Of a stretch of 64,000 nucleotides of DNA, positions 1 to 64,000 are shown piece after piece. The stretch spans positions 1,550,001-1,614,000 of the forward strand of contig NZ_CP054585.1 of the NCBI RefSeq assembly GCF_003721435.2, written 5' to 3'. Both the position numbers and the translations under genes were made by a program. Under the pieces are notes generated by a model, which saw only the letters and a list, made by a program, of their open reading frames with translations, had not been told where the DNA came from and made no database searches. The DNA comes from Halorubrum sp. CBA1229. Lineage in GTDB: Archaea; Halobacteriota; Halobacteria; Halobacteriales; Haloferacaceae. Each line of letters starts with the position of its first letter. Positions within the stretch are counted from its first letter, which is position 1.

Positions 1-332
1 CGGGTGGGACTCAAAGGGGCAGCCGCGAGGGCGAAGCACGCCGCAGCAAGCACTGGAAGGAGCGAACGAAGTGAGCGACTGAAGCGCGCAGCAAGGCGCG
101 CGAGCCGTCGCGGCTGGGGCTTTGGAGGTGTTCACAGACGGTCCGTCAGCAACTGTTTATACGCGAGCGGCTGGGGCTTTGGCGGTGTTCACAGACGGTC
201 CGTCAGCAACTGTTTATACGCGAGCGGCTGGGGCTTTGGAGGTGTTCACCGTCAATTCAACCTCATCTGTTTATAAACAAACGATTGAGACCGCAGGACC
301 GCTCAAGAAACGGCCGAGAATCATTTATAAAC
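1..332 (+). repeat. Dispersed repeat element, copy A, with tandem 57-bp TATA-bearing modules
   Basis: A GC-rich block (1-111) is followed by modules beginning GGCTGGGGCTTTGG at 112, 169 and 226, an exact 57-bp period. Each module ends in CTGTTTATA, with TTTATA at 156-161, 213-218 and 270-275. A decayed fourth TTTATA lies at 324-329. Modules 1 and 2 are almost identical and the third diverges in its second half. The left block shares GGGACTCAAAGGGGCAGCC and AGCGAACGAAGTGAGCGACTG with a second copy near 25680-25905. The copy is cut by the window edge. No protein is credible here; the short reading frames are low-complexity. It lies just past the 3' end of the arl operon. Confidence 0.85.
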
Positions 333-354
333 GACCGACATATCGTATCGATTC

Positions 355-2091
355 TTAAATCGACAGGATCGCGTTCACCAGCGTCCGGGTCGCGATCGCG
401 GTCGCCGCGCCGAGCCACGTCAGGAGGACGAAGTGGATGTACCCGTTCGCGGGGTTGCCGCCGTCGATCCGCCGGATCATCTGCGAGGAGAGGGCGGCGT
501 TGAACAGGACGACCGTCAGGAGGAGGTACTCGATCAGCGGGATGTCGTACGCGCCGGGGTAGACGATCTGGCCGATGTCCATCTCTTCGAGCCCGAAGTC
601 GGCCGTGAGGTCGGCGAGGATCGCGACGATCTCCAGTCCGATGAAGAAGGCGAACGTCGCCGCCGCCGTGATCCCGTACAGCAGCCCGATGAACGTCATC
701 GCGGCCTGCCGCCGCTGCTCGCGGAGCTGGTTCACGGTGTTCATGTTCTTCGAGATCAGCTCGCCGAGCTGCTTCGGATCCCCGCCCATCCGCCGGCCGA
801 CGAGGTACATCTCGGAGAACTTCTGAATCAGGTACGAGCGGGTGTCGTACGTGAACTGCTCCCACGCCCCCTCGGTGCTGATCCGCATGTTGAGCCGGCG
901 GTAGAGGCGCTCGATCGCCGGGGAGAGGTCCCCGAAGTTCTTCTCGCGCAGCGTGGTCAACACGTCGGTCGTCGTCGACTGCTTGGCGCTCTCGGTGGCG
1001 CCGAGCGCCCGGACGAACGAGGGGAACTCGCCGTCGCGGGCCGTGATCTGCTGTTCCTCCTGCCTGAGGACGACGCCGGTGATGATGAGCGGTGAGATGG
1101 GGACCGCGAGGTAAAACGGGAGCCGGACGTCGTCGAGGAAAAAGAGGAGGCCGGGGAGGCCGGGGCCGTAGCCGAACATCCCGGCCGCGGTGATCCCGAT
1201 GAGCAGGAAGGAGAGCCCGCCGCCGACCCCGAGCGAGGCCCACAGCTTCAGGTCGCCCGGGGCGCGCTCGTCGGGGTGGAACCAGATCGGGTCGTACGGC
1301 GACGTCGCCCGGATCATCGCGTAGAAGCCGAGCTGGACGAAGACAAACAGGACGATGACGGCCGCCACCGTCGCCGTCGGGTCGTTGCCCGTGAGGATCG
1401 GGAGCACGATGGCGAAGACGAGGGCGAACGTCATCGAGAGGATCATCGACATGTACAGGTCCTTCATCACCTCCAGGTTCGCCAGCGAGGACTCGTACAC
1501 CGTCTCGTACTTCGCGAGCATGACGTCCTGCTCGGAGACGAGGAACTCCTCTAGCGACTGGCCCGCCCCCATCGTGTAGCCGAGCCGGTCGAAGAAGTCG
1601 GCCATCGCGTCGGAGGGGACCTCCTCGGCCCGCCGGCGACAGGCGTCGTCGAGGCTCTGGTTCCAGGTGTCGACGAGGTGGACGACACGGCCGATCTCTT
1701 CGGCCGCGACGCCGTACTCCTCCTCCTTCGCGAGGGTCCGGAACACCTCCATGCGGTCGATGTTCGTCGTCGACAGCACGGTCATGTGCGTCATCACGAG
1801 GTGGAGCTGGTTGTCGATCTGGTTCTCCAAGCTGGAGAGATAGATCTTCGGGTAGATCACCGCCGCGACCAGCACGAGCCCGCCGAACATCGGGACGGGG
1901 ACCCGCGCCGCGAACGGCAGCGGGAGGACGAACAGGCCGACGACGCTCGCGGCGAACACGAGCACCGCGGGGAGCAACACGAACCCGACGTACTTCCGCT
2001 TCGAGATGTCGAGCTTGTCGTACGACTCCATGACGGCCGAGGTCACCTCGGCCGCGGTCGCGAGCCCGTTGCCGACCTGTTTCACCCCCAT
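355..2091 (-). CDS. arlJ: Archaellum assembly platform protein ArlJ (FlaJ)
   Basis: Integral membrane platform of the archaellum motor, related to the type II secretion/type IV pilus F proteins; it recruits the ATPase ArlI. The 578-residue product has hydrophobic clusters near residues 35-75, 205-260, 280-360 and 485-578, separated by large charged cytoplasmic loops, as in FlaJ. It is the last gene of the minus-strand operon arlCE-F-G-H-I-J. It starts 28 bp after arlI. A six-codon reading frame bridges that gap and ends TAATG on this start codon, which suggests translational coupling. Identification rests on family resemblance plus operon position. Confidence 0.93.
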   Translation of the reverse strand: MGVKQVGNGLATAAEVTSAVMESYDKLDISKRKYVGFVLLPAVLVFAASVVGLFVLPLPFAARVPVPMFGGLVLVAAVIYPKIYLSSLENQIDNQLHLVMTHMTVLSTTNIDRMEVFRTLAKEEEYGVAAEEIGRVVHLVDTWNQSLDDACRRRAEEVPSDAMADFFDRLGYTMGAGQSLEEFLVSEQDVMLAKYETVYESSLANLEVMKDLYMSMILSMTFALVFAIVLPILTGNDPTATVAAVIVLFVFVQLGFYAMIRATSPYDPIWFHPDERAPGDLKLWASLGVGGGLSFLLIGITAAGMFGYGPGLPGLLFFLDDVRLPFYLAVPISPLIITGVVLRQEEQQITARDGEFPSFVRALGATESAKQSTTTDVLTTLREKNFGDLSPAIERLYRRLNMRISTEGAWEQFTYDTRSYLIQKFSEMYLVGRRMGGDPKQLGELISKNMNTVNQLREQRRQAAMTFIGLLYGITAAATFAFFIGLEIVAILADLTADFGLEEMDIGQIVYPGAYDIPLIEYLLLTVVLFNAALSSQMIRRIDGGNPANGYIHFVLLTWLGAATAIATRTLVNAILSI

Positions 2092-2111
2092 TACCTGTCG
2101 ACTCCATTCAT
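2091..2111 (-). CDS. Six-codon mini-ORF bridging arlI and arlJ
   Basis: ATG at 2111 reads MNGVDR and stops with TAA at 2093-2091, overlapping the arlJ ATG as TAATG. It begins 8 bp after the arlI stop. It may be a re-initiation bridge carrying ribosomes from arlI to arlJ and need not make a functional peptide. A chance frame of this length is common, so support is only its exact fit. Confidence 0.25.
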   Translation of the reverse strand: MNGVDR

Positions 2112-2119
2112 CACCGCGA

Positions 2120-3793
2120 TCACCTGACGTTCCGGTGCATGTCGAAGGGAAGCCCCTCGACGCCGTCGCGCTGGAAGGAGTTGATCGCGTCGTTCACCTC
2201 GTGGTAGCCCAAGATGCCCTCTTGGATCATCCGCTCGATGAGCTCCGCGCGGAACTCCAGGTCGTCGTAGATGTCGCGGGTGTCGGCGTAGCCGAGCAGC
2301 GTCGCGATCTGCTCTTCGAGCACGTAGGAGTTGTTCATCCCCTGGAAGACGATCTCGTCCTCGACGGGGTCCCAGCTGAACACCTCGCGGGTGACGACCC
2401 CCTCCATCTCCTTGGAATACCCCTCGATCTCCTGGACGCTCGTCACCCGGCGCAACACGTCGTTCCCCTGCTTCACCCGGTTCTGGAACAGCGCCACGTC
2501 GGCGTTGTCCATGAACGTCTCCGGGACGTTGATCGGCTCGGAGGTGAACCGCTGGATCATCGAGACGATGTCGGACGCGTGGAACGTCAGCATCACCGGG
2601 TGGCCCGTCTGGGCCGCCTGGAACGCCATACGTCCCTCGGCGCCGCGGACCTCGCCCACGATGATGTAGTCGGGCCGCGACCGGAGCGCGGCGGCGACCA
2701 GGTCGAACATGTCGACGTCGGAGCTCCCCTCGCCGCCCCCCTCGCGGGTCAGCAGCTGCTGCCAGGTGCTGTGCGGCGGGATGACCTCGGCGGTGTCCTC
2801 CGCGGTGTATATCTTCGAGTCGTCGGGGATGTACGAGAGGATGGCGTTCAGCGTCGTCGTCTTCCCGGACGCCGTCTCCCCGACCACGAACACCGTCTGC
2901 TCGTTCTCCAAGCAGAGCCAGAGGTACGCCGCCAGCTGGGGCGACAGCGTCCCCCAGTTGGTGATCTGGTTGATCGACAGCGGCACCTCGTCGCCCTGCC
3001 GGATCGTGAGCGAGGAGCCCTTCAGCGAGACGTCGTCGGAGTAGATGATGTTGATACGCGACCCGTCGGGCAGCGTGGAGTCGACGATGGGATCGGAGTC
3101 GGAGAGCGGGTCGCCGATCCGCTCGCCCATGTTGCGCAGCCAGTTGTCGAACTCCTGTTTGGTGCCGAAGTCGACGGTCGTCTCCAGCATGCCGAAGGTG
3201 CCGTGGTCGACGTGACACTCCTTGGGGCCGATGACGTGGATGTCCTCGTTGGCCGGGTCGCGCATCACCGGTTCGAGCGGGCCGAGCCCGACGATGTCGC
3301 GGTTGAGCCGGTAGCGGATGTTCTCGTACGTCTCCTCGGTGACGGAGAGTTTCCCGAAGTTCCGTATCTTCGAGACGCCTCGGCGCCAGCCGGTGGTCTC
3401 GTCGTCGACGTGGGTCACCTCCTCTAACAGCTCCTCGATGAGGTCGTCGTACTCCGCCTCCGAGTCGGGGGCGCTGTGCTGGCCGCTCGCGGTGAGCAGC
3501 CGGTTTTTGACCTGGTTGAGGATCTCGGCCTGCGGGCCGGACACCTCCGGCTCGATGGCGTAGTACTTCGTGTCCTGTCCGAGGTCACCGTAGATGTGGC
3601 TGTATATCGGCCCGCCGACGGGGTAGATGACGTTCGGGCGGTTCGACTCGTACTCGGATTTCGGTTCCTCGATGAACTGCGGGAACTCCCCCGTGATCTG
3701 CTTGAACTCCCGGAGGTGTTCCCGGAGGTGGGGCCGCCGCATGGCGGCCTTTCGGAGCTCTTCCGACGGTTTCGCGGTTCCGTGTTCGGTCAT
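2120..3793 (-). CDS. arlI: Archaellum motor/assembly ATPase ArlI (FlaI)
   Basis: Hexameric secretion-type ATPase that powers filament assembly and rotation. The 557-residue protein has an N-terminal domain followed by the GspE-type ATPase core: Walker A GETASGKTT near residue 305, an Asp box around TAEDTAEV, Walker B IIVGEVRG, and the His-box region HPVMLTFHASD. Length and motifs match haloarchaeal ArlI. The ATG at 3793 is in frame with, and 3 bp after, the TAG of a 44-codon ORF filling the gap to arlH. The family-like N-terminus (TEHGTAKPSEELRKAA) argues for this start and not an upstream fusion. Confidence 0.96.
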   Translation of the reverse strand: MTEHGTAKPSEELRKAAMRRPHLREHLREFKQITGEFPQFIEEPKSEYESNRPNVIYPVGGPIYSHIYGDLGQDTKYYAIEPEVSGPQAEILNQVKNRLLTASGQHSAPDSEAEYDDLIEELLEEVTHVDDETTGWRRGVSKIRNFGKLSVTEETYENIRYRLNRDIVGLGPLEPVMRDPANEDIHVIGPKECHVDHGTFGMLETTVDFGTKQEFDNWLRNMGERIGDPLSDSDPIVDSTLPDGSRINIIYSDDVSLKGSSLTIRQGDEVPLSINQITNWGTLSPQLAAYLWLCLENEQTVFVVGETASGKTTTLNAILSYIPDDSKIYTAEDTAEVIPPHSTWQQLLTREGGGEGSSDVDMFDLVAAALRSRPDYIIVGEVRGAEGRMAFQAAQTGHPVMLTFHASDIVSMIQRFTSEPINVPETFMDNADVALFQNRVKQGNDVLRRVTSVQEIEGYSKEMEGVVTREVFSWDPVEDEIVFQGMNNSYVLEEQIATLLGYADTRDIYDDLEFRAELIERMIQEGILGYHEVNDAINSFQRDGVEGLPFDMHRNVR

Positions 3794-3796
3794 GGT

Positions 3797-3931
3797 CTAC
3801 TCGTCGCCTCCGCGCGCTCGGGCCGCGCCCGCCGCGGTCCGCGGGGCGCGCGTCGTCTCCGTCGTTCCGTTGTCGTCGTTCGCGTCCCGCCCGCGCGGGA
3901 CGACGGTTCCCCCGCGAGCGGTCGGCGCCAT
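3797..3931 (-). CDS. Possible 44-residue small protein between arlH and arlI
   Basis: ATG at 3931 overlaps the arlH stop as TGATG. The frame runs 44 codons to TAG at 3799-3797 and is followed after three bases by the in-frame arlI ATG. It therefore tiles the arlH-arlI gap exactly. The product starts MAPTARGGTVV and is rich in Arg, Gly, Thr and Ala, with no recognised domain and no membrane segment. It is basic, unlike the neighbouring acidic proteins. It could be a real small protein, a translational-coupling cistron, or a chance open frame in GC-rich DNA. Termination at TAG in frame with arlI also permits a rare read-through product. Confidence 0.4.
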   Translation of the reverse strand: MAPTARGGTVVPRGRDANDDNGTTETTRAPRTAAGAARARGGDE

Positions 3932-4683
3932 CACGCGACGCTGCGGCTCTCGATGACGATCCCGGTGCCCGACCGGACCGAGAATCCGATCGTGTCACCG
4001 ACCTGTTCGCCCATCCCCGCGAAGCGCTTCACGTTGATCTGCCGGCGGATGTCGTTGCCGACCTCGATCATCTCGAGTTCGAGGAACACGTCGGCGATCG
4101 ACCGGAACGGGCCGATGGCCTCGTCGTCGACCGCCGAGGGGTCGACGGTGAGCACGACGACCTTCCCCTGCGAGATGATCTCGCGGAAGAACGAGATGAT
4201 CTCCAGGGCCGCCTGCCGCTCCTCGTTCTTCCGGACGAGCGACTCGAACGTCGGGTCGTTCCGGAAGATGGCGTCGAACGTGTCGAGGAAGATCACGTCG
4301 GAGTTCCACATCGCCTCCGCGTTCATCAGCCGCTTGAGCAGCTCCTTCCGCTCGCCGTCGCCGTCGGAGAACGCGCCGCCGGAGTCGAAGTCGGCGTGGA
4401 GGAAGAGCAGCTCCTCGTTTAAGAGTGGCTTCACCATATCGTACTCCAGCGAGTGCATCTGGTCGATGAACCCGCGGACGGTGAGCTCCGTCGACATCAT
4501 CGTGACGGACGCCCCCTCCTCGACGAGCCCGTAGGCGAACCGCTGGGAGATGGCGCTTTTCCCGGCCCCGTAGTCGCCCTCCATGAGGACGATACTGCCC
4601 CGCGGGATCCCCCCGCCGAGCTCCTTGTTCAGCCGGTCGCGCTCGCCGAGGCCGATCGAGAGCAGGTTGTCGGCGCGGGGCAC
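3931..4683 (-). CDS. arlH: Archaellum regulatory ATPase ArlH (FlaH)
   Basis: RecA/KaiC-like ATP-binding protein that sits on ArlI and links the motor to the ArlC/D/E ring. Walker A is GDYGAGKS at residues 36-43. A Walker-B-like stretch VIFLDTFDAIF lies near residue 130. The 250-residue length is typical. The start is GTG, one base after the arlG stop. The stop overlaps the downstream mini-ORF ATG (TGATG). It is cotranscribed with the rest of the arl operon. Confidence 0.94.
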   Translation of the reverse strand: MPRADNLLSIGLGERDRLNKELGGGIPRGSIVLMEGDYGAGKSAISQRFAYGLVEEGASVTMMSTELTVRGFIDQMHSLEYDMVKPLLNEELLFLHADFDSGGAFSDGDGERKELLKRLMNAEAMWNSDVIFLDTFDAIFRNDPTFESLVRKNEERQAALEIISFFREIISQGKVVVLTVDPSAVDDEAIGPFRSIADVFLELEMIEVGNDIRRQINVKRFAGMGEQVGDTIGFSVRSGTGIVIESRSVA

Positions 4684-4684
4684 G

Positions 4685-5182
4685 TCAGGTCGCCTCCGTG
4701 CGGAACTGGAACAGCTCCTCGTCGCCGTTCACCGTGAGATACACCCGGTGGTCGGTCCCCGGGGCGAGCCCGTTGTCCGTCCCCTCCAACTGGGTGACGT
4801 CGATCGTGAGCCGTAAGACGTCGCCGCGGTCCCACGCCGCTCCCTCGCCGGCGGAGACGAGCTCCCCCGTCGTCGCGCTCGGCGGGACGTAGCTCCCGTC
4901 GAAGACGACGTCGATCCCGGAGCCGTCGGGGTGGAGCCGCTGCGTCCCGGTGTTCTTTATCAACAGCGTCACGTTCTCGTTCCCGCTCTCGTTGTACACC
5001 CCGGCGCTCGCGTCGGAGATGATCGTCACGTCCGTCCGGAGCTGCTCGGTCGCGTCGATCCCGGCGTCCTCGACGGCCGCGCTGACGCGGTCGACGCCGG
5101 TCGTGATCGTGCCGACGACGCCCGCGGCGATCACGAGGCTCGCGATGAACAGGATGAGGTGAGAGACCGGGACGCTCGCCAT
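4685..5182 (-). CDS. arlG: Archaellum stator protein ArlG (FlaG)
   Basis: A 165-residue protein with one N-terminal hydrophobic helix (about residues 6-27, LILFIASLVIAAGVVGT) and a soluble beta-rich domain. It belongs to the FlaF/FlaG family, whose members anchor the motor to the S-layer side as a stator in the pseudoperiplasm. The arlF TAG directly abuts this ATG. Position between arlF and arlH supports the call. Confidence 0.9.
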   Translation of the reverse strand: MASVPVSHLILFIASLVIAAGVVGTITTGVDRVSAAVEDAGIDATEQLRTDVTIISDASAGVYNESGNENVTLLIKNTGTQRLHPDGSGIDVVFDGSYVPPSATTGELVSAGEGAAWDRGDVLRLTIDVTQLEGTDNGLAPGTDHRVYLTVNGDEELFQFRTEAT

Positions 5183-5653
5183 CTACGCGCTCACCCCCGT
5201 GACGCTCGCCGTGTCCCGCACGCCGGACTCGACGACGAGGACGACGCGGGTCTCGTTCGCGACCACGTCGGTCGAGAGGTCCGCCTCCTCGACGGTCACC
5301 GTCAGCGTCTCGCCGCCGAGCCAGAGCTCGGTGTCGGCGTCGCCGTCGACGGTCGTGTTCGCGTTCGGTCCGCCCACGTCGACGTACTCGTTGCCGACGA
5401 CGAGCGTCGCGTCGCTCGCGACCAGTCCGACCGAGCCGTCGTTGGTGGCGGTGACCGTCAGCGTCGTGTCGTCGTACGTCGCGTTCGTCACGGCGAAGTC
5501 GGTGTTCTGCCGCTCCAGCGATCGCTCTTGGATCCCCTGTTGGGCGTCGGTGACGCGGTCGAAGCCGTTGGCCGCGACGGGGTAGAACGCGGTGAACGCG
5601 AAGAACAGCCCCGCGACGATGATGGCCGTCGACGCGGAGACGCTAACGCCCAT
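5183..5653 (-). CDS. arlF: Archaellum stator protein ArlF (FlaF)
   Basis: A 156-residue protein with an N-terminal membrane helix (about residues 5-28) and an extracytoplasmic beta-sandwich-like domain. ArlF binds S-layer glycoprotein and ArlG to form the stator. The start overlaps the arlCE 3' end by 11 nt, so translation is probably coupled. Weak sequence conservation is normal for this family; the call leans on gene order arlCE-F-G-H. Confidence 0.88.
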   Translation of the reverse strand: MGVSVSASTAIIVAGLFFAFTAFYPVAANGFDRVTDAQQGIQERSLERQNTDFAVTNATYDDTTLTVTATNDGSVGLVASDATLVVGNEYVDVGGPNANTTVDGDADTELWLGGETLTVTVEEADLSTDVVANETRVVLVVESGVRDTASVTGVSA

Positions 5654-7523
5654 CTCCCCACCCTCCGTCGGCCGGGTCAGCGCGGTCGGAACGCGGGTTC
5701 GGGTCGTTCATGGGTCGCGGGGAACCACCGTTCCGATCGCGGCCCTCCGGTCGCTCGCTGCTCCGTTCCGCCCGCCGGTCGCCGCGCTCGTCTCGCTCGG
5801 CATGCCCGTTCGCTCGTCCGTCGGCCCGGCTTCCCTCGCTATCGGTCCGGCGTCCGTCGCGATCCTCGCGCCGGCGTTTCTCGTGGCCGCCGCGCCGCCG
5901 GCCGCCGCGGTCCTCGCGCCGGTCGCGTCCCCGACCGCGGGAGCCGACCGGCGGCGGGCCGCCGCCGACCAGCGAGCCGCCGGCGAGGTCGTCCCATCGG
6001 TCGAGCAGCAGGAGGTGGCCGCTCGTGCCGTTGAGCTGCGTCACGTACCGGAGGCTCCGGGTGTGGTGCTCGCGGACCAGCCGGTCCGTCCCCGGCCGGT
6101 CGACGAGGTTCCGGTCGATCGTGCCGAACCCGGAGAGGAAGTCGCGGAGCCGCGCCGCGGCGTCCGGGCCGACCCACTCGATGCGCTCGTAGTAGTTGAT
6201 CGCGCGCACCGCGTCGGTGACGTCGCTCTCGGAGACGAGGAACTCCAGCCACTCCATCACGAGCAGGTCGCCGACGTAGTCGCCGGGCAGCTCCGTGAGG
6301 TACGGCTTCCCCCGGCCGCCGGAGAGGTCGTCCTCGCCGACGTACTCGAAGCCGCCGCCGTTCGCCTCGGCCGGGTCCCCCCCGGGCTGCGGACCGCGCG
6401 TGCGGTCGGCCGCTGGGTCGGGCTCCGGTTCGGGTTCGGGCTCGGGTTCGGGCTCGCGGCCGTCCGCCGAGGCGCCCGCGCCGGTCGCCGGCTCCTCCTC
6501 GAACGAGTCCATCCCCTCGTCGAACGACTCGACGCCGTCGTCGACGCCGTCGTCGAACGGGTCCGTCTCGTCGCCGAGGCCGTCGTCGAACGAGTCCGTC
6601 TCGTCGCCGAGGCCGTCGTCGAACGCGTCCCCGTCGTCGAACGGGTCCTCGTCCGCGGGGGCGTCCGCGTCGCCCCCGTCCTCGTCGGCCCAGTCGGCCT
6701 CCCCGGCGTCGTACTCCTCTTTCAGTTCGCTGAAGCTCTTTCCGTCGTCGTTCATGTCGTCTCCGTCGTCCGCCGCCGCGGTCTCGGACGAGGCGTCGGC
6801 GGAGTCGCCGTCGTCCGTGTGGTCGTCGTCCGGTTCCCCGTCCAGCTCGTCGAACTCGTCGCCGCCGTCGTCGAAGTCGTCGTCGAGCATGTCGTCGTCG
6901 AAGAACCCGTCGGCGTCCGCGTTCGCGACGTCCTCGTCGAGCCCGTCCGCCTCTTCGTCCGCCTCGTCGTCGTCGTCGAAGAGCCCGAACGACCCCTCGC
7001 CGCCGCCGCTGACGCTGTCGAAGCCGCTGGACTCGTCGACGAAGGGGTTGATCCCGCGGGTGACCATCTCGTAGATATCGAGCAGGTTCCTGACGTCCTC
7101 CTCGATGTCGTCGACCGCGGCCGAGATCTCCTCGTTCTCCGAGCGGACCGTGGACACCGTCGAGGAGAGCGAGGCGACCTCGTTCTCCAGGTCGTCGAGC
7201 CGGTTCTCCAGCTCGCCGGTGTCGGCGCCGCCGCCGCCACCGTCGTCGTCGAAGCCGTCGTCCCACTCGTCCATCCCGTCGAAGTCGTCGAAGTCGTCGC
7301 CCATGCCACCGCCGCCACCCATGCCGCCGCCCATGCCACCGCCACCGCCGCCGTCCATCCCTCCGCCGCCGAAGGGGTCGTCGTCGCCGCCCATGCCACC
7401 GGAGTCGTCGTCGGAGCCGCCGTCGTCGAGAAAGCGGTCGAGGACGCTCGCACCGACGAGCCCCAGCGTGGCGACTATCCAGGTGGCCGTTGGAGCTCCC
7501 CACACCGGTAGTTCGAGGCCCAT
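5643..7523 (-). CDS. arlCE: Fused archaellum accessory protein ArlCE (FlaC + FlaD/E domains) with a basic tail
   Basis: Euryarchaeal switch-complex protein connecting the motor to CheF/CheY signalling. Order from the N-terminus: hydrophobic segment (about residues 8-27); Gly/Met/Asp low-complexity stretch; FlaC coiled coil (ENRLDDLENEV onward, ending LLDIYEMVTRGINPF); a very long acidic linker with FDDGLGDETD repeats and an EP repeat; then the FlaD/E domain (YLTELPGDYVGDLLVMEWLE onward). About the last 110 residues are an Arg-rich disordered tail, unusual in a halophile. ATG at 7523 (MGLELP) is preferred over 7547 because a TATA-like box at 7565-7571 puts the transcript start near 7541. Confidence 0.9.
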   Translation of the reverse strand: MGLELPVWGAPTATWIVATLGLVGASVLDRFLDDGGSDDDSGGMGGDDDPFGGGGMDGGGGGGMGGGMGGGGGMGDDFDDFDGMDEWDDGFDDDGGGGGADTGELENRLDDLENEVASLSSTVSTVRSENEEISAAVDDIEEDVRNLLDIYEMVTRGINPFVDESSGFDSVSGGGEGSFGLFDDDDEADEEADGLDEDVANADADGFFDDDMLDDDFDDGGDEFDELDGEPDDDHTDDGDSADASSETAAADDGDDMNDDGKSFSELKEEYDAGEADWADEDGGDADAPADEDPFDDGDAFDDGLGDETDSFDDGLGDETDPFDDGVDDGVESFDEGMDSFEEEPATGAGASADGREPEPEPEPEPEPDPAADRTRGPQPGGDPAEANGGGFEYVGEDDLSGGRGKPYLTELPGDYVGDLLVMEWLEFLVSESDVTDAVRAINYYERIEWVGPDAAARLRDFLSGFGTIDRNLVDRPGTDRLVREHHTRSLRYVTQLNGTSGHLLLLDRWDDLAGGSLVGGGPPPVGSRGRGRDRREDRGGRRRGGHEKRRREDRDGRRTDSEGSRADGRANGHAERDERGDRRAERSSERPEGRDRNGGSPRPMNDPNPRSDRADPADGGWGDGR

Positions 7524-7564
7524 TACCGAGTACGACCCGCAGAACACACTTCAATTCACCCCTC

Positions 7565-7571
7565 AAAATAT
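7565..7571 (-). promoter_or_regulatory. TATA-like box of the arl operon
   Basis: Minus-strand ATATTTT lies about 42-48 bp upstream of the arlCE ATG at 7523 and in the 118-bp gap after cheD. It predicts a short 5' leader of roughly 15-20 nt and separates the arl operon from the che genes transcriptionally. Confidence 0.5.
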
Positions 7572-7641
7572 CAGCAGTGAGAAGACACCGCACCCACGGA
7601 CGGCGGACGCGCGGCTCTCGCGCGGCGCCGCGGGGAGCCCC

Positions 7642-8226
7642 TTAGAGGGTGCGTTCGAACCCGTCGGCCGCCCGGACGACGAGCCCGCCGTCCGGCCTGA
7701 ACCGGACCGTCCGGCCGACGCCGTCGCCGACGTCGCTGGCGACGATCGGGACGCCGGCCGACGCGAGCCGGCGCTCAGCCCGCTCGACGTTCCGCGGACC
7801 GACGGCGTCGGTGAGATCGAGCATCTCCGCGCCCCCGGCGACGCGCGCCTCCAATCGGCCGGACGCGGCGCCGGCCGCGACGAGGTCGTCCACGAGCGCG
7901 TCGATGCCGGCGTCGACGTACTTCCCTCGGCGGGCGGCGGCCGTCCGCGTCTCGTCGCTCGTCGGCAACATCGCGTGGAGAAGCCCGCGGACGCCCGCCC
8001 GCTCGTCGGCGAGCGCGACCGCGACGCAGGAGCCGAGCCCGCTCGTCGTCAGCGTCTCCCCGTTCGTCGCGACGGCCAGCTCGCCCACGCCGACCTTGAT
8101 CCGACGCTCGGGCGCGTCGCTACCGGGGGCGCCGGCGTCGCGACTTCCGTCGGCGTCGCGGCTCGTGTCGCCGCCGCTCTCGTCGCGGTGCGACCCGCGG
8201 CCGCGGGACGACGAGGGGTGGCTCAC
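7642..8226 (-). CDS. cheD: Chemotaxis protein CheD (receptor glutamine deamidase)
   Basis: CheD deamidates transducer glutamines and, in archaea, interacts with CheC and with receptors. The start is GTG at 8226, overlapping the cheC stop as GTGA, and gives 194 residues. About the first 40 residues are a low-complexity Ser/Asp/Arg tail. The core begins KVGVGELAV and carries the catalytic cysteine in GLGSC and the histidine in GLLHAMLP, as expected for the family. A longer open frame upstream overlaps cheC out of frame and is not coding. Confidence 0.93.
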   Translation of the reverse strand: MSHPSSSRGRGSHRDESGGDTSRDADGSRDAGAPGSDAPERRIKVGVGELAVATNGETLTTSGLGSCVAVALADERAGVRGLLHAMLPTSDETRTAAARRGKYVDAGIDALVDDLVAAGAASGRLEARVAGGAEMLDLTDAVGPRNVERAERRLASAGVPIVASDVGDGVGRTVRFRPDGGLVVRAADGFERTL

Positions 8227-9428
8227 GTCTCGGAGAGACGGTCGAGGGCCCGCGCCAGTTCGCGCTCGTCCGGGAGCGCGTACACGTCGCACCGCGCCTG
8301 CACGCCCTCCGTCTGGATCGCGGCGTCGATCACGAACCCGTAGTCCTGCCGCCGGCTCAGCTTGGCGACCAGCGGGCTGATCGTCGACGAACCGATGTCG
8401 TGGACGAACTCGGGCGGCGAGTGGCTGATCGAGGTGCCGAGCACGTTCGCCCAGCCGTCGATGAACCCGCTCGTCATCACGTTGCCGAGCTCGCAGAGCG
8501 CGTTCTCCGCCATCCCGCCGAGCGGCTCGTCCGGCTCGCTCGGGAGCATCGCCGCCGCGATCGTCGCCGCCGACTCCTCCTCGAAGAGGATCGCGAGGTA
8601 GCCGCTCGGCTCCCCCTGCAGCTCGAAGACCGTCCCGGCGTGCGGCTCGACGCCGACCTCGGCGGGCACGTCGGCGAGCGGGACGAACCGCAGCCGGCTC
8701 ACGTCGACGGTCGTCTCGAGGCCCGTCATCATCGCGATGTTGTCGGCGGCGTTCGCCGACCCGCGCTTCGCCAGCGACGCGAACGTCGACAGCGACTCGT
8801 ACGGGACGGCGGTGGTGCCGGCCTCGCCGGCGGCCCCGTCCCCCGCCCCCTCGGCGCCCGCCGTCGCGGCCGGCGCGGTCTTCCCGACGATGAGGTCGCG
8901 GAAGGGGCCGGAGTCGGGCAGCATATAAATAGAGAAGTCGAGGTCGGTCGTCGTCGCGTCCAGCCGGCTCTCGAAGAGGAACACGCCGTCGCCGGCGAGC
9001 GCCCCGTCCGGGAGGACGGCGGCGCCGTCGGCCTCGAAGTAGCGCGGCGGCGTCATGTCGATCGCCTTCCCGAGGTAGTTCGCCCAGCCGTCGAGGAAGC
9101 CGCCGAGCGCGATGTTGCCGACCTCGGTCACCGCGCTTCGCTCCATCGAGGCGCCGCCGGGCAGCAGCGAGAGCAGGGCGTCGACGTTGGCGGCGTCGAA
9201 CGCGAGCACCGCCTCGCCGTCTAACCCGCCGCGGAGCCCGACGCTCACGCCGATCGACTCGCGGCCGGTGAACGCCTCGGCGAGGTCCTCGCCGCTGGCG
9301 ACGCTCGCGCCCGTGACCTCCACCGCGAGGTCGGTCCCCGTGAGATCGGAGAGGGCGCCGGCGGCCTGTTCGGCGCCCTGCTCTGCGAGACGGTTGCACG
9401 CGCCGAGCGCCCGGACGTCGACCCGCAT
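8223..9428 (-). CDS. cheC: Two-domain CheC-family CheY phosphatase
   Basis: CheC/CheX/FliY-family phosphatase that dephosphorylates CheY. The 401-residue protein is a tandem duplication. The first half has the phosphatase signature around SAVTEVGNIALGG and the second around NALCELGNVMTSG (S/D-x3-E-x2-N pattern), each followed by GWANxLG. An Ala/Gly linker (about residues 200-230) joins the halves. The start at 9428 overlaps the cheY stop (TAATG). Longer versions starting upstream would overlap cheY and are rejected. Confidence 0.9.
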   Translation of the reverse strand: MRVDVRALGACNRLAEQGAEQAAGALSDLTGTDLAVEVTGASVASGEDLAEAFTGRESIGVSVGLRGGLDGEAVLAFDAANVDALLSLLPGGASMERSAVTEVGNIALGGFLDGWANYLGKAIDMTPPRYFEADGAAVLPDGALAGDGVFLFESRLDATTTDLDFSIYMLPDSGPFRDLIVGKTAPAATAGAEGAGDGAAGEAGTTAVPYESLSTFASLAKRGSANAADNIAMMTGLETTVDVSRLRFVPLADVPAEVGVEPHAGTVFELQGEPSGYLAILFEEESAATIAAAMLPSEPDEPLGGMAENALCELGNVMTSGFIDGWANVLGTSISHSPPEFVHDIGSSTISPLVAKLSRRQDYGFVIDAAIQTEGVQARCDVYALPDERELARALDRLSET

Positions 9429-9784
9429 TATACCGCCGATCCGATGGCGTCGAGCACGTTCGGCTTCTGGAACGGCTTCGTGATGTACCCCTCGGCACCG
9501 GCCTTGATGGCGGCCTTCATCTTCTCCTCTTGCCCGACGCTGGTGCACATGATCACCGTCGCCTCGGGGTTCTCCTCTAAGATCTCCGTCGTCGCCTCGA
9601 TCCCGTCGCGGATCGGCATCACGATGTCCATCATCACGAGGTCGGGGCCGTGCTCCTCGTACATATTGACCGCCTCCACGCCGTTTTCGGCCTCGCCGAC
9701 GATCTCGAACTCCCCCTCCAGTATCTCCCGGAGGAGGTTCCGCATAAACTCCGAGTCGTCCGCGATAAGCACGCGCGTTGCCAT
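9428..9784 (-). CDS. cheY: Chemotaxis response regulator CheY
   Basis: Single receiver domain of 118 residues. The acidic pair lies in VLIADDSEF (residues 4-12), the phosphoacceptor Asp in VMMDIVMP (near residue 55), the conserved Thr/Ser in VIMCTSVG, and the Lys in YITKPF (near 104). Phospho-CheY acts on the archaellar motor through CheF and ArlCE. It is the first gene of cheY-cheC-cheD with TAATG and GTGA overlaps. A TATA-like box lies about 30 bp upstream (9811-9820). Confidence 0.95.
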   Translation of the reverse strand: MATRVLIADDSEFMRNLLREILEGEFEIVGEAENGVEAVNMYEEHGPDLVMMDIVMPIRDGIEATTEILEENPEATVIMCTSVGQEEKMKAAIKAGAEGYITKPFQKPNVLDAIGSAV

Positions 9785-9810
9785 GGTTGTCTCGAAAGCG
9801 GTGCAGCGAT

Positions 9811-9850
9811 CACTTAACCACTCCCCCGCGGTTCTCAGCGATGAGAACCG
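9811..9850 (-). promoter_or_regulatory. cheY promoter with adjacent perfect inverted repeat
   Basis: On the minus strand GGTTAAGTG (9811-9819) is a TATA-like box about 30 bp before the cheY ATG. Directly upstream is a perfect 9-bp inverted repeat, CGGTTCTCA (9829-9837) and TGAGAACCG (9842-9850), with a four-base loop. It could be an operator for cheYCD or a hairpin closing the upstream surface-protein transcript. Confidence 0.5.
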
Positions 9851-9872
9851 ACAGTGACGGCGGGGCGGCCTC

Positions 9873-12302
9873 TCAGATCCAGTGCCCGAGGAGGTACGTC
9901 GCGCCGACGAGGACGGTCCCGCCGAACGTCTCGCGCGTCCCGATTCCGAACGGGAGGAGCGTCGCCGGCGCCCCGTCGGGCTCCTCGGTCGGCGTCTCGC
10001 CGTCGTCTCCCTCCGATCCGGACTCGTTCGGCCCCTCGTCTGCCGAGCCGTTCCCGGTCGAGTCGCCGGCGTCGTCGCCGTCGCTCGCCCCGTCATCGCC
10101 GTCGCCGCTCCCCTCGCCCCCGTCGGTCGACTCCGAACTGTTTCCGTCGGTCTCATCGACGCGCGTCACCGCGGGGTCGGCTTCCACAATCAGCGTTCCG
10201 TTCACTCGGTCTCCGTCGATCGCGAGCGAGTACGGGTACTCGCCCGGCTCTAGGTCGGCGTCGAACCCGCCGAACGTCTCGTTCGTCTCGGCCTGCGGCG
10301 CGACCGTGACGTATCGCTCTTCGACGATCTCACCGTCGTCGACGTCGAGCGTCAGGCGTTCCCGGTCGCGCAGCTGCCCGACGTTCCGCACCGTCGCGGA
10401 GAGGGCCGCCAGCGACTCGCCGCGGGTCACCGTGAGGTTGGTCGTCGTCCCGTTCGCCAGTCGGAGTCGCCGTGGGTCCGTGGCGTTGTCAACGACGAGG
10501 ACCTCCCGGCTGTCCTGTAGCGACTGCCCCCGGTAGAGCCGGTAGCTCGCTCTGGTCCCGGGCGCCACGTCGGCGAGCCCGCTGTCCGCGGAGAAGTTCC
10601 CGTCCTCGATCGCCAGCTCGGACTCGGTCCGGGACGGGGTCTCGTTGGTGTCCCTGACGATCGTCGCCGACAGCTCCGCCACGGGCAGAATCGTGGTCGT
10701 GCCCGTTATCGTCCCGTCGCCAGTCTCGACGAGGACGGTGCCGTCGTCCGTGACGTGGTCGTACCGGAGGTACCGCTCCCGAACGCTGAACGACGCCTCG
10801 GCGCTCACCCGGCCGTCGCCGGTTCCGTGATACGGGTACTGCTCCGCCACGTCCTCGTCCGTCGCCGACTGCGCTCCGAACGCCGCCGGCGGCTCGCCCC
10901 CGCCGTCGCCGAACCGATACCGCTCGCCGTCGGTCCCCTCTAAGGCGAACTCGACCGCGAACTCGTCGCCCGGCTCGACGTCGTGGGTGAACGCGCCGCC
11001 GTCGCTCGTGTCGATCGCGAGGTAGAAGCGGCCGGGCACTCCGTTCCTGTCGGCGTCCCCGCGTTCGAGCTCCGATTCCTCCGCAAGAAAGAGGCTGACG
11101 TCGTCGGAGTCGGCGTCCGCGAGATCGAGCTCCGCCCGGGGTTCGTTCCGCCCGGGATTCGTCTGCCGGACCGTCAGCGAGACGCCCTCCTCGGCCTCGA
11201 GGAGATCGACGAGGACGGTGTGGTTGAGCGTCGTCCCGGCCTCGATCGCGGTCCCGTCGTCCGACTCGCCGGACCGCCGCTCCGCGAAGTGCGCCATCGC
11301 GCCCCAGATCCCGGTCGCCTCGAAGCCGAGCACGACGCGGTCGCCCTTCGTCACCGCCGTTCGGTCGAGTCCGGCCTCCCTGAGGGCTGCGAGCGACTCG
11401 GTCCCTTCCCCGTCGTCCCCCCCGTCGGCGATCACGTCCGAGTCCGCGGTCGTGAAGACCTCGGCCTCGTCGTGGAATCCCGGTTCCTCCAACACGAGGT
11501 CGGACTCCGCGGCCACCTCGACCGGGTCTATCGCGCCCGAATCGCGGACGATGAACGTGCCGTTGGTGATCGCGAGCCGGTACCGCTCCGGAACGAGGGG
11601 CCGCGCGAGCCCGCCCGCGCCCGTCGAGCCGACCCCGGAGAGGTTCGCGAGGCTGTCGGCGACCACGTCGCCGTCCTCGTTTTTGAACTCAAGCGAGCAG
11701 TTCACGCGGTCGGCGCTACAGCTCTTGACGCCGCTCTCGTTCGTCCCGAGGAGCCGCGTGTTGATCGTCGTCGACCCGTCTCCCACCTTGAGCACGTCGA
11801 CGAATCCGACCGTCCCGCCGGAATCGGTGAGGCGGTTGCCGCCGACCAGCAGGTACGCGGTGTCGCCCCCGGAGGTGTCGACGACGTGTCTGATCTCCAC
11901 CGGGTCACCCGCCGTTCCGGTGTACGTCGGTCGGCTGAATGAGCCGTCGATCTCTCGGCTGACGGCGCCGCCCGGCGCCGCAGTTTCGCCGGTTTCGATC
12001 GCCGGAGCGACCTCGTCGCCGGCGGACGGTACCGCTCCGTCGCTCGCCGCCGCGTCCCCTCCCGCGAGCGCCGCCGCGGCGGGACCGATCGGCCCGGCGC
12101 CGAGGACCGAGCAGAGCACCGCGAGGGCGACCAGCACGGTTCCCAGCGTCGAGAGCCGAGAGCGCAGCGCGACGGCCTCCCCGTCGCTCTCCGCGGGTTC
12201 CCCGCGGCGGGCGCCGCGGGACCCGACGCGGCGGCCCTCTGAATCGGCGGTCGCCGCTCTGTCGGACCGATCCGCGCCGTCCCGTGGAGATCTGGAGGTC
12301 AT
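9873..12302 (-). CDS. Secreted surface protein of the haloarchaeal S-layer/adhesin type
   Basis: About 809 residues from the ATG at 12302; an alternative ATG at 12356 adds 18. A hydrophobic signal segment (LGTVLVALAVLCSVLGAG) is followed by an Ala-rich region, then repeated extracellular beta-domains typical of haloarchaeal surface proteins (the region around DPVEIRHVVDTSGGDTAYLLVGGNRL resembles the BGTF/DUF7827-type domain). The C-terminal part has an Asp/Ser/Glu-rich stalk and a weak hydrophobic end. There are many N-x-S/T sequons. A clear PGF-CTERM motif is absent, so the anchor is uncertain. It separates cheY from the archaellin genes. Confidence 0.72.
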   Translation of the reverse strand: MTSRSPRDGADRSDRAATADSEGRRVGSRGARRGEPAESDGEAVALRSRLSTLGTVLVALAVLCSVLGAGPIGPAAAALAGGDAAASDGAVPSAGDEVAPAIETGETAAPGGAVSREIDGSFSRPTYTGTAGDPVEIRHVVDTSGGDTAYLLVGGNRLTDSGGTVGFVDVLKVGDGSTTINTRLLGTNESGVKSCSADRVNCSLEFKNEDGDVVADSLANLSGVGSTGAGGLARPLVPERYRLAITNGTFIVRDSGAIDPVEVAAESDLVLEEPGFHDEAEVFTTADSDVIADGGDDGEGTESLAALREAGLDRTAVTKGDRVVLGFEATGIWGAMAHFAERRSGESDDGTAIEAGTTLNHTVLVDLLEAEEGVSLTVRQTNPGRNEPRAELDLADADSDDVSLFLAEESELERGDADRNGVPGRFYLAIDTSDGGAFTHDVEPGDEFAVEFALEGTDGERYRFGDGGGEPPAAFGAQSATDEDVAEQYPYHGTGDGRVSAEASFSVRERYLRYDHVTDDGTVLVETGDGTITGTTTILPVAELSATIVRDTNETPSRTESELAIEDGNFSADSGLADVAPGTRASYRLYRGQSLQDSREVLVVDNATDPRRLRLANGTTTNLTVTRGESLAALSATVRNVGQLRDRERLTLDVDDGEIVEERYVTVAPQAETNETFGGFDADLEPGEYPYSLAIDGDRVNGTLIVEADPAVTRVDETDGNSSESTDGGEGSGDGDDGASDGDDAGDSTGNGSADEGPNESGSEGDDGETPTEEPDGAPATLLPFGIGTRETFGGTVLVGATYLLGHWI

Positions 12303-12409
12303 CGTGGTGTCGGGTTGTCGTGGTGTCGGGTCGTCGTGCCGGCGAGTCGTCGTCACGGAGCCGAATCGCGCGGACGGCTCGCCGTCGGTTGCTACACGGT
12401 CGGGATCTC

Positions 12410-12421
12410 AGCGACTAAAGC
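12410..12421 (-). promoter_or_regulatory. TATA-like box upstream of the surface-protein gene
   Basis: Minus-strand GCTTTAGTCG in the 250-bp divergent region. It puts transcription start near 12389. That allows a 33-nt leader to the ATG at 12356 or an 87-nt leader to the ATG at 12302, so it does not settle the start. Confidence 0.35.
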
Positions 12422-12556
12422 GTACCCTCCCGATTATCGCCTCGGAGAACGGGAGCCGGTCGCCGCGACGCGATTCGGCTCGAATCGACCGACTGCGGCG
12501 GTCTCGAACTCTCGGTCGAGCCCCGAAGAGTTAAGCCCGCCCGCGGTCCGGTTCCG

Positions 12557-13027
12557 ATGAGGATGAAGACCTGTCCCCGGTGCGAGTCGTCGATCGACGA
12601 CGAGGCCCGCTACTGCGTCGACTGCGGCGCCCCCCAGACCGAGGCGGCCGCCGAAGAGCTCGACGAGTACGTGCAGCGACAGGCGCAGCAGGTCGCCGCC
12701 GACTCGGGGGCGGCGGGCGGCGGTGGCACCGACGGCGGATCCGGCGACGGAGGCGTGGCCGGCTTCGTACCGACCGAGGAGCTCACCGACCGCGAACAGC
12801 TCTGGCGGCGCGGCTGTTACGTCGCGGGGTACGGCACGATCGTCGTCGCGCTCACGCTGGTCCCGCAGGCCGGTGCGTTCCTCCTGGTTCTCGGCGGGAT
12901 CGCCATCTTACCGCCGGTCCGCCGGCTGACGGCGGAGCCGCTCGGGAGTCCGCTGAAGCGCGAGGTGATGGCCGGGCTGTACGCGATCCTCGCCCTGCTC
13001 GGTGCGGTGCTGCTGTTCGTTTTATAA
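12557..13027 (+). CDS. Zinc-ribbon membrane protein
   Basis: A 156-residue protein with an N-terminal zinc ribbon, CPRC and CVDC (Cys near residues 6, 9, 20, 23), then an Ala/Gln/Gly linker and two to three hydrophobic segments (about residues 93-125 and 134-156). This zinc-ribbon plus membrane-anchor layout is common in haloarchaea; the function is unknown. TTAAG at 12532-12536 is 21-25 bp before the ATG, indicating a leaderless message. It is transcribed opposite to the motility genes. Confidence 0.8.
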   Translation: MRMKTCPRCESSIDDEARYCVDCGAPQTEAAAEELDEYVQRQAQQVAADSGAAGGGGTDGGSGDGGVAGFVPTEELTDREQLWRRGCYVAGYGTIVVALTLVPQAGAFLLVLGGIAILPPVRRLTAEPLGSPLKREVMAGLYAILALLGAVLLFVL

Positions 13028-13041
13028 GAGGCTGCTCCCGC

Positions 13042-13746
13042 TCACTCGATCCGGAACCCGTTCGCCTCCTCCGCGGCGCGGACGAGGTCGCCGATGCTGT
13101 CGCTCGCGGTGAGCCCCTGGCTCGCGGCGAACCGCTTTATCGCCACCGGCGGCACGTCGACGGTCGTCTCGCTCGCGACGAGCAGGAGTCCGAGCGCCTC
13201 CGGCGTCGGCGAGCTCGGGCCCGCGTTCGACGCGAACCACGTCACGAGCGAGTCGAACGTCGCCGTCACGTCGTTCGACACCATCCGCTGGCGGGTGGTG
13301 TCGCCGTCGACGTGGAGCGTCGCGTCGATCCCGTAGGTGAAGCCGTCGCCGTCAAAGGAGCTCGCCAGCCACCGGCTCACCGCCTGTCGGTCGACCTTGG
13401 CGGGGCCGGCCCCCCGGCCGCCGCGGTCGCCCTGACCGCCGCGACCGCCGCGGCCGCCCTCGGACGCACCCCGATCCGCGGCCTCCGGGCCGGCCGCATT
13501 CGCCTGCGGGTCCGTGCCCGGCGGCTGGCGCTCCGCGGGGCTCGCGGGGTCCGCGGCGGTGAACCCGGACTCGTCGGCGGGCTGGCTGGCCGGCCGCGAC
13601 CGCCCGACGTTGGGCCGGCCGTTCGTCCCGACGACGTACCGGCTCTCCCCGATCTCGACGACGCTCTCGTCGTCGGTGAAGTCGAGCTCCTCGGGGTCGG
13701 CCGGCGGGGCGTCCGGGTCGGCCGCCGGTGCGTCGTGGTCACTCAT
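13042..13746 (-). CDS. Conserved haloarchaeal protein with an RGG-like linker, downstream of the archaellins
   Basis: A 234-residue protein. The N-terminal part contains SVVEIGESRYVVGTNGRPNV. The middle is a Pro/Ala-rich linker ending in an RGG-type stretch (GGRGGRGGQGDRGGRG, about residues 110-125). The C-terminal globular domain (VDRQAVSRWLASSF to the end) includes a segment about topping domains in tandem with TFDSLVTWFASN. No enzyme motif is recognised. It follows the two archaellin genes on the same strand after 85 bp, so a motility role is possible by context only. A longer start at 13959 would overlap flaB2 and is rejected. Confidence 0.75.
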   Translation of the reverse strand: MSDHDAPAADPDAPPADPEELDFTDDESVVEIGESRYVVGTNGRPNVGRSRPASQPADESGFTAADPASPAERQPPGTDPQANAAGPEAADRGASEGGRGGRGGQGDRGGRGAGPAKVDRQAVSRWLASSFDGDGFTYGIDATLHVDGDTTRQRMVSNDVTATFDSLVTWFASNAGPSSPTPEALGLLLVASETTVDVPPVAIKRFAASQGLTASDSIGDLVRAAEEANGFRIE

Positions 13747-13831
13747 GGCGTAGCCGTGGAAGCGCGAGAAAATAGGTGTTCCGGGCGGAACGGTCCGCCG
13801 GGGAAGTGGTTCGGGGGCTGTTCGAGGCTCG

Positions 13832-14551
13832 TTAGAGCCGGACCGCTTCGCCGTCCTCGCTGTAGAGGTCGGGCGAATTGAGCTCGACGGAAGTCGTTGC
13901 CGACGACGGCGAGACGATCTCGAGCGACGAGGTATCGCTCTGACCGAACGCCTCATCACTGGTCAGATGTGCGAAGGTGAACGTATCACCGTTACGAACA
14001 CCAGTACTATCATTAGCGCTCGTCAGGCTACCGAACGGTTCTGCACCGGGGTTGAGGACGATCGTGTAATCTTCCTCACCGTTCAGTACCGCGTCGTCGC
14101 CCGCAACCCAGGCACCGGAGCTGTTCTGTACCCCGAATTCGCTCTGGTTGAGGTAGCTTGCGTTGTAACTGCTATCCAGTGTCGTTCCGTTTGCGGCTTC
14201 ATCAGTAAACACAAGATTCGCCTGCCCGTTCGGACCAACGGCTTGGATAGTCGTCTCTGACAAGTCTATTTGACTGGAACCGGCCGCACCGGAGACACTC
14301 ACCCGAATTTCTTCAAGTTCCCCGGAGCTCGCGTTACCCACGATACCGACTTCACTCGAAACGTCGATACGCTCGGACACGAGGTCTGTACTCTCTTGAC
14401 CCGTCGCTTCAGCCTGTGATTGGAGGAAGCCGGCCGTGTTGATCAGAACACCGGCGGCGATCGCTGCCACCAGCACCATCGCGATGAACACGATGAGGGT
14501 CCCGATCCCCACTTGACCGCGGTCCTCACTATTGTTGATAAACTCGAACAT
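13832..14551 (-). CDS. flaB2: Archaellin 2 (filament subunit)
   Basis: A 239-residue prearchaellin. It has a short signal ([12 protein letters not shown]), a class III peptidase site between Gly and Gln in RGQVGIGTL, then a hydrophobic helix ([20 protein letters not shown]) that forms the filament core. The surface domain has several N-x-S/T sequons (NASS, NGTT, NASY, NQS, NSS), consistent with archaellin glycosylation. It starts 2 bp after flaB1 ends. The first 150 nt are nearly identical to flaB1 while the rest diverges. Base composition is visibly less GC-rich than that of neighbouring genes. Confidence 0.95.
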
Positions 14552-14553
14552 TG

Positions 14554-15183
14554 TTACAGCCTCACCGAGGTTTGATCTTCAGTCAGTGTCGTCGGGACAC
14601 GCAGCTCAGCACTTGTGGTCGCCCCGGACGCGGTCGTGAACGTCACCGAGAGACTGTCGCCGGCATTCAAACCGCCGTCGCTCCCGTCCGGATCCAAATT
14701 GTATCCGAATTCGCCGTCGCTATCGTTGAGATTCAGCGTGATCTCTGCGCGGTCACCCGTGTCTGTCAGGACGACTTCATCACCGGTTTCGCCGGTGAAC
14801 ATGTCGATCTCGTTTTCCGAGAGTTCACCTGTGACCTGTCCACCAGTACCGATCAGCTCAACACTCACTTCAGTAAGGTCGATATTCCCGGCACCTGGGG
14901 ATTGTGCGACGGTGATCTGGAGTTCGTCGATCGCACGCTCCGTACTCGTGTTACTAATATTCAAATCAGTGACGTTCCCGGACTGGCTAACAATCTGCAG
15001 CCGGTCGCTCACCTGACTCGTACTTTCTTCGCCCGTCGCCTCCGCCTGCGTCTGGAGGAAGCCGGCCGTGTTGATCAGGACGCCGGCGGCGATCGCCGCC
15101 ACCAGCACCATCGCGATGAACACGATGAGGGTCCCGATCCCCACTTGCCCGCGCTCTTCCTCGTCCAGTATGGTTTCGAACAT
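14554..15183 (-). CDS. flaB1: Archaellin 1 (filament subunit)
   Basis: A 209-residue prearchaellin: signal [12 protein letters not shown], cleavage before QVGIGTL, filament-core helix, then a variable domain with sequons NVT, NIS, NTS and NDS. It is the first gene of the archaellin pair and is preceded by a 360-bp AT-rich regulatory region. In related Halorubrum species two archaellins are both needed for a normal filament; here that is by analogy. The arl assembly operon lies 6 kb away on the same strand. Confidence 0.95.
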
Positions 15184-15544
15184 TGTGTGTTGCGTTGGCC
15201 CCCGGCCTGCCCGGCGGGCGTTATCGATAGGGAGTGTGATTTCCCTATTAAAGACTCCGTGCCGATTATTCGACCTGATAAAACGCCGCAGTCGTGCGAT
15301 TTTCGGATTAATTCCAGCAAAATAATTTCTATAATCATCAACGATTTCACCGCGTGGTTATCGCATCCGATACTCGAACAGCAGTAGATGTGCGCGCAGA
15401 TATCGGCCGATCAGTCGGCGCGGAACTGCTCGGTAGCGCGGTGAGGTCGATCAACGGGGGTCCGCGTCGGAACCCAGCGGGTGACCTACACAGGTGAACT
15501 GGGCCGATCAACTGAGACGATCCGTACCGCAGCGCCGCGGATCG
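15184..15544 (-). promoter_or_regulatory. Archaellin promoter region with inverted repeat
   Basis: AT-rich non-coding stretch. Minus-strand CTTTAATA (about 15247-15254) is a TATA-like box about 65-70 bp before the flaB1 ATG. It overlaps a perfect inverted repeat, ATAGGGA (15227-15233) and TCCCTAT (15242-15248), with an 8-base spacer, possibly an operator or 5'-UTR hairpin. Further TTTATC and AATTATTT stretches upstream (15275-15330) could serve activators. No coding frame is credible. Confidence 0.5.
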
Positions 15545-15883
15545 TTACCGGTCCTGAATCCGCGTGAGTTCGGACTCGGGGATCACGAGCTCTCGCGTGC
15601 CGGGCTCGTAGACCGCGAGGCTCCCGGCGACGAGCGCCATCGACGCCGCCAGCAGCCCGGTGTTGATCAACAGCAGCGCCGCCGCGTCGGCGAACGACGT
15701 CCGGAAGCCGGCGACGGGCGTCGCGACGGCCGCGACGACGACCAGTCCGAAGCCGACGGCCAGGTACGCCATCGCGGTGCGGCCCGACGACCGGTAGGCG
15801 GCCACCGCGAACGCCGCCAGCGTCGCGCTCGCGCCCGCCAACACGGTGGTCGTCACGAGATACAATCCCTCGATGAGCTCCAT
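15545..15883 (-). CDS. Small four-helix membrane protein paired with a divergent winged-helix gene
   Basis: 112 residues with about three to four hydrophobic segments (residues 5-30, 37-60, 68-90) and a short charged tail (RELVIPESELTRIQDR). It resembles the haloarchaeal DUF7521-type proteins that often sit beside winged-helix regulators. It is divergent from the winged-helix gene at 16072, with a 188-bp intergenic region. Function unknown; possibly a membrane partner of the regulator. Confidence 0.7.
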   Translation of the reverse strand: MELIEGLYLVTTTVLAGASATLAAFAVAAYRSSGRTAMAYLAVGFGLVVVAAVATPVAGFRTSFADAAALLLINTGLLAASMALVAGSLAVYEPGTRELVIPESELTRIQDR

Positions 15884-16037
15884 ATCCGGCCTCCTCGGAG
15901 TCGATACATAAACCCACGGTGGCGGCTATCACCGGCGATAACACGGCGTTCCGCTATCGCGGGTCCGAAGAACGCGGATACGGCGTCTGTCGCCCGCCTG
16001 TCCCCGGATTCGACGATCCCTGCACTCACCGGTATCC

Positions 16038-16052
16038 TTTTACGTTGTAAAA
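16038..16052 (+). promoter_or_regulatory. Inverted-repeat operator overlapping the promoter of the 16072 regulator
   Basis: TTTTAC-GTT-GTAAAA is a perfect palindrome with 6-bp arms, 20-34 bp upstream of the ATG at 16072, where the TATA box should be. A dimeric winged-helix protein binding here would block transcription, so autoregulation is likely. Confidence 0.55.
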
Positions 16053-16071
16053 ATCAACGACGATAACGTGA

Positions 16072-16410
16072 ATGGTGGGGGACGATCTGATCACGGTTCT
16101 CGGTAACAAGTACAACACGGACATTCTGACGGCGACCGGCGACGCGATGTCCGCGCAGGATCTGAGCGACGAGCTCGACGTCCCGATCGCGACGTGTTAC
16201 CGCCGGATCAACGAGCTCGAGGAGGCCGACTTACTCGAGCTGCACGACCGGCCGCTCTCGGACGAGCACCGCCGGGTGAAGGTGTACCGCCGGAAGGTCG
16301 ACGGCGTCGAGGTCGACTTCCGCGACGGGCTCACGATCGAGGTCGAGGAGCGCTCCGCGGTGAAAAACCGGCTCGACGACGTGTGGCGCGACCTCTCGTC
16401 GAGTCAGTAG
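16072..16410 (+). CDS. Winged helix-turn-helix transcriptional regulator
   Basis: 112 residues. An ArsR/TrmB-like winged helix spans about residues 5-70 (LITVLGNKYNTDILTATG, SAQDLSDELDVPIATCYRRI, ELEEADLLEL), followed by a beta-strand wing and a C-terminal region with SAVKNRLDDVWRDL. No metal-binding cysteine motif is seen. A palindrome overlaps its promoter. It is divergent from a membrane protein, a layout repeated at 20768-21345. It neighbours the archaellin promoter, so a role in motility control is possible but unproven. Confidence 0.82.
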   Translation: MVGDDLITVLGNKYNTDILTATGDAMSAQDLSDELDVPIATCYRRINELEEADLLELHDRPLSDEHRRVKVYRRKVDGVEVDFRDGLTIEVEERSAVKNRLDDVWRDLSSSQ

Positions 16411-16504
16411 CGTCCCGCAACTCTCCCCTTCCGCTCCGTCGGCGACTCTCGGTCCGTTCTCTCTGTCCGTTCCCTCGATCTCTCCTCTTAGAGTCCGGTC
16501 CGGA

Positions 16505-17233
16505 TCAAAACGACGGTCCCTCGGACCCTCCCATCATCGAGAACCCGCCGGCCCGCTCGTGGACGGTGATCCCCCCTTCGCCGATCTCCATCGGGAAGAT
16601 GTCGGTGTCGATGTCCTGTTTCCGCATCTTCGCCACCCAGACGTACCGGTTGACGCCCGAGTCCGTCGGCGTCTGGATGAAGTAGATGTTCCCGTCGGTG
16701 AGGAAGTTCTCCAGTCCGACCTCGGTGTCCGGGAACACGGCGCCCTGCTCGTTGATGAGCAGCGAGGTCAACCCGTTCGCCTTGAGGATGTCGGAGAACT
16801 TCAGGAGGTACGTCCGCTTCTCCTGTTCGGCGTCGAAGAAGAGCTGGAACATCGACAGCGAGTCGAGCACGAGCCGGTCGAACCCGCCGTCCTCGATCGT
16901 GTCGAGCAGGCGGTCGACCGCCGTCGAGAAGTCGGTCTCGCGCAGCATCTCTCGCTTGTCCAAGATCACGATGTCGCCGTCGTCGACGGCGTCGCCGAAC
17001 CCGTCGAGACCGATCGACTCCGCGGCGCCGCGGATGTCCGCCTCGTCCTCCTCGAAGGAGACGTACACGCCGCGCTCGTCGTGTTCGGTGACGCCGTGAT
17101 GGAGGTACTGGATACCGAAGATGCTCTTGCCGGTCCCGGGGTTCCCGGAGACGAGTACCGTCGACCGCTCCGTGATGCCGCCGGTGAGGATCGAGTCGAG
17201 CCCCTCGACCCCGGTGGAGACGAGTTCTGACAT
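16505..17233 (-). CDS. KaiC/RAD55-family ATPase, signalling type
   Basis: A 242-residue single-domain RecA-fold protein. Walker A is SGNPGTGKSIF (near residue 30) and Walker B is FDRLVLDSLSMFQLFF (near 123). It has the GVEGLDSILTGGI start typical of KaiC-like proteins in archaeal signal transduction. It lies divergent from the response regulator at 17379; such pairs are frequent in haloarchaea. TATATAAAA on the complementary strand (17258-17266) lies 25-33 bp before the ATG, predicting a leaderless transcript. Confidence 0.85.
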   Translation of the reverse strand: MSELVSTGVEGLDSILTGGITERSTVLVSGNPGTGKSIFGIQYLHHGVTEHDERGVYVSFEEDEADIRGAAESIGLDGFGDAVDDGDIVILDKREMLRETDFSTAVDRLLDTIEDGGFDRLVLDSLSMFQLFFDAEQEKRTYLLKFSDILKANGLTSLLINEQGAVFPDTEVGLENFLTDGNIYFIQTPTDSGVNRYVWVAKMRKQDIDTDIFPMEIGEGGITVHERAGGFSMMGGSEGPSF

Positions 17234-17257
17234 TCGTCCCGGTATTGGCGACGGGAG

Positions 17258-17266
17258 TATATAAAA
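17258..17266 (-). promoter_or_regulatory. TATA box of the KaiC-like gene
   Basis: Minus-strand TTTTATATA, 25-33 bp upstream of the ATG at 17233, in the divergent region shared with the response regulator transcript. Confidence 0.6.
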
Positions 17267-17303
17267 GACGATCCGACGCGACCGGCCGAACTGACGGCGA
17301 CAG

Positions 17304-17311
17304 CTTTATTT
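17304..17311 (+). promoter_or_regulatory. TATA-like box of the response-regulator transcript
   Basis: CTTTATTT lies 24-31 bp upstream of the ATG at 17335. It therefore places the 5' end of the message at the mini-ORF and not at the response-regulator GTG (17379). Confidence 0.5.
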
Positions 17312-17334
17312 CTCGACACACCGGCCGATACTGT

Positions 17335-17382
17335 ATGCCCGGTGAAGCGTCTCCCGTCGCCCCCGGCGGTGATCAGCGGTGA
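17335..17382 (+). CDS. 15-residue leader peptide ORF coupled to the response regulator
   Basis: ATG at 17335 encodes MPGEASPVAPGGDQR and ends with TGA at 17380-17382. That stop overlaps the GTG start of the response regulator at 17379 (GTGA). The TATA-like box at 17304-17311 makes this ATG the likely first codon of a leaderless transcript. The response regulator would then be translated by termination-reinitiation. Its length is compatible with chance, but promoter spacing and exact overlap agree. Confidence 0.45.
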   Translation: MPGEASPVAPGGDQR

Positions 17383-17942
17383 GCGACCTCTCGATCCTGA
17401 TCGTGGAAGACGAGCCCGACATCGCCGCGCTGTACGCCGGCTTCCTCGACGGGCGGTACGAGGTCGATCTCGCCGAAACCGCCGCCGAGGCGATCGATCA
17501 GGTCGACGCGAGCGTCGACGTGGTGCTCCTCGATCGCCGGCTCCCGGACGGAAGCGGCGACGACGTGCTCGAACGCATCCGCGAGGCCGGCTACGACTGT
17601 CGGGTCGCGATGGTCACCGCCGTCGAGCCCGACTTCGACATCATCGATATGGGGTTCGACCTGTACCTCACCAAGCCCGTCAGCCGGTCGAACCTGCTGA
17701 CGGCGATCGACACCCTGCTCACCCGCAGCGAGTACGACGATCTCGTCCAGGAGGCGGCGGCACTGGCGAGCAAGCGCGCGGTGCTAAGCTCCCAGAAGCC
17801 CGCCGCCCAGCGCGAGGGGAACGAGGCGTACGCCGACCTCGTCGAGCGCTTGGAGGCCCTCGACGCCGACATCGACGACCTCGGCGAATCGCTCTCCTCC
17901 GACGACTACCGCGCGATGTTCCGCGACCTCGGCGAGGCCTGA
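17379..17942 (+). CDS. Response regulator, receiver plus HalX-type C-terminal domain
   Basis: 187 residues. The receiver domain spans about residues 1-115: acidic patch VEDEPD, phosphoacceptor Asp in VVLLDRRLP (near 53), and Lys in LTKPVS (near 101). The C-terminal region (about 120-187, with coiled-coil segments) resembles the HalX domain known only from haloarchaeal regulators. The start is GTG, overlapping the stop of the leader ORF. It is probably phosphorylated by a histidine kinase encoded elsewhere. The divergent KaiC-like gene suggests a shared signalling function. Confidence 0.88.
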   Translation: MSDLSILIVEDEPDIAALYAGFLDGRYEVDLAETAAEAIDQVDASVDVVLLDRRLPDGSGDDVLERIREAGYDCRVAMVTAVEPDFDIIDMGFDLYLTKPVSRSNLLTAIDTLLTRSEYDDLVQEAAALASKRAVLSSQKPAAQREGNEAYADLVERLEALDADIDDLGESLSSDDYRAMFRDLGEA

Positions 17943-17966
17943 CGCGGCGGCGACCGCGTCACTCTC

Positions 17967-18035
17967 GCCCTCTCGTCCTCCCCGCTTCCGCCCTCTCGTC
18001 CTCCCCGCTTCCGCCCTCTCGTCCTCCCCGCTTAC
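17967..18035 (+). repeat. Three tandem copies of a 23-bp repeat
   Basis: The unit beginning GCCCTCTCGTCCTCCCCGCT occurs at 17967, 17990 and 18013. The first two copies are identical and the third differs near its end. It lies in the non-coding gap after the response regulator and is a likely slippage-generated minisatellite. Confidence 0.85.
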
Positions 18036-18182
18036 GCACTCTCCTCGACGCTCTTCCTTCGCGGATCCCACCGACGGCGTCCGGATCCCGAACGAAATTT
18101 GAACGGACCTCGCCCCGACTCCGCACCAACGTTGTCCGGTTGTTGAAAAATCTATATTCCCCTCATCGCCCTCGCCGAGACC

Positions 18183-19124
18183 ATGACGGAACAAGACACG
18201 CGGCGGCGCTTCCTGACGACGAGCGGCGGACTCGCGACGCTGGCACTCGCCGGTTGTCTCGGCGAGGGCGGCAGCGGCGGCGAGATGGACGAGAGCGACG
18301 GGATGGACGGAGACGACGGCATGGGTAGCGAGGACGGCGAGGGGGACGGCATGGAGGCCGATGACGGGATGGACGGCGAGGACGACATGGACAGCGAGGA
18401 CGACACGGACGACGAGGACGGGATGGGGGAGCCCGTCACGGTCCGGGTGCGGATCGAGAACGTCGCCTCCACGGAGTTCTACCCCGCGGACACGTCGACC
18501 GACGGCGTCGTCTGGGTCTCGCCGGGCGCGTACGCGATACACGAGGGCGGGAACCCGATATACGACCGCGGCGATTCGGCGTCGGTCGGTCTCGAAGCGC
18601 TCGCCGAGGCCGGCCGCCCGACGGGATTCGAGGGGGAAAACGGGATCGTCGCCGAGCTCGCCGCGTCGACGGCGGTCCACGACTCGGGCGCGTACGCCCC
18701 CGCCGACACGGTCGCCGACCCGAACGACCCGACGGGAGCGATCCCGGGCGCCCCGCCGATCGCGCCCGGCGGCGCCTTCGAGTTTGAGGCCGACGTCGCG
18801 CCCGGCCAGCGGCTCTCCTTCGCCTCGATGGTCGTCCCCTCGAACGACGCCTTCGTCTCGACCGACGAGGAGGGGGTCGCGCTCTGGCCCGACGACGGCG
18901 AGCCGGTCGACGGCGACGTCACCGACGCCGTGGCGCTGTTCGACGCGGGGACGGAGCCGAACGCGGAACCCCCCGGAACCGGTCCCGACCAAGCGCCCGC
19001 ACAGGACGCGCCCGACCAGGGCGCCGACGAAGACGGCGTCGTTCGCCGGTTGAGCGACGTCGACGACGGCCACGAGTACCCGGCCGCCGAGGACGTGGTT
19101 CAAGTGACTGTAACCCCGACGTAG
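18183..19124 (+). CDS. Spondin-domain Tat lipoprotein
   Basis: 313 residues. It has a Tat motif (TRRRFLTTSG) and a lipobox ending LAGC (Cys near 22), then a long Asp/Gly/Met/Glu linker (about 23-82). The mature domain starts EPVTVRVRIENVAS and contains FYPADTSTDGVVWVSPGAYAI, IAPGGAFEFE and LSFASMVVPSNDAFVS, characteristic of the Spondin_N fold found in secreted proteins. It is anchored to the outer face of the membrane. CTATATT at 18152-18158 is 25-31 bp upstream of the ATG (leaderless). The molybdopterin oxidoreductase starts 4 bp after the stop, so the two form an operon. Confidence 0.85.
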   Translation: MTEQDTRRRFLTTSGGLATLALAGCLGEGGSGGEMDESDGMDGDDGMGSEDGEGDGMEADDGMDGEDDMDSEDDTDDEDGMGEPVTVRVRIENVASTEFYPADTSTDGVVWVSPGAYAIHEGGNPIYDRGDSASVGLEALAEAGRPTGFEGENGIVAELAASTAVHDSGAYAPADTVADPNDPTGAIPGAPPIAPGGAFEFEADVAPGQRLSFASMVVPSNDAFVSTDEEGVALWPDDGEPVDGDVTDAVALFDAGTEPNAEPPGTGPDQAPAQDAPDQGADEDGVVRRLSDVDDGHEYPAAEDVVQVTVTPT

Positions 19125-19127
19125 AGT

Positions 19128-20678
19128 ATGATAGACGTTACCGAACGACGAGACGCGCTGCTCGCGGCGGCGGCCGGGACGGTGGCGGTCGCCGGCTCGT
19201 ACCTCCTCACGGGGTGGTCGCCCGCGTTCGTCGTCCGGCCCGTCGACCAGGCCATCGTCAACTCGACGCCCGGGCCGGTCGTGACGTTCGCGATCGAGAC
19301 CCTCGGCGACGCGGGCCACCTGATCCACATCGCCATGGCGTTCGCGGCCGTGGTCGGCCTGTTCGGCGCGGTTGCGTTCGGCGGGCTCCGGCTCGCCGCG
19401 CGCCTCGATCGGTCGTCGGCCGGGGCCGCAGCGGCCGGGGCCGCGGCGACCGGCGTCGTCTCGTGGCTGCTCGCCGCCGGGCTGACCGGAGACCCGACGC
19501 GGGCGTTGGGAGTGGCCCTCCCCGCGGCGGCCGTCGTCGCGGTCGGCGGCGTTCCCCCGTCGCCCGACCCGTCTGTTCCCGGATCGGCGTCCGGGGACGG
19601 GTCCTCGGTCGCAGGGAACTCGACGCCGACCGTCGACGCGGTGCGTCGCCGAACGCTCGGCGTCCTCGTCGGAACGCTCGGGTTCGTCGTCGCGGCGGTC
19701 GTGGGCCGGCGGCTGCCAGCGCCGGCCGACGACACGCTCGCCGACGCTCCGCGGTCAGAGGGCGCGACCGAGCGGCTGGAGGCGATCGACTCGGCCTCGT
19801 TGCCGGTCGCGAGCGAGGGCCTCCTCGGCATGGTGAGCCCGATCGGCGAGTTCTACAACGTCGACATCGCGGAGTTCGACCCGGAGGTCACCGCGGACGA
19901 GTGGTCGCTGACGTTCACCGGCGAGACCGGGTCCGAGCGGACGATCGCCTTCGACGAACTGATCGACCGGTCAGTCGAGCACCGCGCGGTGACACTGCGC
20001 TGCGTCGGCGAGGAGCTGAACGGCCGCAAGCTGGACAACGCCGTCTGGACGGGGACGCCGATCCGCCCGCTGCTCGAGTCCGTCGACCCCGGGGGCGACT
20101 GCAACTGCGCGATGCTGCGCGGCGAGGACGGGTACTACGTCCAGTTCCCGGTCGACGTGCTCGCGGAGGGGTTCCTCGCGTGGGGGATGAACGGGAAGGA
20201 GCTCCCGACGGGTCACGGCCACCCGGTCCGGGTGCTGATCCCGGGTCACTGGGGGGAGACGAACGTGAAGTGGCTCTCGGAGATCGAGCTGCTGAACGTC
20301 GAGGATGACGGGTACTGGGAGGAGCGCGGCTGGGAGGGGACCGGCGAGGTGAAGACGGTCGCCAAGCTCTGGGACGAGGGCGTCACCGAGCTCGACGACG
20401 GGCGGATCGAACTCGCCGGCCACGCTTACGCCGGCACCCGCGGGATCGAACGCGTCGAGGTCTCGACCGACGGCGGCGACTCGTGGGAGGACGCCGCCCT
20501 CTCCGACCCCCTCCCCGACGCCGACGTCTGGCGGCAGTGGCGCCACGTCTTCGACCCCGACGGGCCGAGCGAGGTCGTCGTCCGCGCGGTCGACGGCGAG
20601 GGGACCCGCCAGATCGAGGCGCCGTCCGACCCGTCGCCGTCCGGCGCGTCCGGCTGGGTCCGTCGGACGGTCGGGTGA
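19128..20678 (+). CDS. Membrane-anchored molybdopterin oxidoreductase, sulfite-oxidase family
   Basis: 516 residues. The N-terminal about 190 residues carry several membrane segments (VAGSYLLTG; AFAAVVGLFGAVAFGG; Ala-rich stretches). The Moco domain follows (about 235-400), with the molybdenum-ligand cysteine in TLRCVGE and the GHPVRVLIPGHWG loop. A C-terminal Mo-co dimerisation-like domain includes GIERVEVSTDGGDSWEDA. The family oxidises sulfite or reduces S/N-oxides; the substrate here is unknown. It is cotranscribed with the spondin lipoprotein and is one of two such oxidoreductases in this window. Confidence 0.88.
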   Translation: MIDVTERRDALLAAAAGTVAVAGSYLLTGWSPAFVVRPVDQAIVNSTPGPVVTFAIETLGDAGHLIHIAMAFAAVVGLFGAVAFGGLRLAARLDRSSAGAAAAGAAATGVVSWLLAAGLTGDPTRALGVALPAAAVVAVGGVPPSPDPSVPGSASGDGSSVAGNSTPTVDAVRRRTLGVLVGTLGFVVAAVVGRRLPAPADDTLADAPRSEGATERLEAIDSASLPVASEGLLGMVSPIGEFYNVDIAEFDPEVTADEWSLTFTGETGSERTIAFDELIDRSVEHRAVTLRCVGEELNGRKLDNAVWTGTPIRPLLESVDPGGDCNCAMLRGEDGYYVQFPVDVLAEGFLAWGMNGKELPTGHGHPVRVLIPGHWGETNVKWLSEIELLNVEDDGYWEERGWEGTGEVKTVAKLWDEGVTELDDGRIELAGHAYAGTRGIERVEVSTDGGDSWEDAALSDPLPDADVWRQWRHVFDPDGPSEVVVRAVDGEGTRQIEAPSDPSPSGASGWVRRTVG

Positions 20679-20767
20679 CCGCCCGTCGCCGTCCGTCGAT
20701 CGCCTCACCGGGCACCCGCCCGCGTCGCAACGACTTTCACACCCTACCCGACACAACAGTACGCCAA

Positions 20768-21049
20768 ATGGAGAAGGCCCTGTGGTACCTGTTCGTCGCG
20801 AGCCGCGGTGGCGCCAACAGGGTCCGGATCGTCCGGGAACTCCGCGCTCGCCCCCGGAACGCGAACGAGCTCGCGGAGGCACTGGACGTCGACTACAACA
20901 CGATCACCCACCACCTAGAGATGCTAGAAGACCACGACGTCGTCGAGCCCAGCGACCACGACTACGGGAAGCTCTATTTCCTGACCGACCGCTTCGAGCG
21001 CCACGGCGACGCGTTCGAGGAGATCACGTCGGAGGTGGACGCCGAATGA
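20768..21049 (+). CDS. Winged helix-turn-helix regulator, ArsR-like
   Basis: 93 residues forming one winged helix: RVRIVRELRARPRNANELAEALD (helices 1-2), YNTITHHLEMLEDHDVV (recognition helix), then the wing KLYFLTDRF. ATG at 20768; a longer upstream frame overlaps the oxidoreductase and is not used. The stop overlaps the following membrane-protein ATG as ATGA. This makes a cotranscribed regulator/membrane-protein pair that parallels the divergent pair at 15545-16410. Confidence 0.85.
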   Translation: MEKALWYLFVASRGGANRVRIVRELRARPRNANELAEALDVDYNTITHHLEMLEDHDVVEPSDHDYGKLYFLTDRFERHGDAFEEITSEVDAE

Positions 21050-21345
21050 ACCCCGCGACGCCGACCGTCTTCGGCATCGTGATCACGGGAATCAACAGCG
21101 CGCTGCTGGCGGTGCTGGCCGCGGTCTGGCTCCGCAACTACCGCGAGTTCGGCTCGACGCTCCTCCTGGGGCTGTTGGGGTTCAGCGCCGTCCTGTTGGT
21201 CGAGAATCTGGTCTCCATCGCCTTCTTTTTCAGCAGCATGCGGACGCTGTACGCGATGGACCCGCTCGTCGGCCGGGTCGTGCTCGGAATGCGCGTGCTC
21301 GAACTGCTCGCGGTGTCGCTGCTGACCTACGCGACGCTGAAGTGA
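21046..21345 (+). CDS. Small membrane protein cotranscribed with a winged-helix regulator
   Basis: 99 residues with three hydrophobic segments (about 7-27, 36-62, 78-98). Family unknown to me, although haloarchaea commonly pair such proteins with ArsR-like regulators. It overlaps the regulator by four bases (ATGA), so expression is coupled. It may sense the membrane or sequester the regulator; that is speculation. Confidence 0.75.
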   Translation: MNPATPTVFGIVITGINSALLAVLAAVWLRNYREFGSTLLLGLLGFSAVLLVENLVSIAFFFSSMRTLYAMDPLVGRVVLGMRVLELLAVSLLTYATLK

Positions 21346-21384
21346 CCGGGGCTCCGACCCCGTCTCGCCACCTCCCCGGCCGCC

Positions 21385-22806
21385 TCACGAGAGCTGCTCG
21401 CCGACCAGCCGGTCCGCCTCGGCGACGAACGCGTCGCGCTCGTCGATCGGGATCGTCGCGCCCGCGGCGACGTCGTGGCCCCCGCCGTCGCCGCCGACCG
21501 ACTGACTCGCCTCTCGCATCACCGCGGAGAGGTCGAGCCCCCGGCGCACGAGCGCGTGCGAGCCCCGCGAGGACACCTTCAGCTCCTCGGCGCTCTCCTC
21601 CGCGAACGCGATCACGGGCTTCGAGCGGTCGACCGCCGGCGAGCCGATCGCCATCCCGGCGACGATCCCGACGATCGTCTCGCGGATCCGCGAGCCGGCG
21701 TCGAACCACTGGAGGTGTTCCTCGTCGGTGACGCCCTCCGTCTTCACCCACTGGAGCCCCTCCGAGAGGTTCCGGCGGTGCGTCCGGAGGAGCCGGCGCG
21801 CCTCGGCGAGCGCGTCGCCGCGGTCGCCGAGACACACCGCGAGGCCGACGTCGGCGCGCTCGTACCGGGCGGTGGCGTTGAGCAGGGTGGAGAACTCGCT
21901 GACGTCCCGTAGCTCCGTGCCGGGCTCCTCGTCGACGAGCGTGTAGGAGGTGCCGACGAGCGCCTCGATCCGGTCCGCGGGGACGCCGGAGGCGACGGCG
22001 CGGCGCATCAGCGCGGACGCGAGGGTCTGCCGCTCCTCGCCGTCGAGATCGACCCAGCGGCGCCACTCCCCGTCGCGTTTCACGTCGACGTCGAGGTCGG
22101 TCAGGAAGGAGATCGCCCCCGCCTCGTCGTTCGAGACGCCCGGGATCTTCACGTCTGAGGCGTACTCCAGCAGCTTCGGCAGCGGGCGGGTCTGTCTGCC
22201 GTACAGGTCCAGGTCGGTGCGCGTCTCGATGACGCCGGCGTCGACGCCGTCGGCGACGATCGCCTCGTTGGCGCCGACGAGTCCGCCGTCGGAGTCCTGC
22301 ATGTCGCCGACCGCGCCGACCACCGCGAGCGCGGCGAGGTCGCGGTTGTCGCCGTCCGGCCCCTCCAGCGCCCGGGCGAGCACGTAGCTTGCGCCCGCGC
22401 CCGACAGCTCGCTCGCGCCGTCGATCCCCTCGAGGAGGGGGTTGAGGTGGAACTCCGTGTCGCGGTCGGCCGGCTGGTGGTGATCGGCGATCACGGGGAC
22501 GAACGCGCCGCGGGCCTCGTGGTCGGCGATAACGTCGAGCTGGCCGGAGCCGAAGTCGGTGAACAGCACCACGTCGAACTCGCGGGCGGCGATCCCCGCG
22601 ATCGACTCGGCGTCCAGCTGCTTCTCGAAGACGACCTCGTGGTCGATCCCGGCGCGCGCGAGCGCCGTCGAGGCGATCGCGCCGCTCGTCAGCCCGTCGG
22701 CGTCGATGTGGGACGCGAGCAGCACCCGATCGGCGGCGCGGAGGCGGTCGGCGCAGGCGCTCGCGCGTCCGGCGAGGTCCGGCACGGGTGAGTCGGCGAC
22801 TGCCAT
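21385..22806 (-). CDS. DHH-family single-strand exonuclease/phosphoesterase (RecJ-like)
   Basis: 473 residues from the ATG at 22806 (MAVADSPVPD). The DHH domain has ASHIDADGLTSG (motif I, near 30), VVLFTDFGSGQ (motif II) and VIADHHQP (motif III, near 108). A DHHA1 domain sits at the C-terminus with GGHDVAAGATIP. Haloarchaea encode several RecJ-like paralogues involved in DNA repair or replication; I cannot say which one this is. It is divergent from metY. Confidence 0.87.
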   Translation of the reverse strand: MAVADSPVPDLAGRASACADRLRAADRVLLASHIDADGLTSGAIASTALARAGIDHEVVFEKQLDAESIAGIAAREFDVVLFTDFGSGQLDVIADHEARGAFVPVIADHHQPADRDTEFHLNPLLEGIDGASELSGAGASYVLARALEGPDGDNRDLAALAVVGAVGDMQDSDGGLVGANEAIVADGVDAGVIETRTDLDLYGRQTRPLPKLLEYASDVKIPGVSNDEAGAISFLTDLDVDVKRDGEWRRWVDLDGEERQTLASALMRRAVASGVPADRIEALVGTSYTLVDEEPGTELRDVSEFSTLLNATARYERADVGLAVCLGDRGDALAEARRLLRTHRRNLSEGLQWVKTEGVTDEEHLQWFDAGSRIRETIVGIVAGMAIGSPAVDRSKPVIAFAEESAEELKVSSRGSHALVRRGLDLSAVMREASQSVGGDGGGHDVAAGATIPIDERDAFVAEADRLVGEQLS

Positions 22807-22927
22807 TACCGCTCGTTGGCTCGCGATCGGGGATAAACTCACGCTTCGGCGGCGGGCGGTCGTCCTCGAACGGGTCGGCACCGCCCGTTTCGCCGGAGAC
22901 CGAGGCATCACTTGCCGTAACTGACGG

Positions 22928-22950
22928 TTATAGATGTATGTAGATATATG
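22928..22950 (+). promoter_or_regulatory. metYX promoter with tandem 10-bp repeats
   Basis: GTTATAG (22928-22934) lies 27-33 bp before the metY ATG at 22961 and is a likely TATA box. It overlaps the direct repeats TAGATGTATG (22931-22940) and TAGATATATG (22941-22950), about one helical turn apart, a possible regulator site. Confidence 0.5.
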
Positions 22951-22960
22951 CACTACACAC

Positions 22961-24259
22961 ATGACACGTGGGTTCAACACCCGGAGTCTCCACGCCGGCG
23001 CCGAGGCCGACCCGGCGACCGGGTCGCGCGCGACCCCGATCCACCAGACGACCTCGTTCGTCTTCGACGACGCGGACACGGCGGCGGAGCTGTACGCGCT
23101 CCGGGCGGAGGGCCACATCTACTCCCGGCTCTCCAACCCGACCGTGGGGGCCCTCGAGGACCGGATCGCCGACCTCGCCGGCGGCACGGACGCGGTCGCG
23201 ACCGGCGCGGGAATGGCCGCCTTCGACGCGATAACGACCGTGCTCGCGAGCGCGGGCGACAACGTCGTCGCCAGCTCCGAGATGTACGGCGGCACGGCCG
23301 CGTACCTCACCAGCACCGCGAACCGCCGCGGGATCGAGGCCCGGCTCGTCGACACGCTCGATTACGAGGCGTACGCGGACGTGATCGACGAGGACACCGC
23401 GTTCGTCCACGTCGAGACGATCGCGAACCCCTCGCTCGTCACCCCCGACTTCGAGCGGATCGCCGAGATCGCCCACGAGCACGCGGTGCCGCTCGTCGTC
23501 GACAACACGTTCGCGACCCCCTATCTCTGTCGGCCGTTCGAGCACGGCGCCGACATCACCTGGGAGTCGACGACCAAGTGGATCACGGGCAACGGGACGA
23601 CGGTCGGCGGGGTCATCGTCGACGGCGGGCAGTTCCCGTGGGACCACCCGGACGCCGACTACGACGAGCTCGACGGGCAGTCGCCGGCGTTCCCGATCGA
23701 CTTCGTCGAGGAGTTCGGCGACGCCGCCTTCGCGAACGTCGCCCGCCAGCGCGGCGTGCGCCCCACCGGCGGCCAGCAGTCCCCCTTCGACGCGTGGCAG
23801 ACGATCCAGGGGCTCAACACGCTCCCGCTCCGGATGGACCGCCACTGCGAGAACGCGCGGACCGTCGCCGAGTTCCTCCGCGACGACGACCGGGTCGGCT
23901 GGGTGAAGTACCCCGGCTTCGAGGACCACCCGAGCCACGACAACGCCGCCGAGTACCTCGACGGCTTCGGCGGCATGGTGACGTTCGGCGTCGACGGCGG
24001 CTACGAGGCCGCCAAGACGCTGTGCGAGTCGGTCGAGCTGACGAGTTTCCTCGCGAACGTCGGCGACGCGAAGACGCTCGTCATCCACCCCGCCTCCACC
24101 ACGCACGCGCAGATGGACGAGACCCAACAGCGGCTCGCGGGCGTCTTCCCCGACATGCTCCGGCTCTCCGTCGGCATCGAGGACCCCGAGGACGTGATCG
24201 CCGACCTCGACCGCGGGCTGGCGGCCGGCGACCGCGCGGCCGAGGAGGAGGACAAATGA
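22961..24259 (+). CDS. metY: O-acetylhomoserine aminocarboxypropyltransferase (sulfhydrylase) MetY
   Basis: PLP enzyme converting O-acetylhomoserine and sulfide to homocysteine. 432 residues from the ATG at 22961; an in-frame ATG at 22934 falls in the promoter. Cys/Met-metabolism PLP family motifs: THQ-like [22 protein letters not shown], the PLP lysine in [22 protein letters not shown], and the C-terminal [10 protein letters not shown]. The stop overlaps the metX ATG (ATGA). Together they form a two-step homoserine to homocysteine module. Confidence 0.95.
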
Positions 24260-25539
24260 GCGCCACGCCGTCCGACGAGGGCGTCGCCTCGCTCGGCGAG
24301 TTCGTCTTCGAGTGCGGCCAGTCGGTCCCCGACCTCGAGGTCGCCTACGAGACGCACGGCGAGTTCGACGGCGACAACGTCGTGTTGGTCTGTCACGCGC
24401 TCACGGGGAGCCAGAACGTCGCGCGCTCGCCGTCGCCGGACCGGGACGCCGGGCAGGCCGGGCAGGCCCGCGCGTGGTGGGACGACATCGTCGGCCCGGG
24501 GAAGGCGATCGACACGACGGAGTACTTCGTCGTCTGCGCGAACGTCCCCGGCTCCTGTTACGGCACGACCGGCCCGACGAGCGAGCGCCCCGCCGACCTC
24601 GACCTCCCCGACGAGCCCGACCACGACCGGTGGGGCACCGCCTTCCCGCCCGTGCAGGTCGAGGACTGGGCGCGCGCCCAGCGGCGCCTGCTCGATCACC
24701 TCGGCGTGGGGCGGCTGCGCGCCGTCGTCGGCGGCAGCGTCGGCGGTATGAACGTCTTGGAGTGGGCCAAGCGCTACCCGGACGACGTCGACCGGATCGT
24801 CCCCATCGCGACCGCCGGGCGGCTCGACGCCCAGTGTCTCGCGCTCGATGCGGTCGCCCGCCGCGCGATCCGCGCGGACCAGCACTGGAACGGGGGCGAC
24901 TACTACGGCGAGGACCGCCCCTCGCCCGACGAGGGGCTCGCGCTGGCCCGGCAGATCGGCCACATCATGTACCTCTCGAAGGCCTCCATGGAGCGCAAGT
25001 TCGGCCGGCGCTCCGCGGGCCGCGACTCGCTGACCCGCGAGGAGGGCGACCTCGGGCTGCCGCCGGAGCCGACGGCGGCGTTCTTCCCGTACCGGGAGGT
25101 GGAGTCGTACCTCGACTACCAGGCCGAGGGGTTCAGCGAGCGCTTCGACGCCAACAGCTACCTCTACCTCACGCGCGCCATGGACGAGTACGACCTCGCC
25201 GCCGGCCACGGCACCGACGCCGACGCCCTCGCCGCCTTCGAGGGTGAGGCGCTCCTGATGAGCTTCACCGCCGACTGGCACTTCACCGTCGAGCAGTCGG
25301 CGTCGCTCGCGACCGCCTTCCGCGACCGCGACGTCCCCGTCGCCCACCACGTGATCGACTCCGACCACGGCCACGACGCGTTCCTCGTCGAGCCCGAACA
25401 CGTCGGCCCGCCGCTCCGCGACTTCCTCGCGGACGGGGTCGAGGGCCGAGCGGTCTCCGACGACGGCGGCGAGGGCGAGGAGTCTGCGCGCCCCGAGTCG
25501 GACCACGCGCCGGTGCACGCGAGCCTGTTTCAGGGGTAG
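24256..25539 (+). CDS. metX: Homoserine O-acetyltransferase MetX
   Basis: Alpha/beta-hydrolase enzyme that acetylates homoserine with acetyl-CoA. 427 residues. The nucleophile Ser is in [10 protein letters not shown] (near 164). The catalytic His lies in [12 protein letters not shown] near the C-terminus, with an acid in the region around FTADWHF. The oxyanion region is [11 protein letters not shown]. It is translationally coupled to metY by an ATGA overlap. The last about 35 residues are an acidic extension. Confidence 0.95.
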
Positions 25540-25547
25540 CGGACTCT

Positions 25548-25905
25548 TTTAAATACCATCGTGCGGTCGGCGCGTGCCGCCGAGCGCCCGCAGGGCGCGA
25601 GGTGCACGCGCGAGGGACGCGGTGAGCGCTCGAAGAGCGCGAACCGCGAGGCTGGGGAGGCGTGAGGCGCGGTCGCTGTGCGGGGCGGGACTCAAAGGGG
25701 CAGCCGCGAGGACGAAGCACACCGACGTAAGGACCGCAGGGAGCGAACGAAGTGAGCGACTGAGGACCGCAGCGAGGTGCGCGAGTCCTCGCGGCTGGGG
25801 CTTTGGCGGTGTTCTCCGTCGATCTATCAGCAACTGTTTATAGGCGAACGACCGGGTTTTTGGCGGTGTTCGCCGTCGATCCGTCAGCAACTGTTTATAA
25901 AAGAG
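25548..25905 (+). repeat. Dispersed repeat element, copy B
   Basis: Second copy of the element at 1-332. A TATA-like TTTTAAATA (25548-25556) precedes a GC-rich block with repeated GCGAG motifs. The shared core (GGGACTCAAAGGGGCAGCC near 25687, GAGCGAACGAAGTGAGCGAC at 25741) follows. Two modules then start at 25793 and about 25850. TTTATA occurs at 25837-25842 and 25894-25899, again exactly 57 bp apart. It lies downstream of metX and upstream of the acyl-CoA ligase. The several reading frames through it are compositional artefacts. Confidence 0.85.
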
Positions 25906-26000
25906 CGACCCAGTCCCGAGGCGCGTCTGTCACCCCACCGGCCAACCACACGATCAATCATGCAAATGTTCATAGTTCTCGATTCCGTGGTGTGTAAGGT

Positions 26001-27653
26001 ATGCCCGGTGGACACTCCCAGACGCTTCGACCGTTCCTGTGGCGCGCGGAACGACTGTACCCCGACACAGAGATCGTTTCCCGGACCCACGAGGGTCGCA
26101 CGCGACACACGTACGCCGAGTACGCCGACCGAACCGCCCAGCTGGCGAACGCGCTCGACGAGTACGGGATCGAGCGCGGCGACAGGGTAGCGACGTTCTG
26201 CTGGAACAACACGCGCCACTTCGAGACGTACTTCGGCGTCCCGAACGCCGGCGCGCAGCTCCACACGATAAACCCCCTGCTGCCCGACGAGCACATCCGG
26301 TACATCGTCGACGACGCCGAAGACGAGATCGTGTTCGTCGACCCGTCGCTCGCGGGGAAGCTCGCCGGCGCGGCCGAGGGCGCCGAGGAGTTCGCCGACG
26401 TCGACTTCGTCGTAATGGGTTCCGAGGGGACCGACGCGCTCGACGGGACCCCCTACGAGGAGTTCATCGCCGACCAGCCGACCGACTACGACTGGCCCGA
26501 ACTCGACAGCGACCAGCCCGCCGGCCTCTGTTACACCTCCGGCACGACGGGGAAACCGAAGGGCGTCGAGTACACTCAGTCGATGCTGTGGAGCCACACG
26601 ATGGCCTCCCAGACGCCGCAGGGGATCCCGATGGAGGACTCCGACGTGGTCATGCCCGTCGTCCCCATGTTCCACGTCAACGCGTGGGGGATGCCGTTCA
26701 CCGCGACCGCGGCGGGCGCGAAGCACGTCTACCCCGGGCCGTCGCCGGACCCGGCCGACCTCGCGGCGCTGATCGAGGAGGAGGGCGTGACGATCTCGGC
26801 GGGCGTGCCGACGGTGTGGCTCGGCCTCCGCGAGTACATCGCGGAGGGGAACGAGGTCGACCTCTCGACGCTCGACACCGTGATCGTCGGCGGCGCGGCC
26901 GCCCCGCAGTCGCTGATCGAGTGGTACGACGACCGGGGCGTCGAGGTGCTCCACGCGTGGGGGATGACCGAGCTGTCGCCGATCGGCACCGTTTCGCATC
27001 TCACCGACGACCTCCGCGACGCCGACTACGAGACGCAGGTCGACAAGCGGTCGAAACAGGGGCTCGTCGTCCCCGGGCTGGAGTTCGAGGTGATAGACGA
27101 GAACGGCGAGGAGATCCCGTGGGACGGCGAGGCGTTCGGCGAGCTCCGGATCCGCGGTCCGTGGGTCACCAAGGAGTACTTCAAGCGGCCGGAGGCGAAC
27201 GAGGCGGAGTTCGTCGACGGCTGGCTGAAGACCGGCGACGTGGTCACCGTCGACGAGGACGGCTACCTCCAGCTCGTCGACCGGACGAAAGACGTGATCA
27301 AGTCGGGCGGCGAGTGGATCTCCAGCGTCGAGTTGGAGAACGCGATCATGGCGTACGACGGCGTGAGCGAGGCGACCGTCATCGGCGTCCCGCACGAGCG
27401 CTGGCAAGAGCGCCCGGTCGCGTTCGTTGTCGCGGCTGACGGCGTCGATCGCGAGGCCTTGGTCGACGAGATCGAGGACGGACTCCGCGAGGAGTACCCG
27501 AAGTGGTGGGTGCCGGACGCGGTGGAGTTCATCGACGAGGTGCCGAAGACCGCCACCGGGAAGTTCTCGAAGAAGGACCTCCGCGAGCGGTACGCCGATC
27601 AGTCGCTCGTCGACGGCTCGGTGCCGGAAGAGGACGCGCCCGAGCAGGAGTAG
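26001..27653 (+). CDS. Acyl-CoA synthetase (AMP-forming, medium/long-chain type)
   Basis: ANL-superfamily enzyme activating a fatty acid to its CoA thioester via an acyl-adenylate. 550 residues. AMP-binding P-loop YTSGTTGKPKGV (near 178), A5 motif HAWGMTELSP, A7 motif DGWLKTGDVV, A8 LVDRTKDVIKSGGEWIS and the catalytic Lys in PKTATGKFSKKDL near the C-terminus. The chain-length preference cannot be read from sequence by eye. A TTCATAG box about 30 bp upstream of the ATG is a weak promoter candidate. Confidence 0.92.
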   Translation: MPGGHSQTLRPFLWRAERLYPDTEIVSRTHEGRTRHTYAEYADRTAQLANALDEYGIERGDRVATFCWNNTRHFETYFGVPNAGAQLHTINPLLPDEHIRYIVDDAEDEIVFVDPSLAGKLAGAAEGAEEFADVDFVVMGSEGTDALDGTPYEEFIADQPTDYDWPELDSDQPAGLCYTSGTTGKPKGVEYTQSMLWSHTMASQTPQGIPMEDSDVVMPVVPMFHVNAWGMPFTATAAGAKHVYPGPSPDPADLAALIEEEGVTISAGVPTVWLGLREYIAEGNEVDLSTLDTVIVGGAAAPQSLIEWYDDRGVEVLHAWGMTELSPIGTVSHLTDDLRDADYETQVDKRSKQGLVVPGLEFEVIDENGEEIPWDGEAFGELRIRGPWVTKEYFKRPEANEAEFVDGWLKTGDVVTVDEDGYLQLVDRTKDVIKSGGEWISSVELENAIMAYDGVSEATVIGVPHERWQERPVAFVVAADGVDREALVDEIEDGLREEYPKWWVPDAVEFIDEVPKTATGKFSKKDLRERYADQSLVDGSVPEEDAPEQE

Positions 27654-27706
27654 GGCCGGACTGGGTGCGTCCGCCGAATTTCACTCGCCGTCGCAGTTGC
27701 CGAACT

Positions 27707-28150
27707 TCACTCGCCGTCGCGGTCGCCGACGACCCACTTGTGTGAGTAGCTCTCGCCGCACGTGCAGTGGGCGTAGGCGTGGACCACGTCGCCCTCGGCG
27801 TAGAGCCCGCCGACCTCCTCGTTTTGCGCCTCCGCGAACGCGAAGACGAACCGGACGTCGTGGTCGTCGTCGGGCGCCTCCTCGGCGAACGGGCACGCCC
27901 CGCCGTCGAGCGCTCGGGCGATCGTCCCCTCGGCGCCCATCGCCGTCTTCGCGAACTCCATCGCGCCCATCCCGGTGCCGGCCTCGAACGCGGACCGACC
28001 GGTCTCGCCGTCGAGGATCAGCCGCACGCCGTCGTCCGTCTCGGCGCCGACGTTGCGGAGCCGGGAGTCGTCGTCGAGGTACGCGTCGCTCAGGTAGAAG
28101 ACGACGTCGTCGAGCCGCTCGCCGGCGAGGAACTCGTCGAGTTTGCTCAT
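27707..28150 (-). CDS. Conserved haloarchaeal protein (DUF5807-like)
   Basis: 147 residues, acidic, soluble. Conserved-looking blocks are DEFLAGERLDDVVFYLSDAYLDD at the start and CTCGESYSHKWVVGD at the end, where paired cysteines with a His might bind metal. It resembles the haloarchaeal DUF5807 family by memory only. No catalytic motif is apparent. It is convergent with the acyl-CoA synthetase. Confidence 0.7.
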   Translation of the reverse strand: MSKLDEFLAGERLDDVVFYLSDAYLDDDSRLRNVGAETDDGVRLILDGETGRSAFEAGTGMGAMEFAKTAMGAEGTIARALDGGACPFAEEAPDDDHDVRFVFAFAEAQNEEVGGLYAEGDVVHAYAHCTCGESYSHKWVVGDRDGE

Positions 28151-28307
28151 GCCGGTCGGACGCGCGTGAACGGTAAAAGCCGTGCGAGTCGCGGTCGAGG
28201 GGGTGTCGACGCCACGCGCGGAGCGGGCCCCACCCGCTGTCGGATCGATGTTAAATCATGTAGAATTGGGGTAACTGTTAAGACGCCCCACTGAGATCCG
28301 TCTTCTG

Positions 28308-28412
28308 ATGAGCGCGCAAACACCATCCGGAGACCGGCTCGCCGAGTGGGCGGAGCTGGTCGACGAGGACGTCCCGGAGGAGCTTCGAGAGGAGCGCTCC
28401 GTCGAGCGATAA
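28308..28412 (+). CDS. 34-residue acidic small protein upstream of hef
   Basis: Encodes a 34-residue peptide starting MSAQTPSGDRLAEW and ending in an Arg/Glu-rich helix (PEELREERSVER). GTTAAG at 28277-28282 lies 26-31 bp before the ATG, which fits a leaderless haloarchaeal gene. The acidic composition and GC-rich third codon positions fit coding DNA. The hef ATG is 52 bp further on with its own box. No homologue is recognised. Confidence 0.5.
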   Translation: MSAQTPSGDRLAEWAELVDEDVPEELREERSVER

Positions 28413-28464
28413 CTTTCACCCCGCTTCGCGAAGGCTTTAGGCCGACGGCGGCGAAACACCGCCG

Positions 28465-30903
28465 ATGGCGACCGAGGCCGCCGGCATCGACAGACCCCTG
28501 CTCGTCGACGACTTCCTCCAGCGGCGCCGCTACCAGCTCCAGCTCGCGGCGTCGGCGGCCGACGACCACACCCTCGTCTGCCTCCCGACCGGCCTCGGCA
28601 AGACGACCGTCAGCCTGCTCGTCACCGCCGAGCGCCTCCACGAGGCCGGCGGGAAGGCCCTCTTTTTAGCCCCCACCAAACCCCTCGTCCAGCAGCACGC
28701 CGACTTCTACCGCGAGGCGCTGCAGATTCCGGACGACGAGATCGTCGTCTTCACCGGCGACGTGAAGCCGGACGACCGCGCCGCCCTCTGGGACGACGCC
28801 CGGATCGTGATCGCGACCCCGCAGGTCGTCGAGAACGACCTCGTCGGCAACCGGATCTCGCTGCGCGACGTGACCCATCTCACCTTCGACGAGTGCCACC
28901 GCGCGACCGGCGACTACGCGTACGTCTACATCGCGGAGCGCTACCACGCCGACGCGGCCGACCCGCTCGTCACCGGGATGTCGGCCTCGCCGGGCGGCGA
29001 CACCGAGGAGATCCAGACCGTCTGCGAGAACCTCGGGCTCGCGAACGTCGAGGTGATGACGGAGGAGGACGCCGACGTCGACGAGTACACCCACGACACC
29101 GACGTGCAGTGGGAGCAGGTCACCCTCCCCGACGAGGTCCTCGAGATCCGGGACGCCCTCAACGAGGTGATCACCGACCGGTTAGAGAAGCTGAAGCAGT
29201 TGGGGGTGACGAACACGACGAACCCGGACCTCTCGCAGAAGGACCTCAACAAGATGCGCGGGCAGCTGAAACAGATGATGGACAACGACCAGTCGGACGG
29301 GTACAAGGGGATGAGCACCCACGCCGAGGTGATGAAGCTCCGGCGCGCGACCGAGCTGGTCGAGACGCAGTCGGTCGAGTCCGTCCGGCGCTACTTCGAG
29401 CGCCAGCGCGAGGCCGCCCGCTCCTCCGGCGCCTCGAAGGCGAGCCAGCGGATGGTCGCCGACCCCAAGGTGCGCGAGGCGATGCGGAAGGCCGAGGCGT
29501 TCGACGGGCTCCACCCGAAGTTCTCGAAGGCCCGCATTCTCTTGGCCGAGACCCTCGGCATCAACGAGGGCGAGCGCGCGATCCTGTTCACCGAGTCCCG
29601 TGACACCGCCGAGGCGCTCGTGGAGTTCCTCTCCGCGAGCTTCGACGTCCGGAAGTTCGTCGGGCAGGGCGACAAGGAGGGCTCCGACGGGATGAGTCAG
29701 AAACAGCAGCAGGAGACGCTCGACGAGTTCAAGGCCGGCGAGTTCGAGGTGCTGGTCTCCACGTCGGTCGCCGAGGAGGGGCTGGACGTCCCCGAGGTCG
29801 ACCTGGTCTGCTTCTACGAGCCCGTCCCCACCGCGATCCGCTCGATCCAGCGCAAGGGCCGGACCGGCCGGCAGGCCGAGGGGAAAGTCGTCGTCCTGAT
29901 GGCCGAGGACACCCGCGACGAGGCGTTCTTCTGGATCTCCCGCCGTCGCGAGAAGAAGATGGCCAGTCAGCTCGCCGAGCTGAAGGAGGCCACCGACGAC
30001 ATCGAGGAGACCGTCGGCGACGACGGGCAGGCCGGCCTCGACGCGTTCGCCGGGGGATCCGCCGAGCGCGACGCCGAGCCGGAGCCCGACGGGAACGCCG
30101 GCGACGACGTCGACGGCGGTGACGGTAGCGACGACGACGCCGGACTGACCGACTTCGCGGCCGAGACGCGGGGTGGAGACGAGGCGGACGACGAGGGCGA
30201 CGCGGGAGCCGAGGGCGACGCAGACGGCGTCGTCGCCACCGCCGGCGTCGACGACGGCGTCGAGGTCGTCGTCGACCAGCGCGAGCTCGACTCCTCCATC
30301 GCGAAGGACCTCTCGACGCGCGACGGGCTCGTCACCCGGCTGGAGACGCTCGCGGTCGGCGACTACGTGCTCTCCGACCGCGTCGCCGTCGAGCGCAAGT
30401 CGGCGGCCGACTTCGTCGACTCGATGCTCGACGCCGACCGGTCGATGTTCGAACAGGTCGGCGAGCTCTCGCGGGCGTACGCCCGCCCGGTGATGGTCGT
30501 GGAGGGGACGAACCTCTACGGGCAGCGCGATATCGACCCGAACGCGATCCGGGGCGCGCTCGCATCGCTCGCGGTCGACTTCGACGTGAGCGTGCTCCGC
30601 ACCGAGGGCGAGTCGGACACCACGGAGCTGCTCGCGACCATCGCCAAGCGGGAGCAGGAGACCCGCGACCGCGAGGTGAGCGTCCACGGCGAGAAGACGA
30701 CGAAGACCCGCGCGGAACAGCAGGAGTACGTCGTCTCCTCCATCGCCGACATCGGCCCGGTCACGGCCCGGACCCTGCTGGAGCACTTCGGCACCGTCGA
30801 GGCCGTGATGACCGCGCCCGAGGACGACCTGCTGGAGGTCGAGGGCGTGGGGCCGGTGACCGCCGAGCGCATTCGCGAGGTCGTTGGCAGCGAGTACGAG
30901 TGA
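28465..30903 (+). CDS. hef: Hef helicase-nuclease (FANCM/XPF family)
   Basis: Archaeal fork-processing enzyme. 812 residues: SF2 helicase with Walker A GLGKT (43-47), DECH box (near 141), insert domain, and motif VI QRKGRTGRQ. A long acidic linker (about 525-595) follows, then an XPF-type nuclease domain (VVVDQRELDSS, with the VERKSAADF active site) and a tandem helix-hairpin-helix domain (IADIGPVTARTLLEHFG, VEGVGPVTAERI). It acts at stalled forks and in crosslink repair. CTTTAG at 28435-28440 is a candidate promoter box. Confidence 0.96.
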   Translation: MATEAAGIDRPLLVDDFLQRRRYQLQLAASAADDHTLVCLPTGLGKTTVSLLVTAERLHEAGGKALFLAPTKPLVQQHADFYREALQIPDDEIVVFTGDVKPDDRAALWDDARIVIATPQVVENDLVGNRISLRDVTHLTFDECHRATGDYAYVYIAERYHADAADPLVTGMSASPGGDTEEIQTVCENLGLANVEVMTEEDADVDEYTHDTDVQWEQVTLPDEVLEIRDALNEVITDRLEKLKQLGVTNTTNPDLSQKDLNKMRGQLKQMMDNDQSDGYKGMSTHAEVMKLRRATELVETQSVESVRRYFERQREAARSSGASKASQRMVADPKVREAMRKAEAFDGLHPKFSKARILLAETLGINEGERAILFTESRDTAEALVEFLSASFDVRKFVGQGDKEGSDGMSQKQQQETLDEFKAGEFEVLVSTSVAEEGLDVPEVDLVCFYEPVPTAIRSIQRKGRTGRQAEGKVVVLMAEDTRDEAFFWISRRREKKMASQLAELKEATDDIEETVGDDGQAGLDAFAGGSAERDAEPEPDGNAGDDVDGGDGSDDDAGLTDFAAETRGGDEADDEGDAGAEGDADGVVATAGVDDGVEVVVDQRELDSSIAKDLSTRDGLVTRLETLAVGDYVLSDRVAVERKSAADFVDSMLDADRSMFEQVGELSRAYARPVMVVEGTNLYGQRDIDPNAIRGALASLAVDFDVSVLRTEGESDTTELLATIAKREQETRDREVSVHGEKTTKTRAEQQEYVVSSIADIGPVTARTLLEHFGTVEAVMTAPEDDLLEVEGVGPVTAERIREVVGSEYE

Positions 30904-30947
30904 TCGACCGGCGAAACGGTATTGGAATGGAGTCGTAACGAGTTCGC

Positions 30948-31172
30948 ATGGTGAAGCGTATCCGCGTCGAGGAGGACACACACGCCGCGCTCGCGTCGCT
31001 GAAGGGCGACGACGAGTCCTTCGACGACCTGCTGACGCGGTTGCTCCGCGAACACCGCGGCGGTCCGCAGTCTGGGGCCGGTCTCTGGGAAGGGAGCGAC
31101 GCACCCGAACACGCACGCGAGACGCGTCGAGAACTGAAAAGCGGAATCGACACGCGAGACCCGGAGTCCTGA
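30948..31172 (+). CDS. VapB-type antitoxin without an adjacent toxin
   Basis: 74 residues. A ribbon-helix-helix-like start KRIRVEEDTHAALASLKGDDESFDD is followed by a helix LLTRLLREH and a charged tail. It resembles the VapB antitoxin at 37278 (shared DESF and following helix). Nothing downstream on this strand looks like a PIN toxin: the next gene is convergent and starts 8 bp on. It is either a solitary regulator or a relic of a lost pair. Confidence 0.7.
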   Translation: MVKRIRVEEDTHAALASLKGDDESFDDLLTRLLREHRGGPQSGAGLWEGSDAPEHARETRRELKSGIDTRDPES

Positions 31173-31180
31173 CCCTGGGC

Positions 31181-32311
31181 TCAGTCGAACCCGCTCACCA
31201 GCGTCACGAACCACTGACCGAGGTCGTACTCCGCCCGCACCTCCACGCGCGTCACCCACTTCACCCACTGGAACCCCCGCCGGTCGGGGGCGACGAGCCT
31301 GGCCGGCGCGCCGTGGCCGTGCGAGAGGCGCACACCGCCGACCCGCGTCGCGAGCAGCGCGTCTTCGGCCTCGTCAAGCGGGAGACTCCAGCGGTACCCC
31401 GTGACCGACGTGAACCGGACGTAGGCCGGCTCGCGGTCGGTCGCCTCCTCGTCGCCGGAGGCCGTCTCCGGCCCCCCGGCCGCGTCGAGCAGGTCGCCGA
31501 CGCGGATCCCGCCCCACTCTTGCACCGTGTACCACCCGCTCGTGCAGTCGAGCAGGGCTTCCGTCTCGTGGCCGGCACCGAGCTCGTCGGTGGTCAGCTC
31601 GACCGGAGCGCTCACGAGCCCCTCGACCCGCAGTCGGTACCCCTCCCGGTCGATCGGGTCGGGGTTGTCGGCGACCCACGATGTGACCGGGAACGCGCCG
31701 TTCCCGTCGCCCTCGCGGGGCTGGGACCCGGTGAACCGCCGGTCCGCGCCCGCCGTGTCGAGCAGGTCGTTGACGCCCTGTTGGAGCCGGTAGGTCGCGG
31801 CGCCGGCGACCAGCAGGACGGTGTATCGAACGGCGGTGCGCCGGCGCTCGAAGTCGACCCGCCGCGGGAGCCTGAACCGGGTCGCGGCGTGCGCCGCCAC
31901 GAGCGGGAGCAGGACCAGTCCGAACCCGACGTGGACGGAGAGCAGCGTCCAGTAGGAGAGCCGCACGTCGAGTCCGAACACCCAGACGACCCCGGTCGAG
32001 AGCGCGCCGAGGGCGGCGACGAGCGTCAGGACCGACAGCGCGGTCGACCGCTGCCAGAGCGTCGGGTCGGTGAGGCGGCGCCGGACGCGCGCGAGCTTCC
32101 ACGCGAGCAGCGCGACGATCCCGAGCCCGAGCGCGCGGTGGAGCCAGAAGACGGGCCACCCCTCCGGGACGCCCACCGTGAAGGAGACGAGCCCCGTCAG
32201 GACCTCCGCGGCCACGAACACGAACAGCGACCAGTCGACCGCGCGCGGCGGCGGCTCTAGGCGGTCGAGCGCGTCGCGGAGCGTTCCGCCGATTCCGGAC
32301 CCCGGTCCCAT
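31181..32311 (-). CDS. Cytochrome-b-like membrane domain fused to a molybdopterin oxidoreductase
   Basis: 376 residues. The N-terminal about 170 residues have four membrane helices with histidines (WLHRALGLG, SVHVGFGLVLL, VAAHAATRF) that could ligate heme b. A fifth helix follows (TVLLVAGAATYRLQQ). The C-terminal sulfite-oxidase/MsrP-like Moco domain has the cysteine ligand in LLDCTSGWYTVQEWGG and the GHGAPARLVAPDRRGFQWVKW loop. This joins the roles of separate MsrP- and MsrQ-like proteins in one chain. The substrate is unknown; an extracytoplasmic reductase is plausible. Confidence 0.85.
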   Translation of the reverse strand: MGPGSGIGGTLRDALDRLEPPPRAVDWSLFVFVAAEVLTGLVSFTVGVPEGWPVFWLHRALGLGIVALLAWKLARVRRRLTDPTLWQRSTALSVLTLVAALGALSTGVVWVFGLDVRLSYWTLLSVHVGFGLVLLPLVAAHAATRFRLPRRVDFERRRTAVRYTVLLVAGAATYRLQQGVNDLLDTAGADRRFTGSQPREGDGNGAFPVTSWVADNPDPIDREGYRLRVEGLVSAPVELTTDELGAGHETEALLDCTSGWYTVQEWGGIRVGDLLDAAGGPETASGDEEATDREPAYVRFTSVTGYRWSLPLDEAEDALLATRVGGVRLSHGHGAPARLVAPDRRGFQWVKWVTRVEVRAEYDLGQWFVTLVSGFD

Positions 32312-32364
32312 CTCGACCGCGCTACGTGCTAACGAGACAAAAGGCTACAGCCCGCACGCTTCGC

Positions 32365-33192
32365 TCACAGCTCGTACACTTCGCCGTCGACCGCGAGCGG
32401 CTCCGCGAACGCCTCGTCGGGCGGGTAGTAGTGCGCGACGTGGACGAGCCGCGTCCGGTCGGCGTCCAGCTCGTCGGCGAGCGCGAGCGCTCCCTCTCGG
32501 GTCATGTGCTTCGTGCCGAACGTGCGGGGGACGCCGTCGGGCCCCTCGTGGCCCCCGCCGATCGGGTGGTGATCGCAGAGGGAGGCGGGGACGATGGCGT
32601 CGGCCAGCAGGAGGTCGGCGCCGGCGAGCGCCTCGCGGGAGCGCTCGGGCACGTCGTAGCTCGTGTCGCCCGTCAGCGAGAGCGTCGCGCCCGTCTCCGG
32701 GTCCTCGATCACGACCCCGTAACAAAGGAGCGGCGGGTGGTCGACGGGAACGAAGCGGACCTCGAGCCCGCACGTCTCGAAGGGCTCGAACGGCTCGCGG
32801 GCGTGGACGCCGATCCGGTCCTCGAGGTAGTCGTACTTCGCGCGGATCGTCTCGGCGACGCTCTCGTCGGTGGCGGGGTCGGTCTCGTTCGGCGCGTGGA
32901 CCGGGAGCCCGTCGACCAGCCGGTAGACGTTGCCGAGGCCGTCGAGGTGATCGAAGTGGATGTGCGTCACGATGCCGGCGTCGGGGAGGGGAACGTCGGC
33001 GTCGAGGAACTGCTGTCTGAAGTCCGGACTGAAGTCGACGAGCAGCGACTCGCCGGTGCGCTCGTTGGCGACGTGGACCGAGAACCGCGAGCGCGACACC
33101 CCCCGCTCGCGCGCCGCGACGCAGGTGTCGCAGTCGCAGCCGGCGGTCGGCGTCCCGGTCGTGTCGCCGGTGCCGAGGAGGGTGACCCGCAT
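32365..33192 (-). CDS. MBL-fold metal-dependent hydrolase (PhnP-like phosphodiesterase)
   Basis: 275 residues from the ATG at 33192 (MRVTLLGTGDTTGTP); an ATG at 33216 adds eight. Metallo-beta-lactamase signature THIHFDHLDG (HxHxDH), LTGDTSYD and the terminal HVAHYYPPDE. The C-x-C-x2-C cysteines in GCDCDTC resemble PhnP-type members that carry a zinc site. Likely a cyclic phosphate or RNA-end phosphodiesterase; the substrate is uncertain. Confidence 0.85.
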   Translation of the reverse strand: MRVTLLGTGDTTGTPTAGCDCDTCVAARERGVSRSRFSVHVANERTGESLLVDFSPDFRQQFLDADVPLPDAGIVTHIHFDHLDGLGNVYRLVDGLPVHAPNETDPATDESVAETIRAKYDYLEDRIGVHAREPFEPFETCGLEVRFVPVDHPPLLCYGVVIEDPETGATLSLTGDTSYDVPERSREALAGADLLLADAIVPASLCDHHPIGGGHEGPDGVPRTFGTKHMTREGALALADELDADRTRLVHVAHYYPPDEAFAEPLAVDGEVYEL

Positions 33193-33292
33193 CTCGGATC
33201 CGTCTCGGCGACCCACCGACTTAGCGTCCGCGGTCGATCGGGCCGAGCGGCGGCCGCCGCGCGCGCCGCCGGCCCGGCCGCTCCGCCCCCGA

Positions 33293-33300
33293 TTTATAAG
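33293..33300 (+). promoter_or_regulatory. TATA box of the aspartoacylase-like gene
   Basis: TTTATAAG, 24-31 bp before the ATG at 33324; predicts a leaderless transcript. Confidence 0.6.
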
Positions 33301-33323
33301 CGCTTCAGGACCGACCCATCGGT

Positions 33324-34352
33324 ATGCACGACGCCAGCGACCTCGTCCTCGCGCGGCTCCCGTCGGGCGTCCCGATCCGCACGACCGTCCACGTCTACGG
33401 CGAGGGACGGCTCGTCGAGGGCCCGGACGGCCCCGAACTCGACGCGCCGGCCGACGGCGGGCCGGTGGTCTACGCGCAGGCCGCCCAGCACGGTCGGGAG
33501 GTGAACGGGACCGCGGTCCTCCGGCGGCTCCACGAGCGGCTGACGGACGCGGACCCGACGCGAGCGGACGCGAGCGACCTCGCCGGCACCCTCGTGACGG
33601 TCCCGGTCGCCGACCCGCTCACGTTCGACCGCGTCTCGTACACCACGCCGGAGTCGCTCGACGCGACCCACTCGAACATGAACCGCTGCTGGCCCGGAGA
33701 CGACGAAGGGACGCTCCACGAGCGGGCGGCGGCCCGCCTCTGGGCGTTCGCGGGCGCGGCAGACGCGGTGGTCGACCTCCACACCGGGTCGCCGGCGATG
33801 CTCACGCACACGGTGTACATGCGCGGGGACGAGGCCTGCCGCTCGCTCGCGGAGGCGTTCGGGACCGACCTCCTGCTCGCGGAGGCGGCGGGCGACGATG
33901 CGGACGCGGAGTGGAGCGAGCGGGGCTTCGCCGGCAAGCTCCGCGTCGCCGCCACCCGCGAGGGGATCCCCACGATCACGCCGGAGCTCGCGCACAGCCG
34001 CGAGGTCGTCCCCGAGGCGGTCGAGACCGGTTTCAAAGGGATGCTCGGCGTCCTCCGCCGCGAGGGGCTGCTCCCCGGCGAGCCCGAGCCGTGGGACGGG
34101 ACGGTCGCGCGGAACCACCTCGGTCGGGTGAACGCCGCGGAGTCGGGCCTGTTCACCCCGGAGCGCGATCTCGCCGTCGGCGACGAGGCTGTCGAGGGGG
34201 AGCGGCTCGGCGTCGTCCACGACCCGACGACGTTCGAGCCGCTGCAGACCGCGACGGCCGACCGCGACGGGATCGTCTACTCGATCGCCCGCGAGGCGAC
34301 CGTCACCGCGGGGTCGACGCTCGTCGGTGTCGCCGAGCGACTGGACGAGTGA
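33324..34352 (+). CDS. Succinylglutamate desuccinylase/aspartoacylase-family zinc hydrolase
   Basis: 342 residues. Zinc and substrate motifs of the M14-like AstE/AspA family: QHGREVNG (His and Glu ligands), NMNRCWPG, the VDLHTGSP histidine, and the Glu region TITPELAH. A C-terminal beta-barrel domain runs from about residue 255. The actual amide substrate cannot be told from sequence. It stands alone, with a TATA box 24-31 bp upstream. Confidence 0.85.
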   Translation: MHDASDLVLARLPSGVPIRTTVHVYGEGRLVEGPDGPELDAPADGGPVVYAQAAQHGREVNGTAVLRRLHERLTDADPTRADASDLAGTLVTVPVADPLTFDRVSYTTPESLDATHSNMNRCWPGDDEGTLHERAAARLWAFAGAADAVVDLHTGSPAMLTHTVYMRGDEACRSLAEAFGTDLLLAEAAGDDADAEWSERGFAGKLRVAATREGIPTITPELAHSREVVPEAVETGFKGMLGVLRREGLLPGEPEPWDGTVARNHLGRVNAAESGLFTPERDLAVGDEAVEGERLGVVHDPTTFEPLQTATADRDGIVYSIAREATVTAGSTLVGVAERLDE

Positions 34353-34394
34353 GAAACGGACGGGCGCGGGGCGGGTCGCACGCGCCGACGCGGA

Positions 34395-34928
34395 TCAGGG
34401 CTGCCGTACGCGGATCTGGCCGTTCGCGTCGACGGTGACGAACAGGCGGCTGCGCACCTCGCGGCCGTGGACCGCGTCGCCGGCGCGGTCGCCGATCGTC
34501 TTCATCAGGTCCGGCGCGGTCTGGTTCACCTTCACGCCCGCCTCGTCGCAGGCGTCGTACACGTGTTTCGGGGCGTCGTACAGGTCGGTGCCGGCATCGA
34601 TCTCCACGCGGACGGGCGCGGCGAGCGCCTCCGCGAACGCGACCGTCTCGCGGGCCCGCTCGACGTTGTCGCGGGCGCTGGCCTCGACGCTGGAGACGTT
34701 CGCGCGCGACGTGCCGAGCCGGTCGGCGATGTCCGACTGGCGGAGCCCCCGCTCGCGGAGCGCGAGCACCTCCGCCTGCCGGTCGGTGAGGACGCTCTCG
34801 TCGGCGTCGAACCCGGCCCGTTCCAACAGTTCGTCGGCCTCGACGCCCTCGACGTCGTCGGCCGTGTCGGCGGCGTCGGACGGCCCGTCGTCTGCGACCA
34901 TACTCGTCGCGAGGGGACGCTCGCTCAA
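34395..34928 (-). CDS. Tfx-family DNA-binding protein
   Basis: 177 residues. A sigma-70-region-4/LuxR-like HTH spans LTDRQAEVLALRERGLRQSDIADRLG through TSRANVSSVEASAR (about 47-85). The Tfx C-terminal domain follows (LYDAPKHVYDACDEAGVKVNQ). In methanogens Tfx binds downstream of an operon for molybdenum enzymes; here the target is unknown, although molybdopterin enzymes lie nearby. An ATG nine codons in (34901) is a possible alternative start. Confidence 0.85.
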   Translation of the reverse strand: MSERPLATSMVADDGPSDAADTADDVEGVEADELLERAGFDADESVLTDRQAEVLALRERGLRQSDIADRLGTSRANVSSVEASARDNVERARETVAFAEALAAPVRVEIDAGTDLYDAPKHVYDACDEAGVKVNQTAPDLMKTIGDRAGDAVHGREVRSRLFVTVDANGQIRVRQP

Positions 34929-35052
34929 AAAACGGCGGTTTCGGCGTCCCGCTCGACGCGGGGCGCGGCGTCGACCGCGTCCGGGCGGATGCGACGACGG
35001 CCGATCGGTGGCGTCCGGACTGTCCGTGGGGCGGGGCTCCCCCGGGACGCGC

Positions 35053-35529
35053 TCACTTGCCCCAGAAGTTCTCGCGGCTGCCGAGCCGTTCGCGGTCCGG
35101 GCGATCGCGGCGGCGGTCGCCCTCGTCGTCCTCGTCGGCCTCGGCGTCGGCGTCCGTCGCGTCGCCCTCGTCGCCGTTCTCCTCCTCCGGGTCCTCGGGA
35201 AGGCGCTCGACGACGTCCTGCGCGGTCGCGTGGCTCGACTTCACGCGGTGGATCCGGACCTCCGCGCGCGCCGGCGGGAGGAGCCCGTCGACAAGGACGA
35301 TGAAGCCGTCGTCGGTGCGGCCCACGCCGGCGCCGCTCTCGTGGATGTCGTCGACCTCGACGACGACCTCCTCGCCGGGCTGGACCGGCTGCTGTTTCAG
35401 CTCGTAGATGGGCATGTCGTAGTGGTTACACCACTCCGCGCCGCCCTTGTTGCCGTAGTGTTGACACCCCATCCCCTCGATTCGCTCGTCGAAACTGGGG
35501 CAATCGTCGGCGAGTGGACAGTCCGCCAT
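35053..35529 (-). CDS. TRAM-domain protein with N-terminal cysteine cluster
   Basis: 158 residues. Four cysteines are near the start (CPLADDC, GMGCQHYG, EWCNHY), possibly a zinc site. A TRAM beta-barrel follows (about 48-105, GEEVVVEVDDIHESGAGVGR), then an acidic and finally Arg-rich disordered tail. TRAM domains bind RNA; stand-alone TRAM proteins are abundant in archaea and may act as RNA chaperones. Confidence 0.88.
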   Translation of the reverse strand: MADCPLADDCPSFDERIEGMGCQHYGNKGGAEWCNHYDMPIYELKQQPVQPGEEVVVEVDDIHESGAGVGRTDDGFIVLVDGLLPPARAEVRIHRVKSSHATAQDVVERLPEDPEEENGDEGDATDADAEADEDDEGDRRRDRPDRERLGSRENFWGK

Positions 35530-35660
35530 ACCGTAGGGGAGACCGCGGGCCGTTGTAAACGTTTTCGACTGGGCGGGCGGAAAATCAGGCGTATCGGCGG
35601 CTCACCCGGCTGAACGGTGGCTGCTCCGGCGCCCCGCCTCGGCTCACGACCGAACCCGGC

Positions 35661-36008
35661 TCACAGGAACTCGCGGACCTCCGAGTACCACATGTCGTGG
35701 TGGTCGACGGCGCCGAGCGCGTCGGCGACGTCGACCGCGATCGCGTGCCAGCAGCGCTCGCTCGGGTCCTCGGCGTCGAGGTTGTACGTCGCGTCCGCGC
35801 AGGTGCACTCCCCCTCCTCGACGACGTACTCGTCGTCGTGGCCGACGACGACGGTGAAATCTCGGTAGCGCTTCACGCGCCCCTCGCCGACCGCCTCGAT
35901 CGCGCGCTGCCCGCGGTCGCCGTGCTCGCCGACGATCCCGGCGGCGATCGGGCCGGTGAGCTCTCCGGCCTCCGCGATCGCCGCGCGCCAGTCGTCGACC
36001 GGCTCCAT
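35661..36008 (-). CDS. SWIM zinc-finger protein
   Basis: 115 residues. The motif CTC followed after about 17 residues by CWH is a SWIM zinc finger (CxC-xn-CxH). The rest is an N-terminal helical region with GRVKRYRDFTVVVGHDDEY, usual for haloarchaeal SWIM proteins. Likely nucleic-acid or protein binding. A second SWIM protein occurs at 45134. Confidence 0.78.
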   Translation of the reverse strand: MEPVDDWRAAIAEAGELTGPIAAGIVGEHGDRGQRAIEAVGEGRVKRYRDFTVVVGHDDEYVVEEGECTCADATYNLDAEDPSERCWHAIAVDVADALGAVDHHDMWYSEVREFL

Positions 36009-36105
36009 GGGCTCCCATTCTGGGGCGGTCGGTTAAACAGCGTCGGTGGACGCGGGGGTCGTCCCCGACGCGTGGTTTCAAGCCGCTCCCCCGCCTCCGT
36101 CCGCC

Positions 36106-36339
36106 ATGGCTGAGACGTGTCCGCACTTGGCGTACCGCGAGGAGGGCGACGAGCGGTCGTTCGAGACGGCGCGCGCGTTCTGCACCGTGACGGAGTCGTT
36201 CGTCCAACCCATGCGCGCCGACGTCTGTAACGCCAGATACGAGCTCGACCCGGCGGCGGACTGCGAGTTCTACGTGGCGCCGGAGTCGGGGTCGGACTCG
36301 ACGGCCGACGAGAGCGAGAGTCCCGACGCCGACCGATGA
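36106..36339 (+). CDS. Small cysteine-containing protein coupled to the BKACE gene
   Basis: 77 residues from the ATG at 36106. Four cysteines (TCPHL, FCTVT, VCNAR, DCEFY) could bind zinc. The tail is Ser/Asp/Glu-rich. The stop overlaps the next gene by ATGA, so both are on one transcript. The function is not recognised. Confidence 0.75.
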   Translation: MAETCPHLAYREEGDERSFETARAFCTVTESFVQPMRADVCNARYELDPAADCEFYVAPESGSDSTADESESPDADR

Positions 36340-37178
36340 CCTACGACGACTACCTCGACGGGAAGCCGACGGTCATCACCGCCGCGCTCACCGGCGGCGT
36401 CCACGGGAAGGAGGCGCATCCGGACCTCCCGGAGACCCCCGAGGAGATCGCGTCGGCCGCGGCCGCCTGCGAGGCGGCGGGCGCCAGCGTGCTCCACCTC
36501 CACGCGCGCCGCGAGAACGGGGAGCGCGCCTTCTCGGCCGAGCGCTTCCAGGAGGTCGCCGACGCGGTCCGCGCGGCCACCGACGACGCCGTCCTCCAGC
36601 ACTCGACCGGGGGGACCGCCGCCCCGGACGCGCTCCGACACGAACCCCTGCGAACCGACCCCGCCCCGGAGATGGCGTCGCTCGACATGGGCCCGCTCAA
36701 CCGCTACGACCGGCTCACCTCGGAGAACACCCGCGAGCTGGTCGCGTCGCTGCACGCGGAGATGAAAGAGCGGGAGATCAAGCCCGAGCTCGAGGTGTTC
36801 AACGACGGGCACCTCAACGAGTCGCTGTCGATCCTCGACGACCTCGAGGACCCGCCGTATCTCAACTTCCTGTTCGGCGGCGGGACCACGTCGCCGCCGC
36901 ACCCCCGGAACCTGCTGAACCGGGTCGAGGCGCTCCCGGAGGGCGTCGAGTTCAACGTGATCGGGTTCGGCCCGCATCAGCTCCCGATGACGACCCAGTC
37001 GCTGCTGCTCGGCGGACACGTCCGGGTCGGCTTGGAGGACAACCGGTACTACGAGAAGGGCGAGCTGGCGACGAACGAGCAGCTCGTGGCGCGGGCGGCC
37101 CGTCTCTCGGAGGAGTTGGGGCGACCAGTGGCGACGCCCGCGGAGACGCGGGAGCTACTGGGACTGCGTGGGCGATAA
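36336..37178 (+). CDS. BKACE-family (beta-keto acid cleavage) enzyme, DUF849
   Basis: 280-residue TIM-barrel enzyme that condenses a beta-keto acid with acetyl-CoA to give an acetoacetate-type product and a new CoA ester. The zinc motif HLHAR (near 51-55), early TAALTGGVHGKEAHP, QHSTGGT and NFLFGGG match the 3-keto-5-aminohexanoate cleavage family. The exact substrate is unknown. It is translationally coupled to the small Cys protein upstream. Confidence 0.88.
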   Translation: MTYDDYLDGKPTVITAALTGGVHGKEAHPDLPETPEEIASAAAACEAAGASVLHLHARRENGERAFSAERFQEVADAVRAATDDAVLQHSTGGTAAPDALRHEPLRTDPAPEMASLDMGPLNRYDRLTSENTRELVASLHAEMKEREIKPELEVFNDGHLNESLSILDDLEDPPYLNFLFGGGTTSPPHPRNLLNRVEALPEGVEFNVIGFGPHQLPMTTQSLLLGGHVRVGLEDNRYYEKGELATNEQLVARAARLSEELGRPVATPAETRELLGLRGR

Positions 37179-37212
37179 CGGGAGTCCGCGCCGCAGATCT
37201 CGGCGGTGACAC

Positions 37213-37272
37213 GCTATTTAACTAATGCGGACGACGGCCAACATTAATGTGTACACAAACCCATACACAAAC
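37213..37272 (+). promoter_or_regulatory. vapBC promoter with tandem TACACAAAC repeats
   Basis: TATTTAAC (37214-37221) is a TATA-like box. TACACAAAC occurs at 37252-37260 and 37264-37272, spaced 12 bp, ending five bases before the vapB ATG. VapB ribbon-helix-helix proteins often bind such repeats to autorepress. Confidence 0.5.
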
Positions 37273-37277
37273 ACACG

Positions 37278-37538
37278 ATGGCAACGAAGAACATCGGTAT
37301 CAAAGAGGACGTCTACGAGCGACTGAAAGCTCACAAACGCGGTGACGAGAGTTTCAGCGAGACGCTCGATCGCGTTCTCGGCGAACTCGACTCCGACTGG
37401 CGGACGAACGCCGGCTTCCTCACCGACGATGAAGCCGCGGACCTCGAAGCGGAGGTCGAGAACGGCCTCGAGGACGCCGACGAATCACTCGACGAACTCG
37501 GTGGCGAGGTCGACGAAGGGCTCTCGGGGAACTCGTGA
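37278..37538 (+). CDS. vapB: VapB-family antitoxin
   Basis: 86 residues. The N-terminal DNA-binding part, KNIGIKEDVYERLKAHKRGDESFSETLDRVL, is followed by an acidic C-terminal region (DLEAEVENGLEDADESLDELG) expected to wrap the toxin. It overlaps the vapC GTG start by four bases (GTGA). Likely autoregulated through the repeats just upstream. Confidence 0.9.
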   Translation: MATKNIGIKEDVYERLKAHKRGDESFSETLDRVLGELDSDWRTNAGFLTDDEAADLEAEVENGLEDADESLDELGGEVDEGLSGNS

Positions 37539-37921
37539 GGCTCGTTGATTCCTCGTTTCTCGTCGACTACGCCAGAGGTGACGAGGCCGCGATTTCCTAC
37601 TTGGCCGCGCACGATGACGAAGAGATCGGGGCGTCGACTATCGTCCTCTCCGAGCTCTACCGCGGATTGATGATCACCCGGGAGATGACGCGGGAGGAAG
37701 CGACGTCGAAATACGAGTGGGTGGAGCCGGTACCGTTCACGAACGAAACGGCCGCGGAAGCCGCTGCAATCTACGTCGAACTCCGGGCCGACGGAGCGAT
37801 GATCAACAAGAGTGACATCTACATCGCAGGTACTGCGCGCTCTCTCGGCGTTCCGCTCGTCGTCGGCGACGACCACTTCGATGCCGTCGGAGAACTACAG
37901 GTCGAAACCTACCGAGGGTGA
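37535..37921 (+). CDS. vapC: VapC-family PIN-domain toxin ribonuclease
   Basis: 128 residues with the GTG start at 37535. PIN active-site acids: Asp in RLVDSSFLVDY, Glu in LSELYRG, Asp in NKSDIYIAGTA and Asp in VVGDDHFDAV. VapC toxins cleave tRNA or rRNA when free of VapB. It is coupled to vapB by a GTGA overlap, a complete type II system. Confidence 0.92.
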   Translation: MRLVDSSFLVDYARGDEAAISYLAAHDDEEIGASTIVLSELYRGLMITREMTREEATSKYEWVEPVPFTNETAAEAAAIYVELRADGAMINKSDIYIAGTARSLGVPLVVGDDHFDAVGELQVETYRG

Positions 37922-38018
37922 GTCTTTCCTCTCGAACTCAGCCGCTGATCTGCTTACAGGCGGCGCCAGCGAACTCGATTCGATTTAAAAATTACCGCGG
38001 CTCGGGGAGGCCGCCCTC

Positions 38019-39890
38019 CTACTCCAGCACGACCAGCACGTCGCCCATGTCGACGCTGTCGCCCTCGCCGACGTGGACGCTCGCGACGGTGCCGCCGCGC
38101 TCGGCGACCACGTCGTTCTCCATCTTCATCGCCTCGAGGACGCAGACCACGTCGCCCGCGGCCACCTCGTCGCCCTCATCGACGTCGACCGAGAGGATCG
38201 TCCCCTGCATCTCCGCCGCGATCGCCTCGCCGCCCTCGGCGACGTCGACGCCGTCGTCCCCGCCGTCGTCGTCTTTCGCCTGCGGCGGTCGCTCCTGGCG
38301 ACCGCTCGACCCGCCGCTCACGGGCGTCGGGATCGCGGGCGCGCCGCGCTCCTCTAACTCCACGTCGAAGCGCTTCCCGTTCACCTCGACGGTGAACTCG
38401 CGCTCGGTCACCTCCTCGTCGCCGTCGTCGCTCGACGCCGACTCGGTCCCCCACTTCTCCTGGGCCTCGACGACCAGGTCCCGGTCGAGCTCCTCGTCGA
38501 GGTACTTCGTGGTGTGGGTGCCCGCGACGAACCGCTCGTCGTCGAGCATGAGCCGGTGGAACGGGACGACGGTGACGACGCCCTCCAGGTCGTACTCCGC
38601 GAGCGCGCGCTTCGACCGGGCGAGACACTCCTCGCGGTCCCCGCCCCACACGATCAGCTTCGCGATCATCGAGTCGTAGTCGGTGACCAGCTCGTCGCCC
38701 TGCCGGAGCGCGTCGTCGACGCGCACGCCGATCCCGCCCGGCGGGTCGTACGTGTCGAGCCGCCCCTCGTTGGCGGGCTGGAACTCCTTCGCCGCGTTCT
38801 CGGCGTTGATCCGGAACTCGATGGCGTGCCCCTCCAGCTCCACGTCGCCCTGCGAGACCGAGAGCCCCTCGCCGCTGGCGACCCGGAGCTGCTCTTTGAC
38901 GATATCGATCCCCGTCAGCTCCTCGGTGACGGTGTGTTCGACCTGGATGCGCGTGTTGACCTCGAGGAAGTAGAACGGCGTGTCGGGGCCGAGCGGCTCC
39001 GACGGGTCGCGGTCGAGGTCCTCCTCGACGAGGAACTCGACGGTGCCGGCGTTGGTGTAGTCGGCGGCGGCGACGCCGCGGCGGGCGGCCTCACCGATCT
39101 TCTCGCGCAGTTCGTCGGAGAGCGCGGGGGAGGGGCCCTCCTCGATCACCTTCTGGTGGCGGCGCTGGAGCGAGCAGTCGCGCTCGCCGAGGTGGACGAC
39201 GTCCGACTCGTCATCGGGTCCCTCGCCCTCCTCGCCCGCGTCCGCGACGATCTGCACCTCGACGTGGCGCGGGTTCTCGAGGTAGCGCTCGAGGTAGACG
39301 GAGTCGTTCGAGAAGTACGCCTCGCCCTCGCGCTTGGCCGACTCGAGCGCCTCTTCGGCCTCAGCGGCGCTCTCGACGACCTTCATCCCGCGGCCGCCGC
39401 CGCCGCCCTCGGCCTTGATCGCGACGGGGTAGCCGTGCTCGTCGCCGAACTCGGTGACTGCGTCGACCTCGGTGACGGGCTCGGTCGTCCCCGGGACGAT
39501 GGGGACGTCGGCGTCGTCCATCACCCGGCGGGCGTGGGTCTTCTCGCCGAGCCGCTCCATCGCGTCGCTGGCGGGGCCGACCCAGGTGATCCCGTCGGCG
39601 GCCTCGACGCGGGCCGCGAAGTCGGCATTCTCGGCGAGGAAGCCGTAGCCCGGATGGATCGCGTCGGCGTCGGCCGCGCGCGCGGCCTCGACGACCGCCT
39701 CGCCGTCGAGGTACGAGTCGGCGGCGCGGGCCGGACCGACGTTGTACGCCTCGTCCGCGTACCGAACGTGGCCGCCGTGTTTGTCCGCGTCGCTGTACAC
39801 GGCGACGGTGTCGACACCCAGCTCCGCACAGGCGCGCATCACCCGAACCGCGATCTCCCCGCGGTTCGCGACGAGAACCTTGTCGAACAT
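38019..39890 (-). CDS. pccA: Propionyl/acetyl-CoA carboxylase biotin carboxylase-BCCP subunit
   Basis: 623 residues. An ATP-grasp biotin carboxylase (about 1-450: ATP-binding [32 protein letters not shown]) is followed by a linker and a C-terminal biotinyl domain with the acceptor lysine in EAMKMEND (Lys 589). With PccB and PccX it forms the haloarchaeal acyl-CoA carboxylase. In haloarchaea this supplies methylmalonyl-CoA for propionate use or the 3-hydroxypropionate branch. It is separated from pccBX by a small gene and a possible RNA. Confidence 0.94.
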
Positions 39891-40020
39891 TCCTGCACCT
39901 TCATTCCACCATAACCCACCTCATTCTATCGGTCCGCGACGACGACCGAGCGATCCGCGATCCCGCCGTCCGTCCTCGCGCCCGAGACGATTAAGGGGAT
40001 CCCGGACGCCAGTTCCGCCC

Positions 40021-40239
40021 ATGCTCTCGCCCGGAAACCCCTACGTGCTGCCGTCGACGCTGGTCGCCGCGGCCGCGTACCTCGCCGCGACGCTGCTGAC
40101 GGACGCCTCGATCCTGATCCGGATCGGGCTCCTCGTCCTCCTCGCCGGCGTCGTTCCCATCGTCATCAACCGCCTCCTCGGCGGCTCGACCGCGGAGGCC
40201 GCGACAGAGGAGGGCGTCGAGGAGCCGCCCGAGGCGTGA
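40021..40239 (+). CDS. Small membrane protein between the pcc genes
   Basis: 72 residues with two hydrophobic helices (about 11-28 and 31-52) and an acidic tail. Family unknown to me. It is on the strand opposite to pccA and pccB. A strong TATA (GATATATAAG) begins directly after its stop. Confidence 0.7.
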   Translation: MLSPGNPYVLPSTLVAAAAYLAATLLTDASILIRIGLLVLLAGVVPIVINRLLGGSTAEAATEEGVEEPPEA

Positions 40240-40246
40240 CCACAGA

Positions 40247-40376
40247 TATATAAGCTGCCGAACGTATCTCCGAACGCACCCTGTGAAGGGTTCGCGTGGC
40301 GAGGCCCGCTCGGGCGCTCGCCGGGGGAATGCACGCGCTCGGGCGGTCTCCGTCCGGGGGCGGACGATTCTAAAAA
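40247..40376 (+). ncRNA. Candidate structured small RNA
   Basis: TATATAAG at 40247-40254 predicts a start near 40271-40276. The predicted transcript has hairpin 1 (CGAAC 40271-40275 with GTTCG 40290-40294, allowing an internal loop). Hairpin 2 pairs CGCGTG (about 40293-40298) with CACGCG (about 40332-40337), enclosing GGCGAG with CTCGCC and GCCCG with GGGC. Hairpin 3 is GTCCG with CGGAC near 40352-40365, then CTAAAAA. No ORF fits and both flanking genes converge on it. It could also be a bidirectional terminator. The RNA family is not recognised. Confidence 0.35.
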
Positions 40377-40427
40377 CCGGCGAGCGGCGGCGCCGTCGCG
40401 GGTATGACACCCTTCGGAAGCCGTCCC

Positions 40428-40784
40428 TCAGAAGCGGTCGGCGCGGCCGGCCGCGGTCCACGGGTCGGTCGGCGCGTTCTCCGGAACGCGGACCGACCGA
40501 TTGGTGAGCCGGTCGACCCGCCCGGCGAACGACCACCGCTCGCCGTCCCAGCCCTCGTCCGCGTCCTCGGCCGCGGCGGCCGCCGCGGCCAGCTCCCCGT
40601 CGCGGAGGTGCGCCGCGACCGCGGCGGCGATGGCGGCGGCCTCCGCGTCGTCGGCGTCGTCGGGAATCGCCAGCCCGTCGAGGACGGCGGCGACCGTCGG
40701 GCCGCGCGGATCGCTCTCCGGGTCGGTCGATCCGGCGTCCGGGTCGGAGGTGTCGCCGTCCGGGTCGGGGGTGTCGGCCGCCAT
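40428..40784 (-). CDS. pccX: Small acyl-CoA carboxylase subunit PccX
   Basis: 118 residues, acidic. The Asp/Pro/Ser-rich N-terminus is followed by helix [17 protein letters not shown] and an end segment [17 protein letters not shown], as in the third subunit of haloarchaeal propionyl-CoA carboxylase. The start overlaps the pccB stop (TGATG), and a downstream position is known for this small subunit. A longer frame over pccB is a shadow. Confidence 0.85.
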
Positions 40785-42328
40785 CAGATCGGGATGTTGC
40801 CGTGTTTCTTCTCGGGCTGGTCCGAGCGCTTCCCCTTCAGCATCTGGAGGTCGTCGATCAGCCGCGCGCGCGTCTCGGCGGGCTCGATCACGTCGTCGAC
40901 GAAGCCCCGGTCGGCGGCGCTGTACGGGTTCGCGAACTCCTCGCGGTACTCGTCGATGAGCTCCTGCCTGCGTGCGTCGGGGTCGTCGGCCGCCGCCAGC
41001 TCCTCGCGGTAGAGGACGTTGACGGCGCCCTTCGGCCCCATCACCGCGATCTCCGCGGTCGGCCACGCGTAGTTGACGTCGCCGCCGATGTGCTTCGACG
41101 ACATCACGCAGTAGGCGCCGCCGTACGCCTTCCGGGTGATCACGGTGAGCAGCGGGACCGTCGCCTCCGAGAAGGCGTACAGCAGCTTCGCGCCGTGGCG
41201 GATGATCCCGTTGTGCTCTTGGTCGGTGCCGGGCATGAACCCGGGCACGTCCTCGAAGGTGAGGATGGGGATGTTGAACGCGTCGCAGAAGCGGACGAAG
41301 CGCGCGCCCTTCTGGCTCGACTCGATGTCGAGGGTGCCGGCGTTCACGCGGGGGTTGTTGGCGACGATCCCGATTGAGTGGCCGTCGAGCCGCGCGAAGC
41401 CGACGACGACGTTCTTCGCGAAGTTCTCTTGGACCTCGAAGAAGGAGCCCTCGTCGACGACGCTGCCGATCACCTCCTTCATGTCGTACGGCTTCCGGGG
41501 CGCGTCAGGGACGATGTCGGCCAGCTCCTCGTCGGCGCGCTCGGGATCGTCCCACGGCTCGACGCGGGGCGGGTCTTCGACGTTGTTGGCGGGGAGATAC
41601 GAGAGCAGCCGCGCGATGTCGTCTAAGGCGTCCTCCTCGCTCTCCTCGGCGAAGTGGGCGACGCCCGAGGTCGACGTGTGGGTGACGGCGCCGCCGAGCT
41701 CCTCGAAGCTCACCTCCTCGCCCGTCACCGTCTCGATGACGTCCGGGCCGGTGATGAACATGTGCGAGGTGTCTTTCACCATGAACGTGAAGTCCGTGAT
41801 GGCGGGCGAGTACACCGCGCCGCCGGCGCACGGGCCCATGATCGCCGAGATCTGGGGGATCACGCCGGACGCCTCCGTGTTGCGCCGGAAGATCTCCGCG
41901 AAGCCGCCGAGCGAGGCGACCCCTTCCTGAATCCGGGCGCCGGCGGAGTCGTTGAGGCCGACGACGGGCGCGCCGACGTCCATCGCCTTGTCCATCACCT
42001 TGCACACCTTCTCGGCGAACACCTCGCCGAGCGAGCCGCCGAAGACGGTGAAGTCGTGCGCGAAGACGAACGTCTTCCGGCCGTTCACCTCGCCGTAGCC
42101 CGTGACGACGCCGTCGCCCGGGATCTGCTTTTCCTCCATCCCGAACTTGTGGGTCCGGTGGGTGCGGAACCGATCGAACTCGTGGAACGTCCCGTCGTCG
42201 AGGAAGTAGTCGATCCGCTCGCGCGCGGTCATCTTCCCCTTCTCGTGTTGGGACTCGATCCGGTCCTCACCGCCTCCCAGCGCCGCCCGATCGCGGCGCT
42301 CCCGGAGGTCCTCGATACGGTCGTCCAT
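40784..42328 (-). CDS. pccB: Propionyl/acetyl-CoA carboxylase carboxyltransferase subunit
   Basis: 514 residues from the ATG at 42328 (a GTG at 42334 is also possible). Crotonase-like carboxyltransferase: [28 protein letters not shown], the acyl-CoA pocket [14 protein letters not shown], the second half [32 protein letters not shown], and the C-terminal GNIPI. It transfers carboxyl from biotin to the acyl-CoA. It is in an operon with pccX. Confidence 0.95.
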
Positions 42329-42334
42329 CGTCAC

Positions 42335-42600
42335 GCCGGACCACCCTGAGTCATTACCTCGTGGGTCGGCGAGCGGCATCAAAAGGGTTCCCCTATCCGA
42401 CGTTTCGGCGTTCGACGCGCGTCGAAATCGGGGACCGCGTGGGGCCACTCGGCTTCCGCGGGCGACCTCCCGCCGTCTCCTCGGGCGGCCCCCCGCGACC
42501 CGCCGCTGTCTCTCTTGACTCCCGTCGGCGACCCCCCGCCGTCTCCTCTCGACCGCCCGCACGAGCCCTGTCGCCGGTTCACACGGGGACGGGCGGTTCG
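42335..42600. other. Non-coding region between pccB and rpl1
   Basis: No convincing gene. A 20-bp direct repeat with one mismatch (CGACCTCCCGCCGTCTCCTC at 42463, CGACCCCCCGCCGTCTCCTC at 42529) is present. CATCAAAAGGG (42377-42387), read on the minus strand, may hold the pccB TATA. Confidence 0.6.
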
Positions 42601-42603
42601 ACG

Positions 42604-42692
42604 CTTTTAAACCTCCGATGGACCACTCTCCGGTGAGACAGGCTTCGCCTGTTTCACTGACCCGTAGGAGCGACCTGCGTACTACGGAGGTG
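42604..42692 (+). promoter_or_regulatory. rpl1 operon promoter, L1-type leader and Shine-Dalgarno
   Basis: CTTTTAAA (42604-42611) is the TATA box. The leader has a 10-bp stem, GTGAGACAGG (42633-42642) with CCTGTTTCAC (42648-42657). A second stem, CCGTAG (42662-42667) with CTACGG (42682-42687), follows. A strong Shine-Dalgarno GGAGGTGA (42687-42692) overlaps the second stem and lies just before the ATG at 42696. In Halobacterium the L1-L10-L12 leader mimics the L1 site on 23S rRNA; this leader fits that autoregulation. Confidence 0.65.
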
Positions 42693-42695
42693 AAA

Positions 42696-43334
42696 ATGGC
42701 AGACACAATACAAGAGGCCGTAACTCTCGCACTCGACGATGCGCCCGAGCGGAACTTCCGCGAGACCGTGGACATCGCGATCAACCTGCGAGACCTCGAC
42801 CTCAACGATCCGTCGAACCGCATCGACGAGTCCGTCGTGCTGCCGGCTGGAACGGGGCAGGAGACACAGATCGTCGTCTTCGCGGAGGGCGAAACCGCCG
42901 TCCGCGCTCAGGAAGTCGCTGACGAAGTGCTTGACAGCGACGACCTCGAGGACCTCGGAGACGACGACGACCGCGCAAAGGATCTGGCCGGCGAAACCGA
43001 CTTCTTCGTCGCAGAGGCCAGCCTGATGCAGGACATCGGTCGGTACCTCGGTACCGTCCTCGGTCCGCGCGGGAAGATGCCTACCCCACTACAGCCGGAC
43101 GACGACGTCGTCGAGACCGTCAACCGGATGAAAAACACCGTGCAGCTCCGGTCCCGCGACCGGCGCACGTTCCACACCCGCGTCGGCGCCGAAGACATGG
43201 GCCCCGACGCGATCTCGGACAACATCGACGTCATCATCCGGCGGCTCGAAGCGAGCCTCGAGAAGGGGCCGCTCAACATCGACGGGATCTACGTGAAGAC
43301 CACGATGGGTCCCGCCAAGGAGGTGCCCGTATGA
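42696..43334 (+). CDS. rpl1: 50S ribosomal protein L1 (uL1)
   Basis: 212 residues starting MADTIQEAV with a Shine-Dalgarno immediately upstream. Two-domain L1 with [19 protein letters not shown] and the C-terminal [16 protein letters not shown]. It binds the 23S stalk and, in archaea, its own mRNA leader. It overlaps rpl10 by ATGA. The L11 gene is not adjacent. Confidence 0.97.
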
Positions 43335-44377
43335 GCTCGGTCCGCAAGACCGAGACGATCCCGCAGTGGAAGCGCGAGGAAGTCGACGAGCTCGTCGACT
43401 TCATCGACTCGTTCAACTCCGTCGGGGTCGTCGGCGTCGGCGGCATCCCGAGCCGACAGCTCCAGGCCATGCGCCGCGAGCTGCACGGCTCGGCCGACGT
43501 CCGCGTGAGCCGCAACACGCTCACCACTCGCGCCCTCGAAGAGGTCGACGACGGCGTCGAGGAGCTGACCCAGTACGTTTCGGGTCAGGTCGCGCTCATC
43601 GGCACGAACGACAACCCGTTCGGCCTCTTCAAGCAGCTGGAAGCCTCGAAGACCCCCGCCCCGATCAACGCGGGCGAGGTCGCCCCCAACGACATCGTCA
43701 TCCCCGAGGGTGACACCGGCGTCGACCCGGGACCGTTCGTGGGCGAGCTCCAGACCATCGGCGCGGCCGCGCGCATCCAGGACGGCTCGATCATGGTCAC
43801 CGAGGACTCCACGGTCCTCGAGGAGGGCGAGGTCGTCGACGAGGACCTCGCGAACGTCCTGGTCGAGCTCGGCATCGAGCCGAAGGAAGTCGGGCTCGAC
43901 CTCAAGGGCGTCTACTCGGAGGGCGTCCTGTTCGAGCCGGACGAGCTCGCCATCGACGTCGACGAGTACGCGGCGGACATCCGGTCCGCCGCCGCCGCCG
44001 CGCGCAACCTCTCGATCAACGCCGAGTACCCGACGGCCGCCACGGTCGGCAGCCTTCTCGCGAAGGCGTCCGGCGAGGCGAAGTCCGTCGGGCTGTTCGC
44101 GGAGATCGAGAGCCCGGACGTCGTGCCCGACCTCATCGGGAAGGCCGACGCCCAGCTCCGCGCGCTCGCGGCCCAGATCGACGACGAGGAGGCGCTCCCC
44201 GAGGAGCTGCAGGGGGTCGAGGCGGCCCCTGCCCCGGCTCCGGAGACGGACGACGCCGACGAGGAGGAACAGGCGGAGGAAGACGACGAGACGGACGACG
44301 TCGAGACGACCGACGACGACGCCGACGAGGACGACGGCGACGACGGCGGCGAGGGTCTCGGCGCGATGTTCGGCTAA
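43331..44377 (+). CDS. rpl10: 50S ribosomal protein L10 / stalk base P0 (uL10)
   Basis: 348 residues. N-terminal RNA-binding domain ([34 protein letters not shown]), archaeal insert, then the P-protein spine and a very acidic tail ending GEGLGAMFG. It anchors L12 dimers to the ribosome. The start overlaps rpl1 by ATGA. The C-terminal motif is shared with rpl12 and recruits translation factors. Confidence 0.97.
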
Positions 44378-44395
44378 CACTACGAGGACACACCA

Positions 44396-44740
44396 ATGGA
44401 ATACGTTTACGCTGCGCTCATCCTGAACGAGACTGGCGAAGAGATCAACGAAGAAAACGTCACCGGCGTGCTGGACGCCGCCGGCGTCGACGTCGAGGAA
44501 TCCCGCGTCAAGGCGCTCGTCGCCGCGCTGGAGGACGTCGACATCGAGGACGCCATCGAGACGGCCGCCGCGGCGCCCGCCGCCGGCGCCGCGTCCGGCG
44601 GCTCCGCGGACGCTGCGGAGGCCGACGAGGCGGACGAGAGCGACGACGAGGCCGACGAGGCCGAGGAAGCGGCCGACGAGGCCGACGACGACGAGGACGA
44701 GGGCGACGGCGGCGAGGGCCTCGGCGAGCTGTTCGGCTAA
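44396..44740 (+). CDS. rpl12: 50S ribosomal protein L12 / stalk P1
   Basis: 114 residues. Dimerisation helices [21 protein letters not shown] to [14 protein letters not shown] are followed by an Ala/Gly hinge and an acidic tail ending GEGLGELFG. Last gene of the stalk operon, 18 bp after rpl10. Confidence 0.97.
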
Positions 44741-44867
44741 CGCCGGCCGCTCACCGCGACCCCGACCGTCGTTCCGACCGACCCGACATTTTATCGGAAC
44801 TCGCTATCTCGAGTGATAACGCCGGGCGCGACTTTATGTACCGATCGCCGGAAGCCTCGGCCGTCAA

Positions 44868-45059
44868 ATGAATATCGTCGACGGCGACAAGGTCGAGTGC
44901 GACCGCTGCGAGTCGGTGTTTCCCATCGGAGACGTCTCGCTGCTCGAGAAGGAGACGAACCGCGACTACGAGCGGGCGCTGTGCGAGGCGTGTCTCGGCG
45001 CCGTCGGCGTCCCGAGGGGGTACACGCTGCGGCGGGACATCAGCCATCTCGCCGGCTGA
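44868..45059 (+). CDS. Small zinc-finger protein
   Basis: 63 residues with two cysteine pairs (VECDRCESVFP and LCEACLGA) forming a likely treble-clef zinc finger, and a short charged C-terminus. ACTTTATG (about 44830) is a TATA candidate 30 bp or more upstream. Function unknown; such small zinc fingers are common in haloarchaea. Confidence 0.78.
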   Translation: MNIVDGDKVECDRCESVFPIGDVSLLEKETNRDYERALCEACLGAVGVPRGYTLRRDISHLAG

Positions 45060-45133
45060 CCGGGTGCCACCGCCGCGGGCGGACGAGTTCCGGCGCTCGC
45101 CGTCGTCGCTCCGCCGCCGTCGTCGACCTCGGC

Positions 45134-45853
45134 TCACTCCCGTCGCGGACGGACGAGCCGCGAGGCGGGGAAGGCGTACCGCTCGCAGTCCGCCACGCCG
45201 CGCCCCGGGCGGACCGCGTCGGCGTACACGGCCTCGACGACGGGCTCGTGGGCGCCGTACGCGGCGTTCGTGGCGTACTCGTCGACGGTCCGGTCCTCCT
45301 CGGTCCGGTAGGCGTCGGCCCGCTCGGTCGTGACCGCCACGACGACGACGCGCTCGTCGGTCTCGCGGTCGCGGACGACGTCGCCCGGCTCGAAGTCGTG
45401 GCGCGCACAGAGGTGCGCCCCCGGATCGTCGAGCGGGACGAACGTCTCCGCGCCGCAGACCGCGCAGGCGCCCACGCGCTCGTCCGGGGCCGGGACCGAC
45501 CCCGCGGTCACCTCGATGGCGACGCGTCGGAGGTGCTTACACCGGGAGCCGCGGATCGCGTGGTCGGGACAGGTACAGGTGCCGGCGTCGAGCGCGACCA
45601 CGTAGGTACCGCCGTCGGTCTCGACGACGTACCGCCGGTCGCGGAGGGGGCGCACCGTCATCTCCTCCGCGGTGGCGCGCGCCGACCGATCGTCGGTGTC
45701 GGCGTCCGGAGAGCGGTCGGCGTCCGGAGAGCGGTCGGCGTCGTCGACCGCGGGCGAGTCGCGTCGCTCCGAGGCTCGCTCCGCCGGCGGCGCGGCTCGG
45801 GCGACGTCCGGTTCGGGGGCTGCCGACGCGGGCGGGTTTCGGGGGTGCGTCAT
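45134..45853 (-). CDS. SWIM zinc-finger protein with disordered N-terminus
   Basis: 239 residues. The N-terminal about 65 residues are disordered and carry a tandem DRSPDADRSPDAD repeat. The SWIM finger CTCPDHAIRGSRCKH sits near 93-108. A second cysteine set follows (ACAVCGAETF, HLCARHDFEPGDVV), then a C-terminal domain. Likely DNA- or protein-binding; partner unknown. Confidence 0.8.
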   Translation of the reverse strand: MTHPRNPPASAAPEPDVARAAPPAERASERRDSPAVDDADRSPDADRSPDADTDDRSARATAEEMTVRPLRDRRYVVETDGGTYVVALDAGTCTCPDHAIRGSRCKHLRRVAIEVTAGSVPAPDERVGACAVCGAETFVPLDDPGAHLCARHDFEPGDVVRDRETDERVVVVAVTTERADAYRTEEDRTVDEYATNAAYGAHEPVVEAVYADAVRPGRGVADCERYAFPASRLVRPRRE

Positions 45854-46046
45854 GGCTGACCGCGAGGGGGGCCCTCGCTTCGCGTCGAGATAGGTCCCGT
45901 GAACGGTTAAATTCGCCGCCGAAGGGAGTCAGACCCGAGATATTCGGAAGTCGCCGTCGGCGACGACCGGGTTCGATCACCGGCGGGACCGACCTCCGGC
46001 CGCCCTCATCGAAGTCCTTTTTAAGCGGCGACGGGAACTCGCGGGC

Positions 46047-46262
46047 ATGGAAATCGACGCGGAGCTCCGTCGGCAGATCACGGTCTCGCTGCTGGCGGCC
46101 GCCGTCTTCGTCGCCGGGCTGGTCGGGATCGGGGTCACGTTCGGCGGGTCGTCCGGGCTCCCCGAGTCCGGCGCGATCGCGCTCATCGGACTGCTGACCG
46201 GATTCGTTCTGCTGATGGCGCTCGTCGGAGCGTATCTCATCCGCGCGAAGGACGACGAGTAG
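46047..46262 (+). CDS. Small two-helix membrane protein
   Basis: 71 residues: two hydrophobic segments (about 11-33 and 43-66) with a charged end RAKDDE. Conserved haloarchaeal type; function unknown. It is convergent with priL. Confidence 0.75.
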   Translation: MEIDAELRRQITVSLLAAAVFVAGLVGIGVTFGGSSGLPESGAIALIGLLTGFVLLMALVGAYLIRAKDDE

Positions 46263-46275
46263 GCCGGCGGCGCTT

Positions 46276-47487
46276 TTATTTCGTTTCGCCCGATTCCGCG
46301 GTCTCGCCCGCTTCCGCCCCTTTCACCTCTTCTCCTCCGCCTTCGCGGTCCCGCCAGTCGATGATCTCGTCGGCGGCCGCGACCCGCTTCTCGTAGTACG
46401 CGAGGGGGTCGGCGGCCACCTGCATGTGGTCCTCCTCGTTGTGACAGATCCCGTAGTTCGCCAGCGTCTCGCAGGTGGGCGGCGGGTACTGCGTGCCGCG
46501 GTCGTCTTTTAAATACTCCGTCTGGTAGCGGATCCCCTCCGCGTCGAGGCTCGTGTCGGCGCAGAACGTCACCACCTCGTCCGGCGTCATCCCGATCCCG
46601 ACGAGGAACGCCATCAGCGCGAACGACTCCGGCGGCGAGAGGTCGGCGTCGCGCTCGGCCTTCTCGATCAGGTTCGTCATGCACGGCGGGAACAGCTCGG
46701 GGGCGACGACGTCGACCGGCCCGGTGTAGCTCCGCTCGGAGAGGAGGCGCTTGAGGTCGGCGACCCCGTCCTCCAGCTCCGCGGCGATCCCCTCGCCGGC
46801 GGCCAGCTCGAACGGGAGCCCCTCGCGCACCCGCTCTTCCACCGCGGCCTCCAGCGCGTCCAGCAGCTCCTCGCGGGAGACGCGCACCGCGCCGTCGGCG
46901 AGCGCGCGGTTGACGAGCCGCCACGAGGGCCCCCACGAGGGCGACGTGAGCCGGAGGTACGGTCCCGCGTCGATCCAGTAGTGGGCGGGGTCGCGGCCGG
47001 GGGACCCGGCGCCGGGCGTTCCCGTTCCGGCCGCTCCGCCCGCCTCCAACCTGCTCCCCGCCGGCTCCGGGCGCACCGCGTCGGCGAGGTCGAACTCGGC
47101 GAGCACGCCGTCGAGGGCGACCGTCGGCGTCGACACCGACCGCAGCTCGCCGTCGGTCGCGAGGTCGTCGCGGATCCGGTCGACCGCGGTCGCGGCCTCC
47201 GCGGCGGCGTACTTCTCGATGGCGGGCTCGGAGTCGAGCAGCGAGACGAGGATCCGCGCGATGGGATACGACAGTAGCTCCGCCTGCACGTCGTACGCGG
47301 ACTCCCCGGGGAACGCCCCGCTCTCGGACTCGACCGTCCCGTCCATCAGGGCGCGCTCGACGCGCTCGCGGCCCCGCTCGACGGCGGGCGCGTCGGCCGC
47401 GACGAGCTCCGGCAGCGACACCGCGGCGTCGGCGACGGCCTCGCGGGCGGCCGCGAAGAACGGGTACTTGGCGTCGAGCGCGTCCAT
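46276..47487 (-). CDS. priL: DNA primase large subunit PriL
   Basis: 403 residues. The C-terminal iron-sulfur domain has four cysteines, in PPCMTNL, TFCADTS and PPTCETLANYGICHN. The N-terminal helical domain begins with LDAKYPFFAAAREAV. PriL works with PriS to make replication primers. A Gly/Ala/Pro-rich insert (about residues 148-165) and an acidic/Lys C-terminal tail are lineage additions. PriS is not in the window. Confidence 0.94.
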   Translation of the reverse strand: MDALDAKYPFFAAAREAVADAAVSLPELVAADAPAVERGRERVERALMDGTVESESGAFPGESAYDVQAELLSYPIARILVSLLDSEPAIEKYAAAEAATAVDRIRDDLATDGELRSVSTPTVALDGVLAEFDLADAVRPEPAGSRLEAGGAAGTGTPGAGSPGRDPAHYWIDAGPYLRLTSPSWGPSWRLVNRALADGAVRVSREELLDALEAAVEERVREGLPFELAAGEGIAAELEDGVADLKRLLSERSYTGPVDVVAPELFPPCMTNLIEKAERDADLSPPESFALMAFLVGIGMTPDEVVTFCADTSLDAEGIRYQTEYLKDDRGTQYPPPTCETLANYGICHNEEDHMQVAADPLAYYEKRVAAADEIIDWRDREGGGEEVKGAEAGETAESGETK

Positions 47488-47541
47488 GTCCGACCCGAGG
47501 TAGCGACGGGCGTCGAATAAGCGGTGCGGTCCGCGGCCGCG

Positions 47542-48072
47542 CTACAGCCGGCCGCGGAGGTAGTGTCCGAGGTAGCCGCCGATCACGCCCGAGCCGAGGG
47601 TGTAGGCGGCGCCGATTCCGACCACGAGGACGGCGAATATCCCGAACTCGGCCGGCGCTCCGGCGAACCCGAACAGAAAGAGCATGAAGGCGACCATCGC
47701 GACGAACGGCAGCGTCATCACGAGGCCCGCGACCGCGCCCGTCTTGAGCCCGTCCGCGGACGTGCCGCCGCAGAGGTAGCCGGCGGCCGCGCCGCCGAGG
47801 ACGGTGGCGAAGGGGACGAACGACAGCACCGAGCCGACGACCCCGCCCAGCACGCCGTAGAGGAGGAGGTCGGCGGCCTCCGCGGGCGCGTCGTCACCGG
47901 GGGAGAGGAGCCCGTCCGAGCCGGCGTTCGGGCCGTCTCGATCCGTGGCGATGCCGTCGTCTGTATCGCGTCGGGTCCGCGCGTCGTTGGCGTCGCTCCG
48001 GGTGTCGTCGTCGCTCTGGGCGTCGTCGTCGCTCCGCGCGTCGCCGGTGGGGGAGGAGTCGTCGGGGACCAT
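47542..48072 (-). CDS. DUF5518-type membrane protein
   Basis: 176 residues. A disordered Asp/Ser/Arg N-terminus (1-65, with DARSDDDAQSDDD repeats) is followed by four hydrophobic helices rich in Gly (LLLYGVLGGVVGSVLSFVPFA, AAGYLCGG, LVMTLPFVAMVAFMLFLFGFA, GIFAVLVVGIGAAY). Resembles DUF5518 proteins. Function unknown. Confidence 0.75.
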   Translation of the reverse strand: MVPDDSSPTGDARSDDDAQSDDDTRSDANDARTRRDTDDGIATDRDGPNAGSDGLLSPGDDAPAEAADLLLYGVLGGVVGSVLSFVPFATVLGGAAAGYLCGGTSADGLKTGAVAGLVMTLPFVAMVAFMLFLFGFAGAPAEFGIFAVLVVGIGAAYTLGSGVIGGYLGHYLRGRL

Positions 48073-48079
48073 CGCCGGG

Positions 48080-48757
48080 TTACTCCTCGCCGCCCTCGGC
48101 CGGTTCGTCGCCGTCGAGCTCTTCGACCGCGGCGCCCGACGCGTTCGACTTCACGCTGTTGAGTCCCTGTTTCGCCTTCTGTTTGGAGGCGTACCCCTGC
48201 CCGCCGTCGGCGATGATGTTGCCGTTGCCGTGGCGGAGCCGCCAGCGGTACTTGTCGCCCTTGTCCCTGAACAGCTCGAAGACGGCGTCGCTCCCGCCCT
48301 CCTCCGGCGCTTCCTCGTCGCGGTCGACGTCGATCACGTGCGCGCCCGGCGCGTTTCGCTGGACGCTCTCGATCCCCGACTTCGCGTCGCGCTTGTCGGC
48401 GTACCCCTCGCTGCCGTCGGCGATGATGTTCCCGTTGTCGTGGACGAGCCGCCAGCGCCACTGCTCGGCGCTGTCGGCGTACAGCTCGAAGGTCCCCCTG
48501 CTCGCGGCGGCGTCGACGTCGACCGCGCCCTCCTCGTCGTCGAACTCCATCTCCACCTCGAAGTGGACGGTGCCGTCCGCGCGTTCGAGTTCGACCTCGA
48601 TATTGGACTCGGCGGCGGGATCGACCGTAACCGTCCCGGCGTCGTCGATCGGAACCGGCTCGCCGCGGCCGAGCGCTCGCGCGATGCGCCGGAAGTAGGT
48701 CGCCAGCGCCTGTCGGCTTCGCGACTGCTTCGACTCGTGGATCGTTTCTTCGGGCAT
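48080..48757 (-). CDS. HVO_2922-type protein with amphi-Trp-like start and two YegP/DUF1508 repeats
   Basis: 225 residues from the ATG at 48757. A basic N-terminus with an amphipathic domain is followed by two tandem repeats of the YegP fold: FELYADSAEQWRWRLVHDNG with NIIADGSEGYADK, and FELFRDKGDKYRWRLRHGNG with NIIADGGQGYASK. The repeats are about 60% identical by eye, showing internal duplication. Function unknown. Confidence 0.82.
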   Translation of the reverse strand: MPEETIHESKQSRSRQALATYFRRIARALGRGEPVPIDDAGTVTVDPAAESNIEVELERADGTVHFEVEMEFDDEEGAVDVDAAASRGTFELYADSAEQWRWRLVHDNGNIIADGSEGYADKRDAKSGIESVQRNAPGAHVIDVDRDEEAPEEGGSDAVFELFRDKGDKYRWRLRHGNGNIIADGGQGYASKQKAKQGLNSVKSNASGAAVEELDGDEPAEGGEE

Positions 48758-48853
48758 ACACGTCTCGTCTCGGAGGCGGCACACAAAACCCTATGGCCGC
48801 GCGAGGGTCGGCTCCCTCCGGCGGCGGGCCCCGGTCGAGTCCGGCGATGACGG

Positions 48854-49486
48854 TCAGTCCCGCTCGGCGATGATCGTCTCGCCCGCGCGGACGGCGTCGC
48901 CCTCGCGCACGAGGAGGTCGTCCTCGTCGATGTCGGCGGGGCAGATTACGTCGGCGCGGGAGCCGAACGAGACGTGGCCGACGCGCTCGCCGCGCTCGAC
49001 GGCGTCCCCGGGCTCCACGCTGGGGTGGATCCGACGGGCGAACCAGCCGGCGATGACCAGCAGCTCGTACTCGCCGAAGTCGATCGCGACCTGCTCGTTG
49101 CGGTCGGACTCCTTGCTGAACGCGGGCCGGTTCGCGCCGGGGCGGTGCCGGACCTCCCGGACCTCGCCCGCGATCGGCGCGCGGTTCACGTGGACGTCGG
49201 TGACGTTCATGAACACGCCCACTCGCAGGCGGCTCCCCTCCTCGCGCACGACCGAGACGGTGCCGTCTGCGGGCGCGACGACGACCCCCTCGGCGTCCGG
49301 GGTGTCCCGGTCGGGGTCGCGGTGGAACCAGAGGACCCCGAACGCGAGCGCGAGCAGCCCGGCGCCGACCGGCGGGAGGAGGGGGAGCGTCGCGGCCCCG
49401 AGGAGGGCGGGCGCGAGCGCGAGCCGCCACGCCTCGTCGACGACGGGGAACGGGAGGACGCGCGCGAGCGGCGGATTCCGGGCCAT
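48854..49486 (-). CDS. Phosphatidylserine decarboxylase (archaeal type)
   Basis: 210 residues from the ATG at 49486. Two N-terminal membrane helices (LALAPALLGAATLPLLPPV) are followed by the catalytic barrel with APADGTVSVV, FMNVTDVHVNRAPIAGEV and the self-cleavage site GSRADV (FGSRADVICPAD), where Ser becomes the pyruvoyl group. It makes archaetidylethanolamine from archaetidylserine. It starts 2 bp after the rfcC stop. Confidence 0.9.
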   Translation of the reverse strand: MARNPPLARVLPFPVVDEAWRLALAPALLGAATLPLLPPVGAGLLALAFGVLWFHRDPDRDTPDAEGVVVAPADGTVSVVREEGSRLRVGVFMNVTDVHVNRAPIAGEVREVRHRPGANRPAFSKESDRNEQVAIDFGEYELLVIAGWFARRIHPSVEPGDAVERGERVGHVSFGSRADVICPADIDEDDLLVREGDAVRAGETIIAERD

Positions 49487-49488
49487 CG

Positions 49489-50538
49489 TCAGGCCTCCAC
49501 CGGCTCCCGGAGGTCGGGTCGGAGATCGGTGCGACCGGCCGCCCACGCGGCGAGCAGGTGGGTGAGGTGGATCCGGTCGTCGAGGCCGTCGGTGAGGTCG
49601 AGGTCGGCCTCGCCGGCGAGCACGTGGAGCCGCGCGAGGTCGTCGCCGCCGTACTCGGAGCCGGCGCGGGCGACCCGCAGGACCTCCCGGAGGAGCTCTC
49701 CGCCGTCGTACCCCCCCTCGTCGAGCAGGTCGTCGAGGGCCGACCGCGCGTCCGCTAGGTCGCCGGCACGGGCGTCGGCGAGCGCCTCGCGGATCGCGTC
49801 GTCGTCGCCGACCTCGCCGAGCGTCTCGTAGGCGGTCGACATGGTGATCTCGCCGCCCTCGACCGCGGTCGCCTGCGCGGAGAGGATCGCCTCGCGGAGG
49901 TCGCCGCCGGCCGCGCTGGCGACGAACTCCAGGCCGTCCCCGTCGTAGTCGACGCCCTCGCGCTCGCAGATCGTTTCGAGGACGTCGATCGTCTCGTCGG
50001 TCGTCGGCGCGCGCACCCGCACCGGGAAGCAGCGCGACCGAATCGGCGCGATGAGCTTCGACGGCTGTCGGGTGGCGATCACGAACTGCGTGGTGCGGTG
50101 GTGCTGCTCCATCACGCGCCGGAGCGCCTGCTGGAAGTCCTCGCGGATCGACTCGGCGTTGTCGAGGAGGACCGTCTTGTACTCGCCCGACATCGGCGCG
50201 TACGACGCCGACTCCTTCAGCACCCGGTTTATCATGTCGCGTTTCGCCATCCGGCTCCGCCCCTGCAGGAACCCCTCGAAGCGGGGGTCGGTCCGGATCT
50301 CCTTTTTCGTCCGGCCGAAGAAGTCGGCGACGTTGATCTCGATCAGGTCGCTGTCGGGGTTCTCGTGGGCGGCGCGGGTCAGCGCCCGCGTCGCCGCCGT
50401 CTTCCCGACCCCCGGCGGTCCCTGCACGACGAGGTTCATCGGCTCGTCGACCGCGCGCTCCAGCCGCTCGCGGGCCTCGTCCTGTCTGATCTCGTCGAGC
50501 GCGGGAGCGTGCGCGTCGATCCACAGCGGTCCGTCCAT
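49489..50538 (-). CDS. rfcC: Replication factor C small-subunit paralogue
   Basis: 349 residues. AAA+ clamp-loader subunit with Walker A GPPGVGKTA (near 41), sensor and arginine-finger regions (IRSRCFP), and an alpha-helical collar. Walker B reads LLDNAE where canonical subunits have DEAD/DEED-like boxes, so the second acidic position is changed. This fits the divergent haloarchaeal RfcC partner of RfcA/RfcB in loading PCNA. The psd gene follows on the same strand. Confidence 0.88.
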   Translation of the reverse strand: MDGPLWIDAHAPALDEIRQDEARERLERAVDEPMNLVVQGPPGVGKTAATRALTRAAHENPDSDLIEINVADFFGRTKKEIRTDPRFEGFLQGRSRMAKRDMINRVLKESASYAPMSGEYKTVLLDNAESIREDFQQALRRVMEQHHRTTQFVIATRQPSKLIAPIRSRCFPVRVRAPTTDETIDVLETICEREGVDYDGDGLEFVASAAGGDLREAILSAQATAVEGGEITMSTAYETLGEVGDDDAIREALADARAGDLADARSALDDLLDEGGYDGGELLREVLRVARAGSEYGGDDLARLHVLAGEADLDLTDGLDDRIHLTHLLAAWAAGRTDLRPDLREPVEA

Positions 50539-50800
50539 GCCGTGTCCGTCCGGGACGCGCGCTCAAGAATCGGTCGGTCGATGCGCCGAACCGGGTCGGG
50601 TCGCCCCGGCGGTCGGGGACGCATTCGAGACGCTCAGCGACAATTCATTACGATCGACCCCCACTCTAGACGTTCAGAAGTCGGTCGCAGTTGCTGACCG
50701 AGTGATCGAGATAACAGATTTTAAGAACGTTAGAGGCAGTTTGGGTTGCTCTGCTACCGTTCCTGTTTTTTAATAATATTTTGAGTAAATGAACATCAAT

Positions 50801-50833
50801 CGTTAAGTATGGGGCACCCAAATCCGGGGATAC
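50801..50833 (+). promoter_or_regulatory. Promoter of the carbohydrate ABC operon
   Basis: GTTAAGTA (50802-50809) lies 25-32 bp before the ATG at 50834, a leaderless arrangement. Upstream, 50700-50790 is markedly AT-rich (TTTTTTAATAATATTTTG), unusual for this genome and a plausible activator/repressor region. Nothing else is coding between 50539 and 50833. Confidence 0.55.
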
Positions 50834-52192
50834 ATGTCACGTGACAACCGCGCTGATTCGGAGGACCGACTCACCCGCCGCCACTACGTGGCCGGCGCAG
50901 GTACCCTCGCGACCGTGGGGATCGCCGGCTGTTCCGGCGGCGGCGACGGGAGCGACGGCAGTGATGGCAGCGACGGGAGCGACGGAAGCGACGGGAGCGA
51001 CGGGAGCGACGGCGGCTCCGGCGACCCGGTCGAAGTGCTCCACGGCTGGACCGGCGGCGACGGCGCCGCGGCGGCCGAGGCGCTGGAAGAGGCGTTCAAC
51101 GAGGCCCACCCCGACGTCGGCCTCGACATGAACCCCATCGGCGGCGGCGGCAACCAGAACCTCGACGCGGTCGTCGCGAACCGGCTCCAGAGCGACGATC
51201 CGCCGGGGGCGTTCGCCGGCTGGCCCGGCCCGAACCTCCTCCGCTACCAGGGAGTCCTCGGTAGCGTCGACGACGTGTGGGAGGAGAACGGGTTCGAGGA
51301 CGCGATGGTCGACGAGGCGATCGACCTCCACCAGCAGGACGGCAGCTACCGGGCCGTGCCGCTCGGCTCTCACCGACTGAACTGCCTCTTCTACAACGTC
51401 TCGGTCGTCGAGGACGCCGGCATCGACGTCGACTCGCTGAACAGCCCCTCGGCGCTCATCGACGCCTTCGAGACGGTCGCCAGCGAGACCGACGCCATCC
51501 CGATGACCCACGGGATGTCCGGCACGTGGACGACGACGCAGCTGTGGGGCGCCGTGATGCTCGGCGAGAACGGCTACCAGCCGTACATGGACTTCCTCAA
51601 CGGTGAGGGCGACGAGAGCGCCGTCCGCGCCGCGTTCGAGCGGACCGCGGAGATGCTGGAGAACCACATCAGCGACGACGCGTCCTCGATCGGCCTGACC
51701 GAATCGAACCAGAACATCATCAACGGCAACGCCGCCTTCATCCACCAGGGCAACTGGGCGGCGGGCGCGTTCCGGAACGCCGAGGACTTCGAGTACGGCG
51801 ACGACTGGGGCTTCAAGACGTTCCCCGGGACTGAGGGGATGTACACGCTCCACTTCGACTCGTTCCTCTACCCGTCGAACAACCCGACGCCCGAGGCCTC
51901 GAAGACCTGGGAGGCGTTCGTCGGCAGTCCGGAGGCCCAGATCGCGTTCAACCAGTACAAGGGCTCGATCCCGACCCGGACCGACGTCAGCATGGAGGAG
52001 TTCGGTCCGTACCTCCAGGAGACGGCCGAGGACTTCGCGAACGCGGAGTACCGGCCGCCGAACCTCCAGCACGGGCTCGGCGTCCCCTCCGAGACGATGA
52101 CCCAACTCAACGAGGTCATCTCCTCGGAGTTCACCGGCCCGTACAACGTCGACGCCGCGACGACGGGCTTCCTGGACGCGGTGTCGAACTGA
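50834..52192 (+). CDS. Carbohydrate ABC transporter substrate-binding lipoprotein
   Basis: 452 residues. Tat motif (TRRHYVAGAG) and lipobox ending IAGC (Cys near 33), then a Gly-Ser-Asp repeat linker (about 38-62). The binding domain begins VEVLHGWTGGDGA and contains GHQ-like PMTHGMSGTWTTTQLW, AAFIHQGNWAAG and DWGFKTFPGT, as in family 1 sugar-binding proteins. It captures a sugar outside the cell for the two permeases downstream. Glucose- or oligosaccharide-type; the substrate is unproven. Confidence 0.93.
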   Translation: MSRDNRADSEDRLTRRHYVAGAGTLATVGIAGCSGGGDGSDGSDGSDGSDGSDGSDGSDGGSGDPVEVLHGWTGGDGAAAAEALEEAFNEAHPDVGLDMNPIGGGGNQNLDAVVANRLQSDDPPGAFAGWPGPNLLRYQGVLGSVDDVWEENGFEDAMVDEAIDLHQQDGSYRAVPLGSHRLNCLFYNVSVVEDAGIDVDSLNSPSALIDAFETVASETDAIPMTHGMSGTWTTTQLWGAVMLGENGYQPYMDFLNGEGDESAVRAAFERTAEMLENHISDDASSIGLTESNQNIINGNAAFIHQGNWAAGAFRNAEDFEYGDDWGFKTFPGTEGMYTLHFDSFLYPSNNPTPEASKTWEAFVGSPEAQIAFNQYKGSIPTRTDVSMEEFGPYLQETAEDFANAEYRPPNLQHGLGVPSETMTQLNEVISSEFTGPYNVDAATTGFLDAVSN

Positions 52193-52202
52193 GATCCACG
52201 CG

Positions 52203-53243
52203 ATGCTCGATTTTTACCGTCATTTGTACCGGACGATCAGGCCCGCCTCGGAGGACGACGACGAGGTCCGCGCCGACGGCGGCGTCGTGAGTGACGGCCC
52301 CGCCGCCGACCCGGCCGAACCGGACCGGGACGTGACGACCCGTCTCAAGGAGAGGCTGGACCGCCGCTTCGGCGTCGACTTCATCGAGTCGTCCGTCTTC
52401 TGGCTCCCGCCGTTCCTGCTGATGGGACTGTTCGTCTACGGTGCGGTCATCTGGAACCTCCTCATATCGCTGACTGACTACGAGCGCTTCGAGAACGCGC
52501 CGGACTACTCGAACCTCGACTTCGAGATGTACACCCGGGCGCTCGCGGACTCCGGCTTCATCGACGCCGCGGTCAACACGCTCATCCTGCTGATCCTGTT
52601 CACGGCGGGGACGCTCGCGATCGGACTCATCTTGGCGATCCTGATCGACAGGGGGATCCGGTTCGAGAACACGTTCCGGACGATCTACCTCCTTCCGATG
52701 AGCCTCTCGTTCGTCGTGACGGCCCAGTTCTGGCTGTGGATCTACAACTACAACAACGGGATCGCCAACAACGTCATCGGGACGTTCGGCTTCGGGCCGG
52801 TGAGCTGGCTCGGCAACCAGGACATCGTCCTCTACGCGATCATCTTCGCGCTGATGTGGCAGTTCTCGGGGTACGCGATGGTCGTCTACCTCGCCGGGCT
52901 CCGCGCGATTCCGACCGAGCACTACGAGGCGGCCAAAGTCGACGGCGCGTCGACGCTGAAGATGTACTGGCGCGTGATCATTCCCCAGCTGAAGGGCGCG
53001 ACCATCAGCGCCGCCGTGGTGCTGATGGTGTTCGGCATGAAGGCCTTCGACTTCCTCTACTCGCTGGTCGGTGGGTACCGGCCGCCGAACGGGGCCGACA
53101 TCCTGGCGACGAAGATGGTGCGTGAGGCGTACGCGAACCTCAACTGGGCGTACGGGTCGGCGATCGCCATCGTCCTGTTCGCGATGGCGCTCAGCGTCAT
53201 CGGCCCCTACCTCGTGTACGAATACCGGAGGGACAACCTATGA
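52203..53243 (+). CDS. Sugar ABC transporter permease, MalF-like
   Basis: 346 residues. A cytoplasmic N-terminus is followed by six membrane helices (about 64-330). The EAA loop EHYEAAKVDGASTLKMYWRV couples to the ATPase. It overlaps the next permease by ATGA. Starts 10 bp after the binding-protein stop. Confidence 0.93.
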   Translation: MLDFYRHLYRTIRPASEDDDEVRADGGVVSDGPAADPAEPDRDVTTRLKERLDRRFGVDFIESSVFWLPPFLLMGLFVYGAVIWNLLISLTDYERFENAPDYSNLDFEMYTRALADSGFIDAAVNTLILLILFTAGTLAIGLILAILIDRGIRFENTFRTIYLLPMSLSFVVTAQFWLWIYNYNNGIANNVIGTFGFGPVSWLGNQDIVLYAIIFALMWQFSGYAMVVYLAGLRAIPTEHYEAAKVDGASTLKMYWRVIIPQLKGATISAAVVLMVFGMKAFDFLYSLVGGYRPPNGADILATKMVREAYANLNWAYGSAIAIVLFAMALSVIGPYLVYEYRRDNL

Positions 53244-54187
53244 GCGACGCAGAACCTCGAACCGACGGTGGCGCGACGACGACGACGACAGCGCGGCTGC
53301 GCCGGACCCTCGATCAGATGACGGCCGGGGACGCCGGCCTGTACGTCGTCCTGCTGTTCGCGGCGGCGTTCTACCTCGTCCCGATCGAGTCCGGGCTGGT
53401 CACCTCGTTCAAGACCGGCACGGCGATCATCGAGACGGCGCCGTTCGCTCCGCCGGGACCGTCCGGGTTCACGTTCGAGAAGTGGCAGACCGCGATCGAC
53501 GCCCTGTTGCGCGGGATGGGGAACAGCCTGCTGTACGCCGTGCCCGCGACGGTGATCTCGGCGTCCGTCGGCAGCATCACGGCGTACGGCCTGACGATTC
53601 CGACCTGGAAGAAGTCGTACAAGGCGCTGGTGCTCATGCTCATCATCGCCGGGATCTTCATCCCGTACCAGGCCGTGCTGGTTCCCCTGACCCAGTTCTG
53701 GTCGCAGTGGGTGCAGCTCGACCAGCTGCTGTCGTTCGTCTGGGCGCTCGGGATCAACAACGACTACGCCGGCATCGTCGAGCTGGTGATCACCCACGTC
53801 GCCTACGGGATCCCCATCTGTACGCTCCTGTTCCGGACGTACTACAAGACGATGAGCGACGAGATGATCGAGTCGGCCCGCCTCGACGGGGCGACGCTCC
53901 GCCGGGTGTACCGGCGGATCGTCCTCCCGCTCTCGGGGCCGATGTTCGCCGTCGTCCTCATCTACCAGTTCACGCAGATCTGGAACGACCTCCTGTTCAC
54001 GCTGGTGCTCGTCTCGACGGAATCGAGCCCTGCGGCGCCAGTCGTGTTGATCCTCGCGGGTCTCGGGACCTCGATGGAGGGACAGGACTTCGCGCTCCGG
54101 ATGGCCGGGGCGTTCTTCGCGGCGCTGCCGACGCTGGCGGTGTACATCCTGTTCGGCGAGGAGTTCGCTGAGGGGGTGGCGGCGTGA
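53240..54187 (+). CDS. Sugar ABC transporter permease, MalG-like
   Basis: 315 residues. The N-terminal helix is GLYVVLLFAAAFYLVP. Six helices in all; the EAA loop MIESARLDGATLRRVYRRIV is near 215-240. Forms the channel with the preceding permease. Confidence 0.93.
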   Translation: MSDAEPRTDGGATTTTTARLRRTLDQMTAGDAGLYVVLLFAAAFYLVPIESGLVTSFKTGTAIIETAPFAPPGPSGFTFEKWQTAIDALLRGMGNSLLYAVPATVISASVGSITAYGLTIPTWKKSYKALVLMLIIAGIFIPYQAVLVPLTQFWSQWVQLDQLLSFVWALGINNDYAGIVELVITHVAYGIPICTLLFRTYYKTMSDEMIESARLDGATLRRVYRRIVLPLSGPMFAVVLIYQFTQIWNDLLFTLVLVSTESSPAAPVVLILAGLGTSMEGQDFALRMAGAFFAALPTLAVYILFGEEFAEGVAA

Positions 54188-54220
54188 CCCGCACGCCGAT
54201 CCCGTCCGGCGACGAGCGCG

Positions 54221-54244
54221 GTCCCGAACGAGCGCGTTCGGGAC
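54221..54244 (+). other. Perfect intra-operonic hairpin between permease and ATPase genes
   Basis: GTCCCGAAC (54221-54229) and GTTCGGGAC (54236-54244) form a 9-bp perfect stem with a GAGCGC loop, flanked on both sides by GAGCGCG copies. Located in the 126-bp gap between the permease and ATPase genes. May attenuate transcription or guide mRNA processing. Confidence 0.55.
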
Positions 54245-54313
54245 GAGCGCGTCCGGAACGCGACGCGGCGCGGCGCACGACCGACCACACGACACCGACC
54301 ACAACTCACAGAT

Positions 54314-55462
54314 ATGGCAACGCTTGAACTCGACTCGATAACGAAGACGTTCCAGGACGGAGACGAGGAGATCGTCGCGGTCGACGACGTGTCGCTGTCG
54401 ATCGACGACGGCGAGTTCCTCGTCGTCGTCGGTCCGTCAGGCTGCGGGAAGTCCACGACGCTCCGGATGATCGCCGGCTTAGAGACGATCACCGCCGGTA
54501 CGCTCAGCATCGACGACCGCGTCGTCAACGACGTGAAGTCGCAGAACCGGGACATCGCGATGGTGTTCCAGTCGTACGCGCTCTACCCGCATATGAGCGT
54601 CCGGCAGAACATGTCGTTCGGCCTCGAGGAGTCGACGGATCTCCCGGACGACGAGATCAATCGCATGGTGTCTGAGACGGGCGAGATGCTCGGCATCTCG
54701 AACCTGCTCGACCGGAAGCCGAGCGACCTCTCCGGGGGCCAACAGCAGCGCGTCGCCCTCGGCCGCGCCATCGTCCGCGACCCCGAGGTGTTCCTGATGG
54801 ACGAGCCGCTCAGCAACCTCGACGCGAAGCTCCGCGCGGAGATGCGCACCGAGCTCCAGCGGCTCCAGAACGACCTCGGCGTGACGACGGTGTACGTCAC
54901 CCACGACCAGACGGAGGCGATGACGATGGGCGACCGGATCGCCATCCTCGACGGCGGCGAGCTCCAGCAGGTCGCGACGCCGCTGGAGTGTTACCACGAG
55001 CCGGCCAACCGGTTCGTCGCGAGCTTCCTCGGCGAGCCGTCGATGAACTTCTTCGACGTGACGCGTGAGGGCGACCGCCTCGTCGGCGATGTCTTCGAGT
55101 ACCCGATCGACGAGGGGATCCAATCGGACCTCGGCGACGCGACCGACCTCATCCTCGGGATCCGCCCCGAAGCGGTCGAGCTCGTCGACGCCGACGGCGA
55201 CCACGAGTTCGAAACGACCGTGGACGTCGTCGAGCCGATGGGCGACGAGAACACGGTGTACCTCCACTTCGACCCCGACGCGGACCCCGAGAGCGCGGCG
55301 ACGCTCGTCGCGACGATAGACGGGTTCAACCGGGTCAGCGAGGGCGACTCGGTGATCGCGCGGATCCCGGAGGACGCGATACACCTCTTCGATCGCGCCA
55401 CGGGCGAGGCGCTCCACAACCGCTCGATGGAGGACGCGGCCGACCAGATCAACCTCGGCTGA
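54314..55462 (+). CDS. Sugar ABC transporter ATP-binding protein, MalK/UgpC-like
   Basis: 382 residues. Walker A GPSGCGKST (near 41), Q-loop VFQSYALYPHM, signature LSGGQQQRVALGRA, Walker B VFLMDEPLSNLD, switch His VTHDQTEAMT. A C-terminal TOBE/regulatory domain follows from about 235. Completes the importer. 126 bp after the second permease. Confidence 0.95.
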   Translation: MATLELDSITKTFQDGDEEIVAVDDVSLSIDDGEFLVVVGPSGCGKSTTLRMIAGLETITAGTLSIDDRVVNDVKSQNRDIAMVFQSYALYPHMSVRQNMSFGLEESTDLPDDEINRMVSETGEMLGISNLLDRKPSDLSGGQQQRVALGRAIVRDPEVFLMDEPLSNLDAKLRAEMRTELQRLQNDLGVTTVYVTHDQTEAMTMGDRIAILDGGELQQVATPLECYHEPANRFVASFLGEPSMNFFDVTREGDRLVGDVFEYPIDEGIQSDLGDATDLILGIRPEAVELVDADGDHEFETTVDVVEPMGDENTVYLHFDPDADPESAATLVATIDGFNRVSEGDSVIARIPEDAIHLFDRATGEALHNRSMEDAADQINLG

Positions 55463-55513
55463 TCGCGGCCGGACGGCGTCGCCGTCCCTTTTAAAGCTCG
55501 CTCGTCCCGCCGG

Positions 55514-56203
55514 TCACCAGTACTTGGTCCGGTCGACCCCCTCCGCCAGCAGCGCCGCGGCGGCGACGTGGGCGTACGCGCTCCACGCGAGCGCGAGGAG
55601 CGCGGCGACGCTCCGCGTGGCCGTCGCCGCGAGCGCGGTCCACGCGACGACGACGAGGACGGTCGCGCCGACCCACGCGAGGAAGTACGAGCTCGAGGCC
55701 GTCCCGCGGAGGGCGTCTCGTCGAAGGCCGGCGCGAAGCCCCTCGCTGACGCTCGCGGCGGCCGCCGACGGGAAGAGGTACGCGCAGGCGACCGTGACGA
55801 GCAGCGCGGCGGTCGAGAGCGCGGCGAGCCCCACGCCGCTCAACGCGCCGGGGACCGTGCCGCTCGCGACGACGTAGCCGACGCCGACGACGGTGACGAC
55901 CGCCGGCGAGAGGTAGACGGCGGCGACGCCGAACAGCCGCCCGGCGAGCCGCGCCGTGGTCTCCGTCGCGACGGGAGGGAACCCCGCTCCCGCGAGCACG
56001 CCGCCGACGAGCCCGAGGAATGCCCCGAGCGGAACGACGGCGAGCAGGAGCGGCGCCAGCAGCGCCCAGTCGGGCCAGAGCGTCGCGGCGAGTCGGAGCA
56101 GCGCGCCGCCGAACAGGAGCGCGGCGAGACACGTCGCGGTGCCGTTCAGCCGCGTCCGGTCCGCGAACGGGTACCGGAGAGCGTCGAGGAACAACTCACT
56201 CAC
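55514..56203 (-). CDS. DUF4013-type membrane protein
   Basis: 229 residues, six hydrophobic segments, beginning FLDALRYPFADR with LLFGGALLRLAATL typical of DUF4013 membrane proteins. Function unknown. Convergent with the ABC ATPase gene. Confidence 0.78.
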   Translation of the reverse strand: MSELFLDALRYPFADRTRLNGTATCLAALLFGGALLRLAATLWPDWALLAPLLLAVVPLGAFLGLVGGVLAGAGFPPVATETTARLAGRLFGVAAVYLSPAVVTVVGVGYVVASGTVPGALSGVGLAALSTAALLVTVACAYLFPSAAAASVSEGLRAGLRRDALRGTASSSYFLAWVGATVLVVVAWTALAATATRSVAALLALAWSAYAHVAAAALLAEGVDRTKYW

Positions 56204-56350
56204 CCCGCGGCCGCTCTGTGGCGGCGCGCGTCGGCCGGCGGTCGGTCGATCGGGACACGTCCGACCCGCTCGGCGTCGGCTCGCAAAACGGTGTCGGTCG
56301 CGCCCGCGAACGGGCCCCTCTGGGTCGTCGCTCGCGCCGCGGTCGGTCGG

Positions 56351-56758
56351 TCACTCGCGGATCCGTTCGACCTCGCGCCGGACCCCCTCGCGGACCCGGT
56401 CGGCGACGTCGTCGCCCCGGTCGACGGTCTCGGCGTCCTCGGTCTCCAGCAGGCGGTCGAGCCGTCGCTCGAACTCCCGCTCGTCGATGTCGCCGCGCGC
56501 GTAGCGCTCGCGGAGCGCCTCCAGCGCCGGGTCGGCCTCCCGCTGGTCGCCGCCGTCGTCCCGATCGGGGAGGGGTCGCGTCAGCGTGTGGAGCACGGGG
56601 AGGGCGACGAACAGCCCGAAGAACCAGACCAGCGGGAGGGTCCACCAGAGCCCGGTGACGAACGGGGCGGCGACGCCGCCGCCCACGACGAGGAGCGCGA
56701 ACACCCGCCGCCAGCGGTGGCGGAGGTTCCACGCGATCCGTGCGGGGAGGCCGGTCAT
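56351..56758 (-). CDS. SHOCT-domain membrane protein
   Basis: 135 residues. Two hydrophobic helices (about 20-58) precede a SHOCT motif (ALEALRERYARGDIDEREFERRLDRLLE, near 77-105). SHOCT domains are short C-terminal oligomerisation-like modules. Function unknown; neighbour genes are membrane proteins. Confidence 0.85.
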   Translation of the reverse strand: MTGLPARIAWNLRHRWRRVFALLVVGGGVAAPFVTGLWWTLPLVWFFGLFVALPVLHTLTRPLPDRDDGGDQREADPALEALRERYARGDIDEREFERRLDRLLETEDAETVDRGDDVADRVREGVRREVERIRE

Positions 56759-56828
56759 GGTCGGGACGACGCCTGCGAGGGGGAAATCGGTTTCGTCGCC
56801 GGGGCGGCGGCGGCCTCCTGCCCCCGTC

Positions 56829-57308
56829 TCACTCTCGGTCGATTCGGATCCGGTCGCCCGGCTCGACGCCGTGGCGCTCGCTCCACCCCCGCGGCACTTC
56901 GAGGACGTACCGGCCGGTGCCGCGGTACCGCGTGTACGGGGCCGACTCCGGCTCCGCCTCGTGGATCTCCGTGACCGTCCCGTTCGGCGCGACGAAGACG
57001 ATGTCCAGCGCGAACGCCATCTCTCGCATCACGTAGGCGTGGTCGTCGCTCTCGCCGTGGACGAACAGCATCCCCTCGCCCTCTGCCAGTTCCTCGGTCG
57101 CCGAGAGCCCGACGTACCGTTTTATAAGCCCGTCGGCGACGCGCGCCTCGACGGTCGCGAGCGACTCGCCGGTCTCCCCGTCGACGGCCTCGACGGTCGT
57201 CGTCTCGTACCCCGTGATCAGGAGGGCCGGGTTCGCCGCGGCGGCGACGATCGCGCCGAGGGCGAGCAGCGCGAGGCCGGCGGCGACCCCGACGAGACGG
57301 CGATTCAC
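56829..57308 (-). CDS. DUF192-domain secreted protein
   Basis: 159 residues. An N-terminal signal/anchor helix is followed by DUF192 with GLMFVF-like EGMLFVHGESDDHAYVMREMAFALDIVFV and the terminal YVLEVPRGWSERHGVEPGDRI. Extracytoplasmic. Function unknown, possibly processing or binding small ligands. Confidence 0.85.
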   Translation of the reverse strand: MNRRLVGVAAGLALLALGAIVAAAANPALLITGYETTTVEAVDGETGESLATVEARVADGLIKRYVGLSATEELAEGEGMLFVHGESDDHAYVMREMAFALDIVFVAPNGTVTEIHEAEPESAPYTRYRGTGRYVLEVPRGWSERHGVEPGDRIRIDRE

Positions 57309-57369
57309 GGGTGATCGTTGCGCCGGAGAAAGAAACCGTTTTCCGCTCCGACCCTGTTTAAACGGGTGA

Positions 57370-57443
57370 GGGCTCGTGGTCTAGCTGGTTATGACGCGGC
57401 CTTTACAAGGCTGAGATCGGCGGTTCGAACCCGCCCGAGCCCA
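57370..57443 (+). tRNA. tRNA-Val (anticodon UAC)
   Basis: 74 nt. Acceptor GGGCTCG pairs with CGAGCCC (57436-57442), with discriminator A at 57443. The anticodon stem CGGCC pairs with GGCTG (one G-U) around loop TTTACAA, giving anticodon UAC. The T-arm contains GGTTCGAACCC-type sequence. No intron. CCA is not encoded. Confidence 0.95.
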
Positions 57444-57445
57444 CT
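57421..57445 (+). other. tRNA-Val 3' end, possible integration-site core (copy 1)
   Basis: The 25 bp covering the tRNA 3' end through ACT recur perfectly at 57553-57577, 132 bp downstream. This is the usual form of an attachment core left when an element integrates into a tRNA gene. Confidence 0.5.
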
Positions 57446-57552
57446 ACCGGCGCCGCGAACACTCCGTGAGCCGCGCCGCTGTGGTTGTTCGAGGGGGGGT
57501 CGAATCCTATCAGTCGCGCGCAGCGAACGCAGTGAGCGAGCACGTCTGATTC

Positions 57553-57577
57553 CGGTTCGAACCCGCCCGAGCCCACT
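57553..57577 (+). other. Duplicate of tRNA-Val 3' end (copy 2)
   Basis: Perfect 25-bp copy of 57421-57445, with no tRNA body before it. The 107-bp spacer holds no integrase but includes GCGAACGCAGTGAGCGAG, a motif like that of the dispersed repeats. Possible attachment-site remnant of a deleted element. Confidence 0.5.
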
Positions 57578-57626
57578 GTTGCTGTCGCGAGCCTTCGAAC
57601 GACAGCGACGCCGTTCCGACTCGCGG

Positions 57627-58562
57627 TCAGGACAGCTGACAGAAGTACCAGTCGCCGTCGTACCGAACGAGCGGGGCGGCCCCGCCGTCCCGCGTCGAGA
57701 GTCGGTCCCGGAGGTCGCCGAACGGCTCCGAGTAGGGTTCACACTCGGCGTACGTTCCGTCGATCGCTCGGTTCACGACGTCCCGTTGCTCGGGCGGAAG
57801 CGAGTCGAGAACGACGCCGCGCCGCTCGCCGACGTGTTCCCTGAACCCGTCCGGTGACGTCGCGACGCGTTCGGTGTTGACGGTCGCGCTCGCGATCGTC
57901 ACCGTCCGTCGCTCCTCGAAGGTCAACCTGAGCGGTACCCCGTCCCACTCCAGATAGCGCGTGTCTCTGCCCGGGATAAACACCGACCGGTCCCGCGCGT
58001 CGGCATCTTCGTACGCGAACACGACCGAGAACGACGTGTAGTGCGGCGCGTGAAGGAGCCCCGGATTCCCGATCGCGCCGCGAAGTGAGTCGCGGTCGTG
58101 AGCGGGTATCTCCGCGACTGAGCGGACCGCTCCGCGGTCGGGGAGCGCGGAGTCGTCGATATCGATTTCGACCGCGTACTCGTAACCGGTCGTCCGCACT
58201 CGGTCGCGCTCCGTCACCCGGAGGCGGTAGTAGCCCGCTCCGGGACCCGCGACGACGTACTCCGTCCGCGGGTCGGGCCGGTAGTAGCCGCGGGCAGTCG
58301 CGTCGCCGGGCTCCGTCTCCAGCGCGTCCGCGACGGTGACTCGCGTCGCGTGCGGCAGTCCGTCGAGCGGCGTGCTGAACTCGTTCGAGACGCCGGTCGC
58401 GGTCGCGTCGTCCAGATCGAGGGTCCCCTCGTCCGAGCCCGGACAGCGGTCCGACCGCGAGATCGGCGAGAGACACCCCGAGAGGGCGGCGGCGGCGGTG
58501 CCGACGCCGCCGATCGCCCGCAGCGCTCGTCGTCGAGTGATCTCCGTTGGAGGGCGGTTCAC
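57627..58562 (-). CDS. Hypothetical Tat lipoprotein
   Basis: 311 residues from the GTG at 58562. Tat-like TRRRALRAIGG and lipobox ending LSGC, then a mature domain with Arg/Asp-rich beta strands and C-terminal FCQLS. No domain is recognised. An ATG at 58682 would add 40 basic residues and is less likely. Facing the tRNA from the opposite strand. Confidence 0.7.
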   Translation of the reverse strand: MNRPPTEITRRRALRAIGGVGTAAAALSGCLSPISRSDRCPGSDEGTLDLDDATATGVSNEFSTPLDGLPHATRVTVADALETEPGDATARGYYRPDPRTEYVVAGPGAGYYRLRVTERDRVRTTGYEYAVEIDIDDSALPDRGAVRSVAEIPAHDRDSLRGAIGNPGLLHAPHYTSFSVVFAYEDADARDRSVFIPGRDTRYLEWDGVPLRLTFEERRTVTIASATVNTERVATSPDGFREHVGERRGVVLDSLPPEQRDVVNRAIDGTYAECEPYSEPFGDLRDRLSTRDGGAAPLVRYDGDWYFCQLS

Positions 58563-58713
58563 GGCGGCAGATCGGTCGCCCCGGTGATATACCCGTGGGT
58601 ATCGCTTCTCCCCTCGCACGCGACGGACGACCGATCTCCACTGCGGGGGTCTCCGCTCCGACCGCGCGGGCATCGTGGCCATCTATTTGAGCCCGACGCG
58701 ACCACCCTTCCGT

Positions 58714-59796
58714 ATGAACGGCATCGAAGTCGCCCTCCGCCTGACGGCCGGGGTCCTGCTCATCCTGGCGAACGGGTTCTTCGTCGCGATCGAGTTCGCC
58801 CTGACCCGCGTCCGCCAGTTCTCGGAGTCGGAGTTCGACGCACCCGGGCTCCGGCGCGCGTGGGAGATGACGCAGGACTTGGAGATCTACCTCACGAGCT
58901 GTCAGGTGGGGATCTCGGCGACCAGCATCGCGGTCGGGATCGTCGCGGAACCGGCGCTCCGCGAGCTCCTCGAGCCGCTGTTCGCGAACACGGTCCTCGC
59001 GTCGGTCGGCGCCGGCGCGGTCGTCGCCTTCGTGATCATCAACCTGCTCCACCTGACGCACGGCGAGCAGACCCCCACCTACCTCGGCGTCGAGCGCACG
59101 AAGTTTGTCGCCCGGTACGGCGCGATGCCGCTCTACTGGTTCGCGAAGCTGCTGTACCCGGTCATCGTCATCGGCGACGGGGTCGCCAAATGGACGCTCC
59201 GCCGCTTCGATATCGAGATGACGGGGGCGTGGCTCGAGACGGAGACCGACCGGGTCGAGTCGCGCGCGGACCTGCGCAACCGGCTCGGCTCGCTCCTCTC
59301 CCGCAGCGACCTCACCGCGGAGCGCCGCGAGGAGGTCCTCAACGCCCTCACGATCGGCGAGATCACGGTCGACACGGTCATGACGCCCCGCGAGGAGGTC
59401 GTCTTCCTCTCGACGACGGCGGACGCGGCGGAGAACCTCGACCGGATCGGCGGCAGCCCGCACACGCGGTTCCCGCTGGTCGACGGCGAGCTCGCCGACC
59501 CGGAGGACTTCCTCGGGATCGTCTACGTCCCGTCCGTCGTCGAGCGGGTCGACGCGCTCCACGAGGGCGCGGCCGCGTTCGAGGACCTGGCCGCCCCGCC
59601 GATGACCCTCGGACCCGAGGCGCACATCAGCGACGCAGTCGACCGGTTTCAGGACGCCAACCAGGAGCTCGCGCTCGTCGTCGACGACGGGCGCGTCGTC
59701 GGACTGGTCACGGCGACGGACGCGCTGGAGGCGGTCGTCGGCGAGATCGAAGACCCGCTCGACATCGCGCTCGACGACCGATCGTCGTCGGCGTGA
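58714..59796 (+). CDS. CNNM/DUF21 and CBS-domain membrane protein
   Basis: 360 residues from the ATG at 58714. The DUF21/CNNM transmembrane domain (LLILANGFFVAIEFALTRVR, helices to about 150, with LTHGEQTPTYLGVERTKF) is followed by paired CBS domains (TVDTVMTPREEVVFLS onward, to VVGLVTATDALEAVVGEI). The family is implicated in Mg2+/Co2+ or ion transport. Confidence 0.9.
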   Translation: MNGIEVALRLTAGVLLILANGFFVAIEFALTRVRQFSESEFDAPGLRRAWEMTQDLEIYLTSCQVGISATSIAVGIVAEPALRELLEPLFANTVLASVGAGAVVAFVIINLLHLTHGEQTPTYLGVERTKFVARYGAMPLYWFAKLLYPVIVIGDGVAKWTLRRFDIEMTGAWLETETDRVESRADLRNRLGSLLSRSDLTAERREEVLNALTIGEITVDTVMTPREEVVFLSTTADAAENLDRIGGSPHTRFPLVDGELADPEDFLGIVYVPSVVERVDALHEGAAAFEDLAAPPMTLGPEAHISDAVDRFQDANQELALVVDDGRVVGLVTATDALEAVVGEIEDPLDIALDDRSSSA

Positions 59797-59841
59797 GGCT
59801 TCGCTCGGCCGGCGTCGGCGTGAGGCTTCGCTCGCTCCCCC

Positions 59842-60651
59842 TCACCGCGCCGTCCAGCCGCCGTCGGCCGCTAGCGTCTCGCCCGTGACGAAGCTCGCGG
59901 CGTCGCTGGCGAGGAACGCGACCGGTCCGGCGATCTCAGTCGGGTCGGCGAAGCGGTCCAGCGGGGTCCGGTCGAGGATCGACCGTCGGAGCCGCTCGTC
60001 CTTCCGGAGCGTTTCGGTGAGGTCGGTCGCGACGTACCCCGGCGCGACCGCGTTCACCCGCACCTCCGGGGCCCAGTCGATCGCCGCGCTCTTCGTGAGC
60101 CCGACGAGCCCGTGCTTCGAGGCGACGTACGGGTGTTGCCTCGGCAGGCCGACCTCGCCGGCGACGCTGGCGACGTTGACGACGCTCCCGCCGGCGTCTT
60201 TTAAATACGGGCCGGCCGCGCGGAGCGTCCGGAACGCGCCCCGGAGGTTCACGTCGAGCACGTCGTCGACCGCCTCGGCCTCGATTTCGGCGGGGTCGCC
60301 GAGCGCGCAGTCGGGGTTGAACCCCGCGTTGTTGACGAGCACGTCGAGCGAGCCGAACGCCGAGACGGTCTCGTCGACGAGCGCGTCCACGTCGCCGTCG
60401 TCCGTCACGTCCGCGGCGATCCCCCGCGCCTCGACGCCCAGATCGCGGGCCTCGGCGGCGACCGCCTCGACCTCCGCCGCCGTCCGCGCCGCCGGGACGA
60501 CCGTCGCGCCGGCGGCCGCCAGCCCGAGCGCGATCGCCCGCCCGATCCCGCGACTGCCGCCCGTGACGACGGCGACCCGCCCCGAGAGGTCCGGCACCGC
60601 GTCTGCCGGGGAACGGGTCGCCTCTCCCGTGGCTGCGTCGCGTTCGGGCAT
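59842..60651 (-). CDS. Short-chain dehydrogenase/reductase
   Basis: 269 residues. Rossmann TGGSRGIGRA (near 31), NNAG, and the catalytic YVASKHG (Tyr-x3-Lys), with the proline-rich VAPGYVATDL loop. NAD(P)H specificity and substrate unknown. Starts 6 bp after the HAD gene stop, so cotranscribed with it. Confidence 0.9.
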   Translation of the reverse strand: MPERDAATGEATRSPADAVPDLSGRVAVVTGGSRGIGRAIALGLAAAGATVVPAARTAAEVEAVAAEARDLGVEARGIAADVTDDGDVDALVDETVSAFGSLDVLVNNAGFNPDCALGDPAEIEAEAVDDVLDVNLRGAFRTLRAAGPYLKDAGGSVVNVASVAGEVGLPRQHPYVASKHGLVGLTKSAAIDWAPEVRVNAVAPGYVATDLTETLRKDERLRRSILDRTPLDRFADPTEIAGPVAFLASDAASFVTGETLAADGGWTAR

Positions 60652-60657
60652 CGCGAC

Positions 60658-61341
60658 TCAGACCCCCAGCGCGTCAGCGAGTTCGTGGATCGACTCGATC
60701 GTGTCGTCCGGCTCGCCGCCGAACGGCTCCCACGGGGTCCCCTTCCGGTCGAGTCGGACCGCCTGCATCCCGGCGTGCGCGGCGCCCATCACGTCGAACC
60801 AGCCGGCGGTGACGTGGACGATCTCGTCGATCGGCGTCCCCGTCCGGGCGGCGCCGTGGCGGTACAGCTCGGCGGCCGGCTTGAACGTCTCCACCTCGTC
60901 GGCGCTGATCGCGTCCTCGACGAGGTCGCCGATGTCGGCGTGGGCCACCATCGACTCGAGCATCTCGGGGTTCCCGTTCGAGAGCACGTACGGCTCGTAG
61001 CCGCCCTCTCGGAGGCGCTCGATCCCAGACCGGACGTCGTCGAACACCTCCAGCTCGTGATACACCGCGAGGATCTCGTCGCGCTCCGCCGCCGAGAGGT
61101 CGACGCCGTGCGCCCGCAGGGCGTACGTCAGCGCGTCCCGGTTCATCTCGTAGAACGGCTGGTAGGCGTCGACGGCGTTCGCGACGAACGTGTACGCCAG
61201 CGACCGCGAGCGCCAGAGCCGCGACACCGGCTCGGGGTCCGCGACGCGGTCGGCCAGCGCGGCCTCGGCCGCCTCGACGTCGACGAGGGTGCTGTACGAG
61301 TCGAACGTCACCGTTCGGACGCGCTCGGGGTCGAACGACAT
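60658..61341 (-). CDS. HAD-superfamily hydrolase (2-haloacid dehalogenase-like, type II)
   Basis: 227 residues from the ATG at 61341. HAD motif I FDSYSTLVD has the nucleophilic Asp; then motif II VLSNGNPEM, motif III Lys in ETFKPAAELY and a motif IV-like region. Dehalogenase or phosphatase substrate unknown. Longer frames upstream lack support. Confidence 0.85.
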   Translation of the reverse strand: MSFDPERVRTVTFDSYSTLVDVEAAEAALADRVADPEPVSRLWRSRSLAYTFVANAVDAYQPFYEMNRDALTYALRAHGVDLSAAERDEILAVYHELEVFDDVRSGIERLREGGYEPYVLSNGNPEMLESMVAHADIGDLVEDAISADEVETFKPAAELYRHGAARTGTPIDEIVHVTAGWFDVMGAAHAGMQAVRLDRKGTPWEPFGGEPDDTIESIHELADALGV

Positions 61342-61498
61342 TCGCGTCGTCCTTCGGCCGCCCCCGTCATGACTCCCCGTGGTCGCCCTCGGCGGGAGCG
61401 CGTCCTTATTCTCCGCGACGGGAGCGCGTCCTCGCTCGCACCCCCACCTCACGAATCTTTATCATCGGTGGGACTCTCGGTCCGGCAACGCGTCCCCC

Positions 61499-62617
61499 AT
61501 GGACCCATCCGACGACCCGATCCACGTCCTCCTCGCGGTCGCCGACGCCGACGGGGCGGACTCGTCGACGCCCGCGGCGGCGTCGATCGAACGCCGCGAC
61601 GACCGGTTCGTCGTCGAGACCGTCCGGGACCCCGACGCCGCGGCGACGCTGCGTTCGACCGACCGGTTCGACTGCGTCGTCGCCGCGGTCGACTTCGCGG
61701 ACGGCGACGGGCTCGGTTTCCTCGTCGACGCCGCCGAGGCGCCGGAACCGGTCCCGCGCCTCCTCGTGATCGACGAGGATCGGGTCGCGGACCCCTCGGC
61801 GGTCGTCGCCGAGGCGCTCGCGGCGGACGTCACCGACGTCGTTCGGGTCGCCGAGGGCGACCCGGCCTCTCGGCTGCTCGCCAACCGGGTCGCCAACGCG
61901 GTCGAGTCGCGCCGCGCCGCGGTCGAGGTGGACCGCCAGCGCGAGCGGCTCGACCGCTTCGTGAGCGGCGTCTCACACGACCTCCGGAGCCCGCTCAACG
62001 TCGCGCAGGGCCGGCTGCGGATGGCCCGGGACGACCCCGAGGGCGAGCACCTCGACGTGGCGGCGGCCGCGGTCGACCGCACCTTCGAGCTGATCGCCGA
62101 CCTGCTCACCCTCGCCAAGCAGGGGGAGAAACCGCGCGAGCTGGAGTCGGTCGGGCTCCGCGAAACAGTCGAGGAGTGCTGGGCGACCGTCGCCACCGGC
62201 GACGCGACGCTGGTCGTCGAGAGCGACCGGCGGGTGCTGGCCGACCCGAGCCGGCTGAAACAGCTCCTCGAGAACCTTATCGGCAACAGCGTGGAACACG
62301 GTTCCACGGGCAGCCGGGCGGACCCCGGCGACGACGTCACCGTCACCGTCGGCGCCGTGACTCCGATGTACACCGCGACGCGCGCCGACACCAGCCTCCC
62401 GACCGGATTTTACGTGGCCGACGACGGCCCGGGGATCCCCGAGGCGGAACGCGACCGCGTCTTCGAGGTGGGGTACACGACCGACCGAGACGGCACCGGC
62501 TTCGGGCTCAACATCGTCCGCGAGGTCGCCGCCGCCCACGGCTGGGAGGTCCGCGTCACCGAAAGCGCCGACGGCGGCGCCCGCTTCGAGGTCACCGGCG
62601 TCGCCGTCGACGAATGA
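61499..62617 (+). CDS. Soluble histidine kinase with degenerate receiver-like N-terminus
   Basis: 372 residues from the ATG at 61499. The N-terminal about 130 residues form a receiver-like fold whose Asp position (DCVVAAVDFADGDG) is not clearly canonical. A dimerisation domain has the phosphoacceptor His in VSHDLRSPLN. An HATPase domain follows (LENLIGNSVEHG, DDGPGIP, GTGFGLNIVREV). No membrane helices. CTTTATC at 61457-61463 is a TATA candidate. Confidence 0.88.
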   Translation: MDPSDDPIHVLLAVADADGADSSTPAAASIERRDDRFVVETVRDPDAAATLRSTDRFDCVVAAVDFADGDGLGFLVDAAEAPEPVPRLLVIDEDRVADPSAVVAEALAADVTDVVRVAEGDPASRLLANRVANAVESRRAAVEVDRQRERLDRFVSGVSHDLRSPLNVAQGRLRMARDDPEGEHLDVAAAAVDRTFELIADLLTLAKQGEKPRELESVGLRETVEECWATVATGDATLVVESDRRVLADPSRLKQLLENLIGNSVEHGSTGSRADPGDDVTVTVGAVTPMYTATRADTSLPTGFYVADDGPGIPEAERDRVFEVGYTTDRDGTGFGLNIVREVAAAHGWEVRVTESADGGARFEVTGVAVDE

Positions 62618-63215
62618 GAGGGGGTTGGCGACCGCTCCGCGGTGAGGGTCTCGTCGGCGGAAAAATTGCGGCGGCGCTCGCGGCGCGTGGACGGGTCGCC
62701 GTCACGGCGCCCGCGTTCCGATTCGGATCGGCTCCGCGTCTGATCCCCCGGTCGACTCCGTCGGCGGGACCCGGGTGCGCGTTCCGATCGGCGATTCCTC
62801 GGTCGTCGTGCGGTCGTCGTTCGGCATCGCAACTGTGTGACATTCACAGGTACGGAAGAGCGTTTTGTGCTAATGTGGGGGGATCGGCTTGTAGACTGGA
62901 TATTTTAATAGGAGTTGTAACGGAGAGGAGCGAACGTCACGACACCGAGCGAGCCCCGTCGATTCCGCTCGTGGCTCTCCGAAACTCGTTGGTCGGTCTC
63001 AGGCGGGAGCGCCGCGGGATTCGAGACGGCCACCGCGACAGACGCGACATGTCGGCCGAGGTTTCGGCGTCGACCACACCGCGTTCGACCGGGGTTCTCT
63101 GCACCGCGCCGTCACCCGTCTCACGCGGAGCCGATACCGTCTGCGCCGTCCCGGTGACAGAAAAACGGGCGGTACAGCCGCGCTACTGCGGTCGCCGACG
63201 TCGCCGTCTGCGCGC
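62618..63215. other. Non-coding region downstream of the histidine kinase
   Basis: No supported gene. A short hairpin ACCGC-TCC-GCGGT (62631-62643) may end the kinase transcript. TATTTTAATA (62901-62910) is a promoter-like AT island with no ORF positioned behind it. CTGTG-TGACATT-CACAG near 62836 is a weak palindrome. The frames overlapping here have Arg-rich low-complexity products. Confidence 0.55.
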
Positions 63216-63833
63216 TCACTCGTCTTCGAACACGCCCCTGACGATCGTTTCGATGAGCGCGTCTTCGACCTCCTCGTAGGCGGCGTCGGTGTCGGCACCG
63301 ATCGGGGCGTTCCGCGACCGCGCGGTAAAGACGAGCGAGATGAACATCTGGTCGATCAGCTCGGGATCGTCGTACCGGAACGCGTCGAGTTTCGCCCAGC
63401 GCTCGGCGAACGGGAGCGCCGAATCGCGGATCTCGGTCGCGATCGACTCCCCCTCGGACTCGGCGTCGGCGATGCGGTCCTGTAGCGCGCGCAGCTCGCC
63501 GTCGACGATCAGCGAGGAAATGAGCGGGTTCGATCGCACCTCGCGCAGCGTCGTTTTCAGCAGCACGCGTACCTCCTCGCGCGGGCTGTCGACTTCGGCG
63601 ACGGCGTCGGCGATCTTCCCCTCCAACGACTCGCGCTCCGCGAGGAGCACTTCGACGTACAGCGCCTCCTTGGAGTCGAAAAACTGGTAGAACGTGCTCG
63701 TGCCGATCCCGACTTCTGCCGTGAGATCGCTGATCCGCGTGCGTTCGAACCCGAACTGCGTGAACAACTCTCGGCCGGCGTCGACCAGTTGAGACCGGAT
63801 TCGCTCGCGATCCCGATCGGTGAATCGGCTCAT
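63216..63833 (-). CDS. TetR/AcrR-family transcriptional repressor
   Basis: 205 residues from the ATG at 63833. The HTH is RTRISDLTAEVGIGTSTFYQFFDSKEALY-like (about residues 31-60) with a helical ligand-binding domain after it. Divergent from the gene beginning at 63939; such repressors usually control the adjacent transporter or enzyme. A longer ATG at 63905 would take in the promoter. Confidence 0.9.
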   Translation of the reverse strand: MSRFTDRDRERIRSQLVDAGRELFTQFGFERTRISDLTAEVGIGTSTFYQFFDSKEALYVEVLLAERESLEGKIADAVAEVDSPREEVRVLLKTTLREVRSNPLISSLIVDGELRALQDRIADAESEGESIATEIRDSALPFAERWAKLDAFRYDDPELIDQMFISLVFTARSRNAPIGADTDAAYEEVEDALIETIVRGVFEDE

Positions 63834-63909
63834 TGGTGAGATATTCGGCCGTTGTCTATCGATCGGGAATGCTCCATCGATCGCACGTTGTGAACCCAAA
63901 AACAAAGTG

Positions 63910-63916
63910 TTTATTG
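63910..63916 (+). promoter_or_regulatory. TATA box of the truncated plus-strand gene
   Basis: TTTATTG, 23-29 bp before the ATG at 63939, and inside the region probably controlled by the divergent TetR repressor. Confidence 0.5.
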
Positions 63917-63938
63917 ATTCGTGGCCGTGTGATCGGGT

Positions 63939-64000
63939 ATGGAGCAGACCGCGGCGGGAGACGACACGGTGCGTTCTAATCGCCAGTATCGAGACGCGAC
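63939..64000 (+). CDS. Partial gene (5' end only), divergent from the TetR repressor
   Basis: Starts MEQTAAGDDTVRSNRQYRDA and runs off the window end. Leaderless spacing from the TATA-like box supports the start. The product cannot be identified from about 20 residues; the context suggests a target of the TetR repressor. Confidence 0.5.
   Translation, partial: MEQTAAGDDTVRSNRQYRDA

Follow-up and report, generated by a model that had tools for sequence, protein, structure and literature searches.

Among described repeats, the pneumococcal BOX element (PMC3049150) is closest in behaviour to the haloarchaeal element reported here: both occur in about 100 dispersed copies per genome, are modular with a variable tandem module, have a predicted RNA fold, and are patchily distributed among related species. 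With respect to the BOX-like class, Halorubrum sp. CBA1229 carries many dispersed intergenic copies (96) with one to five tandem tail units each; BOX elements, for their part, have known terminal inverted repeats and target duplications (PMC3049150). The likeness is one of behaviour, with no claim to membership of a sequence family; unlike BOX, the haloarchaeal element has another sequence and belongs to another domain of life, its folded domain is conserved order-wide, and it comprises three hairpin domains whose stems are swapped among copies.

The closest systems in setting are the MITEs, PATEs and SMRs of Haloquadratum which, in the portions of PMC3119063 compared here, are likewise small, transposase-free, mobile haloarchaeal repeats, the PATEs with palindromes near their ends and the MITEs with terminal inverted repeats, as in a pair of copies from genus g50 considered below. 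In contrast to the elements in those portions, our inspection of the Halorubrum form revealed a conserved mismatched-helix motif and no terminal inverted repeats; no sequence in the compared portions matches the element, and no sequence membership is claimed. The GTAG- and CGTC-tagged REP and BIME sequences (PMC3733652) are also intergenic palindromes that are often paired, and hairpin pairs occur within the haloarchaeal element too; unlike REPs, which are single hairpins of 20–40 bp, the nested double hairpins found here sit almost only inside a larger element and at fixed points. The covariation is of the kind that defines the structured RNA families of Rfam, but no family in Rfam 15 matches the element at E values up to 1, save for chance-level hits. 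A description of the element was not found among the open-licence PMC papers searched.

The window analysed here comprises 64,000 nucleotides of Halorubrum sp. CBA1229 and opens on a tandem array that the original prediction placed at the 3' end of the archaellum operon. The array proves to be where a copy of a larger, dispersed element ends at its 3' side; that copy begins before the first base of the window, and a second, complete copy lies further along. Their parts are listed below in window coordinates.

1–335, + strand: in-window part of element copy 1; its 5' part (P1-P2-S4) precedes base 1, at about 1549870–1550000 of contig C1
8–22, + strand: near-invariant core GACTCAAAGGGGCAG of copy 1, the basal 5' strand of P3, with GGG opposite GGG
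10–125, + strand: hairpin domain P3 of copy 1; 5' strand at 10–33, 3' strand at 101–125, interior branched or variable
111–167, + strand: tail unit 1 of copy 1, 57 bp; its first 15 bases double as the P3 3' strand
168–224, + strand: tail unit 2 of copy 1, 57 bp, matching unit 1 at 56/57 positions
225–281, + strand: tail unit 3 of copy 1, diverged
282–335, + strand: possible fourth unit of copy 1, decayed, 54 bp, proposed from sequence and spacing, with TTTATAA at 324–330
156–161, no strand assigned: TTTATA box of unit 1
213–218, no strand assigned: TTTATA box of unit 2
270–276, no strand assigned: TTTATAA box of unit 3
25546–25910, + strand: copy 2, complete, with two tail units; core at 25689 (contig C1 1575689)
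25565–25617, + strand: hairpin P1 of copy 2, supported by triplet covariation in P1 among the copies of this genome
25618–25651, + strand: hairpin P2 of copy 2, supported by own-arm versus chimeric pairing
25648–25667, + strand: conserved joining segment S4 of copy 2, GAGGCTGGGGAGGCGTGAGG
25689–25703, + strand: core GACTCAAAGGGGCAG of copy 2, by core match
25792–25910, + strand: the two tail units of copy 2, with TTTATA at 25837 and 25894

The tail units of copy 1, of the form CGGCTGGGGCTTTGG[A/C]GGTGTTC...TTTATA, start at 111, 168 and 225, so that the exact 57-bp spacing originally described holds, and the same period recurs throughout the genome, at 67 of 84 neighbouring module pairs across 96 loci (54 bp at a further 13). 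TTTATA likewise stands at all four positions where it had been reported (156, 213, 270 and 324), the final step being 54 rather than 57 bp. With a Tandem Repeats Finder score of 273, the array ranks first of all those in the window, and its regularity is far beyond chance; a 23-bp tandem repeat (3.4 copies, 96% matches) was also noted at 17966–18043. The earlier view that such spacing is not the work of slippage is borne out as a general statement, since the period is held although identity in the variable part is only 53% between neighbouring tail units (45% between units of separate loci), which makes simple recent slippage unlikely as the general cause; it does not extend to units 1 and 2 of the window, which are a near-identical pair of recent origin (unit 3 matches unit 1 at 43/57 positions). 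The 11-bp palindrome GACGGTCCGTC, to which importance had been attached, is indeed present at 137–147 and 194–204, that is, in units 1 and 2 only, but it is not conserved in the unit consensus, and a role for it is not supported. Element zones contain 3.95 TTATAA per kb, about eight times the density in the remaining intergenic DNA (0.48 per kb).

A BLAST-type search of window positions 1–400 against the same genome gave 45 matches, most of which begin at query base 1 or 2. The core GACTCAAAGGGGCAG has 99 hits, 75 of them exact, and 96 of the hits are element copies, 60 on the + strand and 36 on the − strand; about nine further copies are decayed or altered. The dispersed element is roughly 300–400 bp long and, in Halorubrum, runs in the order TTTATAA, P1, P2, S4 (CTGGGGAGG), core (CTCAAAGGGGCAG), the long P3, S6 (CTGGGGCTTTGGAGGTGTTC), a variable spacer, TTTATAA, with about 10–20 bases between the 5' TTTATAA box and P1. 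Hairpin P1 contains a GA/GA internal loop and P2 occurs in two frames, GTC...GAC or CGC...GCG, while S4, with the sequence GAGGCTGGGGAGGYGTGAGG, is followed by a variable G-rich linker and then the core, GGGTGGGACTCAAAGGGGCAG. The core and S6 pair as CTCAAAG/CTTTGG and CAGYCG/CGRCTG, with GGG opposite GGG in between. The 57-bp unit consists of S6, spacer, TTTATAA and ACGAG, and every added unit repeats the 3' strand of P3; among the 96 copies, 36 have one tail unit, 42 have two, 14 have three, and four and five units are found in two copies each. The element is transposase-free by the tests applied: at most 42 of the 96 copies keep any one reading frame open for 171 nt, which speaks against coding, and open reading frames across the array gave no convincing Pfam match.

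Some copies contain nested double hairpins (for example CACGAGAGC..GCTCTCGTG..ATCAGAACG..CGTTCTGAT), which lie at fixed insertion points in the element and almost never elsewhere; examples are at C1 900742, 1119671 and 2340595 and in − strand copies. We considered these as independent mobile elements and rejected the idea, as 24 of the 25 cases of three distinct types fall within the element and the remaining one is a truncated copy; a fourth pattern was too loose to judge.

A 276-nt fold of copy 1 has −146.2 kcal/mol (z = −4.5). In an alignment, made by sequence only, of 41 copies from this genome (A1), 98.5% of P3 cells are paired, versus 87.2 ± 0.5% after shuffling, with 140 double changes versus 33.0 ± 4.7, and sliding the structure by 1–3 columns leaves pairing in 25–40%. 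Across genera (A2, 53 copies), 95.9% of P3 cells are paired, versus 72.2 ± 0.8% in the control, and double changes number 305 versus 83 ± 8. Pairing in P3 is kept by compensatory changes both among copies and among genera, a pattern of covariation that DNA palindrome repair can mimic. The triplets of P1 pair in 94% of cases among the copies of this genome (62% when shuffled), and the arms of P2 form 8.7 bp with their own partner versus 4.2 bp in chimeras. The GGG/GGG loop is present in every aligned sequence of A1 and A2.

To assess the distribution of the element, exact core searches were combined with a covariance model of P3. The exact Halorubrum 18-mer of the core occurs in all 33 genomes of the genus, in 2 to 137 copies, and in none of 359 genomes of other genera. 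The P3 model has matches in 21 of the 28 genera of the family and, at the threshold of E ≤ 1e-6 used for the order, in 31 of 48 sampled Halobacteriales genera; none of 69 archaeal genomes from elsewhere in the phylum has a match. Among the matches that bear names are Halorubrum, Halobaculum, Haloparvum, Haloarcula, Haladaptatus, Halorussus and Halostagnicola. CTCAAAG is found in 48 of 48 named Halorubrum matches and CTGAAAG in every named haloarchaeal match from another genus, with CTTTGG and CTTTCG, respectively, on the opposite strand, which is a clean compensatory change from C-G to G-C. P1-P2-S4 is also present in several other genera, and further genera have head-to-head pairs of P3 units. 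The 57-bp unit, which it had been proposed to seek in Halorubrum genomes, is conserved in relatives and is not a local feature of this array; among the genera sampled its TATA-bearing form was seen in Halorubrum only, and from these sequences the tail seems specific to that genus. A viral or plasmid origin was rejected, as the exact Halorubrum core has no matches in IMG/VR, phages gave none, and just six haloarchaeal plasmid records have partial matches; the second contig of the same genome (364 kb) carries no copies where about 10 are expected (p 3e-5). Beside one element copy, at L007:34–86 on the − strand, lies the Rfam leuA-Halobacteria leader RNA (73 bits).

Comparison with related genomes points to movement and exchange. 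One relative (G019) is without the element at two loci occupied in our genome, one of them that of copy 2, which a second relative (G006) has in common with it; at the two empty sites of G019 the flanks are too diverged to resolve a target-site duplication or a precise empty site. G006 has many loci in common with our genome, with stems replaced. One of its copies (L138:3132) joins the left flank of our C1 1894284 to the right flank of 1994680 and, in uniting the flanks of copies that lie 100 kb apart, is a rearrangement junction. From copy to copy, the hairpin classes of P1, P2 and P3 show no linkage, which implies that copies exchange sequence or that the hairpins turn over independently. 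Two copies of genus g50 (L321 and L326) share 99% identity along 329 bp, stand in different flanks and end in the terminal inverted repeats GTGTTCAGATAAG/CTTATCTGAACAC, and a copy from another genus (L174) has the same kind of end, which suggests transposon-like units in those genera; a possible 9-bp direct repeat, GTTTGCCGG, flanks L321. No terminal inverted repeats were seen by inspection in the Halorubrum form. With controls detected, RVT_1, sought as a sign of SINE-like retro-mobility, was found in none of nine genomes of the genus, and our genome has one Y1_Tnp gene; no mobilising enzyme emerged from these searches. Three G006 copies were considered as sites that are empty in our genome, and none was used, two of the corresponding loci carrying other genes instead. 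Small genes resembling toxin-antitoxin or similar pairs stand at about C1 1587177–1587975 and 2912331–2913164, where G006 has an element copy.

Dispersal, intergenic placement, compensatory structure, presence or absence between species, exchange between copies, and the g50 pair with its terminal inverted repeats are all observed. We consider it likely that they reflect a family of dispersed mobile repeats, modular and non-autonomous, that spans the haloarchaeal order and is BOX- or MITE-like in character, with a conserved folded domain and with the window array as the 3' tail of one member. Copies would transpose by means of a trans-supplied enzyme, and recombination or conversion between them would swap hairpins, whereas selection would preserve both the segments that join the hairpins and the loops with GGG/GGG, GA/GA and A.A mismatches. 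The folded domain probably acts as RNA, on the strand designated + here, and copies would be homogenised by recombination. Extra tail units would add TTTATAA boxes and S6 strands, growing or shrinking as part of the element; they seem not to act as alternative partners for P3, an idea rejected because the second unit is independent of the C/T state of the 5' strand. Less probably, the family may be both mobile and functional, a haloarchaeal structured-RNA family built on the near-invariant GGG/GGG-interrupted helix, with up to more than 100 transcribed copies per genome whose hairpins are continually swapped; on that reading, the RNA might, for instance, bind a protein or form G-rich structures in the KCl-rich cytoplasm.

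Placement among genes bears on explanations that tie the element to its neighbours. Gene calls from a simple finder based on codon usage place each of the 96 copies between predicted genes, with convergent gaps overrepresented (34 of 96 versus 117 of 642, p 2e-4) and divergent gaps underrepresented, as might be expected of a cis-regulator acting as a terminator, a 3' UTR stabiliser or an insulator between convergent genes. The same enrichment would, however, follow from insertions that avoid promoters, no T-run terminator was found, and copies between co-directional genes show no preferred orientation (20 with and 27 against gene direction), making cis-regulation very unlikely; the placement fits insertion with promoter avoidance, not a directional regulator. 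These orientations also lend no support to the antisense promoters of the original prediction, and the proposed tie to the archaellum operon is likewise unsupported, the site being one of about 100, with unrelated neighbours and no orientation rule. The unit does conserve TTTATAA, which is enriched, but the palindrome is not conserved and the TTATAA boxes, themselves palindromic, are direction-less, and we give hardly any credence to a series of antisense promoters, or of protein sites, peculiar to that operon.

Two further explanations turn on what the fold is for. The element could be a multi-copy non-coding RNA gene family that is functional rather than selfish, each copy with its own TATA and its RNA working in trans, for example through a protein at the GGG/GGG helix; the order-wide fold with compensatory changes, the near-invariant segments in 100 copies, the TTATAA that 70 copies have in the 45 nt before P1, and the retention of copies at loci shared with a relative whose flanks are about 92% identical are all in keeping with this. 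We nevertheless consider it unlikely, given that some species have a few copies and others well over 100, and that copies are missing at orthologous loci. Its promoter is also poorly placed: the TATA box lies mostly 17–25 nt ahead of P1 with loose spacing and, at the distance that separates TATA boxes from start sites, a transcript would start within P1, so that TATA was rejected as a clean promoter of the element, and other genera are without it. The other explanation, to our minds improbable, is a hairpin or cruciform at the DNA level, which a transposase or nucleoid protein would recognise in single-stranded form, with palindrome repair matching the arms. Its plan would resemble the palindromes of the Haloquadratum PATE/IS605 elements, as far as the compared portions of PMC3119063 describe them. 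At C1 830734 and 143267 the core GGGG has become CCCC, giving a perfect GGG/CCC palindrome that resembles template-switch repair, and in one copy (L111, C1 2880999) the P3 interior has the opposite orientation to that in every other aligned copy and still pairs; DNA-level palindrome repair is therefore probably active, and may produce part of the covariation without selection. Such repair would, however, erase mismatched loops, and GGG/GGG stands in each aligned copy; that such loops persist in nearly all copies, and in every genus sampled, suggests that a specific fold is under selection. G.U cells outnumber A.C cells in P3 by 35 to 4 in A1 and by 30 to 10 in A2, the pattern that folding of a plus-strand RNA would produce, whereas P2 shows no such excess (7 versus 8), which suits a DNA hairpin; the P3 bias is a hint of RNA that rests on few columns and related copies. 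From these sequence patterns, we lean towards a fold that matters as RNA rather than as DNA, within a family of mobile repeats.

If the fold works as RNA, the repeats would constitute an abundant haloarchaeal RNA class that is missing from Rfam; if it does not, they would be a clear case of DNA palindrome dynamics imitating RNA covariation, which matters for all covariation-based RNA discovery. With about 100 copies per genome and one fold across an archaeal order, the family marks a large blind spot in haloarchaeal annotation, occupied by an element that takes up the space between genes, trades sequence among its sites, and is found at a rearrangement junction of a relative.

Follow-up and report, generated by a model that had tools for sequence, protein, structure and literature searches.

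What is transcribed from a strong TATA box that lies between two genes facing each other? The window, a 64-kb stretch (C1:1550001-1614000) of the 3.58-Mb genome G000, carries such an element (Table 1). A strong TATA box at this place had been proposed from the sequence-only reading of the window, and TATATAAG indeed has a single exact match there, counting both strands, with 0.01 expected. The flanking genes converge as had been claimed, so neither is able to use a plus-strand promoter at 40247. The upstream gene encodes a 72-aa small membrane-type protein that matched no Pfam or NCBIfam family; homologs occur in 48 of the 52 genomes of the genus. The downstream 118-aa ORF, which also matched no Pfam family, comes after a carboxyltransferase gene (40790-42343, minus strand) whose best model was mmdA, with a score below the mmdA cut-off. 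This carboxyltransferase is highly identical at the same locus in relatives, and the best of these are nearly all Halorubrum species. Named species with a copy of the element are H. coriense, H. sodomense, H. xinjiangense, H. californiense, and H. trapanicum. The tie of the element to a propionyl-CoA carboxylase locus, which had been suggested, looks positional only.

Table 1. Features of the element and of related sites elsewhere in the genome. Plain coordinates are window positions; L numbers denote loci, and G000:C1 gives the position in the genome of the window.
Feature	Position	Strand	Basis or remark
Upstream neighbor, 72-aa small membrane-type protein gene, synteny anchor	40021..40239	+	ORF list
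CCACAGA, kept stretch 5' of TATA box	40240..40246	+	ACCACAG in the majority of the 28 copies aligned
TATA box TATATAAG	40247..40254	+	Exact word search
Predicted small RNA "RNA II", ends approximate	40273..40378	+	5' end predicted at TATA + 26; 3' end predicted
Hairpin 1, ACGCACCCU-GUGA-AGGGU-UC-GCGU	40274..40297	+	Predicted fold; covariation
Hairpin 2, length varies between species	40298..40322	+	Predicted fold; two pairs changed on both sides
15-nt site GGGGGAATGCACGCG, exact reverse complement of RNA I	40323..40337	+	Sequence comparison
Hairpin 3, only in part of genus	40338..40358	+	Predicted fold; absent, e.g., in L021, L024-L026, L029
Downstream convergent neighbor, 118-aa ORF, after carboxyltransferase gene	40428..40784	-	ORF list
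RNA I, candidate small RNA gene upstream of ilvA	L156:1880-2060 (G000:C1 about 935479-935659)	+ of L156	Sequence comparison
Type III 3'UTR-like copy, 159 nt after stop of DUF4382-type gene	L265:1131-1305 (G000:C1 about 2750130-2750304)		Sequence comparison
GGGGGAATGCACGGA	L261:1286-1300 (G000:C1:902485)		~50-64 nt before glutaredoxin-like ORF, then peroxiredoxin-like ORF (glutaredoxin-like name judged from sequence)

The spacing of the promoter was compared in a set of 28 copies, defined by an 11-mer match together with the TATA word; three loci with the site or a close variant of it (L019, L023, and L129) were lost by this requirement. Immediately 5' of the TATA box, CCACAGA is at the position of a BRE and may act as one. 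The start of the TATA box is 28 nt from hairpin 1 in 26 of the 28 copies; the two exceptions have 26 and 31 nt. A promoter of its own at a fixed distance from the RNA is what would be expected of a small-RNA gene. In the same copies, anything between 66 and 122 nt separates the TATA box from the 15-nt site. It had also been claimed that the element holds no ORF. A mechanically called 74-aa ORF with a GTG start (40283-40507) does run across it, but the claim stands to the extent that no reading frame is conserved, since the TATA-to-site distance differs by 1 nt among relatives (76 and 77; 82 and 83). A translated leader peptide is disfavored, because copies differ in length by numbers of nucleotides not divisible by three.

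The strand from 40270 to 40378 folds at -60.4 kcal/mol (z = -3.18), and one of 200 shuffles was as good. Hairpins had been expected after the TATA box, and the predicted fold contains three of them downstream of the predicted 5' end. A closing stem between CGCGTG (40293-40298) and CACGCG (40332-40337) had been expected as well; both words exist, but they are not paired with each other in the minimum-energy fold, and over 10 relatives 384 of 500 shuffles reached the same score. From the 28-copy set, alignments were made of 20 copies (A1), of 10 of the 12 A/C-type rows (A2, without L022 and L032), and of all 16 B-type rows (A3). In A2, 92.9% of the cells of hairpins 1 and 2 hold standard pairs and 10 cells are changed on both sides, a score that none of 500 shuffles attained. 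Compensatory substitutions among relatives, on which the sequence-only reading had made a small RNA depend, are present in A2 within a conserved RNA structure. The three hairpins pair in 96.3% of cells among the 16 closer copies of A3; in these close B-type copies no covariation beyond shuffles was found, and the changes are mainly from G-C to G-U.

Hairpin 3 is missing where the neighboring ORF comes close, and outside the site and hairpin 1 the sequence and length of RNA II vary freely. When RNA II is folded alone its site is partly paired, with a mean unpaired probability of 0.03-0.78 over GGGGGAAUG and of 0.30 in the window copy. Across the window, no Rfam family other than a tRNA reached its gathering threshold. 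The only match in L016 was a 16.5-bit chance match to sR53, outside the element, and no guide-RNA family was recognized there. An H/ACA or C/D guide RNA was rejected, as there was no Rfam match and an antisense role fits the site better. A sequence-only model built from 20 copies had hits with E < 1e-10 in 24 of the 52 genus genomes, one in each and at the same locus; the hit in G021 is displaced by ~1.6 kb from the 72-aa anchor. Taken with the compensatory changes and the fixed promoter spacing, these hits favor the small RNA that had been proposed.

The most conserved part of the element is GGGGGAATGYRCGCG, and its 15-nt site is also found at a second locus. In all genus contexts read, GGGGGAATGCACGCG occurs upstream of an ilvA-type threonine dehydratase gene, whose product is a PLP enzyme with an ACT domain. 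The order on the strand of the candidate gene at this locus, which we call RNA I, is a conserved block, TTTCACTTTCACTCCGC, a TATA box, and then a 25-nt block, GCACGTCACACGCGTGCATTCCCCC, which is identical in 62 of 71 distinct contexts and lies 30 nt from the TATA box in 67 of the 71 and 31 nt in the other 4. Transcription from this TATA box would yield CGCGUGCAUUCCCCC, which is exactly the reverse complement of the RNA II site, and RNA I is predicted to be made from the GCACGTCACACGCG side upstream of ilvA. RNA II is thereby exactly complementary over 15 nt to a predicted RNA encoded elsewhere, as expected of a sponge. Allowing up to three mismatches, the 25-mer was found in 56 of 194 class genomes and 14 of 65 genera, all in the family of the window (f1). 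RNA I is presumably a regulatory small RNA. The literature consulted, mostly open-access main texts, describes neither RNA I nor RNA II.

The site is rare. GGGGGAATGY occurs four times in the whole 3.58-Mb genome G000 (reversed control, one), at RNA I, at RNA II, at the 3'UTR copy, and before the glutaredoxin-like ORF, and each of the four is complementary over 13 nt or more. Searched alone, the exact 15-mer pattern was found in 51 of the 52 genus genomes, often in two or three copies, and its reversed control gave none. In the RNA II region, the 15-nt site is present with up to three mismatches at 31 of 48 distinct anchored loci and missing from 17. We rejected a viral source for the site, taking the 10 matches among 2.9 million viral contigs as chance.

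The 31 anchored copies, in which the site was not fixed by the search, vary in its interior only by C10T and A11G, with two more changes at the outer positions 1 and 15. A tree of the flanking DNA requires at least four changes at position 10 and three at position 11. Both C10T and A11G keep the pairing to RNA I as G-U; the 15-nt duplex with the natural variants has -28.5 to -31.5 kcal/mol, and five mismatching single changes give -24.8 to -27.1 kcal/mol. This retention of G-U pairing is suggestive, but transitions are common in any case and the independent events at these two positions are few. RNA I hardly varies, and true co-change is therefore not visible. G021, where the type III copy also has changes that are not G-U compatible, has an RNA II site that is truncated after GGGGGAATGC beside an intact RNA I block. 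The full RNA I-RNA II duplex has -44.7 kcal/mol versus -33.6 (sd 4.0) for shuffles; 9 of 1,000 shuffles and 4 of 1,000 random window stretches were as good, which is a modest gain in GC-rich sequence.

In our view RNA II is best explained as an antisense small RNA that is encoded in trans under a TATA promoter of its own and most likely serves as a sponge of RNA I, and we give this reading a probability of about 0.5. A small non-coding RNA II would be made from its own TATA promoter and would display GGGGGAAUGYRCGCG between hairpins 2 and 3. The site would pair in trans with RNA I over ~15 nt, comprising a C-rich stretch and the 3' arm of the RNA I 5' hairpin, and RNA I, once paired, would be sequestered or driven to decay. 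RNA II would in this way act as an antisense sponge that frees the targets of RNA I. Sequence comparison establishes that there are two conserved TATA-led units, that one is exactly antisense to the other, that the site is rare, and that its variation preserves the pairing; both RNAs are presumably transcribed and meet, and the direction of control and the targets of RNA I are likewise presumed.

The opposite direction of control is possible, if rather unlikely. RNA II would then be a target or effector of RNA I, which would switch RNA II and the 3'UTR copy off or stabilize them, and RNA II would act otherwise via its hairpins. Both the greater age and spread of RNA I (56/194 class genomes, 14/65 genera) compared with RNA II and the presence of the same site in 3'UTR-like position after a DUF4382 gene in the genus fit this alternative, but the free variation of RNA II beyond the site and hairpin 1 leaves little else to act. 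It is improbable that GGGGGAAUGYRCGCG, where it follows a hairpin, serves as the recognition motif of an RNA-binding protein and that RNA I matches it through a common DNA element and not by pairing. Such a motif would agree with the complementary arms that stand directly before the site in type II, in type III, and in the extra TATA-led copy. However, in RNA I it is the opposite strand that follows a conserved promoter, and changes in the site keep G-U pairing with RNA I.

Two readings would dispense with a trans-acting RNA. That the element is a mere 3' end region of convergent genes, with hairpins that act as terminators or a leader in cis-antisense to the 118-aa ORF, we regard as quite improbable: it does lie between convergent stop codons, and in some species the site is within ~10 nt of the stop of the 118-aa ORF, but the strong TATA box stands at a fixed distance and the same 15 nt recur at unrelated loci. 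The least probable reading, with very little in its favor, is a protein-binding or recombination site that works at the DNA level and has no RNA function. The CACGCGTG palindrome at the RNA I locus would suit it, yet this palindrome is absent at the RNA II locus, and the fixed promoter spacing and the hairpin covariation also speak against it.

One candidate target of RNA I came from other genera. Ten genomes from seven other genera contain 32 occurrences of GGGGGAATGY, and 30 of these sites were read. The RNA I loci, one per genome, account for ten of them, and seven are in the leader of one gene, which reads GUCUUACC-GGGGGAAUGYA..AUG (7/10 of these genomes). The gene behind the leader is cdrS (NCBIfam equivalog, 124 bits versus a cut-off of 100), with ftsZ next, as determined at the one of the seven loci that was searched. 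The match to RNA I in these cdrS leaders is 11-12 nt at the ribosome-binding position. Thirty cdrS leader loci were read in total, of 56 genomes with a match. Of the 26 Halorubrum leaders read, 24 have GGGGGAATA, one has GGGGGAATG, and one has GGGGGAGTA; their match to RNA I is mostly 8 nt, and it is only 8 nt in the genome of the window. Four cdrS leaders were read from other families of the order, in which the search for RNA I gave no match; GGGGGAAU occurs in none of these leaders and AGGGGAAT in one. The RNA I-cdrS duplex has -25.1 and -20.6 in two other genera, -14.4 in the genome of the window, and -11.9 and -11.4 in two genomes without RNA I.

The ribosome-binding site of cdrS-ftsZ2 is accordingly listed here as a candidate target of RNA I. 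The match is a lead and not proof, since a ribosome-binding site would be G-rich in any case and the seven leaders may descend from a single ancestor. The fuller scenario, in which RNA I masks the cdrS-ftsZ2 ribosome-binding site and the antisense RNAs of Halorubrum (RNA II, the 3'UTR copy, and the third TATA-led copy) sponge RNA I and release the division genes, we hold to be unlikely. If RNA I did cover the start of cdrS-ftsZ2, this would be a case of post-transcriptional control of archaeal cell division. As a separate observation, the cdrS leaders L302, L304, L306, L307, L308, L311, L321, and L323-L351 contain the palindrome GTAAGACGGTCGTCTTAC plus a GTAAGAC...GTCTTAC pair, which would form an RNA hairpin directly 5' of the ribosome-binding site.

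RNA I was found only in f1, and Halobacterium, which we take to be outside this family, would in that case have a control of cdrS-ftsZ2 that RNA I does not explain. For Halobacterium cdrS-ftsZ2, the same operon as the best candidate target of RNA I, one report describes mRNA and ribosome occupancy that diverge and a control that is probably post-transcriptional (PMC8303175). The main texts of two CdrS papers (PMC8406309, PMC7439475) contain no mention of sRNA or small RNA by word search.

Sponges of small RNAs, or anti-sRNAs, are a known kind of regulator in bacteria. As in those systems, RNA II is a second RNA antisense to a small RNA, here presumed to be regulatory, and could titrate it; it differs from them in being archaeal and a stand-alone TATA-driven gene, with no Hfq dependence known and a function that is predicted. 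To our knowledge, partners have been identified for only a few small RNAs of Archaea. Titles and the beginnings of abstracts in the sponge literature yielded no archaeal sponge, and RNA II, if it is one, would be the first in Archaea known to us. Two small RNAs that are exactly antisense over 15 nt, one of them near-invariant across a family, make a clean and cheap genetic test possible.

Two haloarchaeal small RNAs invite comparison. As reported, sRNA132 of Haloferax volcanii is like RNA II in being intergenic, with its own TATA box, a length of ~100-140 nt, two stems and a single-stranded linker, and predicted base-pairing (PMC6560208). sRNA132 is reported only in Haloferax and with a pyrimidine-rich linker, whereas RNA II is from Halorubrum and has a G-rich site, a different locus, and different neighbors; the two are set apart by description, and sRNA132 was ruled out as a partner on locus and distribution (PMC6560208). 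SHOxi of H. volcanii is reported to be a non-coding small RNA that destabilizes its target via base pairing; compared by description, it is unlike RNA II in its location on plasmid pHV3 and its length of 254 nt (PMC12482152).

Further copies of the site were found outside the RNA I and RNA II loci. For the type III copy, matches of some kind, many of them weak, exist in 50 of 52 genomes, and the counts given here are for 30 loci fetched by their flank alone. The interior changes in these 30 loci are A7G, A11G, and C14T, all G-U compatible, with the exceptions of G2A together with G4A in G021 and C14G in L381; at the outer positions 1 and 15 there is no such restriction. The stretch after the DUF4382 gene has the arms CCCCCGTTGAAGCCGCGG / CCGCGGCTTCGGGG in many copies, followed by a hairpin and the GGGGGAATG site. 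A further TATA-led copy with the GGGGGAATGCACGCG site is present at another locus in two genus genomes (L284 and L285, at 395 and 1248, minus strand), in one of them between mevalonate-kinase-like and amidohydrolase-like genes, named from ORF sequence. The glutaredoxin-linked GGGGGAATGCACGGA copy had no counterpart in G004 within two mismatches. Several further GGGGGAATGY or RGGGGAATGYRCGYG sites in other genera were set aside, as they seem to lie in coding genes or repeats. Two genomes of another genus (L256 and L257) have AGGGGAATGCACGCG within an almost identical stretch, perhaps a mobile or repeated element.
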